64,000 bases of DNA from Acinetobacter sp. GSS19 (GTDB lineage: Bacteria > Pseudomonadota > Gammaproteobacteria > Pseudomonadales > Moraxellaceae): contig NZ_CP117520.1 in assembly GCF_028621895.1 (NCBI RefSeq), forward strand, positions 620,001 to 684,000, given 5' to 3'. The position numbers were made by a program, and so were the translations under genes. Numbering within the stretch: the stretch's first letter is position 1; each line of letters begins with the position of its first letter. The notes beneath the pieces were generated by a model, which made no database searches, was not told where the DNA came from, and was given only the letters and a program-made list of their open reading frames with translations. This document shows, piece by piece, positions 1 to 64,000 of this stretch.

Positions 1-43
1 GCTAAGGGCGCAAAGCATCGCTAATGTAGCGTAAATCGGGGTG

Positions 44-77
44 AAAAAAAAGTTATTGCCGTGCAATAACTTTTTTC
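44..77. terminator. Bidirectional terminator after the permease gene
   Basis: An 8-bp perfect stem (GTTATTGC / GCAATAAC, loop CGT) is flanked by a run of A on the left and T on the right, so it can work in both directions. On the minus strand it lies just past the stop of the amino acid permease gene. Bases 1-43 may hold the tail of a plus-strand gene but are too short to assign. Confidence 0.85.
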
Positions 78-97
78 TTTATTAAATGTCGTGTGCA

Positions 98-1468
98 TCA
101 GGACGTGTGTGGATTTTTATGTAAAAGCTGAAATAAACCCAGCATTAAGAGAATCCATAGAGGGATCATCACTACAGATTCCATAAAACCTTGAGTCCAC
201 ATGATGTAAAGAACAGCCAAAATAAATAGTAATACTAGATAATTACTTACAGGTGCCCACAGTGCCGGGAAGCGAGTGGTCATTTTTGCCTGCTGCATCG
301 CCTGTTTAAATTTTAGGTGAGTGAGACTGATCATGGCCCAGTTGAGTACAAGTGCACCGACCACCACATACATCAAGTGGCTGAGTGCATCTTCCGGCAC
401 AAAATAGTTCAATAAAACACAACCAAAAATGAGCAACGCTGAAAATAAAACGGCAGGAATTGGTACGCCATGTTTATTCACTTTACTAAAAATTTTCGGT
501 GCATTGCCCTGCTGGGACAGACCAAACAGCATACGGCTGTTAGCATACATTCCACTGTTATACACAGAAAGGGCAGCGGTCAAAATAATAAAGTTCAACA
601 GATGTGCTGCCCAGCCAATTCCCATTTGGCTGAAAATCATCACAAATGGGCTTTTATCCAGACCACCCAATTCAAGCTGATTCCACGGAACCAGTGAAAG
701 CAGAATGGTGAGTGAACCCACATAAAAGATCAGGATCCGGAAGACCACCTGATTGATGGCTTTGGGAATGGTTTTTTCAGGATTATCCGCTTCCGCAGCT
801 GCCATGCCAATTAGCTCAATGCCGCCAAAAGCAAACATCAGGAAGGCGAGCATATAGAACAAACCTTCAAAACCGTTAGGAAAGAAGCCACCATAATGCC
901 ATAAGTTGCTCAGGCTGGTGCTGGAATTAGCATCTGCGGTGAGCAGTAAATAAATGCCAAATACAATCATGGAAAGGACGGCACTGACTTTAATAATGGC
1001 CAGCCAGAATTCGGATTCACCATAGAATTTTACATTACCGAGATTAATTGCCGTAATCACCACAAAGAAAAACAGCACAGAAACCCACGCCGGAATATGC
1101 GGCCACCAGTAATTAATATATTTGGCGACAGCTGTCAGTTCGGTCATGGCGACCAGAATGTAAAGAATCCAGTAATTCCATCCCGCTAGAAAACCCGGGA
1201 ATTTGCCCCAATATTTATTGGCAAAATGACTAAAGGAGCCTGCTACCGGTTCATGGACAATCATTTCACCCAATTGACGCATGATCAGAAAAGCAATCAG
1301 ACCACCAATCGCATAACCTAAAATGATCGAAGGCCCTGCAGACTGAATGACTTGCGCGGAGCCTAAAAATAGCCCCGTTCCAATTGCACCACCCATGGCA
1401 ATCAGCTGGATGTGACGGTTTTTTAGGCCACGTTGAAGTTGAGAAGGCGCGTTGTTCAAAGTGCTCAC
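98..1468 (-). CDS. aroP: Amino acid permease, AroP/PheP-like (APC superfamily)
   Basis: Inner-membrane proton-coupled amino acid importer, probably for aromatic amino acids. The 456-residue protein has about 12 hydrophobic segments and begins with the family hallmark GGAIGTGLF at residues 26-34. The length agrees with AroP, PheP and GabP. The start is a GTG; no better ATG precedes the first membrane segment. It stands alone, ended by a bidirectional terminator. Substrate choice within the family (aromatic, proline, GABA) cannot be fixed by eye, so the symbol is a best guess. Confidence 0.8.
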   Translation of the reverse strand: MSTLNNAPSQLQRGLKNRHIQLIAMGGAIGTGLFLGSAQVIQSAGPSIILGYAIGGLIAFLIMRQLGEMIVHEPVAGSFSHFANKYWGKFPGFLAGWNYWILYILVAMTELTAVAKYINYWWPHIPAWVSVLFFFVVITAINLGNVKFYGESEFWLAIIKVSAVLSMIVFGIYLLLTADANSSTSLSNLWHYGGFFPNGFEGLFYMLAFLMFAFGGIELIGMAAAEADNPEKTIPKAINQVVFRILIFYVGSLTILLSLVPWNQLELGGLDKSPFVMIFSQMGIGWAAHLLNFIILTAALSVYNSGMYANSRMLFGLSQQGNAPKIFSKVNKHGVPIPAVLFSALLIFGCVLLNYFVPEDALSHLMYVVVGALVLNWAMISLTHLKFKQAMQQAKMTTRFPALWAPVSNYLVLLFILAVLYIMWTQGFMESVVMIPLWILLMLGLFQLLHKNPHTS

Positions 1469-2068
1469 TCGACGATGAATAAGCCGGCTATTGTAATAGA
1501 TTTAAACAGTTTTAGCCTAGTGGTGCGGTATTAGTCACATTACTTTTTAATTAAATTAAAAAGTAAACTTAAATAGTTAAGTTAACCTTTTGGTACAAAA
1601 GAAGAAGAGTGGGGTAAGTTTTTGATTAACTTTGTTTGTTGATCAGACAATCCATTCTTTAAGAAATGAAGATGGTACCTTGTTGGTAGGAAAATTTTTA
1701 ATAGGTACAGCCGTTCAACGTCATTTCATGTCAGCACCCCCATCGTTCCTGTCTGTTTAATAGTCAGTTATGAATCAAAGTATTGATCATCCTTTTGGAT
1801 GGCTTTCTATCGATCCTTTTTTATAGAAGATTCGATTGATCATTGGGTTCATTGGGCGAATATATTCCTGATGAACACGGGTTATTATAGATGCCAGCTG
1901 TGTTCTTAAAATGTAGGAAACCGACGTGTTGCGGAATGTTTGCAAGCTGAATGTTAGGACTATTTCTGATTTTTTCGGGGAAACGGAGGTATTTTAGCGA
2001 TCCGCGCATGGAGAAAAACCAGCGAAAGCAGTATGATGGCAGCAGCATAAAATCACAGAAGACGTCTG
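1469..2068. other. Intergenic region, 600 bp, no supported gene
   Basis: AT-rich near the permease start, where its promoter must lie, and of ordinary composition towards yjdM. A 22-codon frame from an ATG at 2008 ends in a TGA overlapping the yjdM start, but its GGAGG is about 18 bases away, too far for a normal ribosome site. A minus-strand open frame at 1821-2096 looks non-coding. I see no terminator, tRNA or repeat. Confidence 0.5.
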
Positions 2069-2410
2069 ATGAGTGATCAATTACCCGCTTGCCCAAAATG
2101 TAGTTCAGAATTTACTTACACTGATGGAACTTTACTGATCTGTCCCGAGTGTGGACATGAATGGGAGGCACAAACGGCTGCAGAAACTGAAGATTTGGTG
2201 ATTAAAGATTCTGTCGGCAATATTTTGCAGGATGGCGATACCGTGACCGTCATTAAGGACCTTAAAATCAAAGGGTCTTCGCAGGTGGTTAAAATTGGCA
2301 CTAAAGTTAAAAATATCCGTCTGCTAGATCATGGTGACCATAATATCGACTGTAAAGTAGATGGTATTGGTCCAATGAAGCTCAAATCTGAGTTCGTGAA
2401 AAAAGTTTAA
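2069..2410 (+). CDS. yjdM: Zinc-ribbon protein YjdM (PhnA family)
   Basis: Small 113-residue protein of the PhnA/YjdM family. An N-terminal zinc ribbon is visible as CPKC (residues 8-11) and CPEC (25-28), followed by a compact basic C-terminal domain typical of the family. The name PhnA refers to an early, mistaken link with phosphonate use; the true role is unknown. It lies directly upstream of ispA in the same direction, so the two are probably cotranscribed. Confidence 0.9.
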
Positions 2411-2437
2411 TCTTCCTGATTGTTGATCGAGGCCCGT

Positions 2438-3349
2438 GTGTCATCTATATCATCCGTCCCTGCAGATGTACTGAAACAGGCGCAAGTCCGTATTCAGCAA
2501 GATTTATTAACAGCGCTCGATGCCTTTGCCATTCCGGAACCTTTGAAAGGGGCGGTCTACCATGCCGTCATGCTCGGTGGAAAGCGTGTTCGGCCCGCCT
2601 TGTGTTATGCGACTGCAGCACTGGGTGAGCAACGTCAGAATGATGCGGCGGTACGCCGTGCGGCAGTAGCCGTCGAGCTGATTCACTGTTATTCGCTGGC
2701 CCATGATGACCTGCCTTGTATGGACAATGACTTGTTGCGACGTGGGCAACCGACCTGTCATGTGGCATTTGGGGAAAATACCGCTTTGCTGGCGGGCGAT
2801 CTTTTACAGTCGATGGCTTTTGAAGTGTTGGGTAGCCGATTGTTTGATTCAGGCCCCGCTGTTGAAGCGTCTATTGTACTAAAACAGATGCAGATTCTGG
2901 CCACGGCCAGTTCCAAAATGGTCTGTGGTCAAATGCTTGATTTGCAGGCAGAAGGCACCCAGATTTCGCAGCAGGAGCTGGAAAACATTCACCGTAACAA
3001 GACGGGTGCCTTAATTTCAGCAGCAATTATGATGGCAGCTGTGACCCAGTTTACGGGTACCGATCACGCCATTCCGCAACTACGTCAGTTTGGCCAATCG
3101 ATTGGTCTGGCGTTTCAGGTACAAGATGATATTTTGGATATCATTTCGGATACGCAAGTGCTCGGTAAGACCGCAGGTAAGGATGAGCTGGTGGAAAAAT
3201 CCACTTATCCAGCCTTGATGGGGTTGCAAGAGGCACAGGCGTATGCACTGGAGCTTCATGACCAAGCCTTTCAGGCGTTGAGCTATTTTGGAGAAAATGC
3301 AGCCGAGTTGTATCGGATTGCTGAATTCCTCTTGGTACGTAAACACTAA
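2438..3349 (+). CDS. ispA: Farnesyl diphosphate synthase (geranyltranstransferase)
   Basis: Condenses IPP with DMAPP and then GPP to give farnesyl diphosphate, precursor of quinone side chains and undecaprenyl phosphate. Both aspartate-rich motifs are present: DDLPCMDND (first, with the inserted pair typical of bacterial enzymes) and QDDILD (second), plus the GGKRVRP substrate loop near the N terminus. I chose a GTG at 2438 preceded by GAGG, giving 303 residues, close to the usual 299; in-frame TTG codons at 2420 and 2423 are alternatives. Follows yjdM closely. Confidence 0.9.
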   Translation: MSSISSVPADVLKQAQVRIQQDLLTALDAFAIPEPLKGAVYHAVMLGGKRVRPALCYATAALGEQRQNDAAVRRAAVAVELIHCYSLAHDDLPCMDNDLLRRGQPTCHVAFGENTALLAGDLLQSMAFEVLGSRLFDSGPAVEASIVLKQMQILATASSKMVCGQMLDLQAEGTQISQQELENIHRNKTGALISAAIMMAAVTQFTGTDHAIPQLRQFGQSIGLAFQVQDDILDIISDTQVLGKTAGKDELVEKSTYPALMGLQEAQAYALELHDQAFQALSYFGENAAELYRIAEFLLVRKH

Positions 3350-3483
3350 TCAGCGTTAAGTGTTGTTGAACAAGACAAGGGTGGATCTATTCCGCCTTTT
3401 GTTATTTTAGTGCTCTGGTCAGAAAAATGCTGTGAATAAGGCTCTAGGCTAACGTTGGATTTTCTGTCATCTTCTAAAAAATA

Positions 3484-3511
3484 AAAAAGACAGCGGTAAG
3501 CTGTCTTTTTT
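3484..3511. terminator. Bidirectional terminator between ispA and the SPFH gene
   Basis: Stem GACAGC / GCTGTC with loop GGTAA, A-run on the left and T-run on the right; it serves the convergent ispA (+) and SPFH gene (-). Confidence 0.9.
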
Positions 3512-3526
3512 GATTAAGACGCAAGA

Positions 3527-4384
3527 TTAAGGATTATGACGTCCCATCACACCGCGGATGGTATTTAATACATCGGCTGGCAAGACCACAGTTTTGGCAT
3601 TGTTGGATTTCGCCATATCCTGCATGGCTTTGACATATTGTTCACCCAACAGATAGGCCACAGGAATTTCTTTATCACCGACGGCTGAGCTAATCATTTT
3701 AATGGCTTTTTCAGAGGCTTCAGCCAAGACCACTTGAGCTTCGGCATCGCGGCGTGAAGCTTCGAGACGGCCTTCTGCTTCGAGAATCGCTGCGTGTTTT
3801 TCACCATCCGCTTTGGTCACGGTCGCGCGACGCTGACGTTCTGCGGCGGCTTGAGCCTCCATGGCAGATTGCATAGTCTGTGAGGGTTGAATGTCCTGAA
3901 TTTCCACAGTTTTCAGTGTGATGCCCCAATCCGAGATATCATCAGAAATGGCCAGTTTTAATTTGGCCTTGATATGATCCCGTGAAGACAAGGCATCATC
4001 CAGATCCATTTCGCCCACAATTGAACGTAGCGAGGTTTGTACCAGATTCTGAATGGCCAAGACATAGTTTTCAATGCCATAGACTGCTTTTTCTGGCGTA
4101 GTCAGGTTGATATAGGCCACGGCATTCATCAGGAGTACCGCGTTATCACGGGTGATGACTTCCTGTGATGGAATATCCAGCACGATATCTTTGGTCGTGA
4201 CCTTATAAGCCACTTCATCAATATACGGAATGACAAAGTTCAGACCAGGCGAGAGCGAGGTATGGTATTTGCCCAAACGCTGTACAATCCATTTATAACC
4301 TTGAGGCACAATGCGTACCCCTTTAAAAATGGTTACCCCAACAAAAAGTAAAAATGCAAAAATAATAATGGTTCCAGCTGACAT
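3527..4384 (-). CDS. SPFH/Band 7 membrane protein (QmcA/stomatin-like)
   Basis: Inner-membrane scaffold protein of the SPFH (stomatin/prohibitin/flotillin/HflK) family. One N-terminal membrane anchor (about residues 4-22) is followed by the Band 7 domain and an alanine- and glutamate-rich coiled coil (about 185-240). Length 285 fits the family. It lies 18 bases after an nfeD-type gene in the same direction, the usual NfeD-stomatin pairing thought to act in membrane microdomain organisation and protein quality control. The ATG has a good ribosome site (AGAGGAC). Confidence 0.9.
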   Translation of the reverse strand: MSAGTIIIFAFLLFVGVTIFKGVRIVPQGYKWIVQRLGKYHTSLSPGLNFVIPYIDEVAYKVTTKDIVLDIPSQEVITRDNAVLLMNAVAYINLTTPEKAVYGIENYVLAIQNLVQTSLRSIVGEMDLDDALSSRDHIKAKLKLAISDDISDWGITLKTVEIQDIQPSQTMQSAMEAQAAAERQRRATVTKADGEKHAAILEAEGRLEASRRDAEAQVVLAEASEKAIKMISSAVGDKEIPVAYLLGEQYVKAMQDMAKSNNAKTVVLPADVLNTIRGVMGRHNP

Positions 4385-4402
4385 GTTCTGTCCTCTTAGT
4401 TT

Positions 4403-4873
4403 TCATTCATGTGATTGAGTTGTATGCGTTTGTACCACCAAGTCATTACCTAAAATGTCGACGACACGTACACGGTCTCCCACCTGTACGGGAGTCAGGC
4501 TGCGGCAGATCCATTCATCGGACCCCAGTACCGGCATTGGAAAGCGTACTTTAATTTGCTCATGTGCCAAGCCGGTTTCAATCACCATGCCGACCTGACC
4601 GATCGTGGCTTCACGCGGGAGGCCAGCCTTGGTTTTATCAATAGATAAGGGCTTGATAAATTTAAACCAAAGCAGGGTGGAGAGGATGGAAAGGATGATC
4701 CACATGATCAGCTGCGTGCTCAGGCTCATCATCGGAAACAGCCAGAACAGAACCGCGACCATCAATGCAGCGATCCCAAACCATAGTGCAGCAAATGCCG
4801 GTATGACCAGTTCGGAGAGCATCAACACGATACCTAACAAGACCCAGTGCCAGGGTTCAAGCATTAATTCCAT
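4403..4873 (-). CDS. NfeD family membrane protein
   Basis: A 156-residue short-form NfeD protein without the serine-protease domain of the long form. Two or three hydrophobic segments fill the first 70 residues; the rest is a beta-rich soluble domain that in the family folds as an OB barrel. It is the upstream partner of the SPFH gene, with 18 bases between them, which supports a joint role in membrane protein quality control or membrane organisation. The exact biochemical function of the family is not settled. Confidence 0.88.
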   Translation of the reverse strand: MELMLEPWHWVLLGIVLMLSELVIPAFAALWFGIAALMVAVLFWLFPMMSLSTQLIMWIILSILSTLLWFKFIKPLSIDKTKAGLPREATIGQVGMVIETGLAHEQIKVRFPMPVLGSDEWICRSLTPVQVGDRVRVVDILGNDLVVQTHTTQSHE

Positions 4874-4973
4874 AAAGCCACTCTTAATATCGTTATTTAC
4901 ATATAGATCAATGGATTATCTGCATCAATGTAACAGATGCAGATAACAAAACCTATGAAAATTGTCGCAGAGC

Positions 4974-5888
4974 TTAGAATTTTGCAGGATTGGGTGCACG
5001 TAAGGCCGCAGGCGACTTTTTGAATTGCTGGATTGCCGACTGGATTTCACGCACTTTTTGTTGTGCTGCCTGTTCGCCTTCAAGAATTGAGGCATTGCTT
5101 GCGGCCAAATCCATGACACCGAGATGTCCCACCTTGGGCTGAATCACCACGTTCGCCTGACGCAATTCCTGCTGAATACTTTGCTGTCCCATGATATTAA
5201 TGGTCTGGTCAAGTAGACCCCACATGCTCATCGGACGGTCGGCACTCGGACGTGCCGAAATATCCACGGCAATCACAATATCCGCTCCCATGGCTTTGGC
5301 TGTCGCTACCGGAATCGGACTCACCAGTCCGCCGTCCACATATTTCAGCTTGCCAATCGTCGCTGGGACAAACACGTTTGGAATACTGCAAGAAGCACGA
5401 ACCGCTTGCCCCGCATTGCCTTTAATAAACTCGGTCTTTTGACCATTGTCGAGACGGGTTGCAACGGCTGCAAAGCGAATCGGAAATTGCTCCATCGGTT
5501 TGTTTGCTACCTGTTGGTTCACGTAATTCTGCAGTTTTTGTCCCAGCACAAACCCTTGACGGTTCAAGGTCAGGTCACGGATATCCGATTCTTTAAATTG
5601 TAAGGCCAGTTGTTGCAATTGATACGGTGTTTTACCGCTGGCATATAAACTTCCAACAAAGCTGCCGGCACTGGTACCTGTCACAATTTTGGCTTTAATA
5701 CCATGGGATTCCAGCACTTTAATCACGCCAATATGTGCAAAACCTTTGGCACCGCCACCTCCTAATGCTAGGGCAATGACCGGTTCACGCGCTTTAGCGC
5801 TGGGTTGTGCCGGTTTTTCTGGTGTTTGTTGGCAACCCAACAGGGTTAAACTGAATAGGCCTAAAATGGAAAAGGAGAGTAATTTCAT
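4974..5888 (-). CDS. Patatin-like phospholipase, lipoprotein (RssA-like)
   Basis: Predicted lipid acyl hydrolase exported as a lipoprotein: signal peptide ending in the lipobox LLGC, with C19 the lipidation site. The patatin catalytic set is complete: oxyanion loop GGGGAKG (43-49), nucleophile elbow GTSAG with S73, and the aspartate in DGG (185-187). The 304-residue length fits small RssA-like patatins. Whether it acts on phospholipids in the periplasm or outer membrane cannot be told. It starts 346 bases from the divergent MFS gene. Confidence 0.88.
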   Translation of the reverse strand: MKLLSFSILGLFSLTLLGCQQTPEKPAQPSAKAREPVIALALGGGGAKGFAHIGVIKVLESHGIKAKIVTGTSAGSFVGSLYASGKTPYQLQQLALQFKESDIRDLTLNRQGFVLGQKLQNYVNQQVANKPMEQFPIRFAAVATRLDNGQKTEFIKGNAGQAVRASCSIPNVFVPATIGKLKYVDGGLVSPIPVATAKAMGADIVIAVDISARPSADRPMSMWGLLDQTINIMGQQSIQQELRQANVVIQPKVGHLGVMDLAASNASILEGEQAAQQKVREIQSAIQQFKKSPAALRAPNPAKF

Positions 5889-5926
5889 GGAGAAAAAGGA
5901 GAATCACAGCGTATAAATTGTGTTCA

Positions 5927-6190
5927 TCACAGCAGATTGTTGCTGAGTTTTCTAGCAATTTTTCCGACTTTTTTGTAAAAGTAGTCTGGCTGAAAATGCT
6001 GGACAGGATTGGGATAGCTGTAAGTCCTCTTCTCTTTTTCAATGCTTAAGACCATTGTTCCTATGATAGAGCGTACGACTTGCATGGATCGATGGATCAG
6101 CTGGGTGACTTTGACTATGTTGATTGCATAGATCTCGATTCGTTTAAACAGGGCTGAATCCGCTCGGCGGGCAGCTTGCTTAGCACTCAT
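5927..6190 (-). CDS. Possible small basic protein, unrecognised
   Basis: An 87-codon open frame from an ATG at 6190, ending 38 bases upstream of the patatin gene and in the same direction. The product would be basic and rich in Arg, Lys, Ile and Tyr, with no recognisable motif, signal peptide or clear membrane segment. No convincing ribosome site precedes the ATG. It fills most of the 346-base gap between the patatin and MFS genes and could equally be chance; the MFS promoter must lie in the same stretch. Confidence 0.22.
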   Translation of the reverse strand: MSAKQAARRADSALFKRIEIYAINIVKVTQLIHRSMQVVRSIIGTMVLSIEKEKRTYSYPNPVQHFQPDYFYKKVGKIARKLSNNLL

Positions 6191-6234
6191 CTGAATAGAG
6201 AGCATGATTACCGTAAACTTCAACCGGAACCTTT

Positions 6235-7509
6235 ATGCACATATCGCATTTGTACTGGCTGTTATTTTCCCTGTATTGGGCACAAGGTTTGCCAGTCGGT
6301 TTTATGACCCATGCTTTACCGGTGATTTTGCGTTCTGAAGGGGTTTCGCTGGCACAGATTGGTGGTCTGGGTTTGTTGATGTTGCCATGGTCGGTCAAAA
6401 TTCTCTGGGCACCTTGGGTGGATCGTATCTCTGGTTCATTCGGCCGTTATCGTAGCTGGATTCTCCCGAGTCAATTATTGACCTTATTGTGCTTGTTAAT
6501 GTTGGCTTTTTTTCCGTTGCAAGCCTTGCAACATCCTAGTTATTTGATCGGATTGTTTGTACTTTTACTGCTGATGAATCTGTTCGGTGCGACCCAAGAT
6601 ATCGCGACAGATGGTCTGGCGGTTCGTCTATTACATTCAGACCAGCAACGTTGGGGCAATGCACTGCAGGTGATCGGTTCGCGTTTGGGGTTCATTGTAG
6701 GTGGTGGTCTACTGCTCTGGAGCTTGGAACACTGGGGTTGGCAGATCAGTTTTTTCTGGCTCGCCGCCTTGGTTTTGATCAATACCTTACCCATTGCCTG
6801 TGTACGTACCTCACATTTACAACAGTTAGCTCCTCCTGTTTCTCACACGACTTCCTCCGGCTGGATCGAACTTAAGCAACATTTTTTTCGTTATTGGCAA
6901 GATCCCGTTTTGCGTGCCTGGTTCTGGGTATTACTGAGCTTTAAGGTAGCTGATGGCATGGCAGGACCCTTGCTCAAACCTCTAGCGGTTGATCTAGGGC
7001 TATCCTTATCTGCGATTGGTCTTTATATCACGCTGCTCGGGGCAGTGGCGGCCTTGGTCGGAGCTGCGATTGCTGCATACAGCTTAAGATGGTTGAGTCG
7101 AGTACAGGCATTCATACTGTTTTCACTGTTCAAGGTTTTGAGTTTGTTGGCTTATCTTTGGCTGGCATTGCAGTATGAGCAATCACATCAGGTTGCCCAT
7201 GAACTGATTTATGCAATCAATGCATTTGAAGATTTATGTTCTGCCATGTTGTTGATGGTGATGTTTAGCCTGATCATGCAGTATTGCCGTACCGAATGGG
7301 CCGCGACAGATTTTACTTTTCAGGTGGCTCTGATGGCGACCATCAGTGGCTTGCTATACAGCTTGGGAGGGGGACTGGCGGAGCTGTGGGGTTATAGCCA
7401 TACACTTATTCTGATCATTGTGTTAGCTACATTGCAACTTTATCCGGTCTGGAATTGGAGTCGATATTTAACTAGAAAGTCAAAAAATGTGCATGATTTA
7501 ACATCATAG
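6235..7509 (+). CDS. MFS transporter, AmpG/RhtX-FptX-like
   Basis: A 424-residue inner-membrane carrier with about 12 hydrophobic segments. The sequence fits the MFS subgroup holding AmpG (muropeptide import) and RhtX/FptX (ferric siderophore import): an N terminus with WAQGLPVGF, a segment with PWSVKILWAPWVDR, and GATQDIATDG in the fourth helix region. No siderophore gene or Fur-box-like site is seen next to it, so a siderophore role is not supported by context. The downstream porin gene starts about 107 bases later. Confidence 0.8.
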   Translation: MHISHLYWLLFSLYWAQGLPVGFMTHALPVILRSEGVSLAQIGGLGLLMLPWSVKILWAPWVDRISGSFGRYRSWILPSQLLTLLCLLMLAFFPLQALQHPSYLIGLFVLLLLMNLFGATQDIATDGLAVRLLHSDQQRWGNALQVIGSRLGFIVGGGLLLWSLEHWGWQISFFWLAALVLINTLPIACVRTSHLQQLAPPVSHTTSSGWIELKQHFFRYWQDPVLRAWFWVLLSFKVADGMAGPLLKPLAVDLGLSLSAIGLYITLLGAVAALVGAAIAAYSLRWLSRVQAFILFSLFKVLSLLAYLWLALQYEQSHQVAHELIYAINAFEDLCSAMLLMVMFSLIMQYCRTEWAATDFTFQVALMATISGLLYSLGGGLAELWGYSHTLILIIVLATLQLYPVWNWSRYLTRKSKNVHDLTS

Positions 7510-7616
7510 AATTAGACTTTTTGCTAAAAACCGAATAAACAAATCGAAATAAAATGGTTCTGTGCTATAAGGCGATCTTGTAATGTTTGTTGCAAATATA
7601 TGACAGGATCAATCAA

Positions 7617-8774
7617 ATGAAAACTAAAATTGCCCTTGCAATCACACTTGGCTTAGCGGCTAGTTCCGGTTTTGCAGCGCCAACGCTGTATGGTGAAATT
7701 GATGCAAGTGTTGACTATTTACCCGAAGATAATGCAACGACAAAAGATCGTGATGTTTGGGAAGTGAGTTCAAATAGTTCATTTATTGGTGTAAAGGGTG
7801 AAGAAAAGCTAAGCCCGCGTTTAAGTGCGGTATATGCTATTGAGTGGGGACTCAGTGCTGATGGCGACAGCACCGATTGGACGACACGTAACCGTTTTGT
7901 TGGTTTAAAAGATGCAAAATTGGGAACACTCAAAGCGGGTGCACATGATACGCCCCTCAAGCAACTTTCCAGTGCTGTTGATACCTTTAATAACTATGTC
8001 GCAAACAAGGCTGATGTGACCGGGATTATGACGGGTGAAAACCGTGTCTCCAATGCGGTGGTGTATGAGTCTCCTGCCATTGCACTTCCTGTCGGTGCAC
8101 TTAAGCTAAATGCTTTGCTGGCCAGTGGTGAAAATAAAGGCATTGATAAAGGTAACGGATCTGCTAAAACGGCTGGCCGTGGCTTAGGAGATGCCTGGTC
8201 TGCTTCACTAGTGTATGAAAGCCCGGTTGTGGTAGCAGGTGTGGCCTATGATAAAGCCATTCCGAGCAACTTTTTGGGCCGTGGTATTTTGAATACCGAA
8301 AATGGTGAAATTTCTTCTAAAGGTTCCGTATTTGCTGCTGCCAATACTGTACGGGCGATTGGCCGTGTCAATTTAGATGGTGGCTTGGCGCTAAAAGTGT
8401 TGTATCAAACTTCAGAAGCAGAAGAAACAGCAAATGCGAGTTATGATTTAACGACTGAAAAAGGTCTTGGAGATTATACTAAATGGTTGAAGTCTGTAAA
8501 AAGTATAGATGATGCCCAAGGCTGGTTAGTAGGTGCGGAATATAACCTGGCAAATGCCAAAGCTTGGACTGTGAAAGCTCAGTACAGTCAGAACACTACC
8601 AGCTTCAAAGATGCAACAGCTGATTTTGAAGCCAAACAGGTGATTGCAGGTGTCGATTATGCCTTCAATAAACAGGTAAAAGCTTATGGCTATGCAGGTT
8701 ACTTAACCCTGGAACAAGCCGATCAAGAAACCAAACAACCAGTTGTCGGCAGCGGTTTGGAAATCAAATTTTAA
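7617..8774 (+). CDS. Outer-membrane porin (Gram-negative porin family)
   Basis: A 385-residue outer-membrane beta-barrel. The start is the ATG at 7617, preceded by AGGA; upstream in-frame TTG codons would spoil the signal peptide. A classical signal peptide ends at about residue 20 (SGFA/AP). The mature part has many alternating short hydrophobic strands, a general-porin N terminus (TLYGEIDASVDY) and ends in phenylalanine (KF), the usual BAM recognition signal. Substrate unknown. It is closed by a terminator that abuts the pmrC promoter. Confidence 0.87.
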   Translation: MKTKIALAITLGLAASSGFAAPTLYGEIDASVDYLPEDNATTKDRDVWEVSSNSSFIGVKGEEKLSPRLSAVYAIEWGLSADGDSTDWTTRNRFVGLKDAKLGTLKAGAHDTPLKQLSSAVDTFNNYVANKADVTGIMTGENRVSNAVVYESPAIALPVGALKLNALLASGENKGIDKGNGSAKTAGRGLGDAWSASLVYESPVVVAGVAYDKAIPSNFLGRGILNTENGEISSKGSVFAAANTVRAIGRVNLDGGLALKVLYQTSEAEETANASYDLTTEKGLGDYTKWLKSVKSIDDAQGWLVGAEYNLANAKAWTVKAQYSQNTTSFKDATADFEAKQVIAGVDYAFNKQVKAYGYAGYLTLEQADQETKQPVVGSGLEIKF

Positions 8775-8796
8775 TCCAGCAATTTTTGAGGTGACG

Positions 8797-8822
8797 AAAG
8801 GTGGTGTAACGACCGCCTTTTT
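8797..8822 (+). terminator. Porin gene terminator
   Basis: Nine-base-pair stem AAAGGTGGT / ACCGCCTTT with one G-T pair, loop GTAACG, then a T tail. It ends three bases before the PmrA-box-like repeat of pmrC. Confidence 0.85.
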
Positions 8823-8824
8823 AC

Positions 8825-8857
8825 TTTAAGCCTGTTTTAAGTTTGCCGTTCTATAGT
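8825..8857 (+). promoter_or_regulatory. Predicted PmrA box and promoter of pmrCAB
   Basis: Two identical half-sites TTTAAG at 8825-8830 and 8836-8841, separated by exactly five bases, match the PmrA-box pattern YTTAAK-N5-YTTAAK known from enteric bacteria. Ten bases further is a good -10 hexamer, TATAGT (8852-8857). The box covers the place where a -35 hexamer would lie, as expected for activation by a PhoB-type regulator. This predicts autoregulation of the pmrCAB operon. Confidence 0.78.
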
Positions 8858-8886
8858 GTATTTCTCAATCTTTGTCTGCGATCGCG

Positions 8887-10557
8887 ATGCTTCAAATGAT
8901 AAAACGGCTTATTCCAACAACGAAAACAGTTTCGCTCAGTACCTTTAACCTGATTCTGGCCATATGGCTCGCCTTAGTGTTGAATATTGGATTTTTCCAA
9001 CAAGTTCAGCAACTCACGCCTTATCAGGGGATTAAAGCGACTCTGTTTCTAGCTGCGACTGCCGTTGTTTTAGTGGCGTATCATAGTTTTCTGTTCCAGT
9101 TAATCAACTGGAGAAGAACCGCCAAATTCTTTGCTATTTTGCTGGTCTTTGTTGGTGGTTTTAGTGCCTATTTTGTCAATACACTCGGTGTCGTGATCTC
9201 GCCCGATCAAATCCAGAATACTTTGCAAACCGACCCGGGCGAAGTATCCGACCTGCTGTCGTTGCGTTTGCTGTTTTGGGCATTGGCCTTTGTGCTGTTG
9301 CCGATCGTCTTGATTACTCGTGTGCAGATTAAACCGGAAAAACTGAGCCAGACCTGGATCAAAAAAGGCCTGAACAGTGTGGCAGCCTTATTGGTCATGG
9401 GGGGATTATTGTTTGTCTATTATGTAGATTACGCTTCAATTTTTCGTGAGCATCGTGATCTGAAAGGGATGATCTCTCCACAGAATGTATTTGCATCAAG
9501 CTGGTCGTATTATCATAAAAAAGCACCGAAGCAGAATTTGCCCTTAGTCCGTTATGGTGAAGATGCGCATGTTGTTGCTGCAGTCAGCCAAGCGCAAAAG
9601 CCAAAATTAATGGTATTGGTCGTGGGTGAAACCGCACGCGCGGAAAGCTTTTCCCTAAATGGTTACAGTAAAAATACCAATCCTGAACTTTCAAAGCAGC
9701 AAGTCATCAATTTCTCTAAAGTCAGCTCATGCGGAACAGCAACAGCGGTTTCAGTTCCATGTATGTTCTCAGGGATGCCACGTGAAGACTATGATGAACA
9801 GTTGGCCAGCCATCGTGAAGGTCTGCTCGATATCGCCCAACGTGCCGGTTACCATGTGACTTGGATTGACAATAACTCTGGTTGCAAGGGGGCGTGTGAT
9901 CGGGTTGAAAAATATGTGATTCCAGAGCAGTTAAAACAGAAATGGTGTGCGACAGGGGATTGTTATGATGAAATTCTGGTTGATGCTCTGAAAGATTATA
10001 TAGGCAAGATCCCAGCCGATGACAAAACTCCACGTTTAATTGTTTTGCACCAAATGGGTAGCCATGGGCCAGCCTATTACAAACGTGCAACGGCAGCGTA
10101 TCAACACTTTAAACCAACGTGTGAAACCAATGCGATTCAGGGCTGTAGTCCGCAAGCATTGATCAATACCTATGACAACAGTATTGTCTATACCGATCAT
10201 GTATTGAGTCAGGTGATTGACACCTTAAAAACTACCAGTAATTATCAGACTGGATTCTGGTATTTATCGGATCATGGTGAATCGACAGGTGAAAGTGGCA
10301 TGTATCTGCATGGTGCACCGTATTCGATTGCCCCAAGTCAACAGACGCATGTCCCGATGCTGATGTGGTTCTCGGATCGCTGGAAACAGCAATCTGCTGC
10401 ACAGCTGCAATGTATTACCGGTCAAAAAGACCAGCCGTTGAGTCAGGATAATTTGTTCCCAAGTTTATTGAGTCTGTTGGATATTAAAACCAAGGTAATC
10501 CAGCCGAAGTTTGATCTGTTACAGCAGTGTAATGCGCCTAGCCAAGCGAGAACCTAA
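8887..10557 (+). CDS. pmrC: Lipid A phosphoethanolamine transferase
   Basis: Transfers phosphoethanolamine to lipid A in the periplasmic leaflet, lowering surface negative charge and polymyxin binding. Five N-terminal membrane helices (to about residue 180) precede a periplasmic alkaline-phosphatase-fold domain. Visible catalytic features are VGETARAE with metal ligand E248, the nucleophile T286 in SCGTATA, paired cysteines, and a C-terminal LSDHGES metal-binding stretch. Starts at 8872 (TTG), 8887 or 8896 (ATG) are possible; none has a good ribosome site, and 8887 leaves about 23 bases of leader after the predicted promoter. First gene of pmrCAB. Confidence 0.95.
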   Translation: MLQMIKRLIPTTKTVSLSTFNLILAIWLALVLNIGFFQQVQQLTPYQGIKATLFLAATAVVLVAYHSFLFQLINWRRTAKFFAILLVFVGGFSAYFVNTLGVVISPDQIQNTLQTDPGEVSDLLSLRLLFWALAFVLLPIVLITRVQIKPEKLSQTWIKKGLNSVAALLVMGGLLFVYYVDYASIFREHRDLKGMISPQNVFASSWSYYHKKAPKQNLPLVRYGEDAHVVAAVSQAQKPKLMVLVVGETARAESFSLNGYSKNTNPELSKQQVINFSKVSSCGTATAVSVPCMFSGMPREDYDEQLASHREGLLDIAQRAGYHVTWIDNNSGCKGACDRVEKYVIPEQLKQKWCATGDCYDEILVDALKDYIGKIPADDKTPRLIVLHQMGSHGPAYYKRATAAYQHFKPTCETNAIQGCSPQALINTYDNSIVYTDHVLSQVIDTLKTTSNYQTGFWYLSDHGESTGESGMYLHGAPYSIAPSQQTHVPMLMWFSDRWKQQSAAQLQCITGQKDQPLSQDNLFPSLLSLLDIKTKVIQPKFDLLQQCNAPSQART

Positions 10558-10560
10558 ACC

Positions 10561-11247
10561 ATGAATAAAATCTTGATTATTGAAGATGATTTTATGATTG
10601 CGGAATCCACCATTACGCTGCTGAAATTGCATCAGTTTGAGGTGGAGTGGGTGAATAATGGCCGTGAGGGTCTGCAGCTATTGAGCCAGAAGGCTTTTGA
10701 TCTGGTTTTGCTCGATTTGGGCTTGCCGACCATGGATGGCATGCAGGTACTTCGACAGATCAGACAACAGGCACCGGCTTTGCCGGTGCTGATCATTTCC
10801 GCACGGGATCAGTTACAGAACCGTGTTGAGGGTTTGAATCAGGGGGCAGATGATTATCTGGTCAAACCCTATGAATTTGACGAATTATTGGCAAGAATTG
10901 TGGCGCTATTGCGCCGTAGTGGTGTGCGTAAGCAGCGACAAGAGCAGCAACTGTTACGCAGTGGTGATTTGATCTTGAATGTAGAGCAGCATATTGCAAC
11001 TTTCAAGGGACAAGAGCTTGAACTGTCTAATCGGGAATGGGCGATTTTGCAGGCTTTTTTGAGTTATCCCAACAAGATTTTCTCCAAAGCCAATCTAGAA
11101 GACAAACTGTATGATTTCGATAGTGAAATCAACAGTAATACTATTGAAGTGTATATTCATCATCTTCGTGCAAAATTGGGCAAAGATTTTATTCGGACCA
11201 TCCGTGGATTAGGGTATCGTTTAGGGCATAGCGATTTATCGGATTAA
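10561..11247 (+). CDS. pmrA: Response regulator PmrA (OmpR/PhoB family)
   Basis: DNA-binding half of the PmrAB two-component system controlling lipid A modification. Receiver domain at residues 1-115 with acidic pocket E8-D10, phospho-acceptor D52, S80 and K102 (LVKPYEFDELL); the C-terminal winged helix (about 130-225) carries the family's LSNREWAIL and TIRGLGYRLG stretches. Length 228 matches Acinetobacter PmrA. It begins three bases after pmrC and is followed four bases later by pmrB, so the three form one operon. Confidence 0.96.
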   Translation: MNKILIIEDDFMIAESTITLLKLHQFEVEWVNNGREGLQLLSQKAFDLVLLDLGLPTMDGMQVLRQIRQQAPALPVLIISARDQLQNRVEGLNQGADDYLVKPYEFDELLARIVALLRRSGVRKQRQEQQLLRSGDLILNVEQHIATFKGQELELSNREWAILQAFLSYPNKIFSKANLEDKLYDFDSEINSNTIEVYIHHLRAKLGKDFIRTIRGLGYRLGHSDLSD

Positions 11248-11251
11248 CTCT

Positions 11252-12613
11252 ATGCAGCAGCGCTCCTATTCCCTGAAAAAACGCCTGATCTGGTTCACAG
11301 GTATTTTTAGTGTGGTGCTCGGCTGTATCCTGATGGTGTCCTCTTATAAGGTCGCTTTACAGGAAATCAATGAAATTCTGGACAAGCAGATGCGTTTTCA
11401 GGCGGAACGTGTAGCCGCAGAGGAATTGCGTCATCAGCAAAGTGATTTTGATCCGAACCGAAAATATTCAGAAGAAGATCTTTTTGTTGATATCTGGTCC
11501 TATCGCGAGTTGGCCCATCAACAGCATCCGAACCAAGTCTTAATGCCTGTAAAAGTCCCTCAAGCGGGATTTTATGAACATGAGAGTTTTTCAGGTACCT
11601 GGCTGGCCTATGTGATTCCGCTACAAGATTATCAGGTACAGGTGAGCCAGCAGCAAAGTGTCCGGGAAATGTTGGCCTGGGAGCTGGCCGCCAGCCTGTT
11701 TATTCCCTATATGCTGATTATTCCATTGGCCTTATGGGGGCTGATTCACATCATCCAGCGCAGTTTAAAACCCTTGGATGACTTTAAAGCAGAACTGGCA
11801 CAACGGAACTCAGATGATCTGACGCCTATTCAGGATCTGGAATATCCAGCGGAACTGTTACCCACCATTGAAGAAATGAACCATTTGCTGCAACGGATTT
11901 CGATTGCCCAGCAAGAGCAAAAACAGTTTATTGCTGACGCCGCCCACGAATTACGTACGCCGATTACCGCATTAAATTTGCAAACCCAGATTTTACAAAA
12001 ACAGTTTCCCGATCAGCCGGAAATTAAAAATCTGAGCAAGGGTCTTGTGCGCATGCAGCATCTGGTCAGTCAGCTTTTGACGCTGGCCAAGCAGGATGCT
12101 TTTTTGGTCGAACTGGAACAGCCTCAAGATTTCGAACTGAATCAGGTGGCGTTGAGCTGTGTGGAAGAACTGATGCATTTGGCGATGCAAAAGGAACAGG
12201 ATTTAGGTTTGTTGCGCAATGAAACTGTACGGATGCATAGCCAGCCCACTGCAGTACACTCGATTATTTTTAACCTGCTGGATAATGCAATTAAATATAC
12301 ACCGGCTGGTGGAGTAATTAATTTATCTATTTATCAGCAGGATGATGATGCCTATATTTTACTTGAAGACAGCGGTCCCGGAATTTCACCTGAATTGTAT
12401 GAGCAGGTGATGAAACGCTTCTATCGCATTCATCACCATCTGGAGCAGGGCAGCGGTTTGGGAATGTCCATCGTACACAAGGCGATTCAGCGTTTGGGCG
12501 GCAGTATTCAGATGGACCGGAGTACAGAACTTGGTGGATTATGGGTGCTGGTACGCTTACCGACCCACTGGGTTCAGAAGAAAACGTCGGTAAAACAGCG
12601 CATAGGCAGCTAA
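11252..12613 (+). CDS. pmrB: Sensor histidine kinase PmrB
   Basis: Membrane histidine kinase that phosphorylates PmrA in response to cation, pH or envelope signals. Two membrane helices (about 12-31 and 145-167) bracket a periplasmic loop of about 115 residues; HAMP-like linker; H-box AHELRTP with H232; N-box NLLDNAIKYTP (341-351); G boxes EDSGPGIS and GSGLGMS. All catalytic elements are intact. Length 453 is slightly longer than the A. baumannii protein. Its last 57 bases overlap, tail to tail, the 3' end of the opposite PAP2 gene. Confidence 0.95.
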   Translation: MQQRSYSLKKRLIWFTGIFSVVLGCILMVSSYKVALQEINEILDKQMRFQAERVAAEELRHQQSDFDPNRKYSEEDLFVDIWSYRELAHQQHPNQVLMPVKVPQAGFYEHESFSGTWLAYVIPLQDYQVQVSQQQSVREMLAWELAASLFIPYMLIIPLALWGLIHIIQRSLKPLDDFKAELAQRNSDDLTPIQDLEYPAELLPTIEEMNHLLQRISIAQQEQKQFIADAAHELRTPITALNLQTQILQKQFPDQPEIKNLSKGLVRMQHLVSQLLTLAKQDAFLVELEQPQDFELNQVALSCVEELMHLAMQKEQDLGLLRNETVRMHSQPTAVHSIIFNLLDNAIKYTPAGGVINLSIYQQDDDAYILLEDSGPGISPELYEQVMKRFYRIHHHLEQGSGLGMSIVHKAIQRLGGSIQMDRSTELGGLWVLVRLPTHWVQKKTSVKQRIGS

Positions 12614-13240
12614 ATTCAAGGTCCAAATGATCCAGCCGGTCCATAAATTATGACTCAGGAAATGCGCACCGCGCATCATTTGCGCCCAGCCCATGGCAAA
12701 TCCTAAAATCAGGGCTGCGATGAGATAAAAATAGGCACGTGCAGGTTGCAGCAGGCGAAACACAAAGTAACCGGTGATGAGGGCAAAACCGGTACTGGCA
12801 TGCCCTCCAGGGAAACAGTGGCCATTTTCCAAATTAAAATTCCAGGCAAAACCCGTCAGAGTACTTTGGGTCATATTCCATGGGCAGGCATGTGCAGATT
12901 GTGATTTAAGTAAACCGATTAGGCTGGTGCCAAGAATGACCAGCCAGAAAAAGTAACCATAGTGCCAGCGACGTTGTGCCAACCGGTTCATTTTAAAGGA
13001 AGCTAGCCAAAGCAGAAAAATACTGACATAGGCTGCAATAATCACGTCCTTGACGATGGTATGGTTCAGTTCAGCCAGATACCAGTCATTACGCGCAAAG
13101 AAATGTCCCGTTTGATCCATCCAGGGCTGAATAAAGGCCAAGTCCAGTGTACCACCCACCGGTACATACAGCAGCAACAGCACCAAGCTGATGATTAACA
13201 ATAGGCTATGCGTCAGGAAAAATCGGGTGGTTTGCGACAT
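12557..13240 (-). CDS. PAP2-family membrane phosphatase next to pmrCAB
   Basis: A 227-residue polytopic membrane protein with the three PAP2 phosphatase motifs: K112...CPW (119-121; the usual RP of motif 1 is CP here), PGGHAS with H147, and RGAHFLSH with R190, H193 and H197. The CPW form appears to characterise a PAP2 subgroup rather than damage. The family includes lipid phosphatases and lipid A phosphatases or phosphotransferases such as LpxE and LpxT. It converges on pmrB with a 57-base overlap, and a PmrA-box-like repeat lies 48 bases before its start. I infer an envelope lipid, possibly lipid A, substrate. Confidence 0.8.
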   Translation of the reverse strand: MSQTTRFFLTHSLLLIISLVLLLLYVPVGGTLDLAFIQPWMDQTGHFFARNDWYLAELNHTIVKDVIIAAYVSIFLLWLASFKMNRLAQRRWHYGYFFWLVILGTSLIGLLKSQSAHACPWNMTQSTLTGFAWNFNLENGHCFPGGHASTGFALITGYFVFRLLQPARAYFYLIAALILGFAMGWAQMMRGAHFLSHNLWTGWIIWTLNLAAYALFYRRFLLNPVGR

Positions 13241-13287
13241 TGTTCAGCGACCAGAGGCAAAAACATGCGCTATTGCAACAGTTGCAA

Positions 13288-13304
13288 CTTAAATTCAGCT
13301 TAAG
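13288..13304 (-). promoter_or_regulatory. Predicted PmrA box upstream of the PAP2 gene
   Basis: Read on the minus strand, CTTAAG-CTGAA-TTTAAG fits YTTAAK-N5-YTTAAK in every defined position. Ten bases beyond it is TGCAAT, four of six positions of a -10 hexamer, the same box-to-promoter distance as at pmrC. It lies 48 bases before the PAP2 start codon, so the gene is a candidate PmrA target. Confidence 0.65.
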
Positions 13305-13560
13305 ATCGCAGCACGGGAGGTGATTTTGTGAGGCATTTCTCTTGGCGGTAATTGGAATATGCAAACGATTGGCTTGGTAGAATCACGAGGATGCATAGAC
13401 TGAAGATTGCGCGATTTGCGCTGTACTACGTGGGAAATTTAAATAGATCATATTCAGCGGATACTCGAACCAAATGCAGGCCTTGCTCCTTACATCGTTT
13501 CATTCGGATATTCTTCTACAGGCGAGTAATATCTAACACGTACATAAATTTTATTGAAAT

Positions 13561-13586
13561 AAAAAAAGCGGCTCTATTGAGCCGCC
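13561..13586 (-). terminator. amt terminator
   Basis: Seven-base-pair GC-rich stem GCGGCTC / GAGCCGC with loop TATT; on the minus strand it is followed by seven T. It lies 16 bases after the amt stop. Confidence 0.92.
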
Positions 13587-13601
13587 ATATATTTACAGAA
13601 T

Positions 13602-14789
13602 TTAAAACATATTTTCTTCTGAGTTGGCTGAGATCTTGTGAATGGCCAGATCCGCACCGCGATATTCATCTTCTTGTGACAGACGAATACCGATAGTCGC
13701 TTTCAGGATACCGTAAACGATGAATCCACCAGCCAATGCCACAATAATCGCCAGCAGTGTCCCGATGATTTGCGCCATCATGGAAACACCTCCTAGGCCA
13801 CCGAGCCAGCTCTGGCCGAAAATACCGACGGCTATGCCACCAAAGGCACCACAAACACCATGTAATGGCCAAACCCCGAGGACGTCATCCACTTTGAGTT
13901 TATTCTGTGTCACAGTAAAGAGTTTAACGAAAATAGCCCCTGCAGCGGCACCGATGATCAGTGCACTCACCGGATGTACAATATCTGAACCCGCACAGAT
14001 CGCCACTAGGCCGGCCAATGGACCATTGTGCAGGAAGCCTGGGTCTTCTTTACCGATCAGGTTGGCTGAAATAGTGCCGCCGACCATGGCCATCAACGAA
14101 TTAATCGCAACGAGACCAGAAATGGCATCTAGACGTTGCGCACTCATCACGTTAAAACCAAACCAGCCTACAATCAAAATCCATGAACCCAAGGCCAAAA
14201 ATGGAATGGAAGAGGGCGGATGAGCACTGACGCGGCCATCTTTTTTATAGCGACCATGACGTGCACCCAATAACAGGACAGCAGCCAAGGCCATCCAGCC
14301 TCCCATGGCATGAACCACGACGGAGCCGGCAAAATCATGGAAAGATGCACCAAATACATCTTTTAGCCAGTTTTGCAGACCTAAATTGCCATTCCACATG
14401 ATGCCTTCAAAGAATGGATAGACCAAGGCAACCAAAAATAGTGTCGCGATGGCCTGTGAGCGCATTTTTGCCCGTTCGGCAATCCCGCCCGAAATAATGG
14501 CAGGAATTGCAGCAGCAAAAGTCAGCAGGAAGAAACAGCGCATCAGGTTATAACCATGATCTAGTGCGAGCGTTGTCCCGCTGTGAAAGAAATGCTGACC
14601 GTAGGCAATGTAATAACCGATAAAGAAATAAGCGATGGCAGAGATTGAGAAATCGGCCAAAATTTTACTCAAGGCATTGACCTGGTTTTTATGGCGTACT
14701 GTTCCCAATTCCAAAAAGGCAAAGCCAGCGTGCATGGCCAGAACCAGAATGGCACCTAAGAGTAGAAAGAGAAGATCAATATTCGGCAT
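13602..14789 (-). CDS. amtB: Ammonium transporter
   Basis: Inner-membrane channel-like ammonium transporter of the Amt/MEP/Rh family. The 395-residue protein shows 11 hydrophobic segments, the conserved GGIAERAKMR, an FHDFAGSVVVH motif and the pore region with DDVLGVWPLHGVCGAFGG, which carries one of the twin-histidine residues. The C-terminal tail (QEDEYRGADLAIH) is the conserved GlnK-contact tail, but no glnK gene is adjacent. ATG at 14789 is preferred to an upstream TTG. NtrC-like half-sites lie upstream. Confidence 0.93.
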   Translation of the reverse strand: MPNIDLLFLLLGAILVLAMHAGFAFLELGTVRHKNQVNALSKILADFSISAIAYFFIGYYIAYGQHFFHSGTTLALDHGYNLMRCFFLLTFAAAIPAIISGGIAERAKMRSQAIATLFLVALVYPFFEGIMWNGNLGLQNWLKDVFGASFHDFAGSVVVHAMGGWMALAAVLLLGARHGRYKKDGRVSAHPPSSIPFLALGSWILIVGWFGFNVMSAQRLDAISGLVAINSLMAMVGGTISANLIGKEDPGFLHNGPLAGLVAICAGSDIVHPVSALIIGAAAGAIFVKLFTVTQNKLKVDDVLGVWPLHGVCGAFGGIAVGIFGQSWLGGLGGVSMMAQIIGTLLAIIVALAGGFIVYGILKATIGIRLSQEDEYRGADLAIHKISANSEENMF

Positions 14790-14847
14790 ATGCAAAGTTC
14801 AGTTTTAGTGCTGCTGTCACGGAGGTGATCAGTATAACGATGAAATT

Positions 14848-14964
14848 TGCACCAATACATGCAATTGATGTGGGAAATATTGATTAAAGATTCTTAATAA
14901 TCCTCAAGACTCGATATAAAGCAAATAGCTGCACCAATATGGAAAATATGGACTTTTTTGGTGC
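14848..14964 (-). promoter_or_regulatory. Candidate NtrC-type binding sites upstream of amt
   Basis: Three stretches resemble the NtrC site pattern TGCACYA-N-TGGTGCA: TGCACCAATACATGCA (14848-14863), TGCACCAATATGG (14930-14942) and TGGACTTTTTTGGTGC (14949-14964). The outer arms GCACCAA (14931-14937) and TTGGTGC (14958-14964) are perfectly complementary. Nitrogen control of amt is usual in proteobacteria. I could not find a sigma-54 -24/-12 element with correct GG-N10-GC spacing, which weakens the case. Confidence 0.4.
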
Positions 14965-15083
14965 TGGTTTTTTACAGGGGAAGGATTGAATCGGCCAGTT
15001 TTGACTCAGTCATGGGCCAAAAGCAGATTTATTTGCTCATCCTTATATATTGATGATGTTGAATAACGGGCTATTGCCGTGCA

Positions 15084-15115
15084 AAAAATAAAGCCTTTCC
15101 CCAAGAAAAGGCTTT
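15084..15115 (-). terminator. Terminator of the GTPase/Roadblock operon
   Basis: Perfect nine-base-pair stem AAAGCCTTT / AAAGGCTTT with an eight-base loop; on the minus strand it is followed by a T-rich tail. It lies about 70 bases after the last Roadblock gene. Confidence 0.85.
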
Positions 15116-15186
15116 AAGACAGCGTGAGGGCTGTGCATCTGCAAGCTCAAAGCTTTACATTTGCACAGGCATGCCATCAGACTCAA

Positions 15187-15543
15187 TTATGAAAAATCGA
15201 GTTCTTTTTCGAATGATTTCAATTCAAAACGTGCCATAGCGAGGTTTGACTTAGCACGATCAAGAACTAAATACAAAAATAGGTTTTCATTGGTTTCTAG
15301 TGGACGAAGCAAGTGATATTGCTTGCCTAAAGTGATCAGAACATCTTCGATCCCGTCATTTAATTCAAGTGCTTTCGCCACTTTACGTTTTGCACGAAGT
15401 ACTTCTGTGTTACCTGCTGCAGCAAGTTCCAAATTGATTCCTGTCCCCTGAGTTGCCAAAGCAAGACCACTTTCACTGTCTACAAGCGCTGATGCAACAA
15501 AACCATCAATTGCTGTTAAGGTATCTAGTGCAATACGTGCCAT
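15187..15543 (-). CDS. Roadblock/LC7-like protein (distal gene of module)
   Basis: A 118-residue cytosolic protein. The opening helix and [21 protein letters not shown], a helix-strand-turn-strand unit, match the Roadblock/LC7 (MglB-like) fold, whose members dimerise and often act as partners or GTPase-activating proteins of small GTPases. ATG at 15543 has AGGTGA at good spacing; an upstream in-frame GTG has none. It is the last gene of a four-gene minus-strand unit beginning with a small GTPase. Precise role unknown. Confidence 0.75.
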
Positions 15544-15593
15544 TTTATTTTTCACCTGTGTTATGGGGGATGTCCCCGAAAAAATCCATCTTT

Positions 15594-16553
15594 TTACAGA
15601 CCTAGTTTTTTACGCAGTTTCCCAAAGAAACCGCGCAGTTTAATCATCTGATTACTATCAGCTGATTTATCGCCTCTCATGAATTGTGCTTCATGAGGTT
15701 CAATCCATTTGCCCATTTTGAGCAGATGCGTAATGGCTACAAATTTAATGAGCCGTTCATGTGAAATATTCAAATGATCGGCAACGCTTTGTAGCTGGGC
15801 ACCTTGCGCAAAACAGGCAGAAATCTTGAGCAGATCACGCCGCTCGTATCCGGTATCAAATTGTGGCCAAATTTCCAGCTGAAAATGCTGATTGAGCTGA
15901 ATCTTGGGTAAGTCGAGTGCTGCCGAACGAAATGCCGCTTGCCATAACCAGTTACGCAGATCCTGGGCTTTTTTATTTTTACTGGTTTCCTGCACAAACT
16001 GGCTGGTGGCATAGGTCTGGTTCAGACTTTTATTAAAAGACAGCATCGGGTTGTCGCCATTCACCCAAACCCGTTCGGTCATGGTATCCACCAATGCGAG
16101 GAAGCCACTGGAGTCAAACAGCTGGATATAACCATTACGCGGCAGTAAACATTCACTGATGATGGTGCTGATATTGACTTTTTCTTCACTGACCGCTGGA
16201 GCTGGTTTAAAGGTATAGAGCGGTTCATAGTCAAAGAATTTTTCCTGTAACCACTGCTGTAAATCCGTCAACTGTTCTACCGGATAACTCAGGTTATCCG
16301 CTTCAATTTTCCCACCACCGCTGGAAGTTTTGAGCAGGCGCAGATAGGGCATACCATGATGTGACAGAATTTTTTGAATGCTGGAGGACTGAAAAAAAGC
16401 ATCATTGACCATGAGCAGATCAATTTTTTGTTCGGCAATATTGACCCATTGCACTTGAATCCCATTCGGTACGGCCAGCAGAATTTGGCCCTTGAGTTGA
16501 TCGAGCATATTCAGGCTGAGACCGAAAACCGCAATATTTAAAATTTTTTTCAT
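15594..16553 (-). CDS. Unrecognised 319-aa protein within the GTPase/Roadblock module
   Basis: I do not recognise this protein. It is soluble, without signal peptide or membrane helices. Residues 1-100 look like an alpha/beta domain; about residues 235-285 contain [24 protein letters not shown], shown in part as a helix-turn-helix-like stretch that could be a winged helix, and the C terminus is very basic. Its place between two Roadblock genes, after a small GTPase, suggests a partner or effector of that switch, as the winged-helix DUF742 protein is in Streptomyces conservons. That analogy is inference only. Confidence 0.7.
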
Positions 16554-16652
16554 GGTTCACTCGCATTCAGTCGGATAAAGCAAGACACTTTTGTACTCCG
16601 TATTGTGTGAAGAACAGGTAAATAATGGTCTGTGCTAATCGCTGAGTGCTCT

Positions 16653-17063
16653 TTAAGTACTCGTTGTTAAGGTTTCTACGACCTTTTTTAATGTGTATTG
16701 CAGTTGTCCAATCAGGACATCACGCGAAGCTAAAGCCACAATCACCATTGGATATTGCGGGTGATCTACACCCGTGAGCATCACTTTGCCGTTATCGGCA
16801 TCCAGGGTAATGGTTCTACAGCCAGTCAATTGAATTTCGGAAATAAAGGCAGACACCATTGCCAAGATCGAACTGCTGACCGCTGCAATCTTGCTTGGAT
16901 TTTGCAGATTCTTCTTGCTGGCCAAAGCCAGTTCAAAACCGTCAGATGAACAGAGCATGACAAAATCAATGCCAGAAACGCTATTCAGTAATTCCTGAAT
17001 TTCTGCCCGACCGATATCAATGAGACCTTGCGGAATTTGACGTGAGTTTAGCGCTGCATTCAT
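16653..17063 (-). CDS. Roadblock/LC7 domain protein (proximal gene of module)
   Basis: A 136-residue cytosolic protein with a clear Roadblock/LC7 pattern: long first helix (about 14-31), strand SGIDFVMLCSSDGFELA, then the central helix with SSSILAMVSAFISE, strands TITLDADNGKVMLTGV and the final helix. Such proteins form dimers that bind Ras-like GTPases (MglB with MglA, CvnB with CvnD). It starts 16 bases after the GTPase gene and has AAAGGA upstream. Partnership with that GTPase is the natural reading. Confidence 0.85.
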   Translation of the reverse strand: MNAALNSRQIPQGLIDIGRAEIQELLNSVSGIDFVMLCSSDGFELALASKKNLQNPSKIAAVSSSILAMVSAFISEIQLTGCRTITLDADNGKVMLTGVDHPQYPMVIVALASRDVLIGQLQYTLKKVVETLTTST

Positions 17064-17079
17064 GGTGAATAAAATCCTT

Positions 17080-17622
17080 TTAGCTGATTGATGGTTTAAC
17101 TATTTCAGCCGTTGCAATTAAAGCTTCGGTCATCAATAACACATCATCTTTTTGTCTTGCATCCACTGCAAAGAGCGGGTAATGTCGGTGGTTCACCTGC
17201 ATCCAGTCCCGATAGATCTTCAGCATTTGATCATCCTGTTGGTCTAGATGGGTAATGCCAACCACAATATTGTTGCCATGAGCTTCGAATGCATTTAAAT
17301 AGAACTCTAAGTCTTGCAAACGTTCATTACGGCTATGATCAATCAGGATGACTGTGCCGATAGCACCCTTACAGACAATCGACCACATAAAGTCAAAGCG
17401 ATCTTGTCCTGGAGTACCATACAGTCCAATTTTTAGCCCCTCATCCAGAACGATTTCCCCATAATCGATTCCGACAGTGGTCAAATATTTGCTGTGCGCG
17501 TCTGTATCGGTATTGACTGCTTCGGTTCCAATGACTGGAATATCAGACAATGCCTGAATTGCCGCAGACTTACCTGCACCCATCGTACCGCCAAAAACAA
17601 TCTTGTATTGCTGCAAGATCAT
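17080..17622 (-). CDS. Small Ras-like GTPase (CvnD/MglA-like)
   Basis: A 180-residue GTPase, first gene of the module. P-loop GGTMGAGKS (11-19), switch I threonine near T49, and G3 region YGTPGQDRF (68-76) in which the usual aspartate of DxxG is absent, as in the Streptomyces conservon GTPases (CvnD) whose G3 also reads GTPGQDRF. The G4 motif is THLD (124-127) in place of NKxD and G5 is VDA. With two Roadblock proteins alongside it probably forms a polarity or signalling switch. AAGGA lies six bases before the ATG. Role in Acinetobacter not known to me. Confidence 0.85.
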   Translation of the reverse strand: MILQQYKIVFGGTMGAGKSAAIQALSDIPVIGTEAVNTDTDAHSKYLTTVGIDYGEIVLDEGLKIGLYGTPGQDRFDFMWSIVCKGAIGTVILIDHSRNERLQDLEFYLNAFEAHGNNIVVGITHLDQQDDQMLKIYRDWMQVNHRHYPLFAVDARQKDDVLLMTEALIATAEIVKPSIS

Positions 17623-17914
17623 AGTTATTCCTTAACCGATAAAGTGATCAATCACATCAAGCGCAAAGATTCTATTTTATTAACATTAATTAACAAATAT
17701 CATATTGATTCAAAATTAGTACTTAATTTTTAAAAGCTTTTTAACATGTAATTATATTTATAAAATATATAATGTTTTATTTTTAACCATATTATTTGTG
17801 ATTTTTACACTTTATTGTGAATTGATTGGCTAATAATTTCTTTGATGTGATTGTGTTTGCATATGGGGTTGATGTTTCTTGTATAAATAGGGGTAAGTAG
17901 GAGGTGTGGCAAGA

Positions 17915-18031
17915 GTGGCAAAAAGTGAGATCATATATGGAATGATTCTCATTTATTTGGAGTGTGTTATGTGGATAAAATCTATTCTAGATTGTTCATT
18001 ATTTAAAATCGACTTGCTAATATTTTTCTGA
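17915..18031 (+). CDS. Possible 38-aa hydrophobic small protein
   Basis: A 38-codon frame starting at GTG 17915, ten bases after a perfect AGGAGG (17899-17904); a TATAAA at 17882-17887 could be the -10 of a promoter giving a very short leader. The peptide is rich in Ile, Leu and Phe, with a hydrophobic middle and end and two cysteines. Small membrane peptides of this kind include type I toxins, but AT-rich DNA yields such frames by chance. No homology is recognised. A Fur-like palindrome lies inside the frame. Confidence 0.27.
   Translation: MAKSEIIYGMILIYLECVMWIKSILDCSLFKIDLLIFF
17941..17953. promoter_or_regulatory. Fur-box-like palindrome
   Basis: AATGATTCTCATT matches the core of the Fur consensus (AATGATAATCATT) at 11 of 13 positions, with perfect five-base arms. 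It sits more than 300 bases from the next recognised gene, so its target, if any, is unclear. Confidence 0.3.
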
Positions 18032-18273
18032 GATGGTCTGTTCTTTATCCCAAATTTACTTCTGAGAAGGCCGATAAAAACACAGCCTTGATGACTCACT
18101 TGTGGTTCACATCAGTAGAACCTGTACTTTGTCTGAAGTGAGAGAAACTCAGAAACTGAATAAGAGATCTGACGACTAAGAAATGGCGTACATATCGTCT
18201 ATTTAGACCATGCAAAAGCAAGCGATACGAATTTCAAATCCGCTATAATTTTTCTTTTGCTTTGATCTTTGCG

Positions 18274-19332
18274 ATGTCTCTCGATTTAAAAACAACTCAA
18301 CAGCCAGACGCAGTGCTTTCACCGCAGCAAAAAAAGCTCAATCGTCTGATTGAAAAAATTGAACAGCAAAAGGTTGAACTGGCCGCATGGCAACAAGCGA
18401 AAACCGAGATTCAGCAGTATGCACGGCAAACTCTCGTGCCCGTCTATCACGAATTGCAGGTGATTTTATTTCAGCAGCTTGAACAGTTATGGCACAGCTT
18501 GCAGAGCAATGCATTCTCCAAAGCCGATATGGCACAGCTTGACGATAAAATTCAATCTCTCGCAGCCCTTTTAAAAGACTCACAAGCGCTGTCCGAGCAG
18601 CAGTTAACTACAGTCGACGAGCTTTATGCTTTTTATCAGCAGTATGCTGAATATGAACAAGCGAAAAAAGCCAGGAAGAAAGCATCTCCTGACACAGGGC
18701 CTATTTTTGAACGTACTGAATTAGAGCCAGATGATGGCTTTGGCGAATTTGATGAACTGGATGATTGGGATCATGCACAACACCAGCGTGAACGTGAACA
18801 CGCCAAACTGCAACGCCAGCAAGAGAAACGTGAGCAAGCACAAAAAATGGCAGAGCAGTCATTGAAAACCGTGTATTTAAAAATCGCTGCCGTGATTCAC
18901 CCTGACCGTGAGCAAGACGAAAGCAAGAAACTTGAAAAAACCGAAATGCTGCAACATGCCAATGCCGCCTATGAACAGCAGGATTTATTTTATTTGCTGA
19001 AACTGCAAATACAGATTGAGCAGAATAGAGGAGCAACGCAAAAAGGTTTAACTGCCGAGCAAATCAAGTTTTATAAGCTCGCACTCGATGCGCAAAGTCA
19101 GCAGTTAGACAGCCAAATCGATGAGATTATTGCTTCACTGAATTGGACGAAAAAAGCCAAAATCGCTGCTCAAAAATCAAAAGCAGTAAAGATTCAGATT
19201 CCAGATTTGTATAAGCAAATTGATGTGGATACTGCGGATTTAAAACAGCAGGTGAAGGTTGAAAAGGAACAGCTGAAATATATGAGTCGGGTGAAAGAGT
19301 TGGAGATGTTGTTGGGGCATCAAGCTCTTTAA
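18274..19332 (+). CDS. J-domain (DnaJ-like) coiled-coil protein
   Basis: A 352-residue soluble protein, mostly charged, Gln-rich coiled coil. In the middle, TVYLKIAAVIHPDRE followed by a helix with ANAAYEQQDLFYLL is a J domain with its HPD tripeptide at residues 209-211, so it should stimulate a DnaK-type chaperone. No zinc fingers or substrate-binding domains of true DnaJ are present. ATG at 18274 is preferred to the TTG at 18262 because the -10 hexamer ends at 18249. Client unknown. It converges on the OLD-family gene. Confidence 0.8.
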   Translation: MSLDLKTTQQPDAVLSPQQKKLNRLIEKIEQQKVELAAWQQAKTEIQQYARQTLVPVYHELQVILFQQLEQLWHSLQSNAFSKADMAQLDDKIQSLAALLKDSQALSEQQLTTVDELYAFYQQYAEYEQAKKARKKASPDTGPIFERTELEPDDGFGEFDELDDWDHAQHQREREHAKLQRQQEKREQAQKMAEQSLKTVYLKIAAVIHPDREQDESKKLEKTEMLQHANAAYEQQDLFYLLKLQIQIEQNRGATQKGLTAEQIKFYKLALDAQSQQLDSQIDEIIASLNWTKKAKIAAQKSKAVKIQIPDLYKQIDVDTADLKQQVKVEKEQLKYMSRVKELEMLLGHQAL

Positions 19333-19341
19333 TTTATAGCT

Positions 19342-19369
19342 ATCTAACCCATCATAAGATGGGTTAGAT
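19342..19369. terminator. Hairpin between the J-domain and OLD genes
   Basis: Perfect 12-base-pair stem ATCTAACCCATC / GATGGGTTAGAT with loop ATAA between two convergent genes. It lacks a long T-run on either side, so termination may be weak. Confidence 0.6.
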
Positions 19370-19380
19370 TCTCTAAAATT

Positions 19381-21486
19381 CTATGAGAAAATTTTATTCA
19401 TCATTCTCGAAATTTCACAATCTTCTTTGTCTTGATAATGGATTTTTGGTAAGTAATTAATATCTGAAGATTTAATAATTTCTAAAGCATTTAACGCTTT
19501 TGATGGTTTATCTGCACCTGTATAGCCAGAAGGATAGTAATTTTCTATAGCTCCATTATTTAAAATGAAATAGCCGAGTTCATATAATCTATTAATTAGG
19601 GCGACTTTTTCAGGTAGATTTTGTGTAATTTCCAACTCTAAAGCTATTCTTCTTACATGATTTATCTCAAATTCAAAAAGTGATCTAATTTCCTTAAATT
19701 CATCACTGGTTAATGATTTTTCATTTTCGAATTTTAAGGTTAACTCTTTAAGTCTATAGTATTTTTCAACCCAACTACGATTTTCTCTTTGGGTCTTAAT
19801 ATCATCGCTTTTTAGCTTTGGAATAATATTTTGATCCGCACATATTTGATCAATTTTATTTATAAATACTTCTCTGAGCTGCATTATTTCATCTTTAGCA
19901 TCACCTAGTTCAAGATGAGTAAACCCATCCAGTAACACATCACGATCTAACAAGGAAAAAACTTCAATATCAAAATGTTGGTAGAATTTGATGAAGCGTT
20001 TAATATTATTTTTTCCATTAATTCTAACTATAGGAATATTTAATTTATCGAAGCAGTATGTACTGCTAATTAAAGGTGAAATTCCTTTTAAAAAAATTAA
20101 ATCTGAATCGCCTTCAACTAATAAAACTTTTTTTGAGAAGAAAGCCGGTGTGCTGTTTTCATAACATATAATTTGGAAAGCATCTTTATAAGAACTATCT
20201 TTTACAAAATTGATTTCTTTAGCTTTTGAACTTGGTGGAATTGTGGAAAGATCTTTATAAATTTTAATAAAGCAAGTTTCCTTAGCTGTAGCAGAAAAGA
20301 AGTTCGGTGAGTGTGTTGTAACGAATACTTGATCCTTACCAGATAGTTTTTCAAGTACATTATAAAGAACTCTTTGCCCATTTGGGTGTAGATATAGCTC
20401 TGGCTCTTCAAATAAGAATATATAGTCAGGATTTATATTTGAGCTATTTAATCTTTCAACATAAGTTCTAAGTATCGAAAATACTAAACTTCTTTTGACT
20501 CCATCGCCTTTGTAATCAATAGTAGACTTGATACCGTCATCTATCAAAATTTGTGTGCTATTAAAGATTTGTTTAAGTTCAGGATTTGGGATTTGTAATT
20601 CAAGCTTAATATTAGAGAAACTTTCTTGTAGAACTTTCTCAATATCTAATTCAAGTTGTTTCACACTTTCTAATCGATTATCAACAATAGTTTCACTGTC
20701 ATTATTAGTTACTAGTTGTCTATTCAGCATTTTATTTAAGTTTTCAAATGCTGTCTGAATCTCGTTAAATTCTTCAGAGGCTTCAATTTGGCTAAAAAGA
20801 ATTTTAACAAGTTTACCAAAACTAGTAGTTTCCTTAGTTTTAGTTTCATCCGAAAAGTCTTTGACTGCTGGAATGTATATGGGTTCAGGAAAAATAGGGC
20901 TTATGACATTAATTCCTGTTGGTAAATTACCCCAAACGTAGTGTAAATCGTCTTCATTTAAAGTAGTTGCTATCTGCTCGATTATTTCTTTCGCCGTTGC
21001 TTGTGTTCTAATATCGGAAATTTGTTCATCATCTAAAAAATAGGTGTGTTTCATAAACTCTTTGAGAGCTGAACCTGTTTTCCCTTTTAAGTTTTCGTTA
21101 TACCAATTTTCGTTGTAAATTTCATTTATCGGGACTTTTTTATAACAAAGTAATTCCGATGAGAGATTAGAATCATATTTTCTTTGAAACTTAAGCTCAT
21201 TATCTTGTATTAAATTACTAATTCTAGATCTATGTTCATCATCAGCTATCTTCAATAAATCATTTTCTGTTATTGAGTTAAACGTTACTTCTATAAGTAT
21301 AGGCTGATAAGGATCGTGATAATCATTGATATTTACTTTTGAACCATTTAAAAAAAGTTTGAGAGCTAATAATACTGAGGATTTACCTGCATTATTTTCA
21401 CCAATGACACAATTCATCTGTGAAGGTGTTAAATCAATATTTTTAAGACCCCGAAAGTTTTCGATATGTATCTTTGAAATTTTCAT
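19381..21486 (-). CDS. OLD-family ATPase/TOPRIM nuclease, stand-alone
   Basis: A 701-residue protein with an N-terminal SMC/ABC-type ATPase and a C-terminal TOPRIM nuclease, the layout of OLD (overcoming lysogenisation defect) proteins. Visible: Walker A GENNAGKSS (29-37), signature-like GDGVKRSL (327-334), Walker B FLFEEPE (357-363), H-loop THSPNFF (391-397), TOPRIM VEGDSD (457-462) and LLDRD (512-516). No UvrD-like helicase (GajB) or reverse transcriptase gene adjoins, so it is class 1 rather than Gabija. The coding sequence is much more AT-rich than its neighbours, suggesting transfer. Probable anti-phage function, by family. Confidence 0.88.
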   Translation of the reverse strand: MKISKIHIENFRGLKNIDLTPSQMNCVIGENNAGKSSVLLALKLFLNGSKVNINDYHDPYQPILIEVTFNSITENDLLKIADDEHRSRISNLIQDNELKFQRKYDSNLSSELLCYKKVPINEIYNENWYNENLKGKTGSALKEFMKHTYFLDDEQISDIRTQATAKEIIEQIATTLNEDDLHYVWGNLPTGINVISPIFPEPIYIPAVKDFSDETKTKETTSFGKLVKILFSQIEASEEFNEIQTAFENLNKMLNRQLVTNNDSETIVDNRLESVKQLELDIEKVLQESFSNIKLELQIPNPELKQIFNSTQILIDDGIKSTIDYKGDGVKRSLVFSILRTYVERLNSSNINPDYIFLFEEPELYLHPNGQRVLYNVLEKLSGKDQVFVTTHSPNFFSATAKETCFIKIYKDLSTIPPSSKAKEINFVKDSSYKDAFQIICYENSTPAFFSKKVLLVEGDSDLIFLKGISPLISSTYCFDKLNIPIVRINGKNNIKRFIKFYQHFDIEVFSLLDRDVLLDGFTHLELGDAKDEIMQLREVFINKIDQICADQNIIPKLKSDDIKTQRENRSWVEKYYRLKELTLKFENEKSLTSDEFKEIRSLFEFEINHVRRIALELEITQNLPEKVALINRLYELGYFILNNGAIENYYPSGYTGADKPSKALNALEIIKSSDINYLPKIHYQDKEDCEISRMMNKIFS

Positions 21487-21531
21487 TAGTAATTATCTGC
21501 TTGATTTTTTAATAATTATATTTACAAATAT

Positions 21532-21559
21532 AAAAAAAGCCACCCTAAGGTGGCTTTTT
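21532..21559 (-). terminator. valS terminator
   Basis: Stem GCCACC / GGTGGC with loop CTAA, flanked by A-run and T-run; on the minus strand it follows valS by about 20 bases and separates it from the OLD gene. Confidence 0.9.
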
Positions 21560-21578
21560 GAATTATCAAACTACAGCA

Positions 21579-24473
<2,895 letters not shown>

Positions 24474-24883
24474 AGTCAGAACAGATCAAAAGTGAATAAA
24501 AAATTGCAGCTATTGTAGCAAAAATTCATTCGAATTTAAGGAGAGAAACCGAGCAAAACACGTTTTGCTCGGCACAGCACTTGTCTATATCAGCAACTTT
24601 CGATTTTCAATGGTCAATCTGGGGAGAGAAAGCACTCATTTTTGCTAGAAATGTTGTTGAAGCGATTTTTAGTGTCCAAGTGTGAGCCATCCATTAATAT
24701 GCTGCGCAAGATATCTATCTGAATGCTTAATGATGATGAGTAAGGACGAAATCTACTTGGTGCATTAACAGTCATGAGGATTTGGAGTATAAACGTGGAG
24801 CAATATGGGCTGATGTGAGGGTCTACCGGGATCTGAATCCTATGACGATGACTTCAGCCTTGATCTATTTCAATGGGGGAGAT
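24474..24883. other. Divergent intergenic region between valS and the SDR gene
   Basis: 410 bases with no supported gene. A perfect 10-base-pair inverted repeat (CCGAGCAAAA / TTTTGCTCGG, loop CACG) lies at 24549-24572; without a following T-run it is not a convincing terminator and could be a protein site or leader hairpin. The SDR open frame can be extended upstream into this region, but the ribosome site argues against it. Confidence 0.45.
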
Positions 24884-25687
24884 ATGGCGCAGCAAGACTT
24901 AAGCAATCAGGTGGTATGGATTACCGGTGCTTCTTCGGGCTTGGGCAAGGCATTGGCACAAGCCTATGCGGCACGCGGTGTGCAGCTGGTTTTGACGGCG
25001 CGCCGTTATGAAGAATTGGAAAAAGTACGTGCCAGTCTGCATCAGCCCGAGCAGCATCTGTCGATTGTTGCGGATATTTGTGATGAGCAGCAGGTGGTAC
25101 AAGCTTATCAGCAAGTACTGGCGGAAAAGGGTCGAATTGACTGGCTGATTAACAATGCCGGACTGAGCCAGCGCGCCCTGATTCGCGATACCAGCATGCA
25201 GACCGAACGCGCCATTATGGAAGTGGATTATTTTTCCCAGGTTTTTCTGACCAAGACGGTATTGCCGACCTTGCTCAAACAGCAGTCTGGACGTGTGGTA
25301 TTCGTTTCCAGTGTCGCCGGTTTGCTGGGCACACAATATCGCGCGACGTATTCTGCGGCGAAAGGTGCGATCCACATGTGGGCCAACAGCTTGCGTGCAG
25401 AAGTGAGTGAGCAGGGGATTGGGGTGTCGGTGATTTTTCCAGGTTTTGTCAAAACCAATGTGTCTTTTAATGCGCTCAATGGTGAAGGCCAACCACAAGG
25501 CCATCAGGACAGTGCCATTGAAAACGGACTTGAACCGGAGGCATTTGCCGAGCAGACCTTGAAGGCCTTATTGCGTGGTGAAGAATATATTGTGATTGGC
25601 GGTGTGAAAGAAAAACTCGGGGTCTTCATTTCCCGTCTGTCACCGAAGCTACTGTATAAAATGATCCGTAAAAGTAGCGTGAAATAA
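24884..25687 (+). CDS. Short-chain dehydrogenase/reductase (SDR)
   Basis: A 267-residue NAD(P)-dependent oxidoreductase with a Rossmann fold. Motifs: cofactor loop TGASSGLG (14-21), NNAG, the catalytic serine in VSSVAG and YSAAK supplying Tyr and Lys. The basic Arg-Arg pair after the second strand (TARRYEEL) favours NADP. ATG at 24884 is preceded by GGGGGAG at ideal spacing, better than upstream in-frame starts. Similar proteins are annotated as DltE or YqjQ-like; the substrate is unknown. It converges on adeK. Confidence 0.88.
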   Translation: MAQQDLSNQVVWITGASSGLGKALAQAYAARGVQLVLTARRYEELEKVRASLHQPEQHLSIVADICDEQQVVQAYQQVLAEKGRIDWLINNAGLSQRALIRDTSMQTERAIMEVDYFSQVFLTKTVLPTLLKQQSGRVVFVSSVAGLLGTQYRATYSAAKGAIHMWANSLRAEVSEQGIGVSVIFPGFVKTNVSFNALNGEGQPQGHQDSAIENGLEPEAFAEQTLKALLRGEEYIVIGGVKEKLGVFISRLSPKLLYKMIRKSSVK

Positions 25688-25710
25688 GGAAAAAGCCTCT
25701 GTTCCTAGCA

Positions 25711-25745
25711 TAAAAAAGCCAGCTGATCTTGCAGCTGGCTTTTTG
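25711..25745. terminator. Bidirectional terminator between the SDR gene and adeK
   Basis: Thirteen-base-pair perfect stem (AAAAAGCCAGCTG / CAGCTGGCTTTTT) with loop ATCTTG, serving both convergent genes. Confidence 0.95.
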
Positions 25746-25768
25746 TTTTCGTATGCAATGATGACGCG

Positions 25769-27223
25769 TTATTTGCTGTTCTGATTCAGCTCAGCCGTAG
25801 AGGGTTGACGGGTCACCTGATCAGCAGTGCTGGCTTTTACACCTCCACCGAGGACTTTGTACAGTTCGACCTGGTTGTTCAGATTGGCCTGTTCTAGTAA
25901 CAGCAAACCCTGTTCCGCTGCATATGCAGCGCGCTGTGCATCGAGAACAGTCAGATAATTGTCAATTCCGGCACGGAAACGCGCATTGGCCAGTTTGTAG
26001 CTGCTATTGGTGGCATCCACTAAACGGCGTTGGGCGCTGAGACGTTCACCAATATTGGCACGTGTCGCCAAGGCATCATTAACTTCACGGAAAGCCGACT
26101 GAATCGATTTTTCATAATTGGCCAAGGCAATTTGCTGGTCTGTTTCAGAGATCTTGATGTTGGCTTTGCGGGTGCCCCAGTCAAAGATCGGGATATCCAG
26201 ACTTGGACCGACTGCCCAGACAAAAGAACCGGATTTGAACAAATCAGTCAGGTCACTTGAAGCATAACCCGCAGAACCGGTCAGGCTGATGGTCGGGAAA
26301 AGGCGTGCGCGAGCCGCACCAATATTGGCACCCGCTGCACTCAACCGATATTCCGCAGCTTTCACATCCGGACGGTTATTCAGCAAATCACTAGGTAAAC
26401 CTGCAGCAAGAGCAGTCTGCTGAGTCACACGGTTGAGGCGCTGCTGTGGCAATAAGTTTGCAGGAACAGTTTGACCCACCAGCAGATTCAGCAGGTTTTG
26501 TGCCTGAGCCAGTTGTGTTTTGTAGTTGGCCACGTCATTGCGCGCAGTTTCTACTGAAATTTGCGCCTGACGGACCGGCAATTCGCTGTCGATCCCGACA
26601 TCAAAACGCTTTTTGTTCAGGTTGTAGGATTCCAGTTGGGCTTGCAGGGTTTGCTGGGCCAGTTTCAGATTGGCATTGGCAAAGGAATAGCTCATCCAGG
26701 CCTGTGCAACCTGACCGATCAGGCTGATCTGCGTGGCATCCCGTGCACTTTGTGTTGCCAGGTAATTGTCCAGCGCATTGTCTTTCAGACTACGCACGCG
26801 TCCCCAGAAATCCAGTTCATAAGCCGTCACACCGAGACCAACATTGTAGTTGGTCACTGGGTTTTTCGTATTCAGGGTGTCCTGACGTAATACGCTGCCA
26901 CTGGCGCCAATGGTCGGTAACTGGTTGTTTTCCGAAATCTGGTACTGCTGCTGTGCACGCTGAATGTTCAGGGTCGCGGTACGCAGATCACGGTTATTGT
27001 TCAAGGCCAGCTGGATCACTTGCTGCAGACGTTGATCCGCGAAAAAATCCTGATAACCCTGTTCAGCAATCGATTGCTTGCTGCCATTTGAGTTGCTGTA
27101 ACTTGCCGGAATGTCTGCTTTCACCGCGGGTTCTGGGCCACGCATGCTTTGACAGGCGGTCAAAGCAAGCGCAAGTGCAGATACCGCAATGCCACGACCT
27201 AAAAACGATCCTCGTTTTTGCAT
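25769..27223 (-). CDS. adeK: Outer-membrane channel of the AdeIJK efflux pump
   Basis: TolC/OprM-type outer-membrane factor (NodT family) forming the exit duct for AdeIJ. A lipoprotein signal peptide ends at ALTACQS, with the Cys at about residue 24. The 484-residue protein shows two related halves of long helices and beta strands (for example DFWGRVRSLKDNAL and IFDWGTRKANI), as usual. The stop of adeJ overlaps the start region (TGATG); a GTG three bases upstream has better ribosome spacing, but the ATG gives the length known for Acinetobacter AdeK. Translationally coupled to adeJ. Confidence 0.96.
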   Translation of the reverse strand: MQKRGSFLGRGIAVSALALALTACQSMRGPEPAVKADIPASYSNSNGSKQSIAEQGYQDFFADQRLQQVIQLALNNNRDLRTATLNIQRAQQQYQISENNQLPTIGASGSVLRQDTLNTKNPVTNYNVGLGVTAYELDFWGRVRSLKDNALDNYLATQSARDATQISLIGQVAQAWMSYSFANANLKLAQQTLQAQLESYNLNKKRFDVGIDSELPVRQAQISVETARNDVANYKTQLAQAQNLLNLLVGQTVPANLLPQQRLNRVTQQTALAAGLPSDLLNNRPDVKAAEYRLSAAGANIGAARARLFPTISLTGSAGYASSDLTDLFKSGSFVWAVGPSLDIPIFDWGTRKANIKISETDQQIALANYEKSIQSAFREVNDALATRANIGERLSAQRRLVDATNSSYKLANARFRAGIDNYLTVLDAQRAAYAAEQGLLLLEQANLNNQVELYKVLGGGVKASTADQVTRQPSTAELNQNSK

Positions 27224-30200
27224 CACGATGTTTGCTCCTGGTTATTTTTAGGTTTGTATTTAAAGATGCTGCGAATCCACACGTAGAATACCGGAATAAA
27301 GAAGATTCCAAGTAAAGTCGAGCTGATCACACCACCAAGCACGCCATAACCGACTGAATGCTGGCTACCGGCACCGGCACCCGAAGCCAAGGCAAGCGGC
27401 AACACACCAAAACCGAAGGCTAGGGTGGTCATGATGATCGGGCGTAAACGCATTTTCGCAGCATGCAGGGTGGCTTCAAGCAGTTCTTCGCCCTGTTCTT
27501 GTAGCTCTTTTGCAAATTCTACAATCAGGATGGCATTTTTCGCCGCCAGACCAATCACCGCAATAATCGCCACCTGGAAGTAAATGTTATTCGACAGGTT
27601 TGGATCCTTGGTCAGAATCATGCCCAGGAAAGTCAAACCGACCGCACCGATAATCCCGAGTGGAATCACCAGCATCACCGAGAACGGAATCGACCAGCTT
27701 TCATACAGTGCGGCCAGACACAGGAACACAATCAGCATCGATAGCGCATACAACGAAGCGGTTTGTGAACCCGCCTCACGTTCTTCTAGCGATAGACCGG
27801 TCCATTCATAGTCAAAGCCTTGCAGACCCATCGAAGGCAGTTTGGCGATGATTTCTTCCATAGCCAGCATGGCTTCACCTGAGCTGACACCCGGTGCTGG
27901 TGTACCTTGAATGTTAACGGCAGAGATACCGTTATAACGTTCCAGACGTGGTGAACCATAAGTCCATTCACCGGTGGCAATGGTCGAGAATGGCACCATT
28001 TCACCGCTGTTGTTACGTACATACCACTTGTTCAGATCTTCCGGCTGCATGCGTGAATCAGCCTGACCTTGTACGTAGACTTTCTTCACACGGCCACGGT
28101 CAATGAAGTCATTGACATAACGGCCACCCCAGGCAATGCCCATGGTGCTGTTAATTTCAGAAATACTGACACCCATTGAGCTGGCTTTTTCCGTATCTAC
28201 AAGGATGCGGTACTGTGGGGTATCTTCCTGACCATTTGGACGCACACCCATCAGGCGTTTATCCTGTCCGGCCATACCCAGAATCATGTTACGTGCTTCG
28301 AGCAGTTTGGCATGGCCCTGACCAGAAGCATCTTTTAACTGCAGGTTAAAGCCGGCGGTGACACCCAGTTCAGGCATTGCCGGTAACTGTAAAGGAATGA
28401 TGTAGGATGCATCTTTCACAATCGCATTCAGTGCCATCCCTCGTTGAATCAACGCGCCAATTTGCTGTTCCGGTGTGGTTCGCTCATCCCAGTCTTTCAG
28501 TTTAACGAAGGCCAAACCGGCATTTTGTCCAACCCCACTGAAGGAGAAACCGGCAACACTGAAAACTGATTCCACGGTTTCTTTATTGCCTTCTCTAAAG
28601 AAGCCCGTGAGCTGGTCAATGGCATTCCCGGTACGTTCCAGTGTTGCATTTGGAGGTAACTGGACTAAGGTCAGTACTACACCTTGGTCTTCATTCGGCA
28701 AGAACGAGCTTGGCAGTTTTTGGAACAGGAACACCAGACCCGCCAGAATCACCGCATAGAACACCCCTGAAGCCAGTTTATGGACCAGCATTTTCTTGGC
28801 AATGTTCTGATAGCCTTGTGACAGACGGTTGAAACTGTGGTTAAACCAGCGGAAGAAACGCGCAACCGGATGATTACTTTGAGCCTTGTTCGGATCATGC
28901 TGTTTTAAAATGGTCGCACACAGCGCTGGGGTAAAGGTCAGGGCAATGATTAATGAGAAAATCATCGCGGTGACCAGGGTAATCGAGAACTGGCGATAGA
29001 TCACCCCGGTGGTGCCGCTGAAGAATGCCATTGGAACGAATACTGCAGTCAAGACCGTGGTGATCCCGACCAGTGCACCAGAAATCTGCTGCATCGAGTG
29101 TTCGGTTGCCGTGACAGGATCGGTGTGTTCTTCGCTCATCACCCGTTCGACGTTTTCCACCACCACAATCGCATCATCCACCAGCAAGCCGATGGCCAGA
29201 ACCATGGCAAACATGGTGAGCGTGTTGATGCTGAAGCCAAACAGGTTGATAACCGCAAAGGTTCCCAGCACTACGACAGGAACGGCTAGCGTTGGAATAA
29301 TCGTGGCGCGCCAGTTCTGCAAGAACAGGAACATCACGATAAATACCAGGATCACCGCTTCGATCAGCGTATGCACCACACTTTCAATCGAAAGTTTGAT
29401 GAATGGGGTGGTATCAAAGGCCAGCGAGTCTTCTAGTCCGGCCGGGTAGTTTTTACGTAGCTGTTGCATACGTTGTTCTACAGCCTGTGCGGTATCCAGT
29501 GCATTGGCGCCGGTTGCGAGTTTGATCGCGACACCACCTGCCGGTTTGCCGTTGAATTTCGACACAAACTGATAGTTTTCCGGGCCCAGTTCCACAGTTG
29601 CCACATCACCCAAGGTCACTTTGGCACCTGAGCTGGTGTTTTTCAGGAATACCTGACGGAACTGTTGTGGATCTTTCAGCAAACTCTGCGCATTCACGGT
29701 GGCATTCAGCATTTGTCCCGGAACAGAAGGTGCTCCACCCAATTGACCCACCGCCACCTGCGCATTTTGTGTACGCAATGCAGTTAAAACGTCACTCGGG
29801 GTCAGCTGGTAGCTGCTCAGTTTGGCTGGATCAAGCCAGATACGCATCGCATATGAACTACCGAAAACCTGCACTTCACCAACACCTGCAACACGGCTGA
29901 GCGGTTCGGCGATATAGGAGTTGACGTAGTCTTTAATGTCGGCATCAGACAGAGAACCATCCGGTGAATGGAAAGCAACTACTTGCAGGAAGCTGGCGCC
30001 TGATTTGGTAACTTTCACGCCTTGGCGTTGCACATCTTCCGGCAGCAGGGCGGTTGCAGATTGCAGCTTGTTCTGAACCTGAACCTGAGCAATATTGGGA
30101 TCGATGCCCTGTTTGAAGTTGACCTGGATACTGGCCTGACCGTTACCCGAACTGTTGGAAGAGATATAACGCAAGCCATCCAGACCATTCATTTGCTGTT

Positions 30201-30396
30201 CAATGATTTGGGTTACGGTATTTTCCACGGTTTCCGCAGATGCACCTGGATAGGTGGCAGAAATGGTGACCGTAGGCGGCGCAATCGTTGGGTACTGGGC
30301 AATCGGCATCTTGGTCAGGGTGATAATCCCGGCCAGCATGATAACCAATGCCAACACCCAAGCAAAAATGGGGCGATGAATAAAAAACTTAGCCAT
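27223..30396 (-). CDS. adeJ: RND efflux transporter AdeJ
   Basis: Proton-driven inner-membrane drug exporter of the HAE1 RND family, core of AdeIJK, an intrinsic multidrug pump of Acinetobacter. The 1057-residue protein has 12 membrane helices and two large periplasmic loops; the N terminus FFIHRPIFAWVLALVIMLAG, the helix 4 region GLLVDDAIVVVENVERVM containing the proton-relay Asp-Asp pair, and GFSFSGVGQNAG in the porter domain are as in AcrB/AdeJ. Starts 12 bases after adeI. Confidence 0.97.
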   Translation of the reverse strand: MAKFFIHRPIFAWVLALVIMLAGIITLTKMPIAQYPTIAPPTVTISATYPGASAETVENTVTQIIEQQMNGLDGLRYISSNSSGNGQASIQVNFKQGIDPNIAQVQVQNKLQSATALLPEDVQRQGVKVTKSGASFLQVVAFHSPDGSLSDADIKDYVNSYIAEPLSRVAGVGEVQVFGSSYAMRIWLDPAKLSSYQLTPSDVLTALRTQNAQVAVGQLGGAPSVPGQMLNATVNAQSLLKDPQQFRQVFLKNTSSGAKVTLGDVATVELGPENYQFVSKFNGKPAGGVAIKLATGANALDTAQAVEQRMQQLRKNYPAGLEDSLAFDTTPFIKLSIESVVHTLIEAVILVFIVMFLFLQNWRATIIPTLAVPVVVLGTFAVINLFGFSINTLTMFAMVLAIGLLVDDAIVVVENVERVMSEEHTDPVTATEHSMQQISGALVGITTVLTAVFVPMAFFSGTTGVIYRQFSITLVTAMIFSLIIALTFTPALCATILKQHDPNKAQSNHPVARFFRWFNHSFNRLSQGYQNIAKKMLVHKLASGVFYAVILAGLVFLFQKLPSSFLPNEDQGVVLTLVQLPPNATLERTGNAIDQLTGFFREGNKETVESVFSVAGFSFSGVGQNAGLAFVKLKDWDERTTPEQQIGALIQRGMALNAIVKDASYIIPLQLPAMPELGVTAGFNLQLKDASGQGHAKLLEARNMILGMAGQDKRLMGVRPNGQEDTPQYRILVDTEKASSMGVSISEINSTMGIAWGGRYVNDFIDRGRVKKVYVQGQADSRMQPEDLNKWYVRNNSGEMVPFSTIATGEWTYGSPRLERYNGISAVNIQGTPAPGVSSGEAMLAMEEIIAKLPSMGLQGFDYEWTGLSLEEREAGSQTASLYALSMLIVFLCLAALYESWSIPFSVMLVIPLGIIGAVGLTFLGMILTKDPNLSNNIYFQVAIIAVIGLAAKNAILIVEFAKELQEQGEELLEATLHAAKMRLRPIIMTTLAFGFGVLPLALASGAGAGSQHSVGYGVLGGVISSTLLGIFFIPVFYVWIRSIFKYKPKNNQEQTS

Positions 30397-30408
30397 TTAT
30401 GCAAGTCC

Positions 30409-31641
30409 TCAAGTGGATGCTTTCGGAGCTACGGTAGCTTTTGAGCCTGATGGTTGCTGTTGTGGCTGCGCTGTCGGTGCTGTTTTTGGCGTATAAGGTT
30501 TAACCACGACCTGTGCATCCGGTTTCACTTTGGCGACGCCATCCACAATCACTTTATCGCCGTTTTGCAGACCTTTGGTGATGATCCAATTGGCTCCTTG
30601 CGTACCAGAAGTTTCAACCGGACGGCTTTCTACCTTGTTTTGTGCATTGGCAATCATCACTACGGCTTGACCTGTCGGTAAACGGGTCAGGGCAGGTTGT
30701 GGAATCAGATAGGCATTGGGAATCACGCCTTGCACGATTTGTGCCGTGGCATACATGCCCGGCAATAACAGACTACTTGGGTTGCTGAAAACGGCGCGCA
30801 AAGTGACAGAACCGGTTTGCGGATCAACACTGGCATCCGAGAAAGCCAATTTACCTTCAACTGGATAGGTGCTGCCATCCTCAAGCTTTAACTTGACCGT
30901 GGTGTTGTTGCTGTTATTGAGATTACCTTGGCTCAATTGCTGACGCAATCGGATCAGTTCAGCACTCGACTGGTTAATGTCGACGTAAATCGGATCCAGC
31001 TGTTGAATGGTCAGCAACGGATCAGCTTGATTCGCAGTTACCAAGGCACCCGCTGTGACGGTTGAACGTCCGGTTTGACCTGAAATTGGCGCACGAATCA
31101 CTGAATAGCCCAGATTGATCTCGGCATTTTTCAGTTGTGCGCGTGCTGAGTTCAGGTCGGCTTCTGCCAGACGCACTTGCGCCACGATGTCATCATATTC
31201 CTGTTTGGAAATGGCATTGGAGTTGACCAGCTGACTGTAACGGCCTTCTTTGGTCCGCAACATGTTGAGGTTGGCTTGGGCGCGTTGTACCGCAGCACGG
31301 GCGTTATCGGCATCCGCACGGTAAGTTCGTGAGTCCACTTCATACAGCGCTTGCCCCTGACGGACGTAGCTGCCTTCGGCAAACAGACGTTTTAAGACAA
31401 TGCCGCTCACTTGTGGGCGAACTTCAGAAATTTGATACGCTGAGGTGCGGCCAGACAGTTCTACAGTCTGTTCGACGGCCTGAGCTTGAGCCACTAGAAC
31501 ACCAACCTCAGTAGGTGGCATTTTTTGTGCAGCAGCAGCTTGCTGTGCTTCTTTCGGGTCTTTGCTACAACCCACAAGTGCCAGACTTGTGGCTAATGCG
31601 CAAGCAGTAAGGGCAGGCGCCCAAAGCTTAGCCGACATCAT
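30409..31641 (-). CDS. adeI: Periplasmic adaptor AdeI (membrane fusion protein)
   Basis: Links AdeJ to AdeK. Lipoprotein signal with lipobox ALVGC (Cys 25), then barrel-sandwich/lipoyl halves (RPQVSGIVLKRLFAEGSYV and IRAPISGQTG), an alpha hairpin between them (about 105-175), a beta-barrel and a membrane-proximal domain. The 410-residue length fits. The extreme C terminus is a low-complexity Gln/Pro/Ala/Lys tail. It begins three bases after the PAP2 gene, implying cotranscription. Confidence 0.96.
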   Translation of the reverse strand: MMSAKLWAPALTACALATSLALVGCSKDPKEAQQAAAAQKMPPTEVGVLVAQAQAVEQTVELSGRTSAYQISEVRPQVSGIVLKRLFAEGSYVRQGQALYEVDSRTYRADADNARAAVQRAQANLNMLRTKEGRYSQLVNSNAISKQEYDDIVAQVRLAEADLNSARAQLKNAEINLGYSVIRAPISGQTGRSTVTAGALVTANQADPLLTIQQLDPIYVDINQSSAELIRLRQQLSQGNLNNSNNTTVKLKLEDGSTYPVEGKLAFSDASVDPQTGSVTLRAVFSNPSSLLLPGMYATAQIVQGVIPNAYLIPQPALTRLPTGQAVVMIANAQNKVESRPVETSGTQGANWIITKGLQNGDKVIVDGVAKVKPDAQVVVKPYTPKTAPTAQPQQQPSGSKATVAPKAST

Positions 31642-31644
31642 TCT

Positions 31645-32277
31645 TCACCTCTTTAGATTCTTATCTAAAATTAATTCGTTTTTGCTTAAGCTGCCGGGGC
31701 TGAGCCACAACCAAAGCAGAGAAATCCAAATAAAACCGATACTCCAACCCGCCAATACATCAGTCGGATAATGTACACCTGCGTAGATCCGAGAGATTCC
31801 CATCAACACCAGCCAGATCATGGCGAGCAGCATGATGTAGCGACGATAACGATGCCGATGAAAAATGAGCACGGCACAGGTCGCTAGCGTTGCGGCATAA
31901 ACACTATGCACACTGGGAAACGAATCACCATAATTATTGACCAAATGATACATTTCTGGCGGACGAGGACGAGCAATCCACCATTTGAGCAGCCAGCCAA
32001 TCACGCTACTGCTGAGAATCGCCAAACCAAGAAATAGTGCGGTGCTGTACTTTTTATCACACGCCAGTTGTATGGCCCAAAACAGGCTAAACAGCAATAC
32101 AAAAGGCATGCCGCCCAGGTAAGAAAGCCAGGTTGCCAAGGTATCCAGTAGCGGCATTCGATAGGTGTGCATCCAGTCGAGCAGGATCATATCCCAGCCT
32201 GAAAATGCAGGCAGATGCCGGATCAGTTCACTGAGTCCAAGTAAGCAGCAGCCCACGAAAATCAAGCGGTATGGCAT
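31645..32277 (-). CDS. PAP2-family membrane phosphatase, first gene of the adeIJK operon
   Basis: A 210-residue membrane protein with about six helices and complete PAP2 motifs: K98-x6-RP (105-106), PSVHS (121-125) and SRIYAGVHYPTD (162-173). The family dephosphorylates lipid phosphates such as undecaprenyl diphosphate and phosphatidylglycerol phosphate (PgpB, BacA-independent UppP). Only three bases separate it from adeI, so it is the leading gene of an operon with the efflux pump. Whether its activity aids efflux or simply shares a promoter is unknown. Confidence 0.87.
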   Translation of the reverse strand: MPYRLIFVGCCLLGLSELIRHLPAFSGWDMILLDWMHTYRMPLLDTLATWLSYLGGMPFVLLFSLFWAIQLACDKKYSTALFLGLAILSSSVIGWLLKWWIARPRPPEMYHLVNNYGDSFPSVHSVYAATLATCAVLIFHRHRYRRYIMLLAMIWLVLMGISRIYAGVHYPTDVLAGWSIGFIWISLLWLWLSPGSLSKNELILDKNLKR

Positions 32278-32323
32278 GTGAAAACCTTGTTATTCTAGCT
32301 GAAATCAACTAGACGAATAATTG

Positions 32324-32356
32324 ATAAAGTGTACTCGTGAGTACACTTTATTTCAA
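32324..32356 (-). promoter_or_regulatory. Promoter and operator-like palindrome of PAP2-adeIJK
   Basis: On the minus strand a -35 TTGAAA (32356-32351) and a -10 TACACT (32333-32328) stand exactly 17 bases apart. An inverted repeat with 13-base arms (32324-32336 and 32339-32351, centre GT) fills the spacer and covers the -10. This is the layout of a repressor site. adeIJK is known in A. baumannii to be repressed by the TetR-type AdeN, encoded elsewhere; this is a candidate AdeN operator, by inference. Confidence 0.65.
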
Positions 32357-32429
32357 GTCTATAAAAATCGTCGGTATTTAATTTTGATTGTTTTTTAACA
32401 CGATTTTATCTATGACGGCTATCGGAAAA

Positions 32430-34481
32430 TTAACTGTTTTTTGAGGGAGGAGGTGCGTTTTCAGCTTTTTCAGTCGGTTGTTTCGGGGGCCAGAAGAACT
32501 CACTTGGACGGGTCAGAAAATGCGTCAGTACCAGTTTGGCCAGTGGCTTCCACTGTTCAAAATGGACTTGCCGTGCGCGTAAGGCCACAATAATGGTGAG
32601 GGTGAAGCTGACAAATAGGTTGGTGAGACCGATCAGTAATACGCCTAAAAAAGACACGATGATCAGGCCAAGATCTGGCGTACCATTGATATTGATCAGG
32701 CCTTGGATGAAATTGGCCGAGGCAAAGGCAATATGGCGGATATCGAGCGGCAACCCTAGAATAAATCCCAGCGTGCCCATACTGCCCAGCATAATGCCAA
32801 ACAGAAAATTACCTGCCAGTGCCCCTAGATTACGTTCAATATAATCTGCCAGTTTGTCCAGTCGTTCTTGACCAAGCAGTAAACGCAGGGACATGTGCAT
32901 TTTCAGGCGTGGTCCGACCTTGCGATAGACTGCCATGTTGTCAAAATAACCCGCAATCAGACCAGACAGGAACAGACAGACGCCAGCAATCGCGGCATGT
33001 GGAATGGCGAGTGAGGTAAAGGGATCTAAGTCATGCAACATCTGCGTGGCTTTGGTATGTGTCATGAGCGGTTCATGCAGGCTGCCCTGCCAAAGCAGGG
33101 CAATCAGTGCCGCCGTGGGAATGGCAATCGAAATATTGCCCAGAATCGCAATAAACTGCGTACGGATAATATTCACGATCAGAGCTGCTAGCTCTATAAG
33201 CTGGGCACTTTTAGAACCTTTACGCTGTTGCACCGTGGCTGCCAGTGCGGCTGCAGTCATCGCAGGCTGTTTGGTTGCAACCGTAAAATGCAGCACATGG
33301 ATCAGCATAAAACCCAGTGAATAATTCATGCTATAGACAAAGGCCTGCATCAAGGGTGCCATGCTCATTCGCGCAGCCAAGGTTTTCAGGCTGGCCATGC
33401 TGGCAATAATCACGCCGGCACCCGCTGCCGCTTTAAACATCGAGAAAAAACCGGCCTTGTCGCTACTGACATAGTGCTCGCCCGTTCTGCTGGCATTTTC
33501 GGTGACCTGTAGAGCGATCAATTGACTGTTGGTCGACAGTAAATCCCGCACACTTTGTTCACTGTAGTGGGCAGCAGCAACCGCTTTGAGCAAGTTCGCC
33601 ATCGCCTGATAACGATCCCGAGGGGCATCGACCAGCAGATGCAGCAATAGTTCAATGCGATCCAGACATTGTTCCAGCAACGACAGCAAGTAAGTCAGGC
33701 TTAGACTGACCCCGATCCGTTTGGTGGCACGACGAATCTTCAGTACCACATCGCGGCATTGTTCAAACATCACAAAAGCCTGTGAGGCATCTGGCATGAA
33801 GAGCGCACAGCTCTGGGGATGTTGCAGGCAACTCTGTTTAAAGTTGCTGATAAATTCGTTAATTTCCCGATTCTGTACCAGGAACGGGGATTCATATTCT
33901 GTCAGATCGGGCTGTGCATTAATGAATTCAGGGTACAGGGCTATCCCGCTGATACGATAGGACAGCACCGTGATCGCTTTCAGGATTTCCTGCTGAATGC
34001 TCTGGCACTCAGTTTGTATACTGTTGTCATCACTGAGCAGTTCAAACAGCTGAGTCCAGCAGGACAAATCGATCTGTGCCAGCCATTCAGGATCACTCGG
34101 TTGATAAAAAATCTCGCCAATCAGGTAGCGAAGCTGCTGTTGATCCTGAATGACGGGGAGCAGATAGGCTCCCATTCGCTGCATTAACTGGTTCCAGAAG
34201 CCATCAAGTGGCAAGATGCCGCTTTCGGCATACAAGCTGGTCTGTTTGTATTGATTGATCAGTCTAACGAGGAAATGTTGTAAGGTCGCTGCTGCCGTTG
34301 GAATCCGCAGTAATGCCTGAATCAGGGCATTAAACTTGAGCTGGATTTCTTCTGGATTTTGGCTGTCTGCAGGACGGATGCGATTGATCAGTTCAATGAT
34401 CAGTTGTTTATTGACAACAGCCTGTTTCTGCTCAAGCTGTTGCTGCATTTTTTCAAATAGATCGTAGAGGGTAATCTGCAT
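32430..34481 (-). CDS. SpecificRecomb-family large membrane protein
   Basis: A 683-residue protein of the family annotated as site-specific recombinase after gonococcal Gcr. The N-terminal half (to about residue 340) is helical and soluble; the second half has several strong hydrophobic segments (for example ISIAIPTAALIALLWQ and FLGVLLIGLTNLFVSF), so it is an integral membrane protein. No tyrosine- or serine-recombinase motif is visible, and the family name is doubtful. The C terminus is proline-rich. It lies six bases after ispB in the same direction. Confidence 0.75.
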   Translation of the reverse strand: MQITLYDLFEKMQQQLEQKQAVVNKQLIIELINRIRPADSQNPEEIQLKFNALIQALLRIPTAAATLQHFLVRLINQYKQTSLYAESGILPLDGFWNQLMQRMGAYLLPVIQDQQQLRYLIGEIFYQPSDPEWLAQIDLSCWTQLFELLSDDNSIQTECQSIQQEILKAITVLSYRISGIALYPEFINAQPDLTEYESPFLVQNREINEFISNFKQSCLQHPQSCALFMPDASQAFVMFEQCRDVVLKIRRATKRIGVSLSLTYLLSLLEQCLDRIELLLHLLVDAPRDRYQAMANLLKAVAAAHYSEQSVRDLLSTNSQLIALQVTENASRTGEHYVSSDKAGFFSMFKAAAGAGVIIASMASLKTLAARMSMAPLMQAFVYSMNYSLGFMLIHVLHFTVATKQPAMTAAALAATVQQRKGSKSAQLIELAALIVNIIRTQFIAILGNISIAIPTAALIALLWQGSLHEPLMTHTKATQMLHDLDPFTSLAIPHAAIAGVCLFLSGLIAGYFDNMAVYRKVGPRLKMHMSLRLLLGQERLDKLADYIERNLGALAGNFLFGIMLGSMGTLGFILGLPLDIRHIAFASANFIQGLININGTPDLGLIIVSFLGVLLIGLTNLFVSFTLTIIVALRARQVHFEQWKPLAKLVLTHFLTRPSEFFWPPKQPTEKAENAPPPSKNS

Positions 34482-34487
34482 CAGGAT

Positions 34488-35465
34488 TTATTGGATACGG
34501 TGCAAGGCCATCTGCGCCAAATTGTGCAGGGCCTGGCGGTATTCGCTGTCTGGCAGAATGGTAAGTGCAGCACAGGCACGTTCGGTTTCTTCTGTCGCAC
34601 GTTGACGGCAGTAATCCAGAGCACCTGAATGTTTGACAATGGCAATGACCTGCTCGAGCTGTTCAACGCCACCGGTGGCAATACTGCGACGAATAATCTG
34701 GTGGTCGTCACCTGTCGTATTTTTTAATGCAGCGATTAGGGGCAGGGTGGGTTTACCTTCCATCAAGTCATCGCCGATATTTTTACCGAGGGTTTCAGCA
34801 TCTGAAGTGTAATCCAGAATATCGTCAATAATCTGGAAGGCATTACCGAAGTGGCCAGCGAAACAGCGTAGGGCTTCACGATATTCAGGTTTGCCGCACA
34901 AGATGGCAGCCCCTTCCGTTGCCAGTTCAAATAAACGCGAAGTTTTGCCATGAATAATTTTCAGATAGGTTTCTTCTGTGGTGTCCGGTTGATGCTGGGA
35001 CTGTAACTGCAGCACTTCACCTTCTGCAATTTCACAGGTACCGGTGGAGAAATCTTTGAGTAAGTCAAAGTTATTAAAATTCACCAGCAGATCAAAAGAA
35101 CGTGCAATCAGAAAATCACCGACCAATACCGCGGTCTGGTTGTTCCAGGTGGCATTCGCCGTTGGACGGCCACGACGCAGAGAGGACTCATCGACGACAT
35201 CATCATGTACCAAGGTGGCAGTATGTAACATTTCAATAATGGCCGCCAGTTTACGTGCATCGGCCAAATCGGTTTCACCACAGGCACGCGAGGCCAGCAA
35301 GCACATAATCGGTCGCATGCGCTTGCCGCCCGCTTCGACCACATGTTTGCTCACCGACATGACCAGTGCCACTTTTGAACTAATGCCTTCATTAATGAAT
35401 TGATCCATCGCAGCAAAGTCGTTAGCAACAGGAGCGAGAATATCTTGCTTAAAGTCGATGGCCAT
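34488..35465 (-). CDS. ispB: Polyprenyl diphosphate synthase for quinone side chain
   Basis: Long-chain trans-prenyltransferase making the octa- or nonaprenyl tail of ubiquinone. The 325-residue protein has GGKRMRP, the first aspartate motif DDVVDESSLRRGRPT and the second DDILDYTSD. The small residues upstream of the first DDxxD agree with a long-chain product; chain length cannot be read by eye. Cotranscribed with the SpecificRecomb gene and divergent from rplU-rpmA, a common proteobacterial arrangement. Confidence 0.94.
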   Translation of the reverse strand: MAIDFKQDILAPVANDFAAMDQFINEGISSKVALVMSVSKHVVEAGGKRMRPIMCLLASRACGETDLADARKLAAIIEMLHTATLVHDDVVDESSLRRGRPTANATWNNQTAVLVGDFLIARSFDLLVNFNNFDLLKDFSTGTCEIAEGEVLQLQSQHQPDTTEETYLKIIHGKTSRLFELATEGAAILCGKPEYREALRCFAGHFGNAFQIIDDILDYTSDAETLGKNIGDDLMEGKPTLPLIAALKNTTGDDHQIIRRSIATGGVEQLEQVIAIVKHSGALDYCRQRATEETERACAALTILPDSEYRQALHNLAQMALHRIQ

Positions 35466-35921
35466 GTGAAGAAAAACCTCTAGTTCGTCGATGAGTCGCG
35501 TGAGTGTAACAATAACAATACGATAAAGTGCTTTAGCATACCATTATGTCATTGCCTATAGCCATGTTGTCCAGTTTTGATGCAAAAACAGCAGTAGGCG
35601 GGTTGTTGAACCAGATCAGCAGAATATCGGTTCAAGCATGAAACAGCCTATATACTAGCGAATAGTTTTTAAAAATCTATTTGCAATTGGGTGAAAGATG
35701 CAATTTAAGCAAGAAAAATACAGCTATTCAGCGAGTTTGCCGTGAAACAGAAATCGGCTAAAGTCTGTGCAATCGCTGCTATAATATTTCCTGTAAATGA
35801 CTTGTTGTTTGGCCGATTATCACTTAAAATCTGTGCCCTTGTATAACACCCAGTGGCGTTCGTTTTAAGATCGATATCTTCCTTTATCGGCACGACGACA
35901 CGGGCATGATTGGAGTACATT
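35466..35921. other. Divergent promoter region of ispB and rplU
   Basis: 456 bases without a supported gene. A perfect TATAAT at 35780-35785 on the plus strand is the best -10 candidate for rplU-rpmA; no good -35 precedes it. That would leave a leader of about 130 bases, which could carry regulation by the ribosomal proteins, but I see no strong hairpin. Confidence 0.45.
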
Positions 35922-36233
35922 ATGTACGCAGTAATCCAAAGCGGTGGTAAACAGCACCGTGTAGTTGAGGGTGAAACCCTTAAAGTTGAATTATTGAAAG
36001 CTGAAACTGGTTCAACGATTACGTTTGATGACGTATTGATGGTTGTAAATGGTGACAGCATTCAAATCGGTGCTCCAGTTGTTGCTGGCGCTAAAGTAAC
36101 TGCAGAAGTAGTTGGCCATGGTCGTCACGACAAAATCCGCATCGTAAAAATGCGCCGTCGTAAACATTACCGTAAACAACAAGGTCACCGTCAATGGTTT
36201 ACCGAGTTGAAAATTACTGGTATTTCAGGCTAA
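35922..36233 (+). CDS. rplU: 50S ribosomal protein L21
   Basis: Large-subunit protein L21, 103 residues, binding 23S rRNA. The start is the ATG at 35922 ([14 protein letters not shown]), 11 bases after GGAG; an earlier in-frame TTG-type start adds a spurious tail. The basic C-terminal half with [16 protein letters not shown] is the conserved L21 signature. Forms an operon with rpmA. Confidence 0.98.
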
Positions 36234-36252
36234 TTACGAGGAGTAAAGAGAC

Positions 36253-36510
36253 ATGGCATCTAAAAAAGCCGGTGGTTCGACACGTAACGGTCGTGATTCA
36301 AACCCTAAAATGCTTGGTGTTAAAGTTTACGGCGGTCAAGCTGTAACTGCTGGTAACATCATCGTTCGTCAACGTGGTACAGAATTCCATGCTGGTGCAA
36401 ACGTAGGTATGGGCCGTGACCATACTTTATTTGCTACTGCTGACGGCGTAGTAAAATTCGAAGTGAAAGGTCAGTTTGGCCGTCGCTACGTAACTGTTGA
36501 AACTGTATAA
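36253..36510 (+). CDS. rpmA: 50S ribosomal protein L27
   Basis: Large-subunit protein L27, 85 residues, whose N-terminal tail reaches the peptidyl transferase centre. The start [16 protein letters not shown] is the unprocessed form found in proteobacteria, without the cleavable Firmicutes leader. Good GAGGAG ribosome site. Nineteen bases after rplU, then a strong terminator. Confidence 0.98.
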
Positions 36511-36523
36511 GTTTTGATGGTCG

Positions 36524-36551
36524 AAAAAACCCACATGATTGTGGGTTTTTT
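36524..36551 (+). terminator. rplU-rpmA terminator
   Basis: Twelve-base-pair stem AAAAAACCCACA / TGTGGGTTTTTT with loop TGAT, 14 bases after rpmA. Confidence 0.95.
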
Positions 36552-36727
36552 TATGCCCGTCATTTGGTGAAAAGTGACTCAGTACCTTCATCATGATGGA
36601 TGAATTTCTACATTGTGCATTAATAAGCATACAAAACTTCTTATTTTCTCAATTATTAGCACTAAAAACTGGTTTAAGATGGGACATCTAACCCATTGTG
36701 GTAATGCAAAAAGAAAAAGGTGATGAC

Positions 36728-37423
36728 ATGAACATGCTTCGTAAAACCCTGTGTGTGATGGCTTTAGGTACAGTGATATTGGCACCTGTAATGACCACGG
36801 CAGTATATGCTGCACCTGTTGCAGCATCGGAGCAGCAAGCAACCGCCAGTTTAGTGCGCCAGTTGAGCGGAATTCGCAGTTTAACCGCGAATTTTGAGCA
36901 AACCACCAAGGCCACCACCAATAAGGCCAAACAGCAAAAAGGCCTGACGGCTCAACACATGAATCAGACCTTTAGAGGAGAGATGAAGGTAGAGCGTCCA
37001 GGTAAGTTTTTCTGGCAAACCACAACCCCAGCCAAACAGACCATTGTGACTTCAGGCAAAACGGTCTGGATTTATGATCCTGATTTAGAACAGGCAGTCC
37101 GTCAGACATTGGATGAACAGGTATCTAATACCCCAGCCTTGTTGTTGTCGGGGAATACCAGCCAGATCATGAAATCATATCGGGTCACTCAACCAAATAA
37201 AGCGAAAACCTATTACACCCTGTATCCGAAAAACCGTGAAGGTGCCTTCCAAAGCTTGACCATCAGTTTTGGCGCCAACAAGGCACCGAGCTTGATGATC
37301 TTGCAAGACTCACTCGGACAAACCACCTATGTTAAATTCAACAATGTACAGGTGAATAGCAAAATTGCGGCCAGTACCTTTAATTTCACACCACCTAAAG
37401 GCACAGATATTATTGATCAATAA
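36728..37423 (+). CDS. lolA: Outer-membrane lipoprotein carrier LolA
   Basis: Periplasmic chaperone that ferries lipoproteins from LolCDE to LolB. The 231-residue precursor starts at ATG 36728 with AGGTGA upstream and has a signal peptide ending near VYAAP. The mature protein shows the LolA pattern: LTANFEQTT, FRGEMKVERPGKFFWQT, GKTVWIYDPDLEQAV and the hydrophobic beta-sheet C-terminal half. An insertion rich in Lys and Thr after the first strand is mildly longer than in E. coli. LolB lies about 19 kb away in this window. Confidence 0.93.
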   Translation: MNMLRKTLCVMALGTVILAPVMTTAVYAAPVAASEQQATASLVRQLSGIRSLTANFEQTTKATTNKAKQQKGLTAQHMNQTFRGEMKVERPGKFFWQTTTPAKQTIVTSGKTVWIYDPDLEQAVRQTLDEQVSNTPALLLSGNTSQIMKSYRVTQPNKAKTYYTLYPKNREGAFQSLTISFGANKAPSLMILQDSLGQTTYVKFNNVQVNSKIAASTFNFTPPKGTDIIDQ

Positions 37424-37438
37424 TCGATTGCAGTTTCT

Positions 37439-37462
37439 AAGCCACCTTCGGGTGGCTTTTTT
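37439..37462 (+). terminator. lolA terminator
   Basis: Stem AAGCCACC / GGTGGCTT with a stable TTCG tetraloop and six T. Confidence 0.95.
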
Positions 37463-37613
37463 ATGCTGAGGCTTAAGCATAGATTGCGCCGGAATATTCA
37501 CCGCTTGGCTATGCTTCGAGAGGTAGATACATTTTTTAGCTAGGCAGAGTCGAGCTGACTTTGTATAGTCCCAGCCAGATTCATACACCCCAACAGTAAG
37601 CAGGATGGAATTG

Positions 37614-38402
37614 ATGACGTACAGACCGCTCGGCAGTGGAATCATAGTTTTATTGATGCTTGGTCTGGCTGCCTGTCAGCCTAAACCGGATGCATCTGCA
37701 CCTTCGGCGAAACAGTCTGCCTCTGCCCAATCTGCACAGCCTGCCAATTCGACTTTGCCGCTGATAGAAGCGCGTGTGGTACCTGTTAAGGTTAGTAAAA
37801 CGGAATCCTGTAATGCACAAGGTTGTACGCAGTATGACTTGCAAACGGTACAAACCAATGTGGCCTGGATTGATCAATATTTCCTGCAACGGATTCAAAA
37901 ATCTCAGCCCAATGCCTTTGATGGTAAGCCTAACCAGAAAGTGAATGTTCAACCTGATCAACCACAGCTCAATCAGAGTTCAATCTATGTGCGTTATTTA
38001 GGGCAAAATCATACCATCGCAAGCTTCGCACTGGAAAATTACACCTACAGTGCTGGGGCAGCCCATGGTTTATATCATCAGGAATTTGTCAATTTTGACC
38101 TGAACAAGAAAAAGCGTCTGCAGTTGACTGACGTGATCAAGCCGGGTGTCGAACATGCTCTGTTGCAGCAGTTGTATGATGCCAATGCCCTGTGGTTGGA
38201 ACAGCATGAAATTGACCGCAGTCGATTGCAACTCAGTGATAACTTTTATTATGGCGTCAATGGCATCATCTTTGTTTATCCATTGTATGAGCTCGCCTCT
38301 TATGCTGAAGGCATGAGTGAACTGACTTTGCCGTATAGTTTGGCACGCCAGTTGATCAAAACCGAGTACTTGCCGGCTTTACCTAAATATCCTCAGCCTT
38401 AA
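37614..38402 (+). CDS. Lipoprotein with DUF3298/RsiV-like domain
   Basis: A 262-residue predicted lipoprotein: signal peptide with lipobox GLAAC (Cys 21), then a Ser/Ala/Gln-rich linker (about 22-50), then a globular domain with a C-x4-C pair and the stretch SAGAAHGLYHQEFVNFDL, typical of DUF3298 (also found in the anti-sigma factor RsiV, where it binds lysozyme). Here there is no membrane anti-sigma part. ATG at 37614 has AGGA at better spacing than the ATG at 37605. Role unknown; possibly peptidoglycan or lysozyme related. Confidence 0.8.
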   Translation: MTYRPLGSGIIVLLMLGLAACQPKPDASAPSAKQSASAQSAQPANSTLPLIEARVVPVKVSKTESCNAQGCTQYDLQTVQTNVAWIDQYFLQRIQKSQPNAFDGKPNQKVNVQPDQPQLNQSSIYVRYLGQNHTIASFALENYTYSAGAAHGLYHQEFVNFDLNKKKRLQLTDVIKPGVEHALLQQLYDANALWLEQHEIDRSRLQLSDNFYYGVNGIIFVYPLYELASYAEGMSELTLPYSLARQLIKTEYLPALPKYPQP

Positions 38403-38511
38403 TCCTGTACCCTTGCTGATGCAGCAAATTCGCCCACCCGCTCAGGTAGGTTACTGTATTTTTTGTCATGAAGCGCTTACACTATAGCCAGTTTTTTATC
38501 TGCATACATGA

Positions 38512-39789
<1,278 letters not shown>

Positions 39790-39846
39790 AATAGTACTGT
39801 CACGGTTTTTGCTTACTCCATCAGATTGATTACTGAGAGGTCTCTT

Positions 39847-41220
39847 GTGGAAATTTTTCCAATCTCCTTAAAGTTGCAGCAGCAACCCTGTCTGATTGTG
39901 GGTGGTGGACATATTGCCTACCGTAAAGCATTACTACTGACCCAGGCGGGAGCCGTGTTGGATGTTCTTTCTCCGGAAATTGACGCGCAGTTGCTGGCTC
40001 TGTTACAGCAAAGCGGTGGCCATTACCATCAAGCAAAATTCCAGCCGGATTTTCCCTGGTCCGATTACCGTTTGGTGATTGCCGCGACCGATGATGCAGA
40101 AGTGAACCGTCAGGTTTTTGATGCCTGTGAAGCCTTAAAAGTCTTAGTTAACAGTGTGGATGATCCACCAAATTGCCGTTTTATGGTGCCCGCGATTATT
40201 GACCGTTCACCTTTGGTAATTTCGATTGCCTCGAATGGCACGTCCCCCGTGCTGTCACGACAGATCCGAACCCAGCTGGAAACCAGCATTCCGCATGGCA
40301 TGGGCAAACTGGCCAAATTTTCTGGTGAGTGGCGCCCGGCTGTGAAAGCTAAAATTGGCAATCCCGATGAACGACGGATTTTCTGGGAAAATCTATATGC
40401 CAGTCCGCTGCGGGAGCAGGTGTTTAATGACAACCTGGCCGAAGCGGAACGCATGATGCAACAGGCGCTGGATGAATGGCAAACGCCGAAAGGTGAAGTT
40501 TATCTGGTAGGCGCAGGCCCAGGTGATCCTGAACTGTTGACTTTAAAAGCCTTGCGTCTAATGCAGCAAGCCGATGTGGTGATTTACGACCGTTTGGTGT
40601 CTGCACCGATTCTGAATCTGTGTCGTCGTGACGCAGAAAAAGTCTATGTCGGCAAAGCACGTTCCAATCATGCGGTACCGCAGGAAGGCATTAATGCGCT
40701 GTTGGTGGAGTATGCTCAACAGGGCAAGCGCGTCTGCCGTTTAAAAGGTGGTGATCCGTTCATCTTTGGTCGTGGCGGTGAGGAAATCCAGGAGCTGTTT
40801 GCTGCAGGTGTTCCTTTTCAGGTGGTGCCAGGTGTGACGGCGGCTTCGGGCTGTTCTGCTTATGCAGGCATTCCACTCACCCATCGTGACTATGCACAAA
40901 GTGTTCGTTTCTTGACTGGTCATTTGAAAGAAGGTTCTCCAGAGCTGCCATGGAGTGAATTGGTGTATGAAAACCAGACCTTAGTGCTGTATATGGGGTT
41001 GGTGGGGCTGGAAAAAATTTGTCGTGAACTGATTGCTCATGGCCAACGTCCAGATATGCCGGTTGCCCTGATTTCCAAAGGCACCACACCAGAGCAAAAA
41101 GTGGTGGTGGGCACTTTGGCGGATATTGCAGACAAAGTCAGTGAACATCATATTCAGGCACCGACCCTGACCATTATTGGCGAAGTGGTGCGTCTGCGCG
41201 ACCAGCTCAAATGGCAATAA
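39847..41220 (+). CDS. cysG: Siroheme synthase, trifunctional
   Basis: Makes siroheme for sulfite and nitrite reductases. The N-terminal half (1-210) is the NAD-dependent precorrin-2 dehydrogenase/ferrochelatase (IVGGGHIAYRK, Rossmann); the C-terminal half is uroporphyrinogen III methyltransferase (YLVGAGPGDPELLTLKA, LKGGDPFIFGRGGEE). A GTG at 39847, preceded by GAGAGG, gives 457 residues, the same length as E. coli CysG; an in-frame TTG at 39826 is less likely. Follows serS. Confidence 0.96.
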   Translation: MEIFPISLKLQQQPCLIVGGGHIAYRKALLLTQAGAVLDVLSPEIDAQLLALLQQSGGHYHQAKFQPDFPWSDYRLVIAATDDAEVNRQVFDACEALKVLVNSVDDPPNCRFMVPAIIDRSPLVISIASNGTSPVLSRQIRTQLETSIPHGMGKLAKFSGEWRPAVKAKIGNPDERRIFWENLYASPLREQVFNDNLAEAERMMQQALDEWQTPKGEVYLVGAGPGDPELLTLKALRLMQQADVVIYDRLVSAPILNLCRRDAEKVYVGKARSNHAVPQEGINALLVEYAQQGKRVCRLKGGDPFIFGRGGEEIQELFAAGVPFQVVPGVTAASGCSAYAGIPLTHRDYAQSVRFLTGHLKEGSPELPWSELVYENQTLVLYMGLVGLEKICRELIAHGQRPDMPVALISKGTTPEQKVVVGTLADIADKVSEHHIQAPTLTIIGEVVRLRDQLKWQ

Positions 41221-41259
41221 TGCTGTATCCGCTGCCTTGATATAAAGTAGAGAACTGAT

Positions 41260-41730
41260 GTGATCCATGTTGTTTTGTTTGAACCTGAAATTCCTGCCAA
41301 TACCGGGAATATCATCCGTTTATGTGCCAATACCGGTGCACAGCTGCATCTGATTAAGCCGCTGGGCTTTGAGCTGGATGACAAAAAGCTGAAACGTGCT
41401 GGGCTCGACTACCATGAGTGGGCACGGATGCGGATTTGGGAGAATATCGAATCCTGTTTGGCAGAACTGAAATCACAGGGCGTCGAACACGTATTTCCGC
41501 TGACCACAAAAGGGACAGCAACACCGCATACCATTGATTTAAATCGTCCAGTAGCTTTGTTGATGGGGCCAGAAACCCGGGGTCTACCTGAAGCGGTGCG
41601 TTTGATGTTTCCACAAGAACAATGGATCCGTTTACCCATGGCTGAAAACTCGCGTAGCCTGAATTTATCCAATGCCACTGCCGTGATCGTGTATGAAGCT
41701 TGGCGCCAGCAAGGATTTAAGCCACTCTGA
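41260..41730 (+). CDS. trmL: tRNA (cytidine/uridine-34-2'-O)-methyltransferase TrmL
   Basis: SPOUT-fold methyltransferase modifying the wobble base of tRNA-Leu isoacceptors. The 156-residue protein starts [20 protein letters not shown], a hallmark of the family, and carries the knot region with [11 protein letters not shown] and [15 protein letters not shown] that binds S-adenosylmethionine. GTG start at 41260. Ends before a bidirectional terminator shared with the opposite permease gene. Confidence 0.95.
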
Positions 41731-41772
41731 GTGTTATCTTGAGCAGATACGTTGAGCTGAAACAGACAAATA

Positions 41773-41798
41773 AAAAAGGCGCTTTAAGCGCCTTTTTC
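41773..41798. terminator. Bidirectional terminator between trmL and the APC permease
   Basis: Stem AAGGCGCTT / AAGCGCCTT with single-base loop core, flanked by A-run and T-run; lies between convergent genes. Confidence 0.92.
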
Positions 41799-41814
41799 TA
41801 TGAGTGGAGGAAGC

Positions 41815-43221
41815 TTATTCATGCTCATTGTACTGCGGTGCTGAGTATTTAAAGCCTTTGGTTTTATAACCCAAATAGCACACACCAATCACTGCCCAGA
41901 TTAGTCCCCATTTTAAGGAGGTTTCTTCGATTTCCAGCCAGAGCGCGAAGATACTGATAAAACCACAGATTGGAATGATCACGTAATTTAAAAGATCTTT
42001 AAAAGATTTAGTGCGACCATCACGCAAGGCATAGCGTGAAATCACCGATAAATTAACAAAGCTAAATGCGGTGAGGGCACCAAAGCTGATCAGTGAAATG
42101 ACCAGATCTAGATCCATAAAGCCTGCACACAATGCCACTGCACCCACAATTAAAATATTGTAGGAAGGAGTAAAGGTTTTTGGATCAATATGACCAAAAA
42201 TCTTCTTGTCGATGATGCCATCACGTCCCATCACATACATTAAACGTGAGACCCCCGCATGCGCTGAAATCCCGGAAGCCATCACAGTTACAATAGCAAA
42301 GCTCAGCACGATGGACTGAAATAAGGATCCGCCCACCAAAAGCAGGATTTCCGGTTGGGTCGCTGCAATGTCGGTAAAATAGCTGGTAGGATCTTTCGGG
42401 AAATACAGCTGAATGAAATAGGTACTGCTGACGAAAATCACCCCGGCAATTAACGCCGTCATAAAAATGGCTTTTGGCAGGGTTTTTTCCGTATCTTTGG
42501 TTTCTTCTGCAAGTGAACTGAGAGAATCAAAACCCGTAAAGGAGAAACACAGCAGGGTTGCACCTGTAATCAGTGCCCCAACCGAAGTCATTTCATTCCA
42601 AAAGGGTGCCAAGCTCCACAGTTGATAAGCATTCGCTTGATCTGCGATCTTGCCATCGGCATTGAGTCCCATACTGAGTTTTTGATAGACCAAAAAGGTA
42701 AATACGCCAATCACAATGATCTGGAACAGCACAATCAGGCTATTAAAGTTGGCAACAAAACGTGCCCCACGCAGGTTCACCCAAGTCATAATCCCTGTCA
42801 GGCCAAACACCCAAATCCAATGATTGATGGCCGGGAATAATGCTTCGAGATAGATCACCGCTAGAATAATATTCACCATCGGCGACAGTAAATAGTCGAG
42901 CCATGAGGACCAACCCACCATAAATCCGACATTCGGATGAATGGATTTCTGTGCATAGGTATAGGCCGAACCTGAAGAGGGATAACGTTTGATCATATGA
43001 CCATAACTGATCGAAGTCAGCAAAATCGCTACCAGAGCAAACAGGTAAGAGGTTGGAACATGAAAATGACTTTCTTCCGATACCAGTCCGAAGGTATCAA
43101 ATAAAGTCATCGGTTGAATATAAGCCAAACCAATAATGATAATGTGCCAGAGCACCAGCGTTTTCTGCAGTTTCGCTGCCGATTGAGTCCCAGAAGCATG
43201 TGTCAACGGCGTTATCCTCAT
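41815..43221 (-). CDS. APC-family amine/amino acid permease (PuuP-like)
   Basis: Inner-membrane importer of 468 residues with about 12 hydrophobic segments. The N terminus (VLWHIIIIGLAYIQPMTLFDTFG) and SSGSAYTYAQKSIHPNVGFMVGW match the putrescine importer PuuP subgroup of the APC superfamily. Putrescine or another amine is therefore the likely substrate, but no puu catabolic genes are nearby. Monocistronic. Confidence 0.82.
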   Translation of the reverse strand: MRITPLTHASGTQSAAKLQKTLVLWHIIIIGLAYIQPMTLFDTFGLVSEESHFHVPTSYLFALVAILLTSISYGHMIKRYPSSGSAYTYAQKSIHPNVGFMVGWSSWLDYLLSPMVNIILAVIYLEALFPAINHWIWVFGLTGIMTWVNLRGARFVANFNSLIVLFQIIVIGVFTFLVYQKLSMGLNADGKIADQANAYQLWSLAPFWNEMTSVGALITGATLLCFSFTGFDSLSSLAEETKDTEKTLPKAIFMTALIAGVIFVSSTYFIQLYFPKDPTSYFTDIAATQPEILLLVGGSLFQSIVLSFAIVTVMASGISAHAGVSRLMYVMGRDGIIDKKIFGHIDPKTFTPSYNILIVGAVALCAGFMDLDLVISLISFGALTAFSFVNLSVISRYALRDGRTKSFKDLLNYVIIPICGFISIFALWLEIEETSLKWGLIWAVIGVCYLGYKTKGFKYSAPQYNEHE

Positions 43222-43416
43222 AATCGTTGATCAAGGATCAGCTGTAATGTTTAAGGACCGTTTGAGACGAACGATCCCCCCGATGAAATAAGTGGAAAGT
43301 GCGCCAATCTATCCTAAATTGGGGGCGTTTGCCAGTCACTTTGCTGCACTTTTTTAGCAAATTTTTTGCCAGATCGGGTAGAAAAAAGATGAATAAATAG
43401 TCTAAGAAACAACAAG

Positions 43417-43447
43417 CAAAAAGCCCATGTTACGAGGCAACATGGGC
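43417..43447 (-). terminator. Terminator of the Fe-ADH operon
   Basis: Nine-base-pair perfect stem GCCCATGTT / AACATGGGC with a seven-base loop, followed on the minus strand by a run of T. Confidence 0.9.
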
Positions 43448-43469
43448 GAGTTGAAAAGCGGGTGGGGTT

Positions 43470-44654
43470 TTACCAGGCCTGTTCTAAGATTTCACGTAAA
43501 TCCTGCAGCGTGGCTTCTTTAGGATTGTAAATAATCGAGCCGTCATTCAGCGCTTTTTCTGCGATTTCCTCTAGTTGTTCCCGCTGCACTTTACCGGTTT
43601 CACTCAAGCTGCGTGGCAGTTTGGTCATGGCATACAGGCGGTCACGGATAGTCAGAATCGTATTGATCGTTTTATCTGCACGCTGGTTGGCTGGCGTCTG
43701 GGCATAAATATCGGGGCCTGCCAAAGGCATTAAGAGTTCGGCAATTTTCTGTTCATTGACACTCTTGTTGTAGTTCAATACGTAAGGCAGGAACAGGTTC
43801 ATGCACACGCCATGCGGCAGATGGGCGACGGCACCCAAGGCATGACCTAAAGAATGAACCAGTCCGACCATGGAGTTGGAAAAAGCAATTCCTGCCATGG
43901 TTGAGGCTTGTGCCAATTCGAGGCGACCCTGTACATGGTCGGGCTGATCCAGCACATTAAACAAATTTTCACTAATTTTCTTGATTGCGGCTGTCGCGTA
44001 GGCATCACTGAGCGGATTTGCTGCCAGACCTGTATAGGCCTCGACGGCATGGGTTAGCGCATCCATGGCGGTCATCGCGGTTAAATGCGGTGGTAGGGTT
44101 TTGGTCATGCGTGGATCAAGAATCGCGGCATGTGGCATCAGATAATAGGAAGCAAAGGCCATTTTGACATTTTTTTCTGGATCCGAAACTACAGCCACCA
44201 TGGTAACTTCTGATCCTGTACCGGACGTTGTCGGAATCACAAAGAATGGTTTTAATGGTTTTGGTAGGTTATGTGCACCTGAATACTGCAGCAGGTCATC
44301 ACCTCCTTCGCTCACTAAAATATTGGTGGCTTTTGAGGTATCAATCACTGAACCTCCGCCTACGGCAATGATGGCATCACAGTCATGCTGGCGATAGCTG
44401 GCAGCAGCCTTGCGGACCACTTCTAGGCTAGAATCAGGTGGCACATCATCGAAAATGGTCGCAACGACCGCCTCCGTGCTACTAAAGGCATTTTCAATTG
44501 GTTCAAGTAAGCCATTGTTACGGACTCCTTTATCCGTAATGATCATGACGCGTTTGGCACCTAAGGTGGCCAGTTCAAACGGAATGTGTTCTAAAGCTGC
44601 ATGACCGGCAATCACTTTTACAGGACAGAAAAATTCGTAATAAGGTTTAGCCAT
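43470..44654 (-). CDS. Iron-containing alcohol dehydrogenase
   Basis: NAD(P)-dependent group III alcohol dehydrogenase, 394 residues. The cofactor region has GGGSVIDTSKA and PTTSGTGSE; the metal site has HAVEAYTG and the histidines of SMVGLVHSLGHALGAVAHLPHG, characteristic of the family (FucO, AdhB, YqhD relatives). Substrate unknown. It lies three bases after an SCP2-like gene, so the two are expressed together. Confidence 0.9.
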   Translation of the reverse strand: MAKPYYEFFCPVKVIAGHAALEHIPFELATLGAKRVMIITDKGVRNNGLLEPIENAFSSTEAVVATIFDDVPPDSSLEVVRKAAASYRQHDCDAIIAVGGGSVIDTSKATNILVSEGGDDLLQYSGAHNLPKPLKPFFVIPTTSGTGSEVTMVAVVSDPEKNVKMAFASYYLMPHAAILDPRMTKTLPPHLTAMTAMDALTHAVEAYTGLAANPLSDAYATAAIKKISENLFNVLDQPDHVQGRLELAQASTMAGIAFSNSMVGLVHSLGHALGAVAHLPHGVCMNLFLPYVLNYNKSVNEQKIAELLMPLAGPDIYAQTPANQRADKTINTILTIRDRLYAMTKLPRSLSETGKVQREQLEEIAEKALNDGSIIYNPKEATLQDLREILEQAW

Positions 44655-44657
44655 GCT

Positions 44658-45191
44658 TTATGCACTCCGTTTGAGGTAAGACTGTGCCACTTTGAGATAA
44701 ATATTGGCGGCTTCAGACAATTTTTCTTTTAGACCGAGTTGATCAGGATATTGTTTAATGGCAAGTGAGGCCAGTGTCTTCGGTAAGATCAGTGCTTCAA
44801 GTTTATTGAGACAGCGTACTAGTCGAATCGCATGCGCAACATCACCATCTGCAATCATACGGTCATTGGCAAAGGCCTGTGCGGTGCTTTCCTGAAAAGA
44901 GAAAACCAGAAATGCATGTTGCAGATGTTTAAAGGTAATGGTGAGATCAGGTTTGACTTCCATTTGGCTGACCAACTCCAGCTGCTGTTCGTCATTGACG
45001 CGTGCGATAAAAGCCGGACCATGTGGAAAAACTGTCATGGAAAGGGTGAAATTGAGTGGGAATTTCGCTACTTCCTGCTGAATTTCTGGATCGACCTGAC
45101 TGGCCATGACCAGACTTCGGCCAATCACATCCATCATCAATTTGACATACGCTTGCTGCAGAGTAGGCTTTACAGATTTGGTTGAAAGCAC
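44658..45191 (-). CDS. SCP2-like lipid-binding domain protein
   Basis: A 177-residue soluble protein. The middle (about 55-120) resembles the SCP2 sterol-binding fold: strand-rich part with KPDLTITFKHLQ, then a helix and DGDVAHAIRLVRCLNKLE. Proteins with this domain include UbiJ and UbiT in quinone biosynthesis. GTG at 45191 with AAGGA seven bases upstream is preferred to an earlier TTG. It directly precedes the Fe-ADH gene (three bases), suggesting a hydrophobic substrate or shared regulation. Function not recognised with certainty. Confidence 0.65.
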   Translation of the reverse strand: MLSTKSVKPTLQQAYVKLMMDVIGRSLVMASQVDPEIQQEVAKFPLNFTLSMTVFPHGPAFIARVNDEQQLELVSQMEVKPDLTITFKHLQHAFLVFSFQESTAQAFANDRMIADGDVAHAIRLVRCLNKLEALILPKTLASLAIKQYPDQLGLKEKLSEAANIYLKVAQSYLKRSA

Positions 45192-45270
45192 GCGTGAATC
45201 CTTTTTCAAAAATTATTTTTCTATATGCGGGCAAGTCTCTAATCGTATCGATCAGATCTGACTAGGCATT

Positions 45271-45936
45271 TTATGTGTGTACAACATCAACCTGATTAAA
45301 GTACTCACTACGCTGGAAATATTCAACAATATCTTGGCACAGCTGTGTAAAGTCCGGGTAATCCTGAACCAGATCCTGAATCCGTACCATTTCGAGGCCG
45401 GCATAGCCACACGGATTAATGGTTTGAAAACCGTCAAGAGCACAGTCAATATTGAGCGCAAAGCCATGGTAACTGCGACCACGACGGATCTTAAAGCCGA
45501 GTGAACCGATTTTACGCTCATTGACATAGACACCGGGTGCATCGGCTTTGGCATAGGCCTCGATTCCATATTTTTTCAGCAAATCGATCATCAGTGTTTC
45601 AGCAAAACTGACCAGCGTCCGTACATGCCATTTCAGGCGGTTTAAATCAAACAAGAAATAGGCAACGAGCTGGCCGGGACCATGCCAGGTCACTTGCCCC
45701 CCCCGGTCACTTTGCACAATGGGTAAATCACTGGTGTACAGAATATGTTCCGGTTTCCCCGCTTGGCCTTGGGTCAGTACTGCATGATGCTGTAACAGCC
45801 AGATCTCATCAGGCGTTGATTCATCACGTGTATTGGTTAAGCCTTTCATGGCTTCAAACATGGTGCTGTAATCCTGCAAATCATGAAAACAGCGCACAAT
45901 CAGGTTGGGTTGCGGCACAAGCTTTGGATCATTCAT
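45271..45936 (-). CDS. lipB: Octanoyl-[ACP]:protein octanoyltransferase
   Basis: Transfers octanoate from ACP to lipoyl domains, first step of lipoate synthesis. The 221-residue protein has the family block DRGGQVTWHGPGQLVAY, the catalytic lysine in GSLGFKIRRG and the catalytic cysteine in INPCGYAG. ATG at 45936 is preferred; an upstream TTG is possible. A run of eight G codes for the GG of DRGGQ. ybeD lies upstream, as in many gammaproteobacteria, but a terminator separates them here. lipA is not in the window. Confidence 0.95.
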   Translation of the reverse strand: MNDPKLVPQPNLIVRCFHDLQDYSTMFEAMKGLTNTRDESTPDEIWLLQHHAVLTQGQAGKPEHILYTSDLPIVQSDRGGQVTWHGPGQLVAYFLFDLNRLKWHVRTLVSFAETLMIDLLKKYGIEAYAKADAPGVYVNERKIGSLGFKIRRGRSYHGFALNIDCALDGFQTINPCGYAGLEMVRIQDLVQDYPDFTQLCQDIVEYFQRSEYFNQVDVVHT

Positions 45937-45963
45937 GAAAAAATCAGACCTGGTCAAAACGGA

Positions 45964-45990
45964 AAAACCAGATGGGACACATCTGGTTTT
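45964..45990 (-). terminator. Terminator between ybeD and lipB
   Basis: Eleven-base-pair perfect stem AAAACCAGATG / CATCTGGTTTT, loop GGACA on the plus strand, nine bases after the ybeD stop and only 27 bases before the lipB start, with a T-run on the minus strand. It may act as an attenuator of lipB. Confidence 0.82.
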
Positions 45991-45999
45991 GAGAAAATA

Positions 46000-46287
46000 T
46001 TAAAGCGCAGTTCGAATATGTGGGCAAGCGGCCAGATCGGCGTAGAGCGCATGCACCTGTTCCAGTTCTTCAAAACGCAACTGAGCCGTCAAGGAATGAT
46101 ACTTCCCGGTGCGAGAGGCTTGTATTTGTAGGGTTGTGTGATCAAAATCCGGAAAATGCTTGATCAGGATTTCAACAACAGCGACACGTAATTCATCACC
46201 CGCATTACCAATGAGTTTGATGGGATAGTCCATCGGAAATACCCAAAGGTCTTCACGAAGTTCACGAGAGGGAGTACGGTCAATCAT
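46000..46287 (-). CDS. ybeD: UPF0250/DUF493 protein YbeD
   Basis: A 95-residue protein of the YbeD/DUF493 family, with an ACT-like alpha/beta fold. The family stretches DLWVFPMDYPIKLIGNAG and SRTGKYHSLTAQL are clear. Biochemical role unknown, though in gammaproteobacteria it usually sits beside lipB, as here. The rpoD terminator lies just upstream, so it has its own promoter. Confidence 0.93.
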   Translation of the reverse strand: MIDRTPSRELREDLWVFPMDYPIKLIGNAGDELRVAVVEILIKHFPDFDHTTLQIQASRTGKYHSLTAQLRFEELEQVHALYADLAACPHIRTAL

Positions 46288-46305
46288 AGGTCACCTAGTG
46301 CAGTT

Positions 46306-46330
46306 AAAACGCCTGCAGGAGCAGGCGTTT
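46306..46330 (-). terminator. rpoD terminator
   Basis: Perfect stem AAACGCCTGC / GCAGGCGTTT with loop AGGA, followed on the minus strand by a short T-run, 56 bases after the rpoD stop. Confidence 0.85.
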
Positions 46331-46385
46331 AAGAAAACTTTTAATAAGATGGGGATGAGCCATCAAAGTTCAAGGGGTTCAGAGA

Positions 46386-48266
46386 TTAGTCATTTTCCAG
46401 GAATGAACGCAAATGTTCAGAACGGGAAGGGTGACGTAATTTACGCAAAGCTTTGGCTTCAATCTGACGGATACGTTCACGGGTCACGTCAAACTGTTTA
46501 CCCACTTCTTCCAAAGTGTGGTCTGTTGGCATATCAATACCAAAACGCATTTTCAGAACTTTTGCTTCACGTTCGGTCAGATTTTCCAGAACTTCACGTG
46601 TTGCTTCTTTCAAGCCTTCTGAAGTCGCAGCATCAATCGGAGAAGTGATGTTGCTATCTTCAATGAAATCACCCAAATGTGAATCTTCATCATCACCAAT
46701 CGGGGTTTCCATTGAGATTGGTTCTTTAGCAATTTTCAACACCTTGCGAACTTTTACTTCGTCCATTTCCAGACGTTCACCGAGTTCTTCCGGTGTTGGT
46801 TCACGACCCATTTCCTGTAACAACTGACGTGACACACGGTTGATCTTGTTAATGGTTTCAATCATGTGTACCGGAATACGGATGGTACGCGCCTGGTCGG
46901 CAATCGAGCGGGTAATCGCCTGACGGATCCACCAGGTGGCATAAGTCGAGAATTTGTAACCGCGACGGTATTCAAACTTATCTACGGCTTTCATCAGACC
47001 GATGTTACCTTCCTGAATCAAATCGAGGAACTGCAAACCACGGTTGGTGTATTTTTTCGCAATCGAAATCACCAGACGTAAGTTGGCTTCGACCATTTCT
47101 TTTTTGGCACGGCGTGCTTTCGCTTCACCAATCGCCATACGTTTAGAAATGTCTTTGATTTCGCTAACTGTAAGACCCAGTTCTTTTTCGATATCGGCAA
47201 TTTTTTGTTGGAACGCCAAGACATCTGGACGTACTTTTTCCAGGTGGGCTTTGATTTCAGGGGCAGCTTTGGCAATTTGTGTTTCTAACCAGGCTGGATT
47301 TGATTCCTGTCCTGGGAATGAAGTACGGAATTGAGTACGATCCATACGACCACGACGTACGGCATAGCGCATCACTTCACGTTCAGAATGACGGATTTGG
47401 TCATGCGTACCACGAATCATTTCAGAAATGATGTCAAACAGACGCGGTGTGAACTTAAACATCATGAATACTGCTGCAAGTGCTTCAAGCGCAGCATTCG
47501 CCTGTTCACTGTTACGGCCATATTGCTCAATTGTCGCCTTGGTATTTTTCCAAGCTTCTTCTAATTCAGCAAAACGGACTTTAGCAACTTCTGGATCTGG
47601 ACCTGAATCACCTTCGGAATCATCATCCGATTCAGATTCTTCATCTTCGTCATCATCATCGAGTTTGACTTCTTTGGCTGGTGTGCTGTCTTCTTCTTCA
47701 TCGTCGAGTTCAGCCTCTTCCAAGACTTCCGGAATTTCCTCATCCGTTTCTGGATCGAGATAGCCTGAAAGGATATCGGCAAGGCGTCGTTCGCCTACCA
47801 GAAAATCATTATATTCTTTGAGCACCACTTCAACGGCATTTGGCCAGTAAGCAATTGAATTGAGAACGTCACGAATGCCTTCTTCAATGCGTTTTGCAAT
47901 GCTGATTTCGCCTTCACGGGTGAGCAGCTCGACCGTACCCATCTCACGCATGTACATACGCACAGGGTCGGTGGTACGGCCAGGTTCATTTTCCACAGAG
48001 GCCAATACAGCGGCTGCTTCTTCTTCGGCAACCTCATCCGCTGCTTCAGCGGTGTCTTCGAACATGGTGTCATCAGATTCAGGTGCACGCTCATGAACCG
48101 GAATACCAACGTCCTGAAGCATCTGGATGATGTCTTCAATCTGTTCACTTTCCGTGATGGAGTCCGGCAGATGATCGTTAACCTCAGCGTAGGTTAAGTA
48201 ACCTTGTTCTTTGCCTCGGCTAATCAGAGCCGCTACTTGAGAAGTAGGGGAATGCATATCGCTCAT
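46386..48266 (-). CDS. rpoD: RNA polymerase primary sigma factor RpoD (sigma-70)
   Basis: Housekeeping sigma factor, 626 residues. Region 1.1 at the N terminus, a very acidic non-conserved insert (about 165-225, many Asp and Glu), region 2 with [20 protein letters not shown] and [20 protein letters not shown], region 3 with [10 protein letters not shown], and region 4.2 with [19 protein letters not shown]. All elements are intact. Monocistronic with its own terminator. Confidence 0.99.
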
Positions 48267-48310
48267 CTTTGCTTACTCTTCGTTGAATCTGTGGCGGTGA
48301 AAAACCGTGC

Positions 48311-48319
48311 ATGATAGCA
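48311..48319 (-). promoter_or_regulatory. Predicted extended -10 promoter of rpoD
   Basis: On the minus strand TGC-TATCAT gives an extended -10 element 45 bases before the rpoD ATG. No good -35 is present, as is common for extended -10 promoters. Confidence 0.5.
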
Positions 48320-48566
48320 CAAATCGAGTTAAATGGTTTTGATTTGGTTATTCAAGCATGATTTTATAAATTTATTTGATTTCACAATGGTCTAAATATT
48401 GGGTTGTAATGGTTTTTTTCAAGTCACGTCTCTGCCAATCCTCTGCAATTTTTCCTGATGCTTAGTATTAAAGAAAATCATGAGATAAGGAGAATTATAA
48501 ATACACAATTTCTTTGTCGAAAAAAAGCGCAAAAATGCATTTATATGAGAAAAAAATAAATAAAAC

Positions 48567-48595
48567 TTGACAACTTATTTGAAGCCGGATAAATA
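48567..48595 (+). promoter_or_regulatory. Predicted sigma-70 promoter of the small acidic gene
   Basis: Perfect -35 TTGACA (48567-48572), a 17-base spacer and a weak -10 TAAATA (48590-48595), about 43 bases before the start codon. Confidence 0.6.
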
Positions 48596-48638
48596 GCGCC
48601 TAGACCCATTCACATTTTTTCGTTATGAGGTAGTTTTA

Positions 48639-48845
48639 GTGTCTTCTACAGATTTTGAATTAGATGATAACTACGGTGATGATGAGGTTGGTTTCGATGA
48701 GTCATCTAGTAAAATTAGTGCAAAAGAATCGTTGGAAAAACGTCGCTTAATCGATGACTTACTTGCACAACGTCGTTTAGAGCGCGAGCTCAAGGATTTC
48801 GATTACGATTTTGAAGACGATGAAGATTTTGATGACGAAGACTAA
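48639..48845 (+). CDS. Small acidic protein, PA3496-like family
   Basis: A 68-residue, strongly acidic, probably partly disordered protein. A central basic helix (SLEKRRLIDDLLAQRRLEREL) is flanked by Asp/Glu-rich ends; the C terminus is almost wholly acidic and aromatic. It resembles the PA3496 family of small proteins linked by annotation to envelope integrity. GTG start at 48639 with GAGG upstream. A consensus -35 precedes it. It is followed after 69 bases by the UPF0149 gene. Confidence 0.72.
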   Translation: MSSTDFELDDNYGDDEVGFDESSSKISAKESLEKRRLIDDLLAQRRLERELKDFDYDFEDDEDFDDED

Positions 48846-48914
48846 CAAAATCACATTGGGCATGGCGACAGGGAGTGCTATGCTTGTCAGCATATTTTTT
48901 GAGTTGGATAAAAC

Positions 48915-49439
48915 ATGAGTGCTTTAGACCTAGACCTATTGAGTGATTATCTAGACGGTGACCAAAACGAGTATGGTCTAGATTTTGCTGCGACTCATGG
49001 TTTTTTATGTGCCATTGCAGTGGGGCCGAAATTTGATAAATGGCTGGATGAGTTGTTTGAAGGCAATCAGAAAAAAGTGCCTGCAAATATTATTGAACAG
49101 GTCAATGCCTGGTTAGGCTCCATTCGCCAAAATCTTGCCAATGAAGAAGGGATTGAGTTTCCTTTTGAAATTGAAGAAGCAGATGTTGATTCAAGCCTCG
49201 GTGACTGGTCTGTGGGCTTTGTGGATGCCATGTTCCTTAATGAAGAAGCCTGGTTTACTGAAGAGTTCGAAGAACAATTGGTCGATTTAACACTGCCAAT
49301 CATGGTGTTTAGTGGTATTGATGAGGAAGATCCACAAATGGAATCTTTCCGTCGCAATGGCCAATTGATGGATGAACTGGCAGAAGAAATTCCAGATAAC
49401 CTGAATGAACTGTATTTGATGTATCACACACCAAATTAA
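48915..49439 (+). CDS. UPF0149 (YecA/YgfB) family protein
   Basis: A 174-residue acidic soluble protein. The opening LSDYLDGDQNEYGLDFAATHGFLCAIAVGP and the central helix pattern are those of UPF0149/YgfB. It lacks the C-terminal SEC-C zinc motif of full-length YecA. Function of the family is poorly known; YgfB has been tied to beta-lactam resistance control in Pseudomonas. ATG at 48915. Followed by a strong terminator. Confidence 0.85.
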   Translation: MSALDLDLLSDYLDGDQNEYGLDFAATHGFLCAIAVGPKFDKWLDELFEGNQKKVPANIIEQVNAWLGSIRQNLANEEGIEFPFEIEEADVDSSLGDWSVGFVDAMFLNEEAWFTEEFEEQLVDLTLPIMVFSGIDEEDPQMESFRRNGQLMDELAEEIPDNLNELYLMYHTPN

Positions 49440-49459
49440 TGCGCTACTGAAGTTAAAAG

Positions 49460-49482
49460 AAGCCTCAAAAGAGGCTTTTTTT
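49460..49482 (+). terminator. Terminator of the UPF0149 gene
   Basis: Stem AAGCCTC / GAGGCTT, loop AAAA, then a run of T; the opposite DedA gene ends 31 bases further on. Confidence 0.92.
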
Positions 49483-49513
49483 ATGTCTGTAAATTAGTAT
49501 CTAAAGCCGAGCA

Positions 49514-50134
49514 TTATTGAGAACGGGACAATTTACGGATCAGGTAAATCAAGCCGACCAGTGCTAATAAGCCGAGAATAACATTGCCCGACTGACTCAG
49601 GATTTGATTCATCAGTTCGAGATTTTCACCAAAGTAAAAGCCGACACACGCCAGAAATGTGGTCCAGATGATCGTGCCTAAGGCACTATAAAACATGAAT
49701 TTCCAGAAGGGCATATGACTCATGCCTGCTGGAATGCTAATCAACGAGCGCACAGCAGGAATCATCCGGCCAAAAAAGACGATACGGTGACCATAATGTT
49801 CAAACCAGTCGAGCGCTTTTTCTACATCCTGAGCTTTGATCATCAAATATTTACCATAGCGTTCAGTCCATTCAAATAAGCGTTGATGAGAAACTTGACG
49901 ACCTAATAGATAAAATACTGCTGCTGCTACTAGTGAACCAAAACTCCCAGCAATAATGACGCCTATCAAGGTTAATTCACCACGTGCTGCGACAAAACCC
50001 GCGGAAGGCATGATCAGTTCAGAGGGAATTGGTGGAAAGATGTTATCCAGAAACATCAGCAGGGCTATCCCTAGATAGCCCAACTGTTCCATGATTGAAA
50101 TAACCCATTCATCCAGGTTCATGTGGTGCTTCAT
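49514..50134 (-). CDS. DedA/VTT-family membrane protein
   Basis: A 206-residue integral membrane protein of the DedA family, which includes undecaprenyl-phosphate flippases (UptA) and factors for membrane potential and polymyxin tolerance. Marks: FLDNIFPPIPSELIMPSAGF near the N terminus and the re-entrant region with FFGRMIPAVRSLISIPAGMSHM, containing the conserved Arg. Several starts are possible (TTG 50143, ATG 50134, ATG 50122); none has a clear ribosome site. Substrate unknown. Confidence 0.88.
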   Translation of the reverse strand: MKHHMNLDEWVISIMEQLGYLGIALLMFLDNIFPPIPSELIMPSAGFVAARGELTLIGVIIAGSFGSLVAAAVFYLLGRQVSHQRLFEWTERYGKYLMIKAQDVEKALDWFEHYGHRIVFFGRMIPAVRSLISIPAGMSHMPFWKFMFYSALGTIIWTTFLACVGFYFGENLELMNQILSQSGNVILGLLALVGLIYLIRKLSRSQ

Positions 50135-50195
50135 CTCAGACAATCCAGTAATACATTATTCTGAATCGAATTCACCACAAAAACCAGAGGCCGCT

Positions 50196-50519
50196 TTAAT
50201 CCTGATAATGTACCAGGGTGTAGATATATACTTTACGTAGCAGATAAGCTAAAGCCCAAGGAATAGAGGCTAAAAGGGCAACTTGCCAGGCAATCGGTTC
50301 AATATGGTAACCAATGAACAAGGCCAGAATTGCGCCGATGATGGTTCCCATCACCACAATAAAAAAATGTGGTTGCTGATTGAGTTCGGCGGTACGGCTC
50401 GCGATCAGGGCAAGCTCTTGGGCACTGCGCTGTTCCCGTACACTTGGATTATATTCGGTGTGTTCGGTCAGCTGCATGAGTCTGTGTTTCCGTCGTGAAA
50501 GTTGCACCGTTTTTGTCAT
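50196..50519 (-). CDS. Small two-helix membrane protein, unrecognised
   Basis: A 107-residue protein: a charged N-terminal part (about 1-50), then two hydrophobic helices (about 51-70 and 75-92) and a short tail with LRKVYIYTLVHYQD. I do not recognise the family. ATG at 50519 has AAGGA at eight bases, while the ATG nine bases upstream overlaps that ribosome site. It precedes the DedA gene by 61 bases in the same direction and might share its transcript. Confidence 0.7.
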   Translation of the reverse strand: MTKTVQLSRRKHRLMQLTEHTEYNPSVREQRSAQELALIASRTAELNQQPHFFIVVMGTIIGAILALFIGYHIEPIAWQVALLASIPWALAYLLRKVYIYTLVHYQD

Positions 50520-50682
50520 AATGCTCATCCTTTTTTATTGTTATGTTGTGTTCTTGCCAAGTGAATCACGTTCCTTAGCTTAGCTGTAGCATAACAAGCA
50601 CATTGAACAATGCAACCGGATTTTTATGCAGAAGAGTTTCTAAATTTTTTGTATTGTTTTATAAATCATGTGATTATGCGTA

Positions 50683-50712
50683 AAAAAACCGCCCCATATT
50701 GAGGCGGTTTTT
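50683..50712 (-). terminator. trhO terminator
   Basis: Stem AAACCGCC / GGCGGTTT with a nine-base loop, flanked by A-run and T-run; on the minus strand it follows trhO by 28 bases. Confidence 0.88.
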
Positions 50713-50739
50713 ACATCAGCTTTACACTGGCTAATCTAA

Positions 50740-51672
50740 TTACAAACGCTTACGTTTTGCTGCCGCAATCTGTGACTGACGCATGCGGAAGCCTGCTTTT
50801 TGCTTTTCTGTAGTTTTCTCGATGCAATAGACACAAGAAACACCATGTTCATAGCTTGGTAATGTGACCTCTTCTGGCGTGAGTGGCCAGCCACACGCAT
50901 GACACTTACTGTTAATTCCTTCTTCGACACCGTGAGTCACTGCGGTACGGCCATCAAATACGAAACATTCACCTTCCCATAGACTTTCTTCAGCTGGGGT
51001 TTCTTCCAGGTATTTCAGAATACCGCCTTTGAGGTGATAGACTTCCTTGAAACCTTCCTGCAACAATAACGAAGTTGATTTCTCACAACGGATGCCGCCG
51101 GTACAGAACATGGCGATCTTTTTATCTTTATGCTGTTCCAGGTTTTGTTTTACATACTCTGGAAATTCACGGAAAGTTTCGGTTTTAGGATCAATTGCGC
51201 CTTTAAAGGTGCCTGCTTTATATTCGTAATCATTACGGGTGTCGATGAGAATGACATCATCACGTGCAATTAGTTCATTCCACTCTTTAGGGTCGAGATA
51301 GTGGCCCACCAAATCACGTGGTTTGACCGGTACCCCCAGCGTTACGATTTCTTTTTTCAGTTTGATTTTCATTTTACGGAACGGTTTATCCGAACTGTGG
51401 GATTCTTTATATTCCATTTCGGTAAAACCTTCATTGAGCAGGAACTGATGAACCTGATCAATCGCCGCACGGTCACCCGCAACAGTACCGTTAATGCCTT
51501 CACCTGCTACAATCAGAGTACCACACAAATTGATGCTGCCGACGAGATCAAGAAGACGTTGCTGTAATGCAGCAGGATCCTGTACTTCTTTAAATTGATA
51601 TAGTGCGGCAACAACCCAATCTGAGGTCGCTGGCTGTTCTACAGGTGCAAGCTGTTCTACAGTAGCGTTCAT
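50740..51672 (-). CDS. trhO: tRNA uridine(34) hydroxylase (rhodanese-like)
   Basis: Makes 5-hydroxyuridine at the wobble position of certain tRNAs, in an oxygen-dependent way. The 310-residue protein has an N-terminal acylphosphatase-like part, a rhodanese domain with the active cysteine in FCTGGIRCEKS, and a C-terminal four-cysteine cluster (CHACGW and CVYC) that may bind metal. ATG at 51672 with GGAG upstream fits better than an earlier in-frame start. Formerly YceA. Confidence 0.94.
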   Translation of the reverse strand: MNATVEQLAPVEQPATSDWVVAALYQFKEVQDPAALQQRLLDLVGSINLCGTLIVAGEGINGTVAGDRAAIDQVHQFLLNEGFTEMEYKESHSSDKPFRKMKIKLKKEIVTLGVPVKPRDLVGHYLDPKEWNELIARDDVILIDTRNDYEYKAGTFKGAIDPKTETFREFPEYVKQNLEQHKDKKIAMFCTGGIRCEKSTSLLLQEGFKEVYHLKGGILKYLEETPAEESLWEGECFVFDGRTAVTHGVEEGINSKCHACGWPLTPEEVTLPSYEHGVSCVYCIEKTTEKQKAGFRMRQSQIAAAKRKRL

Positions 51673-51789
51673 GGAGTACTCCAAATATGTTAATTAGGAT
51701 AAAATTTCAGGCGCACATTTTAGCCTGTATTGAATGAAGAAGCGAGAAAACCAAGTAAATTACCTGGTTTTTCTGGTAAGGAGTAAATT

Positions 51790-52284
51790 TTGAAGAATGA
51801 CGATCATCTGCCTGCTTTAACGCCATGTGCAGGGCGCTGCTCTACCGTGTTTGGTGATCAGGTTTGTCGGGGTTGCCGCCGTTTTAATCATGAAGTCATT
51901 CATTGGAATACCTATACAGCTGAACAGCAACTTGCTGTATGGCAGCGTTTAGATAGCCAGCTGGATCAGATTTTGGTCGCCATGCTGCCTTCTGCTCATC
52001 CCCAGCAGGTTGATGCTTTTATTTCCAGTAAACGGGTACGTTTATTACCGAATGCCAGTTGGGGGCGTAAGCTTTACCATGCACTGAGACTCTGTGAAAA
52101 AAACCGTTATCTGGCAGAGCAGAGCGGGTTAGGGCTGACCGCAGAGCAAATACAGCCCTTTTGGCAGGAATTTGAACGGCGGATTCTGGCTTTGGCGCAG
52201 GCCAGTTATGACTTGGCGTGGTTGCGTGCAGATGGAATCCATCATCATCTGCTGGAACAGTTGGCTGAAGATGAATCTGTTTAA
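51790..52284 (+). CDS. DUF1289-containing cysteine-rich protein
   Basis: A 164-residue protein. The N-terminal 45 residues carry the DUF1289 pattern, C-x3-C followed by C-x2-C (CAGRC, CRGC) then a Trp-rich stretch, possibly a metal site. The rest is helical and unrecognised. The start is TTG at 51790, seven bases after a perfect AAGGAG, one of the clearest non-ATG starts in the window. Role unknown. Confidence 0.8.
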   Translation: MKNDDHLPALTPCAGRCSTVFGDQVCRGCRRFNHEVIHWNTYTAEQQLAVWQRLDSQLDQILVAMLPSAHPQQVDAFISSKRVRLLPNASWGRKLYHALRLCEKNRYLAEQSGLGLTAEQIQPFWQEFERRILALAQASYDLAWLRADGIHHHLLEQLAEDESV

Positions 52285-52314
52285 ATTGTAGCAGCGTGAT
52301 CTTATTTAAAAATA

Positions 52315-52341
52315 AAAAAACCCGTTATTAACGGGTTTTTT
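52315..52341. terminator. Bidirectional terminator between the DUF1289 gene and panD
   Basis: Stem CCCGTT / AACGGG with loop ATT, A-run on the left and T-run on the right. Confidence 0.92.
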
Positions 52342-52360
52342 ACTGATCCGATTGGTAATC

Positions 52361-52741
52361 TTAAGCGACTTGCACCGGAATGCAGTTGGCCGTGTGATTC
52401 ACGGTATTGTCTGGGTTGGCGTATACCAAACGTGGTTTGTGAATATTGGCTTCTGCTTCGGTGAAATCACCAAAAGTCGCAATAATCACGAGGTCACCGA
52501 CATCTGCTTGGTGCGCTGCACCACCATTCACGGAGATGATACCTGAATTGTTTTCACCACGGATTGCGTAGGTGGTGAAACGTTTGCCATTGGTCACGTT
52601 CCAAACATGGATTTCTTCGTATTCGCGAATTCCTGCTAAATCCATCAAAACGCCGTCAATTGCACAAGAGCCTTCGTAGTGAAGCTCTGCATGGGTAACA
52701 ACTGCACGGTGAATTTTGCATTTTAATAAACGAGATAGCAT
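52361..52741 (-). CDS. panD: Aspartate 1-decarboxylase proenzyme
   Basis: Makes beta-alanine for pantothenate and coenzyme A. The 126-residue proenzyme cleaves itself between G24 and S25 (HYEGSCAID) to give the pyruvoyl cofactor; both residues are present, as are the catalytic Lys 9 and the conserved KCKIHRA start. Single gene with panB and panC elsewhere. Confidence 0.97.
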
Positions 52742-52887
52742 GGCTAGCGTCTCCTTAGTCGACCTAAGATCTTTATCTTATGGTTAAATCAATCACGTCT
52801 TAGCGGATCAGTGATCAGCAAAAAGCGCATTGTGCTCTTAAAACAGTCACATGGCAAGTCTTGATTGTTTAACGATGAATCCATTTT

Positions 52888-53469
52888 TTAATTGGGTTTA
52901 TAAGCATTAATCTGATTCATGGCTTGGGCAATGTCACCGCTAACGAGTAGTTTTACTCGTGACATGGCATGTGCAATTGCATCATCCATTAAGTCTTGTT
53001 CATTGCGGGGTGCTTTGCTCAGTACATGTCCAGAAACACGCTCTTTTGAACCTGGATGTCCAATTCCAATACGTAAACGATGGAAATTAGATCCAATGTG
53101 CGGGACGATATCGCGCAAACCATTATGCCCGCCATGACCGCCACCGCTTTTGAGACGAATAACACCTGGATTCATGTCCAGTTCATCATGCGCGATCAGG
53201 ATTGACTCTGGGGCAATTTGATAGAATTTGGCGAAAGGCACAACACTTTGACCGGAACGGTTCATAAAGGTTGTGGGTAAAAGCAGACGAACGTCTTGAC
53301 CTTCGATATTGCCTCGACCGCTGATTCCATGGAATTTAGGGTCGGCTTTGAGAGTAATGCCATATTTTTCTGCGAGGCTTTCGACAAACCAAAAGCCTGC
53401 ATTATGGCGGGTTTGGGCATATTCCTTACCCGGATTGCCCAAACCAACAATTAGCGAAATATTTGACAC
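52888..53469 (-). CDS. pth: Peptidyl-tRNA hydrolase
   Basis: Releases tRNA from dropped-off peptidyl-tRNA. The 193-residue protein has VGLGNPGKEY with N11, the catalytic histidine H22 in TRHNAGF, TFMNRSGQSV and the general base region AHDELD; GGGHGGHNGLRD follows. Complete. Lies 22 bases after rplY in the same direction. Confidence 0.97.
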   Translation of the reverse strand: MSNISLIVGLGNPGKEYAQTRHNAGFWFVESLAEKYGITLKADPKFHGISGRGNIEGQDVRLLLPTTFMNRSGQSVVPFAKFYQIAPESILIAHDELDMNPGVIRLKSGGGHGGHNGLRDIVPHIGSNFHRLRIGIGHPGSKERVSGHVLSKAPRNEQDLMDDAIAHAMSRVKLLVSGDIAQAMNQINAYKPN

Positions 53470-53491
53470 TAATTTACGCCTTTAATCACAC

Positions 53492-53788
53492 TTATGCGCG
53501 TTTGAAGTCAGCGTGCATAGGCGTATTTTTAGAAGGGTGACGTTGTAACGCTTGGATTTTCACGTTTTCAACTTTGTCACCTACTTTAACTTCAACAACT
53601 TCTTCAAAGAAAGCATTGCTTTCAAGTGCTTTTACAAGCTCGCGAAGTTCTAGAGTTACTGCTACAGGTTCAGCATCACCACCGTAGATGATTGCTGGAA
53701 CTAGCGCTGCACGACGAAGGCGGCGGCTCGCACCTTTCCCTTGTTGAGCTTCTTCACGCGCTTGAGCGTTTAATACGAAGTTTGCCAT
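53492..53788 (-). CDS. rplY: 50S ribosomal protein L25 (short form)
   Basis: 5S rRNA-binding protein. The 98-residue product corresponds to the short, RplY-type protein and lacks the CTC C-terminal domain found in many bacteria. ATG at 53788 has AAAGGA eight bases upstream; an ATG nine bases earlier overlaps that site. Sits between prs and pth, as commonly seen in gammaproteobacteria. Confidence 0.95.
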
Positions 53789-53845
53789 GATAGACATCCT
53801 TTTAATGAGTTTAAATAAACTAGATCTGCGACCAATCTAGTGATA

Positions 53846-53874
53846 GAAAACCCCGCCAGAAGGCAGGGTTTGAA
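53846..53874 (-). terminator. Probable prs terminator
   Basis: Stem AAACCCCGCC / GGCAGGGTTT with one mismatch and a short loop, followed on the minus strand by TTTTC. It lies 14 bases after prs. Confidence 0.7.
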
Positions 53875-53887
53875 AAAATCTGCGCTA

Positions 53888-54841
53888 TTATAGATAACTA
53901 TCAAACATTGCGCTAATAGATTCTTCGTTATTAATGCGACGAATCGTTTCAGCAACCATGCTTGCAACAGAAACCTGACGGATTTTGCCAAGTTCAAGTG
54001 CTTCGGCTGATAGTGGAATCGTATCAGTCACGACCAGCTCATCGATTACTGAATTCTTCAGGTTTTCAATGGCTTTGCCGGATAGCACTGGGTGAGTTGC
54101 ATATGCAATAACTTTGCGCGCACCAAAAGTTTTCAGTGCATCTGCTGCTTTACACAAGGTACCTGCGGTATCCACCATGTCATCGACAATCACACAGTCA
54201 CGGCCTTTTACGTCACCGATCAAGTGCATTACTTGTGATTCATTGGCTTTTTGACGACGTTTGTCAATGATCGCAAGATCAATGTCGCCCATTTGTTTTG
54301 CTACTGCACGCGCACGAACTACACCGCCGACGTCTGGTGAAACGACCATCAGATTGTCATGCGACTGTTGACGAAGATCAGCAAGCAAGGCTGGTGTACC
54401 GTAAATGTTGTCTACCGGAATATCGAAGAAACCTTGGATCTGATCGGCATGGAGATCGATCATCACCACACGGTCAATTCCAACAGTCGTCAACATGTCG
54501 GCAACAACTTTGGCAGTGATTGGCACACGGCTAGAACGTGGACGACGGTCCTGACGAGCATAACCGAAGTAAGGAATGACAGCAGTAATACGGCCAGCAC
54601 TTGCACGACGTAGCGCGTCTGCCATGACCAAGATTTCCATGAGGTTGTCATTGGTTGGGGCACAAGTAGGCTGAACGATGAAAACGTCTTTACCACGAAC
54701 ATTCTCAGTGATTTCAACTGCAATTTCACCGTCAGAAAAACGGCCTACAGAAGCTGCACCTAGAGGAATGTGTAAATGGCTTACGACTTTTTGGGCGAAT
54801 TGTGGATGAGCATTTCCACTAAAAACGACAAGATTGGGCAT
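53888..54841 (-). CDS. prs: Ribose-phosphate pyrophosphokinase
   Basis: Makes PRPP for nucleotides, histidine and tryptophan. The 317-residue protein begins [14 protein letters not shown]; longer open frames run into the tRNA-Gln region and are artefacts. It has [11 protein letters not shown] (ATP loop), [14 protein letters not shown] and the PRPP motif [12 protein letters not shown]. Follows the four tRNA-Gln genes with 36 bases between; probably on the same transcript as ispE and the tRNAs, or from a promoter inside that stretch. Confidence 0.97.
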
Positions 54842-54877
54842 GAAGCACCCTTGGCGGTTGGCATGTATGAAATTAGA

Positions 54878-54952
54878 TGGCAGGGGCGGCTGGATTCGAA
54901 CCAACGGATGGCGAGATCAAAACCCGCTGCCTTACCACTTGGCGACGCCCCT
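54878..54952 (-). tRNA. tRNA-Gln (anticodon UUG), copy 4 of 4 in transcription order
   Basis: A 75-base cloverleaf with encoded CCA. Seven-pair acceptor stem (AGGGGCG / CGCCCCT), discriminator G73, anticodon loop TTTTGAT with anticodon TTG, T loop TTCGAAT. Identical to the other three copies; nearest to prs. Confidence 0.97.
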
Positions 54953-55044
54953 AATGCGGCAGAACTTTAATATTTTTGCTGTGTTATGTCAAGTTGATTT
55001 GATCAACAAGCAATCGACTGCGGTTCTGTCTTTTTTCAAGAGAA

Positions 55045-55119
55045 TGGCAGGGGCGGCTGGATTCGAACCAACGGATGGCGAGATCAAAACCCGCTGCCTT
55101 ACCACTTGGCGACGCCCCT
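55045..55119 (-). tRNA. tRNA-Gln (anticodon UUG), copy 3 of 4
   Basis: Identical 75-base tRNA-Gln(UUG) with CCA; 92 bases separate it from the prs-side copy, the longest spacer of the cluster. Confidence 0.97.
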
Positions 55120-55139
55120 AAGGTGATGTGATTTTTGTA

Positions 55140-55214
55140 TGGCAGGGGCGGCTGGATTCGAACCAACGGATGGCGAGATCAAAACCCGCTGCCTTACCAC
55201 TTGGCGACGCCCCT
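55140..55214 (-). tRNA. tRNA-Gln (anticodon UUG), copy 2 of 4
   Basis: Identical 75-base tRNA-Gln(UUG) with CCA; spaced 20 and 30 bases from its neighbours. Confidence 0.97.
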
Positions 55215-55244
55215 AATACAAAAAACATCTACAGGTGAAATTGA

Positions 55245-55319
55245 TGGCAGGGGCGGCTGGATTCGAACCAACGGATGGCGAGATCAAAACCCGCTGCCTT
55301 ACCACTTGGCGACGCCCCT
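55245..55319 (-). tRNA. tRNA-Gln (anticodon UUG), copy 1 of 4
   Basis: Identical 75-base tRNA-Gln(UUG) with CCA. Its 5' end lies one base from the stop codon of ispE, so RNase P processing would cut just after the ispE reading frame if they are cotranscribed. Confidence 0.97.
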
Positions 55320-55320
55320 A

Positions 55321-56151
55321 TCAGGTAACCTTAAACTGATTCAATGGTGACTCATTTAAACTATGAACCAGGTAAGTTTTACATGGTGCATTTTTTAGAA
55401 TTTCATCAATATTCATTTCAGCGGTTACTTCAGTAAAAACACAAGCACCTGTACCTGTAAGTTTTGCAATGCCGAACTGATCGAGATATTGCATCGCTTC
55501 ATCGACTTGTGGGTATAACGTTCGAGCCAGAGGTTCAAAGTTATTGCCAAAGTCAGATGGCTTTAACTGATAGGCGCAAAATTTAGAGGGCTTTGTGTTT
55601 CTTGTCAACGTTTTTTGTGAAAAAAGCAGTTGAGTGCTGATAAAACAATCAGGTTTCAGCACAATGTATTGTTTGGGTTCTAAGTCAATGAATGTTAAGT
55701 GTTCACCGATGCCTTCTGCCCAGGCATTGCGACCCTGCACAAAGATCGGTACATCGGCACCCAACTTGACACCCAGCTCTGCCAGTTGATCGGTCGTTAA
55801 GCCACATTGCCAGAGTTGATTGACCACGATCAAGGTTGTGGCCGCATTGGAGGAACCCCCGCCTAAACCCGCACCCATCGGGATATTTTTCTCGATCTTG
55901 ATGTCTAGTCCGGTGATTTTTTGCGCATACGGTTTAAGCAACTGTATGGCTTTGTAAATTAGATTATTGTCCAGCTCGACACCGTCAATCCCCGCAATAC
56001 AAATGGTCTGATCCTGCCGTGGGCTGAATTCGAGCCAGTCATACAGGTCAATCAGCTGAAAAATACTTTGCAGCTCATGATAACCATTGTCACGACGGCC
56101 AGTGATATGCAAAAACAGGTTGAGTTTGGCAGGAGAAGGTACACGAATCAT
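55321..56151 (-). CDS. ispE: 4-diphosphocytidyl-2-C-methyl-D-erythritol kinase
   Basis: GHMP kinase of the MEP pathway to isoprenoids. The 276-residue protein has PAKLNLFLHITGRR at the N terminus, the ATP loop PMGAGLGGGSSNAA, and the conserved LTGTGACVF near the C terminus. Overlaps nothing; lolB ends nine bases before its start. Its stop abuts the tRNA-Gln cluster. Confidence 0.96.
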   Translation of the reverse strand: MIRVPSPAKLNLFLHITGRRDNGYHELQSIFQLIDLYDWLEFSPRQDQTICIAGIDGVELDNNLIYKAIQLLKPYAQKITGLDIKIEKNIPMGAGLGGGSSNAATTLIVVNQLWQCGLTTDQLAELGVKLGADVPIFVQGRNAWAEGIGEHLTFIDLEPKQYIVLKPDCFISTQLLFSQKTLTRNTKPSKFCAYQLKPSDFGNNFEPLARTLYPQVDEAMQYLDQFGIAKLTGTGACVFTEVTAEMNIDEILKNAPCKTYLVHSLNESPLNQFKVT

Positions 56152-56160
56152 AAACAGGCA

Positions 56161-56745
56161 TCATTCACGGTTTTGAATCAGCATTGTAATACGGTTTTCC
56201 TGACCTGATTCAAGTGCTTGTTTTAAAATCAGCTTGCTGGGTAACAAGGCATTTTCATCATAGCTAAGGTTGACGACCCAGCCATCTTCAATAATCTGCA
56301 ACGGGCGCAGGAGTTGATCTTTATTTAACTGGGCATTTAAGGTTGCTGGACGTGCTTGAACCCAGTGCACCAGATGGCTGATAGGGGCTTGCCATCCTGT
56401 GGCACGTTGCAGCAGTTCCTCTGCAGTTTCTGCCTGAATCAGTCCCGTTTTGGCACTATTTAGTGTGACTTGTCCAGGTTTTCCTTCAATTTGAGTTTTA
56501 CCTACCCCTAGAATGCCGCTGAGTTCGATGTCAAAATTGTCCTGTTGCTGTGCCCAGCTAAAAAAAGCGCTACCGGATTGTTGTGGGGTTCTGACCCCAA
56601 TTTTGCCTTGTAAACTAAACTGATTCTGCACTTGCGGTGTTTGACTTTCAGTAGGTGGCTGCGGTTTGACATATTGCTGACAGCCCGTTAGCAATAAGCT
56701 GCCGGTTGCACACAGGGCTAGACACAATTTGTGAAAATGACGCAT
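56161..56745 (-). CDS. lolB: Outer-membrane lipoprotein receptor LolB
   Basis: Accepts lipoproteins from LolA and inserts them in the outer membrane. The 194-residue lipoprotein has lipobox LLTGC (Cys 22), then the LolB core with QFSLQGKIGVRTPQQSGSAFFSW and the later IGLSGILGVGKTQIEGKPG-like region. Conserved lolB-ispE-prs gene order as in other gammaproteobacteria. Starts eight bases after the TPR gene. Confidence 0.93.
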   Translation of the reverse strand: MRHFHKLCLALCATGSLLLTGCQQYVKPQPPTESQTPQVQNQFSLQGKIGVRTPQQSGSAFFSWAQQQDNFDIELSGILGVGKTQIEGKPGQVTLNSAKTGLIQAETAEELLQRATGWQAPISHLVHWVQARPATLNAQLNKDQLLRPLQIIEDGWVVNLSYDENALLPSKLILKQALESGQENRITMLIQNRE

Positions 56746-56753
56746 GGCGATGC

Positions 56754-58436
56754 TTAACTCTTGTGGGATTTTGCAGGTAACAATAAGCTATCTAATTGAT
56801 CTAATTGCGGATCATTTGGATGCTTTTGTTTTAATTGTTGTAACACATTAGTAAATTTTTCCATGTCACCCAGCATAAATACAGCTTTGGCAAAGCGTAC
56901 GCCAATATTGAGACTGTTGCTGATCTGGTAGGCCTTCTCTAAAACATTTGCCGCTGTCTCATAGTCATTCTGCAAAAAGGCGATATAACCCAATGTATCC
57001 AGAATGGAGGCCTGTTCCGGTGCATATTCCAACGCATGTTCTGCATAGCCGCGGGCTTCATCCAGACGCCGATTTTGTAATGCCAGGGTATAGGCATAGG
57101 CATTTAAATAAGTGGGGCTATTGGGTTCAATTTGCAACAGTTTCTTTAAGGTTTGATCAAGCAGAACTTTATCCTGGAAGGGATCGAGTAATAAAACTTG
57201 TGCATAAATCAGTTCTGGATCATCGGGCAGGTTTTTGATGGCTTCATCCAGCAAACTGAGCGCGGCTTTCTTGTTGCCCATTTTTTTCAGAATTTCGGCT
57301 TGGGCCTGATACAGGAAGCTGGCATGTTGCGGATAGTTCACCCGCTCTTGTGTGAGAAAACGCAGGCCGTCTTCCAGTTTGTTTTGTTTGTCAAAGATGG
57401 TGATCAAATTGCGGCGTGAAACGGTATATAGACTCCCATCTACCAGCCGGTAATAGGCTTTGGCGGTTTCAAAATGCTGCTTACGTTCAGCATTGATGGC
57501 CAGATAATAATAGGCTTCATTTTGATATTGATTGGAATAGCGTAATGCCACCAGATATTGTTCTGCCTTGTCATATTCTTTTAGGTCAATACTGGTTAAT
57601 CCTGCAATAAACAAGGCTTCTTCGGCATTCGGCCATTTCTTTAATAAGTTTTCCAGCTTACTTAAGGCTTGTTCTGGTTGGTTGACCTTGATCAAATAGC
57701 GGATTTCGGCCAATTGTACATCTTGATTTTTTTTATGCTTACGGCTGGATTTTGCAAACCATTTCAGCGCAGCCTCTTCATCCCCCTGGGCAATGAGCAG
57801 ATTGGCTTTCATCAGGATAAAGCCTGTGACATCAGGACGTTTACGCAATGCACGGTTAATGGTGCTTAAGGCTTGCTCTAGCTCGCCATTTTGTGCTTCG
57901 AGACCTGCGATTAACACCAAAATCGATGGATTATGTTTTTCTTTGCTTGAATGTAAGGTGCGCAGCAAATCTTCCCGATCTGTTGGTGTTTCCGGGGCAA
58001 TACCCGCCAAAATTTGTTCGAGGTCGGCATTTGGATCAATAGTGAGAATCTTATCCAGCGTTTGGGCTGCCAGTTGATATTCGTGAGCCCTCAGCGAAAT
58101 ATGTGCGAGATAAAATAGCGCAGGTACATCTTCGGGTTCTTGTACCACCCAGTGTGTTGCAATATCTAAAGCCGCTTTTAAATCATTTTGTTCTAAGGCG
58201 ACATTTAAAGCTCTCTGGCGTACCACGGTTGAATTGCTTTTAATCGCCAGAACCGTATAGTTATGTAAAGCCGTGGGAATATCATGAGAGGCAAGAGAAA
58301 ACTCGGCGATCATGCTCTGTTTTATGGCATCAAGGTGGGCAGTGGCATGGTAGATTTCTCCAGATGCTCTCACTGGAACACTAGAGGCCATGCTTCCCAC
58401 CAATAAGAATGTGGTAGAATATTGCTTAATGGTCAT
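56754..58436 (-). CDS. Tetratricopeptide-repeat protein, exported
   Basis: A 560-residue protein from ATG 58436: an N-terminal signal peptide (about 1-24, ending PVRASG), then many 34-residue helix pairs of the TPR/Sel1-like type (for example NAEEALFIAGLTSIDLKEYD and ASILDTLGYIAFLQNDYETA). Periplasmic scaffold by prediction; proteins of this kind upstream of lolB are common in Acinetobacter and Pseudomonas. Partner unknown. Divergent from hemA. Confidence 0.88.
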   Translation of the reverse strand: MTIKQYSTTFLLVGSMASSVPVRASGEIYHATAHLDAIKQSMIAEFSLASHDIPTALHNYTVLAIKSNSTVVRQRALNVALEQNDLKAALDIATHWVVQEPEDVPALFYLAHISLRAHEYQLAAQTLDKILTIDPNADLEQILAGIAPETPTDREDLLRTLHSSKEKHNPSILVLIAGLEAQNGELEQALSTINRALRKRPDVTGFILMKANLLIAQGDEEAALKWFAKSSRKHKKNQDVQLAEIRYLIKVNQPEQALSKLENLLKKWPNAEEALFIAGLTSIDLKEYDKAEQYLVALRYSNQYQNEAYYYLAINAERKQHFETAKAYYRLVDGSLYTVSRRNLITIFDKQNKLEDGLRFLTQERVNYPQHASFLYQAQAEILKKMGNKKAALSLLDEAIKNLPDDPELIYAQVLLLDPFQDKVLLDQTLKKLLQIEPNSPTYLNAYAYTLALQNRRLDEARGYAEHALEYAPEQASILDTLGYIAFLQNDYETAANVLEKAYQISNSLNIGVRFAKAVFMLGDMEKFTNVLQQLKQKHPNDPQLDQLDSLLLPAKSHKS

Positions 58437-58544
58437 GCCGTAATGCCGGCCGTTGATTTGACGCAATTTTTCTTGTTCCAAGTAATGCTTTTTATGACAC
58501 CAATGTTGCACAATAGCATAAATTTAGCGAAATGATGATCTGAT

Positions 58545-59828
58545 ATGTCTTTCTTTGCATTGGGTGTCAACCATCAAACCGCGTCAGTAGAACTACGTGA
58601 GCAAATTGCTTTTAACGCCGAGCGCTTAAGTGAGCTGCTTGCCGAACAAAGCCATCATGGCGAACTGAACGATCTGGTCGTGGTTTCTACCTGTAACCGC
58701 ACCGAAGTGTATGCCATGGCGGACAATGCTGATATGGTATTGGAATGGCTCGCCCGTGCAAATGGCCTCGATGTTCAGCAATTGTTAAAACATGTCTACC
58801 GTTATGAAAATGGTCAAGCGGTCAATCATTTGATGCGGGTGGCCAGTGGTCTTGATTCGCTGATGTTGGGTGAGCCGCAGATTCTCGGGCAGGTTAAAAC
58901 TGCTTTATCGCTGGCCAAAGAGGCACATACTGTTTCTACTCAGTTGAACCGGATCTTTGAATATTCTTTTTATGCCGCTAAACGGGTGCGCTCCGAAACT
59001 GCCGTGGGAAGCCATGCCGTTTCTATGGGCTATGCTGTTGCACAGTTAGCCACCCAAGTCTTTAGTCAACCAGAAAAACTCACCGTGATGGTGGTCGCTG
59101 CCGGTGAAATGAATAGTTTGGTCGCCAAACACCTCGCTGAAATGGGGGTGGCTAAAATTCTGATCTGTAACCGTACCCGTGAACGTGCCGAGCAACTGGC
59201 ACAGGAAATCATGCATCGGGCCGAGGTGGAAATTGTCGATTTTGCAACCTTGGCCGCCAATTTGCATCGTGCGGATGTGGTGTCAAGCTGTACCGGAAGT
59301 CTGCATCAGGTGATTGGTTATGCCGATGTCAAAGCGGCATTAAAAAAGCGCCGTTATCAACAGATGCTGCTGGTGGATCTGGCTGTGCCGCGGGATATTG
59401 ATCCGAAAGTGGAAAATCTCGATGGTGTTTACTTGTATGGTGTAGATGACCTGCAAAGTGTGATCGATGATAATTTGGCGCAACGTCGTCAGGCCGCGGT
59501 AGAAGCCGAGCTGATGGTTAGTCAGCTGGCAACGCAATTGATGACCCAGCAAAAAGTCAAACAGGCGGGTCAAACGATTCAGGCCTATCGCGCCCAAGGT
59601 CAGCAGTTGGCACAAACTGAGTTAGAGCATGCACTTCAGGCCTTGCAACAAGGCGCGGTTGCACCGCAGGTGTTACAAGAATTTGCTCATCGTTTGACAC
59701 AAAAATTGCTCCATCCCACCTCATTGCTGCTACGTCAGGCTGCCCAATCCGAAGATCCGGCTTATATGGAGTGGATGCAGCAGGAGTTGGTAGATATTTT
59801 GGCCCATCAACGTTCAACTAAAAAGTAA
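58545..59828 (+). CDS. hemA: Glutamyl-tRNA reductase
   Basis: First step of the C5 haem pathway, reducing Glu-tRNA to glutamate semialdehyde. The 427-residue protein has the catalytic Cys 50 in [10 protein letters not shown], the NADPH region [15 protein letters not shown] and a C-terminal helical dimer domain. Divergent from the TPR-lolB-ispE operon, as in many gammaproteobacteria. Confidence 0.97.
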
Positions 59829-59856
59829 CCCCATCTGATCCCTCATCAGATTGGGG
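59829..59856. terminator. Possible hairpin between hemA and the reductase gene
   Basis: Stem CCCCATCTGAT / ATCAGATTGGGG with a one-base bulge, between convergent genes; no strong T-run follows in either direction. Confidence 0.55.
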
Positions 59857-59864
59857 AGATTAAT

Positions 59865-60935
59865 TTAGAGTGGACGTGTACCAGTGTAAGCCTGCTCAAG
59901 CAGCGTGACTAGATCCTGTTGGGTAAAAGGTCGGGGATTCCAGTAGGGATTCGCCAGCGCCAATGTTGCTGCTTTTTCAAGATCAGCGGCTTGAAAGTCC
60001 AGATCTTGCAGTCGTGTCGGTGCATTGATGTCCTGAATAAAATCAAACAAGGCTTGCCCTGCGCTTAATGTGGGTTTGCCAAGTGCATGGCTGATGATTG
60101 GGGTGATTTCAGGGCGTGCCACTTCATTAAATGCGATCGTATGCGGTAATAAAATCGTATGTGTTGCTGCATGCGGTAGATTAAAGCTGCCTCCCAAGGT
60201 ATGGCAAAGTTTATGATGCAAAGCCATACCCACATTGCCGAGTACCGTACCACATAACCAGGCTCCATAAAGGCATTGTGAGCGCGCATCGAGATCTGCT
60301 GAATCCTCTTGTAGCTGTTTCATGCCTTGTGCCAGTGCACGGATGCCTTCTTGAGCCAGCAGATTCATGATGGGGTTGCCATCTTGTGCATATAGGCCTT
60401 CTGCGGCATGGGCTATCGCATTTATACCGCTAGTCATGGAAACCTCTAGTGGTAACTGAACAGTTAAGGCAGGATCATAAATTACGGTTTTCGCCAATAC
60501 GCGCGGATCTTTACCCGTTTTTTTACTTTGCTGCGTGGTAATACCATACACAGCGGTCATCTCAGAACCCGCATAGGTTGTTGGAATGACAATAATGGGT
60601 AAACTCGTTTCCAGTGCAATCGCTTTGGCCAGCCCTGTGGTAGAACCACCACCTATCGCAATCAGACAATCAGCTTGTAACTGTTCTGCATGGGCTTGTG
60701 CATCCCGAGCAATTTCAAGCGGCACATGCATCTTGGCCTGGTCATAAATTCCCGCAGCGTTACCACCCAGTAACTCACTGACCTGTCGTGCAAGCTTGAT
60801 TTGTCCTGGGGTCGACAAGATTAACGCACGTTGACCGTTTAATCGGGCAACCTCTTCAGGCAGTTGCTGTAAGCTACCCGTACCAAAAACAACACGGATG
60901 GGTTGGGCTTGATAAATAAAAGGATTGAGTGGCAT
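59865..60935 (-). CDS. Maleylacetate reductase-like iron-type dehydrogenase
   Basis: A 356-residue member of the iron-containing ADH superfamily closest, by its sequence pattern, to maleylacetate reductases (MacA/ClcE/TfdF): FIYQAQPIRVVFGTGSL, GGGSTTGLAKA, PTTYAGSEMTAVYGIT and HKLCHTLGGSFNLPHA. The enzyme turns maleylacetate into 3-oxoadipate in ring-cleavage pathways. It stands alone here, without a dioxygenase, dienelactone hydrolase or regulator, so its substrate in this host is uncertain. Confidence 0.82.
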   Translation of the reverse strand: MPLNPFIYQAQPIRVVFGTGSLQQLPEEVARLNGQRALILSTPGQIKLARQVSELLGGNAAGIYDQAKMHVPLEIARDAQAHAEQLQADCLIAIGGGSTTGLAKAIALETSLPIIVIPTTYAGSEMTAVYGITTQQSKKTGKDPRVLAKTVIYDPALTVQLPLEVSMTSGINAIAHAAEGLYAQDGNPIMNLLAQEGIRALAQGMKQLQEDSADLDARSQCLYGAWLCGTVLGNVGMALHHKLCHTLGGSFNLPHAATHTILLPHTIAFNEVARPEITPIISHALGKPTLSAGQALFDFIQDINAPTRLQDLDFQAADLEKAATLALANPYWNPRPFTQQDLVTLLEQAYTGTRPL

Positions 60936-61043
60936 CCGTAACAGCTCCTGATCTAAATAAATTGACGCTCAAGTGAATGGTTTATGGCTTCAATGAGCGT
61001 TTTTGATTTTTACTGATACTTTGAGTTTGAATGCAATGCGAGG

Positions 61044-62930
61044 TTATGACACCAATCTTAAACTGATTTTTTTGCTGAGTTCATTCAACTGCTGGCGTAA
61101 ATTACGCGATTCCACCAGAGACAGTGGTGCTTTGAGTTTCTGGCGTAAATACTTTTCCTGTAATCCCATTGCATAATCTGCTGCCAGTTTGTCGGCCATT
61201 TCCGGAGCTTGAGTTAGAGCTTCAATATTGGTGCGCTCTATAATATCTGCAATATGCTGGCTATAACCGCTACAGGCACCGAGCACATAATAAGTGGCCA
61301 ATTCCTGATCCTCTGGCAAATGATCAAAGATACCGTCAAGGATGCTCAGAACATGGGCGAGCAGTTGCTCGGGATCGATAAATGCTCGTAAGGTCTCGAA
61401 ATGAATATACAAAAAAGGATGATGCATTAGCAACGCAATGGCAAAATCTTCATCCCGGGTCTGAATATTGAAAGACAATGAGGCATCATGATTGACCTGT
61501 GGGGTAAAACGTCGGCCTAGTCCGAGTTTTTCCCTGAAGGATTGGGTTAACAAATAACGGAACGAACCTTGTTTCGGCAAGAGATCAGTCAGTTCACGTA
61601 AGTCACCCATCACCTGACTTTTACCTTCCGGTGTAGAGATATCATGTTGTTGCGTGAGCTGGGCAAAAATAAAATCGGATAATAAAGGCGACTGCTGTAG
61701 CAGGTTCTGGAAATTTTCCAGGCCTTCACGGCGAATGAGCGAGTCGGGGTCATGGTCGGGTGGCAGCACAAAAAACTTCAGTTCACGGCCATCGTTCAGC
61801 AAGGGTAAGGTGATTTCTAAGGTGCGTCGTGCGGCTTTCTGCCCCGCAGTATCCCCATCAAAGGCCAGCGTGATGCGTGAGTTTTGTTTGAATAAAATAT
61901 TCAAATGCTCACTGTTACTGGCCGTGCCCAGTGTGGCGACTGCACCATGCACGCCGTATTGTTGTAATGCAATCACATCCATATAGCCTTCGACCATCAT
62001 CCAGTCCTGGGCTTTCAGTTTGCGGCCTTCATACAAGCCATACAGCAGCTGATTCTTATGAAACACTTCTGAATCAGGCGAGTTAATATATTTCGGTTTA
62101 ATTTCATCATTCAGGGCACGACCCCCAAAACCGACCACGCGGCCTTTACTGTCACGAATCGGGAAAATTACTCGATCACGCAGCAGGTCAAAATCACGTC
62201 CGTTATCGCTGGTACGAATCAGTCCCAGCAGTTTTAAACCTTCGATATCTTGTGGAAAAGCCTTTTCGAGATGTTGCCAGTCTTCCGGTGCATAACCGAG
62301 GCGCCAAAACTGAATGGTTTCAGCTGTCAGACCGCGCTGTTTAAAGTATTGTTGGGCAGTTTTGCTGTTCGGTAATTGCCGTTCATAAAAATGTGCGACA
62401 TTTTCCAGTAAATCATACAGATTTCCTTCTTGCACAGGCTGGTCGTGCAGGTCAGCCATCGGTTCAAAACCAGCAAAAGGATCATGGAAAGGCTGAAACT
62501 GCTCAAAAGGATCATCGACTAGCGGAGGGCTAACCTCGGCAGCAACTGTATCTGTATGCACAGACGTTGTGGTTTTTGTTGCTGCGGGAGTCGGTTTATT
62601 TTCGCGTTTATAGGAAAGTCGTTTGGATTCCTGATTGTCTTTAGGCAGTTCTACACCGGCTTGGCTGGCGAGATCTTTCATGACATCGATAAAATTGCGG
62701 TTATCAATATCCATCAGGAAACGGATTGCGTTGCCATTAGCCTGACAGCCAAAGCAGTGGTAGTACTGTTTATCACGATAGACGTGAAAAGAGGGGCTTT
62801 TTTCCTGATGAAATGGGCAACAGCCGGAATAGGTACGTCCGGTCTTTTTCAATTTCACACGCTGACCAATCAGATCGACAAGGTCAATCCGATCCAGAAT
62901 CTGATCAATCGTATGCTGAGGAATTGCCAT
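61044..62930 (-). CDS. dnaG: DNA primase
   Basis: Synthesises RNA primers at the replication fork. The 628-residue protein has the N-terminal CHC2 zinc finger (CCPFHQEKSPSFH and CFGC), the TOPRIM core with VEGYMDVIAL and DGDTAGQKAARR, and the C-terminal helical DnaB-binding domain. A stretch of about 70 residues rich in Pro, Asp and His after the zinc finger is less conserved. rpoD is not adjacent, unlike the E. coli macromolecular synthesis operon. Confidence 0.97.
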   Translation of the reverse strand: MAIPQHTIDQILDRIDLVDLIGQRVKLKKTGRTYSGCCPFHQEKSPSFHVYRDKQYYHCFGCQANGNAIRFLMDIDNRNFIDVMKDLASQAGVELPKDNQESKRLSYKRENKPTPAATKTTTSVHTDTVAAEVSPPLVDDPFEQFQPFHDPFAGFEPMADLHDQPVQEGNLYDLLENVAHFYERQLPNSKTAQQYFKQRGLTAETIQFWRLGYAPEDWQHLEKAFPQDIEGLKLLGLIRTSDNGRDFDLLRDRVIFPIRDSKGRVVGFGGRALNDEIKPKYINSPDSEVFHKNQLLYGLYEGRKLKAQDWMMVEGYMDVIALQQYGVHGAVATLGTASNSEHLNILFKQNSRITLAFDGDTAGQKAARRTLEITLPLLNDGRELKFFVLPPDHDPDSLIRREGLENFQNLLQQSPLLSDFIFAQLTQQHDISTPEGKSQVMGDLRELTDLLPKQGSFRYLLTQSFREKLGLGRRFTPQVNHDASLSFNIQTRDEDFAIALLMHHPFLYIHFETLRAFIDPEQLLAHVLSILDGIFDHLPEDQELATYYVLGACSGYSQHIADIIERTNIEALTQAPEMADKLAADYAMGLQEKYLRQKLKAPLSLVESRNLRQQLNELSKKISLRLVS

Positions 62931-63103
62931 AGGAGATAAACCGTTTAATTTCTATTCTGCTCAAAACCATAAAATCGGAGTAACCCGATATTTTACAGCT
63001 GTTGTCTTTCGCTGATATATCATAACAGAATGTACCAGCCTCGTATTGAATCCGAATGGAGAGAATACCCAAGCCGGTTGTTGTCAAATATGCAAGGTAT
63101 TGA

Positions 63104-63138
63104 AATAAAAAAAAGGCAAGTGATTTCACTTGCCTTTT
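63104..63138 (-). terminator. bamD terminator
   Basis: Thirteen-base-pair stem (AAAAGGCAAGTGA / TCACTTGCCTTTT) with a two-base loop, followed on the minus strand by an eight-T run, 37 bases after the bamD stop. Confidence 0.93.
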
Positions 63139-63174
63139 GGGTTTTCCTTTCATTTGAGTGAAAAGAAGAATGAC

Positions 63175-64000
63175 TTATTGCGTTGCTGGTAAGGTAGTCG
63201 CCGGTTGTTCTGGTTTATCCAGTAAACCAAAGCTTAAACGGTTAATCAGGCTGCGTGATGAATCTTCAGTTGCAGCGGGGTGAGTGGTTTCAACCGTATT
63301 CTTTTCACTGCGACCTAAAATCCCGAGCGTCGCACGATTTAGCCAGCTGCCATCTTGACGCGCTGCACGTAAATTGACACTGCCATCCGCTTTCACCAAA
63401 TGCGGATAATTCAGTTTGAGCAGCTCGATGTATTGTTGTGAAGTCGCACGGTCACCGAGCTTGTCATAGCTATAGGCCAATGTGGCCAAGGCTTCTGGAA
63501 TTTGTGGGGTTTGTGGATAGTGTTCCACGACCCATTGCGCACGTTCTGTCGCAGCAATCCAGGCTTTACGTTTGATGTTAAAACGTGCCGCGACCATTTC
63601 ATGTTCAGCCAGTTCCTGACCGATAAACTTCATGCGTTGTGCGGCATCTACGGCATATTGGCTGCTTGGATAACGGCGGATTAAGTCGACAAAGTTTTGA
63701 TAAGCCAGTTTGATATAGCTAACATCGCGATGAGACTGTTTTAATGAAGTGTAACGCAGCAGACCCGCATAGTTTTGTTCCATGTTTGCTACACCGCGAA
63801 CATAGTAAGCATAGTCCACATTTGGATGTTGTGGGTTTAACTTGATGAAACGCTCAGCCAGTGCAACGGCATTTTCATAATCTTTCTGTTGGAATTTTAC
63901 ATAGAGCAATTCGAGCTGTGCCTGTTGGGCATAGTTGCTCGTTGGGTAGTAAGTATCGAGCGCTTCGAGTTGTTTTGCCGCTTCAATATATTGACCACGT
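63175..64000 (-). CDS. bamD: Outer-membrane assembly lipoprotein BamD, 5'-truncated by window edge
   Basis: Essential TPR lipoprotein of the BAM complex that inserts outer-membrane beta-barrels. The open frame runs off the window end; the first residues seen are RGQYIEAAKQLEALD, so the signal peptide and first TPR are missing. Visible TPR helices include VDYAYYVRGVANMEQNYAGL and SSQYAVDAAQRMKFIGQELAEHE, plus a C-terminal extension rich in Ser, Thr and Pro. Followed by a strong terminator. Confidence 0.92.
   Translation of the reverse strand, partial: RGQYIEAAKQLEALDTYYPTSNYAQQAQLELLYVKFQQKDYENAVALAERFIKLNPQHPNVDYAYYVRGVANMEQNYAGLLRYTSLKQSHRDVSYIKLAYQNFVDLIRRYPSSQYAVDAAQRMKFIGQELAEHEMVAARFNIKRKAWIAATERAQWVVEHYPQTPQIPEALATLAYSYDKLGDRATSQQYIELLKLNYPHLVKADGSVNLRAARQDGSWLNRATLGILGRSEKNTVETTHPAATEDSSRSLINRLSFGLLDKPEQPATTLPATQ

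Follow-up and report, generated by a model that had tools for sequence, protein, structure and literature searches.

A conserved four-gene unit in Acinetobacter, probably a Group 3 MglA system

In beta/gamma-Proteobacteria, Wuichet and Sogaard-Andersen (2014, PMC4316618) described Group 3 MglA systems, comprising MglA, one or two MglB proteins, and an unknown companion. According to excerpts of that paper, the group is marked by the motif combination of GTPGQ, TT, a Lys-less G4, and DAR, the Asp of the Roadblock Asp-Gly pair lies within reach of MglA, and the companions, in the paper's own set, have a receiver-like N-end and a winged-helix C-end at a Phyre2 confidence of at least 90%. The Snodgrassella mgl locus likewise encodes a Group 3 MglA together with several MglB proteins, one of them orphan; on soft agar, colonies with a mutation of the orphan mglB show motile flares at their edge, and in the excerpted account (PMC11112851) the experiment concerns this allele, not the companion protein. 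In the Group 1 system of Myxococcus, excerpts of PMC7949163 state that MglB binds MglA and MglC through distinct surfaces, with the MglC homodimer sitting between two MglB homodimers.

The window analysed here, a 64,000-nucleotide stretch of Acinetobacter sp. GSS19 whose genome forms one contig of 2.59 Mb, contains a four-gene unit that shares with Group 3 systems the GTPase motifs, a companion, one or two MglB proteins, and a host among the beta/gamma-Proteobacteria. Acinetobacter is named zero times in the excerpted main text of PMC4316618, and a search on Group 3, Roadblock/GTPase, and MglA/MglB, limited to titles and abstract openings and covering few subscription journals, found no experiment on an Acinetobacter member. 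Like Myxococcus MglA-MglB-MglC, the unit combines a GTPase with two dissimilar Roadblock-like proteins; it differs in its G2 and G3 motifs, and a RomR-type gene is absent from it. With the actinobacterial conservons (CvnA-D, Group 2) it shares a CvnB-type Roadblock protein, a CvnD-like GTPase, and possibly a third protein of HTH type, whereas the CvnA kinase is missing and the third protein is not a DUF742 protein, its HTH-like part being preceded by about 200 further residues and followed by a basic tail.

The four genes and their products

The four ORFs claimed in the first-pass annotation are all present on the minus strand at 17622-15187 of the window, in the order GTPase, RB1 (a Roadblock protein), U (the companion), and RB2 (a second, Roadblock-like protein), separated by intergenic gaps of 16, 99, and 38 nt. 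The last gap becomes 50 nt with the ATG start of RB2; because many relatives begin at the corresponding Met, this ATG at 15543 is probably the true start, giving 118 aa, and the earlier-assigned GTG at 15555 is probably wrong. A hairpin resembling an intrinsic terminator lies 3' of RB2 (15089..15116, minus strand; 12-bp stem, loop of 4, TTTTTT tail), known only as a consensus match, and it is the sole minus-strand site of this kind within 14900-18300. Sites like it are nevertheless not more frequent than in shuffles (2 found vs 3.0 expected). Upstream of the GTPase gene, weak matches of promoter type (17669..17703, minus strand) agree with 9 of 12 consensus positions, and matches of this type are rarer than in shuffles (5 found vs 9.5 expected). 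We infer co-transcription of the four genes. The direct neighbours of the unit, a gene for an ammonium transporter and a divergent DnaJ-like gene, were both matched, among the compared loci of other genomes, in L002 only. Also on the minus strand, about 1.8 kb from the GTPase start, 19381-21486 encodes an OLD-family ATPase/TOPRIM protein (PADLOC 'Old', 1.1e-90), likely an anti-phage or DNA-processing gene.

The GTPase (17080..17622, minus strand; 180 aa) is Ras-like and, judged by motifs and identities, of the MglA Group 3 type. It matches Pfam ATP_bind_1 at 5.7e-10, with Ras and Roc matches below threshold. Its motifs are GTMGAGKS in G1, GTPGQDRF in G3 (YGTPGQDRF), THLD without Lys in G4, and DAR in G5 (VDAR), while T48 and T49 of the G2 region, invariant in 21 aligned GTPases, put Thr in the place of the intrinsic Arg. 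The full Group 3 set of GTPGQ, G2 Thr, Lys-less G4, and DAR G5 is thus present in the window GTPase, from which the Group 1 features, TVPGQ and the intrinsic Arg finger, are absent. Identity reaches 41-49% with the GTPases of seven distant proteobacterial loci, 31-35% with five actinobacterial CvnD proteins, and 34% with GTPases from Agarilytica and Deinococcus plasmids. On the Agarilytica plasmid (L113, 2755-4431), a BLUF-domain gene is followed by the MglA-like GTPase gene and a Roadblock gene.

RB1 (16653..17063, minus strand; 136 aa) is an MglB/CvnB-type Roadblock protein with the Asp-Gly pair (CSSDGFEL), matching Pfam Robl_LC7 at 5.9e-7, above the cut-off. Its profile is homologous to that of five CvnB proteins (hhalign 95.5%, P 1.3e-8), which supports, for this protein, the comparison with conservons drawn in the first-pass annotation. 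The DGFEL columns stand at 90% or more, as column consensus, in 87 aligned rows, with matches of up to 100 residues or with stop codons left out of the Roadblock alignments. RB2 (15187..15543, minus strand; 118 aa) is more divergent: the Asp-Gly pair is absent from its alignment, with D-x-E-S-G in the protein of the window, which has no Pfam match. Among 18 aligned RB2 proteins, 10 match Robl_LC7 at E up to 0.1, with a best value of 3.3e-4, and the L026 protein scores 20.4 bits against a curated cut-off of 23. Profile comparison failed to reveal RB2 as a clear Roadblock protein, neither RB1 nor CvnB being similar to it (P 0.33 and 0.4), and its Roadblock nature therefore depends on the weak Pfam matches. 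In the PDB, the best Roadblock hit of the RB2 profile was MglC at a non-significant E of 0.12, behind a non-Roadblock chain at 0.071. The second Roadblock-like protein of the first-pass annotation accordingly stays plausible but weakly supported, backed by its relatives but not by a match of its own. Beside the GTPase there are hence one clear and one weak coupled MglB-type protein, where Group 3 calls for one or two.

Linkage and rearrangement in other genomes

Loci were found via the GTPase, and the best 80 of 171 relative-encoding stretches were kept; the linkage sample consists of the 72 among these titled Acinetobacter or Moraxellaceae (L002-L073), compared by tblastn with fragments counting as matches. 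Same-strand matches beside the GTPase were obtained for U in 72/72 loci, for RB2 in 68/72, and for RB1 in 66/72, RB1 lacking a match in 6 and RB2 in 4. The linkage of the four genes is beyond chance, and they form a conserved unit. The first-pass annotation had named a lack of interaction among the products together with missing linkage in other genomes as what would speak against its reading; as to the second half, linkage is present in 66 to 72 of the 72 Moraxellaceae loci, and the neighbourhood survey supports the grouping of GTPase, Roadblock protein, and dedicated third protein as one set. The titles of the best 80 of 171 loci include no A. baumannii, A. pittii, or A. baylyi, which is not a formal test of absence.

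Gene order varies among the 72 loci. The order RB2-U-GTPase-RB1 ('B') occurs in 48, the order GTPase-RB1-U-RB2 of the window ('A') in 17, and partial orders in the others (GTPase-U-RB2 in 3, U-GTPase, or 'C', in 3, and U-GTPase-RB1 in 1). About 40 of the order-B loci share flanking gene families (clusters c4, c5, and c6, found in 41-42 loci, two of them taken by eye for SspA and SspB) and therefore occupy one conserved place. Presence is patchy: among 149 genomes of the genus, some of whose matches are fragments (e.g. G018) or carry stops (G091, G136), the GTPase was matched in 94 and not in 55, and RB2 in 95. Both were found in 90 genomes, the GTPase only in 4, RB2 only in 5, and neither in 50, a co-occurrence with a Fisher value of 6.7e-29 when kinship is ignored. 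Across Moraxellaceae, 45/99 genomes in 10/16 genera have a GTPase match, two of these matches spanning about 22 residues only. In one genome without a GTPase match (L143, 2871-5766), a 546-aa ORF that matches no Pfam family and a CheY-type response-regulator gene come after an orphan RB2 gene. In L146 (2016-3609), a U gene adjoins a diverged GTPase-like gene, 38% identical, in which the P-loop is kept and GTPGQ is lost.

A maximum-likelihood tree was built from 86 GTPases (81 different), without the broken GTPases of L072 and L073; it holds no rows labelled Group 1, 2, 4, or 5, and the Group 3 placement is made by motifs and identities. According to this tree, one clade of 24 GTPases (support 100/95) unites 20 order-A rows, 3 order-A rows without RB1, and a plasmid copy, and the window GTPase falls inside it, while orders B and C each do not form a single group. 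In several genomes, the GTPase is present in two or three copies. The plasmid copy is an order-A module on the conjugative plasmid p1_010062 of A. wuhouensis; one end of the plasmid record carries RB2, U, and RB1, and the GTPase spans the record start (169/180 residues matched). Its RB1-U-RB2 stretch matches the copy of A. towneri, located on a 604-kb draft contig, with 94.8% identity over 2032 bases, and its GTPase stretch does so with 87.6% over 758 bases, and this high identity argues for spread between species.

Additionally, an RB1-RB2 pair without the other two genes lies in 4-5 kb stretches of four fetched genomes (G144, G094, G085, and G065). Two of these, G144 and G094, from which other loci were covered as well, also have U-GTPase as a locus of its own, together with a further U-GTPase-RB1 locus, an arrangement that fits RB1-RB2 being a unit of its own. 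The four proteins also differ in their conservation. From order A (17 loci, 16 for RB2) to order B (48 loci), median identity to the window changes from 77 to 59% for the GTPase, from 67 to 57% for RB1, from 50 to 30% for U, and from 82 to 78% for RB2. RB2 is thus nearly constant while U diverges, a new observation consistent with U as the specific part. Permuted orders, several GTPase copies, split loci, and a plasmid copy set Acinetobacter apart from Group 3 as published and are described here as new for modules of this kind; as far as gene order and identity indicate, the unit is kept together through rearrangement, duplication, and transfer.

The companion protein U

U (15594..16553, minus strand; 319 aa) has no Pfam match better than E 0.03 and none in NCBIfam or the PDB. 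Alignments were made from 70 members and from a large set of 145 rows, which joins 64 Acinetobacter-type and 81 distant companions, with the weak matches P0095, P0096, and P0165 dropped. The two classes are homologous over 314 columns (98.6%, P 5.7e-16), which strengthens the filing under Group 3. The seven distant loci used for comparison are proteobacterial GTPase loci found here, presumably of Group 3; the companion directly precedes the GTPase in six of them (Derxia, Parvibium, Lysobacter, L076, L080, and L081) but not in L077. In that gammaproteobacterial locus (6007-8347), the GTPase gene, with no companion directly upstream, is followed by a gene for a fused ABC-ATPase/tyrosine-phosphatase-like protein and by a relative of RB2. 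In L080 (3278-9059) and L076 (3642-9073), the Group 3 unit is flanked by response-regulator-type genes and a protein of 523-525 aa, whose L080 copy has no Pfam family, and in Parvibium (L075, 2810-6962) an ammonium transporter gene 27% identical to that of the window lies nearby, possibly by chance.

Weak profile matches point to a possible receiver-like N-end and a possible HTH-like C-end of U. Compared with nine receivers, the N-end gave P 0.002 with 145 rows (HH probability 14%) and 0.084 with 75 distant rows, these and the other profile P values for U being single comparisons out of about 15 run. The full Acinetobacter-type profile showed no signal against receivers (P 0.65), which weakens the domain reading. 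HTH_23, HTH_40, and Sigma70_r4 are matched, at whatever position in the protein, by 10, 7, and 5 of the 70 members at E up to 1. Over about 30-36 columns, comparison of the C-terminal part with CvnC gave P 0.004-0.01 and an HH probability of 4-9%, and full-length profiles gave P 0.03-0.05. The receiver and HTH readings, which depend on how the profile is cut, are weak, and a relationship of the HTH-like part to CvnC is a weak lead only. An assignment of the middle region to the DUF4388/PATAN domain was tried and gave nothing (P 0.22), and a DUF4388 survey scored 4/120 genomes. On a Deinococcus plasmid (L112, 2800-4408), a companion with weak hits to DUF4388 (E 0.17) and HTH (E 0.002) and with a basic C-terminal tail is followed by GTPase and Roadblock genes, an architecture that parallels U.

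Three sequence features distinguish or unite the companions. At the presumed phospho-acceptor column, Asp stands in 71/81 distant proteins, whereas Acinetobacter-type proteins have Asn in 49/64 and Asp in 4/64; with Asp missing in 60/64, the presumed acceptor appears to have been lost in the Acinetobacter type, a new difference from Group 3 as published. The presumed recognition helix holds on average 1.5 Lys/Arg residues (net charge +0.7) in the 64 Acinetobacter-type proteins and 0.36 (net charge -1.7) in the 81 distant ones, and it often ends with hydrophobic letters of the FYNAAYAVDL type. A basic C-terminal tail, also new, is conserved, as read from a pattern without a control, in 63/64 Acinetobacter-type and 74/81 distant proteins. 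Over a 13-residue stretch of the tail, the hydrophobic moment is 0.653 against a shuffle mean of 0.321 and is reached by 2.3% of shuffles; with two other cuts, 9.5% and 7.8% of shuffles reach the observed value, and the amphipathicity is therefore suggestive only.

A candidate mechanism and its rivals

Composition, motifs, companion homology, linkage, and co-occurrence, each established at the level of sequence, make it likely that the unit is an Acinetobacter Group 3 MglA system in which RB1 would be the regulator, RB2 an adaptor, and U a module-specific partner. The GTPase would cycle between GDP and GTP, and an RB1 dimer would bind it and control hydrolysis or exchange, as a GAP or co-regulator in the manner of MglB and CvnB. 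RB2 may be an MglC-like adaptor that binds RB1 and not the GTPase, as MglC binds MglB. U could serve as a module-specific scaffold or effector, whose HTH-like part would dock on either the GTPase or RB1, as CvnC appears to act together with CvnD, whose basic tail would bring the complex to the membrane or another acidic surface, and whose N-end would, in most Acinetobacter-type proteins, sense or dock without phosphorylation. In excerpts of PMC8510531, cvnC8 and cvnD8 mutants behave alike, which supports an HTH protein working with its own GTPase. As the output, surface behaviour or type IV pili would be the least weak guess, given the precedents of Myxococcus (PMC9481161) and Snodgrassella (PMC11112851), both taken from excerpts.

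It is possible, if doubtful, that U is instead a DNA-binding transcription factor under GTPase control, as proposed for Group 3 in 2014. The published Phyre2 winged-helix C-end (PMC4316618) and the HTH families matched among the 70 members at E up to 1 agree with this, as do the altered transcription of cvnC8 mutants and the preference of their authors for DNA binding, both from excerpts of PMC8510531. The presumed recognition helix, with its few basic residues and often hydrophobic end, argues against it, although no set of true DNA binders was compared. HTH folds can be protein-binding. About equally tentative is a role as an MglA-like regulator of polarity or type IV pili. The absence of the Group 1 motifs TVPGQ and intrinsic Arg, the lack of a pilus gene among the direct neighbours in the window, and the 55/149 genus genomes without a GTPase match weigh against it, pili being widespread in Acinetobacter. 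It draws, on the other side, on one orphan RB2 near a CheY-type response-regulator gene, a single case (L143), and, in excerpts, on the government of pili and polarity by MglA/MglB in Myxococcus (PMC9481161) and on the colony flares caused by the orphan mglB mutation in Group 3-bearing Snodgrassella (PMC11112851).

A cargo of mobile elements, serving for instance plasmid maintenance or an anti-phage function, would account for the order-A module on p1_010062 and for the patchy presence across genomes, yet it appears quite unlikely: the conserved place of about 40 order-B loci, marked by the c4, c5, and c6 flanks, speaks against it, and a defence or phage function was rejected on finding no PADLOC or PHROGs match for the four proteins at E 0.01. 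That the unit is a true conservon moved into Acinetobacter is hardly credible. The homology of RB1 to CvnB and the GTPGQ and DAR motifs common to the window GTPase and CvnD would suit such an origin, but the GTPase is nearer to its beta/gamma-proteobacterial relatives than to CvnD at the identities given above, and neither kinase nor DUF742 protein belongs to the unit. Neither the four genes nor those directly beside them include a CvnA histidine kinase, the one histidine-kinase-like ORF seen by eye (11252-12613) lying outside the unit, two genes away on the opposite strand; at E up to 1, DUF742 was matched neither by the U protein of the window nor in the 25 of 58 families shown for the 70 U proteins. 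With U resembling CvnC weakly at best, 'conservon-like', as the first-pass annotation had it, is not supported as a statement of membership, which is rejected for want of the kinase and the DUF742 protein.

Returning to the Group 3 reading, a bolder extension, which we regard as rather improbable, would make the unit a mobile modular switch. A near-invariant MglC-like RB2 would, together with RB1, serve several paralogous GTPase-U pairs in trans, U combining a phosphorylation-dead receiver, a protein-docking HTH, and a membrane-seeking amphipathic tail, and new pairs, spread on plasmids, would connect to the Roadblock core already present.

The definition of Group 3 MglA systems goes back to a genome comparison of 2014, and they have hardly been tested, a literature search that was not exhaustive having found one experimental hint, in excerpts of PMC11112851. 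Acinetobacter provides compact four-gene modules along with natural experiments in the form of split, duplicated, and plasmid-borne copies. With these modules one could ask directly what purpose a second Roadblock protein serves and whether DNA, the membrane, or the GTPase is bound by the companion.
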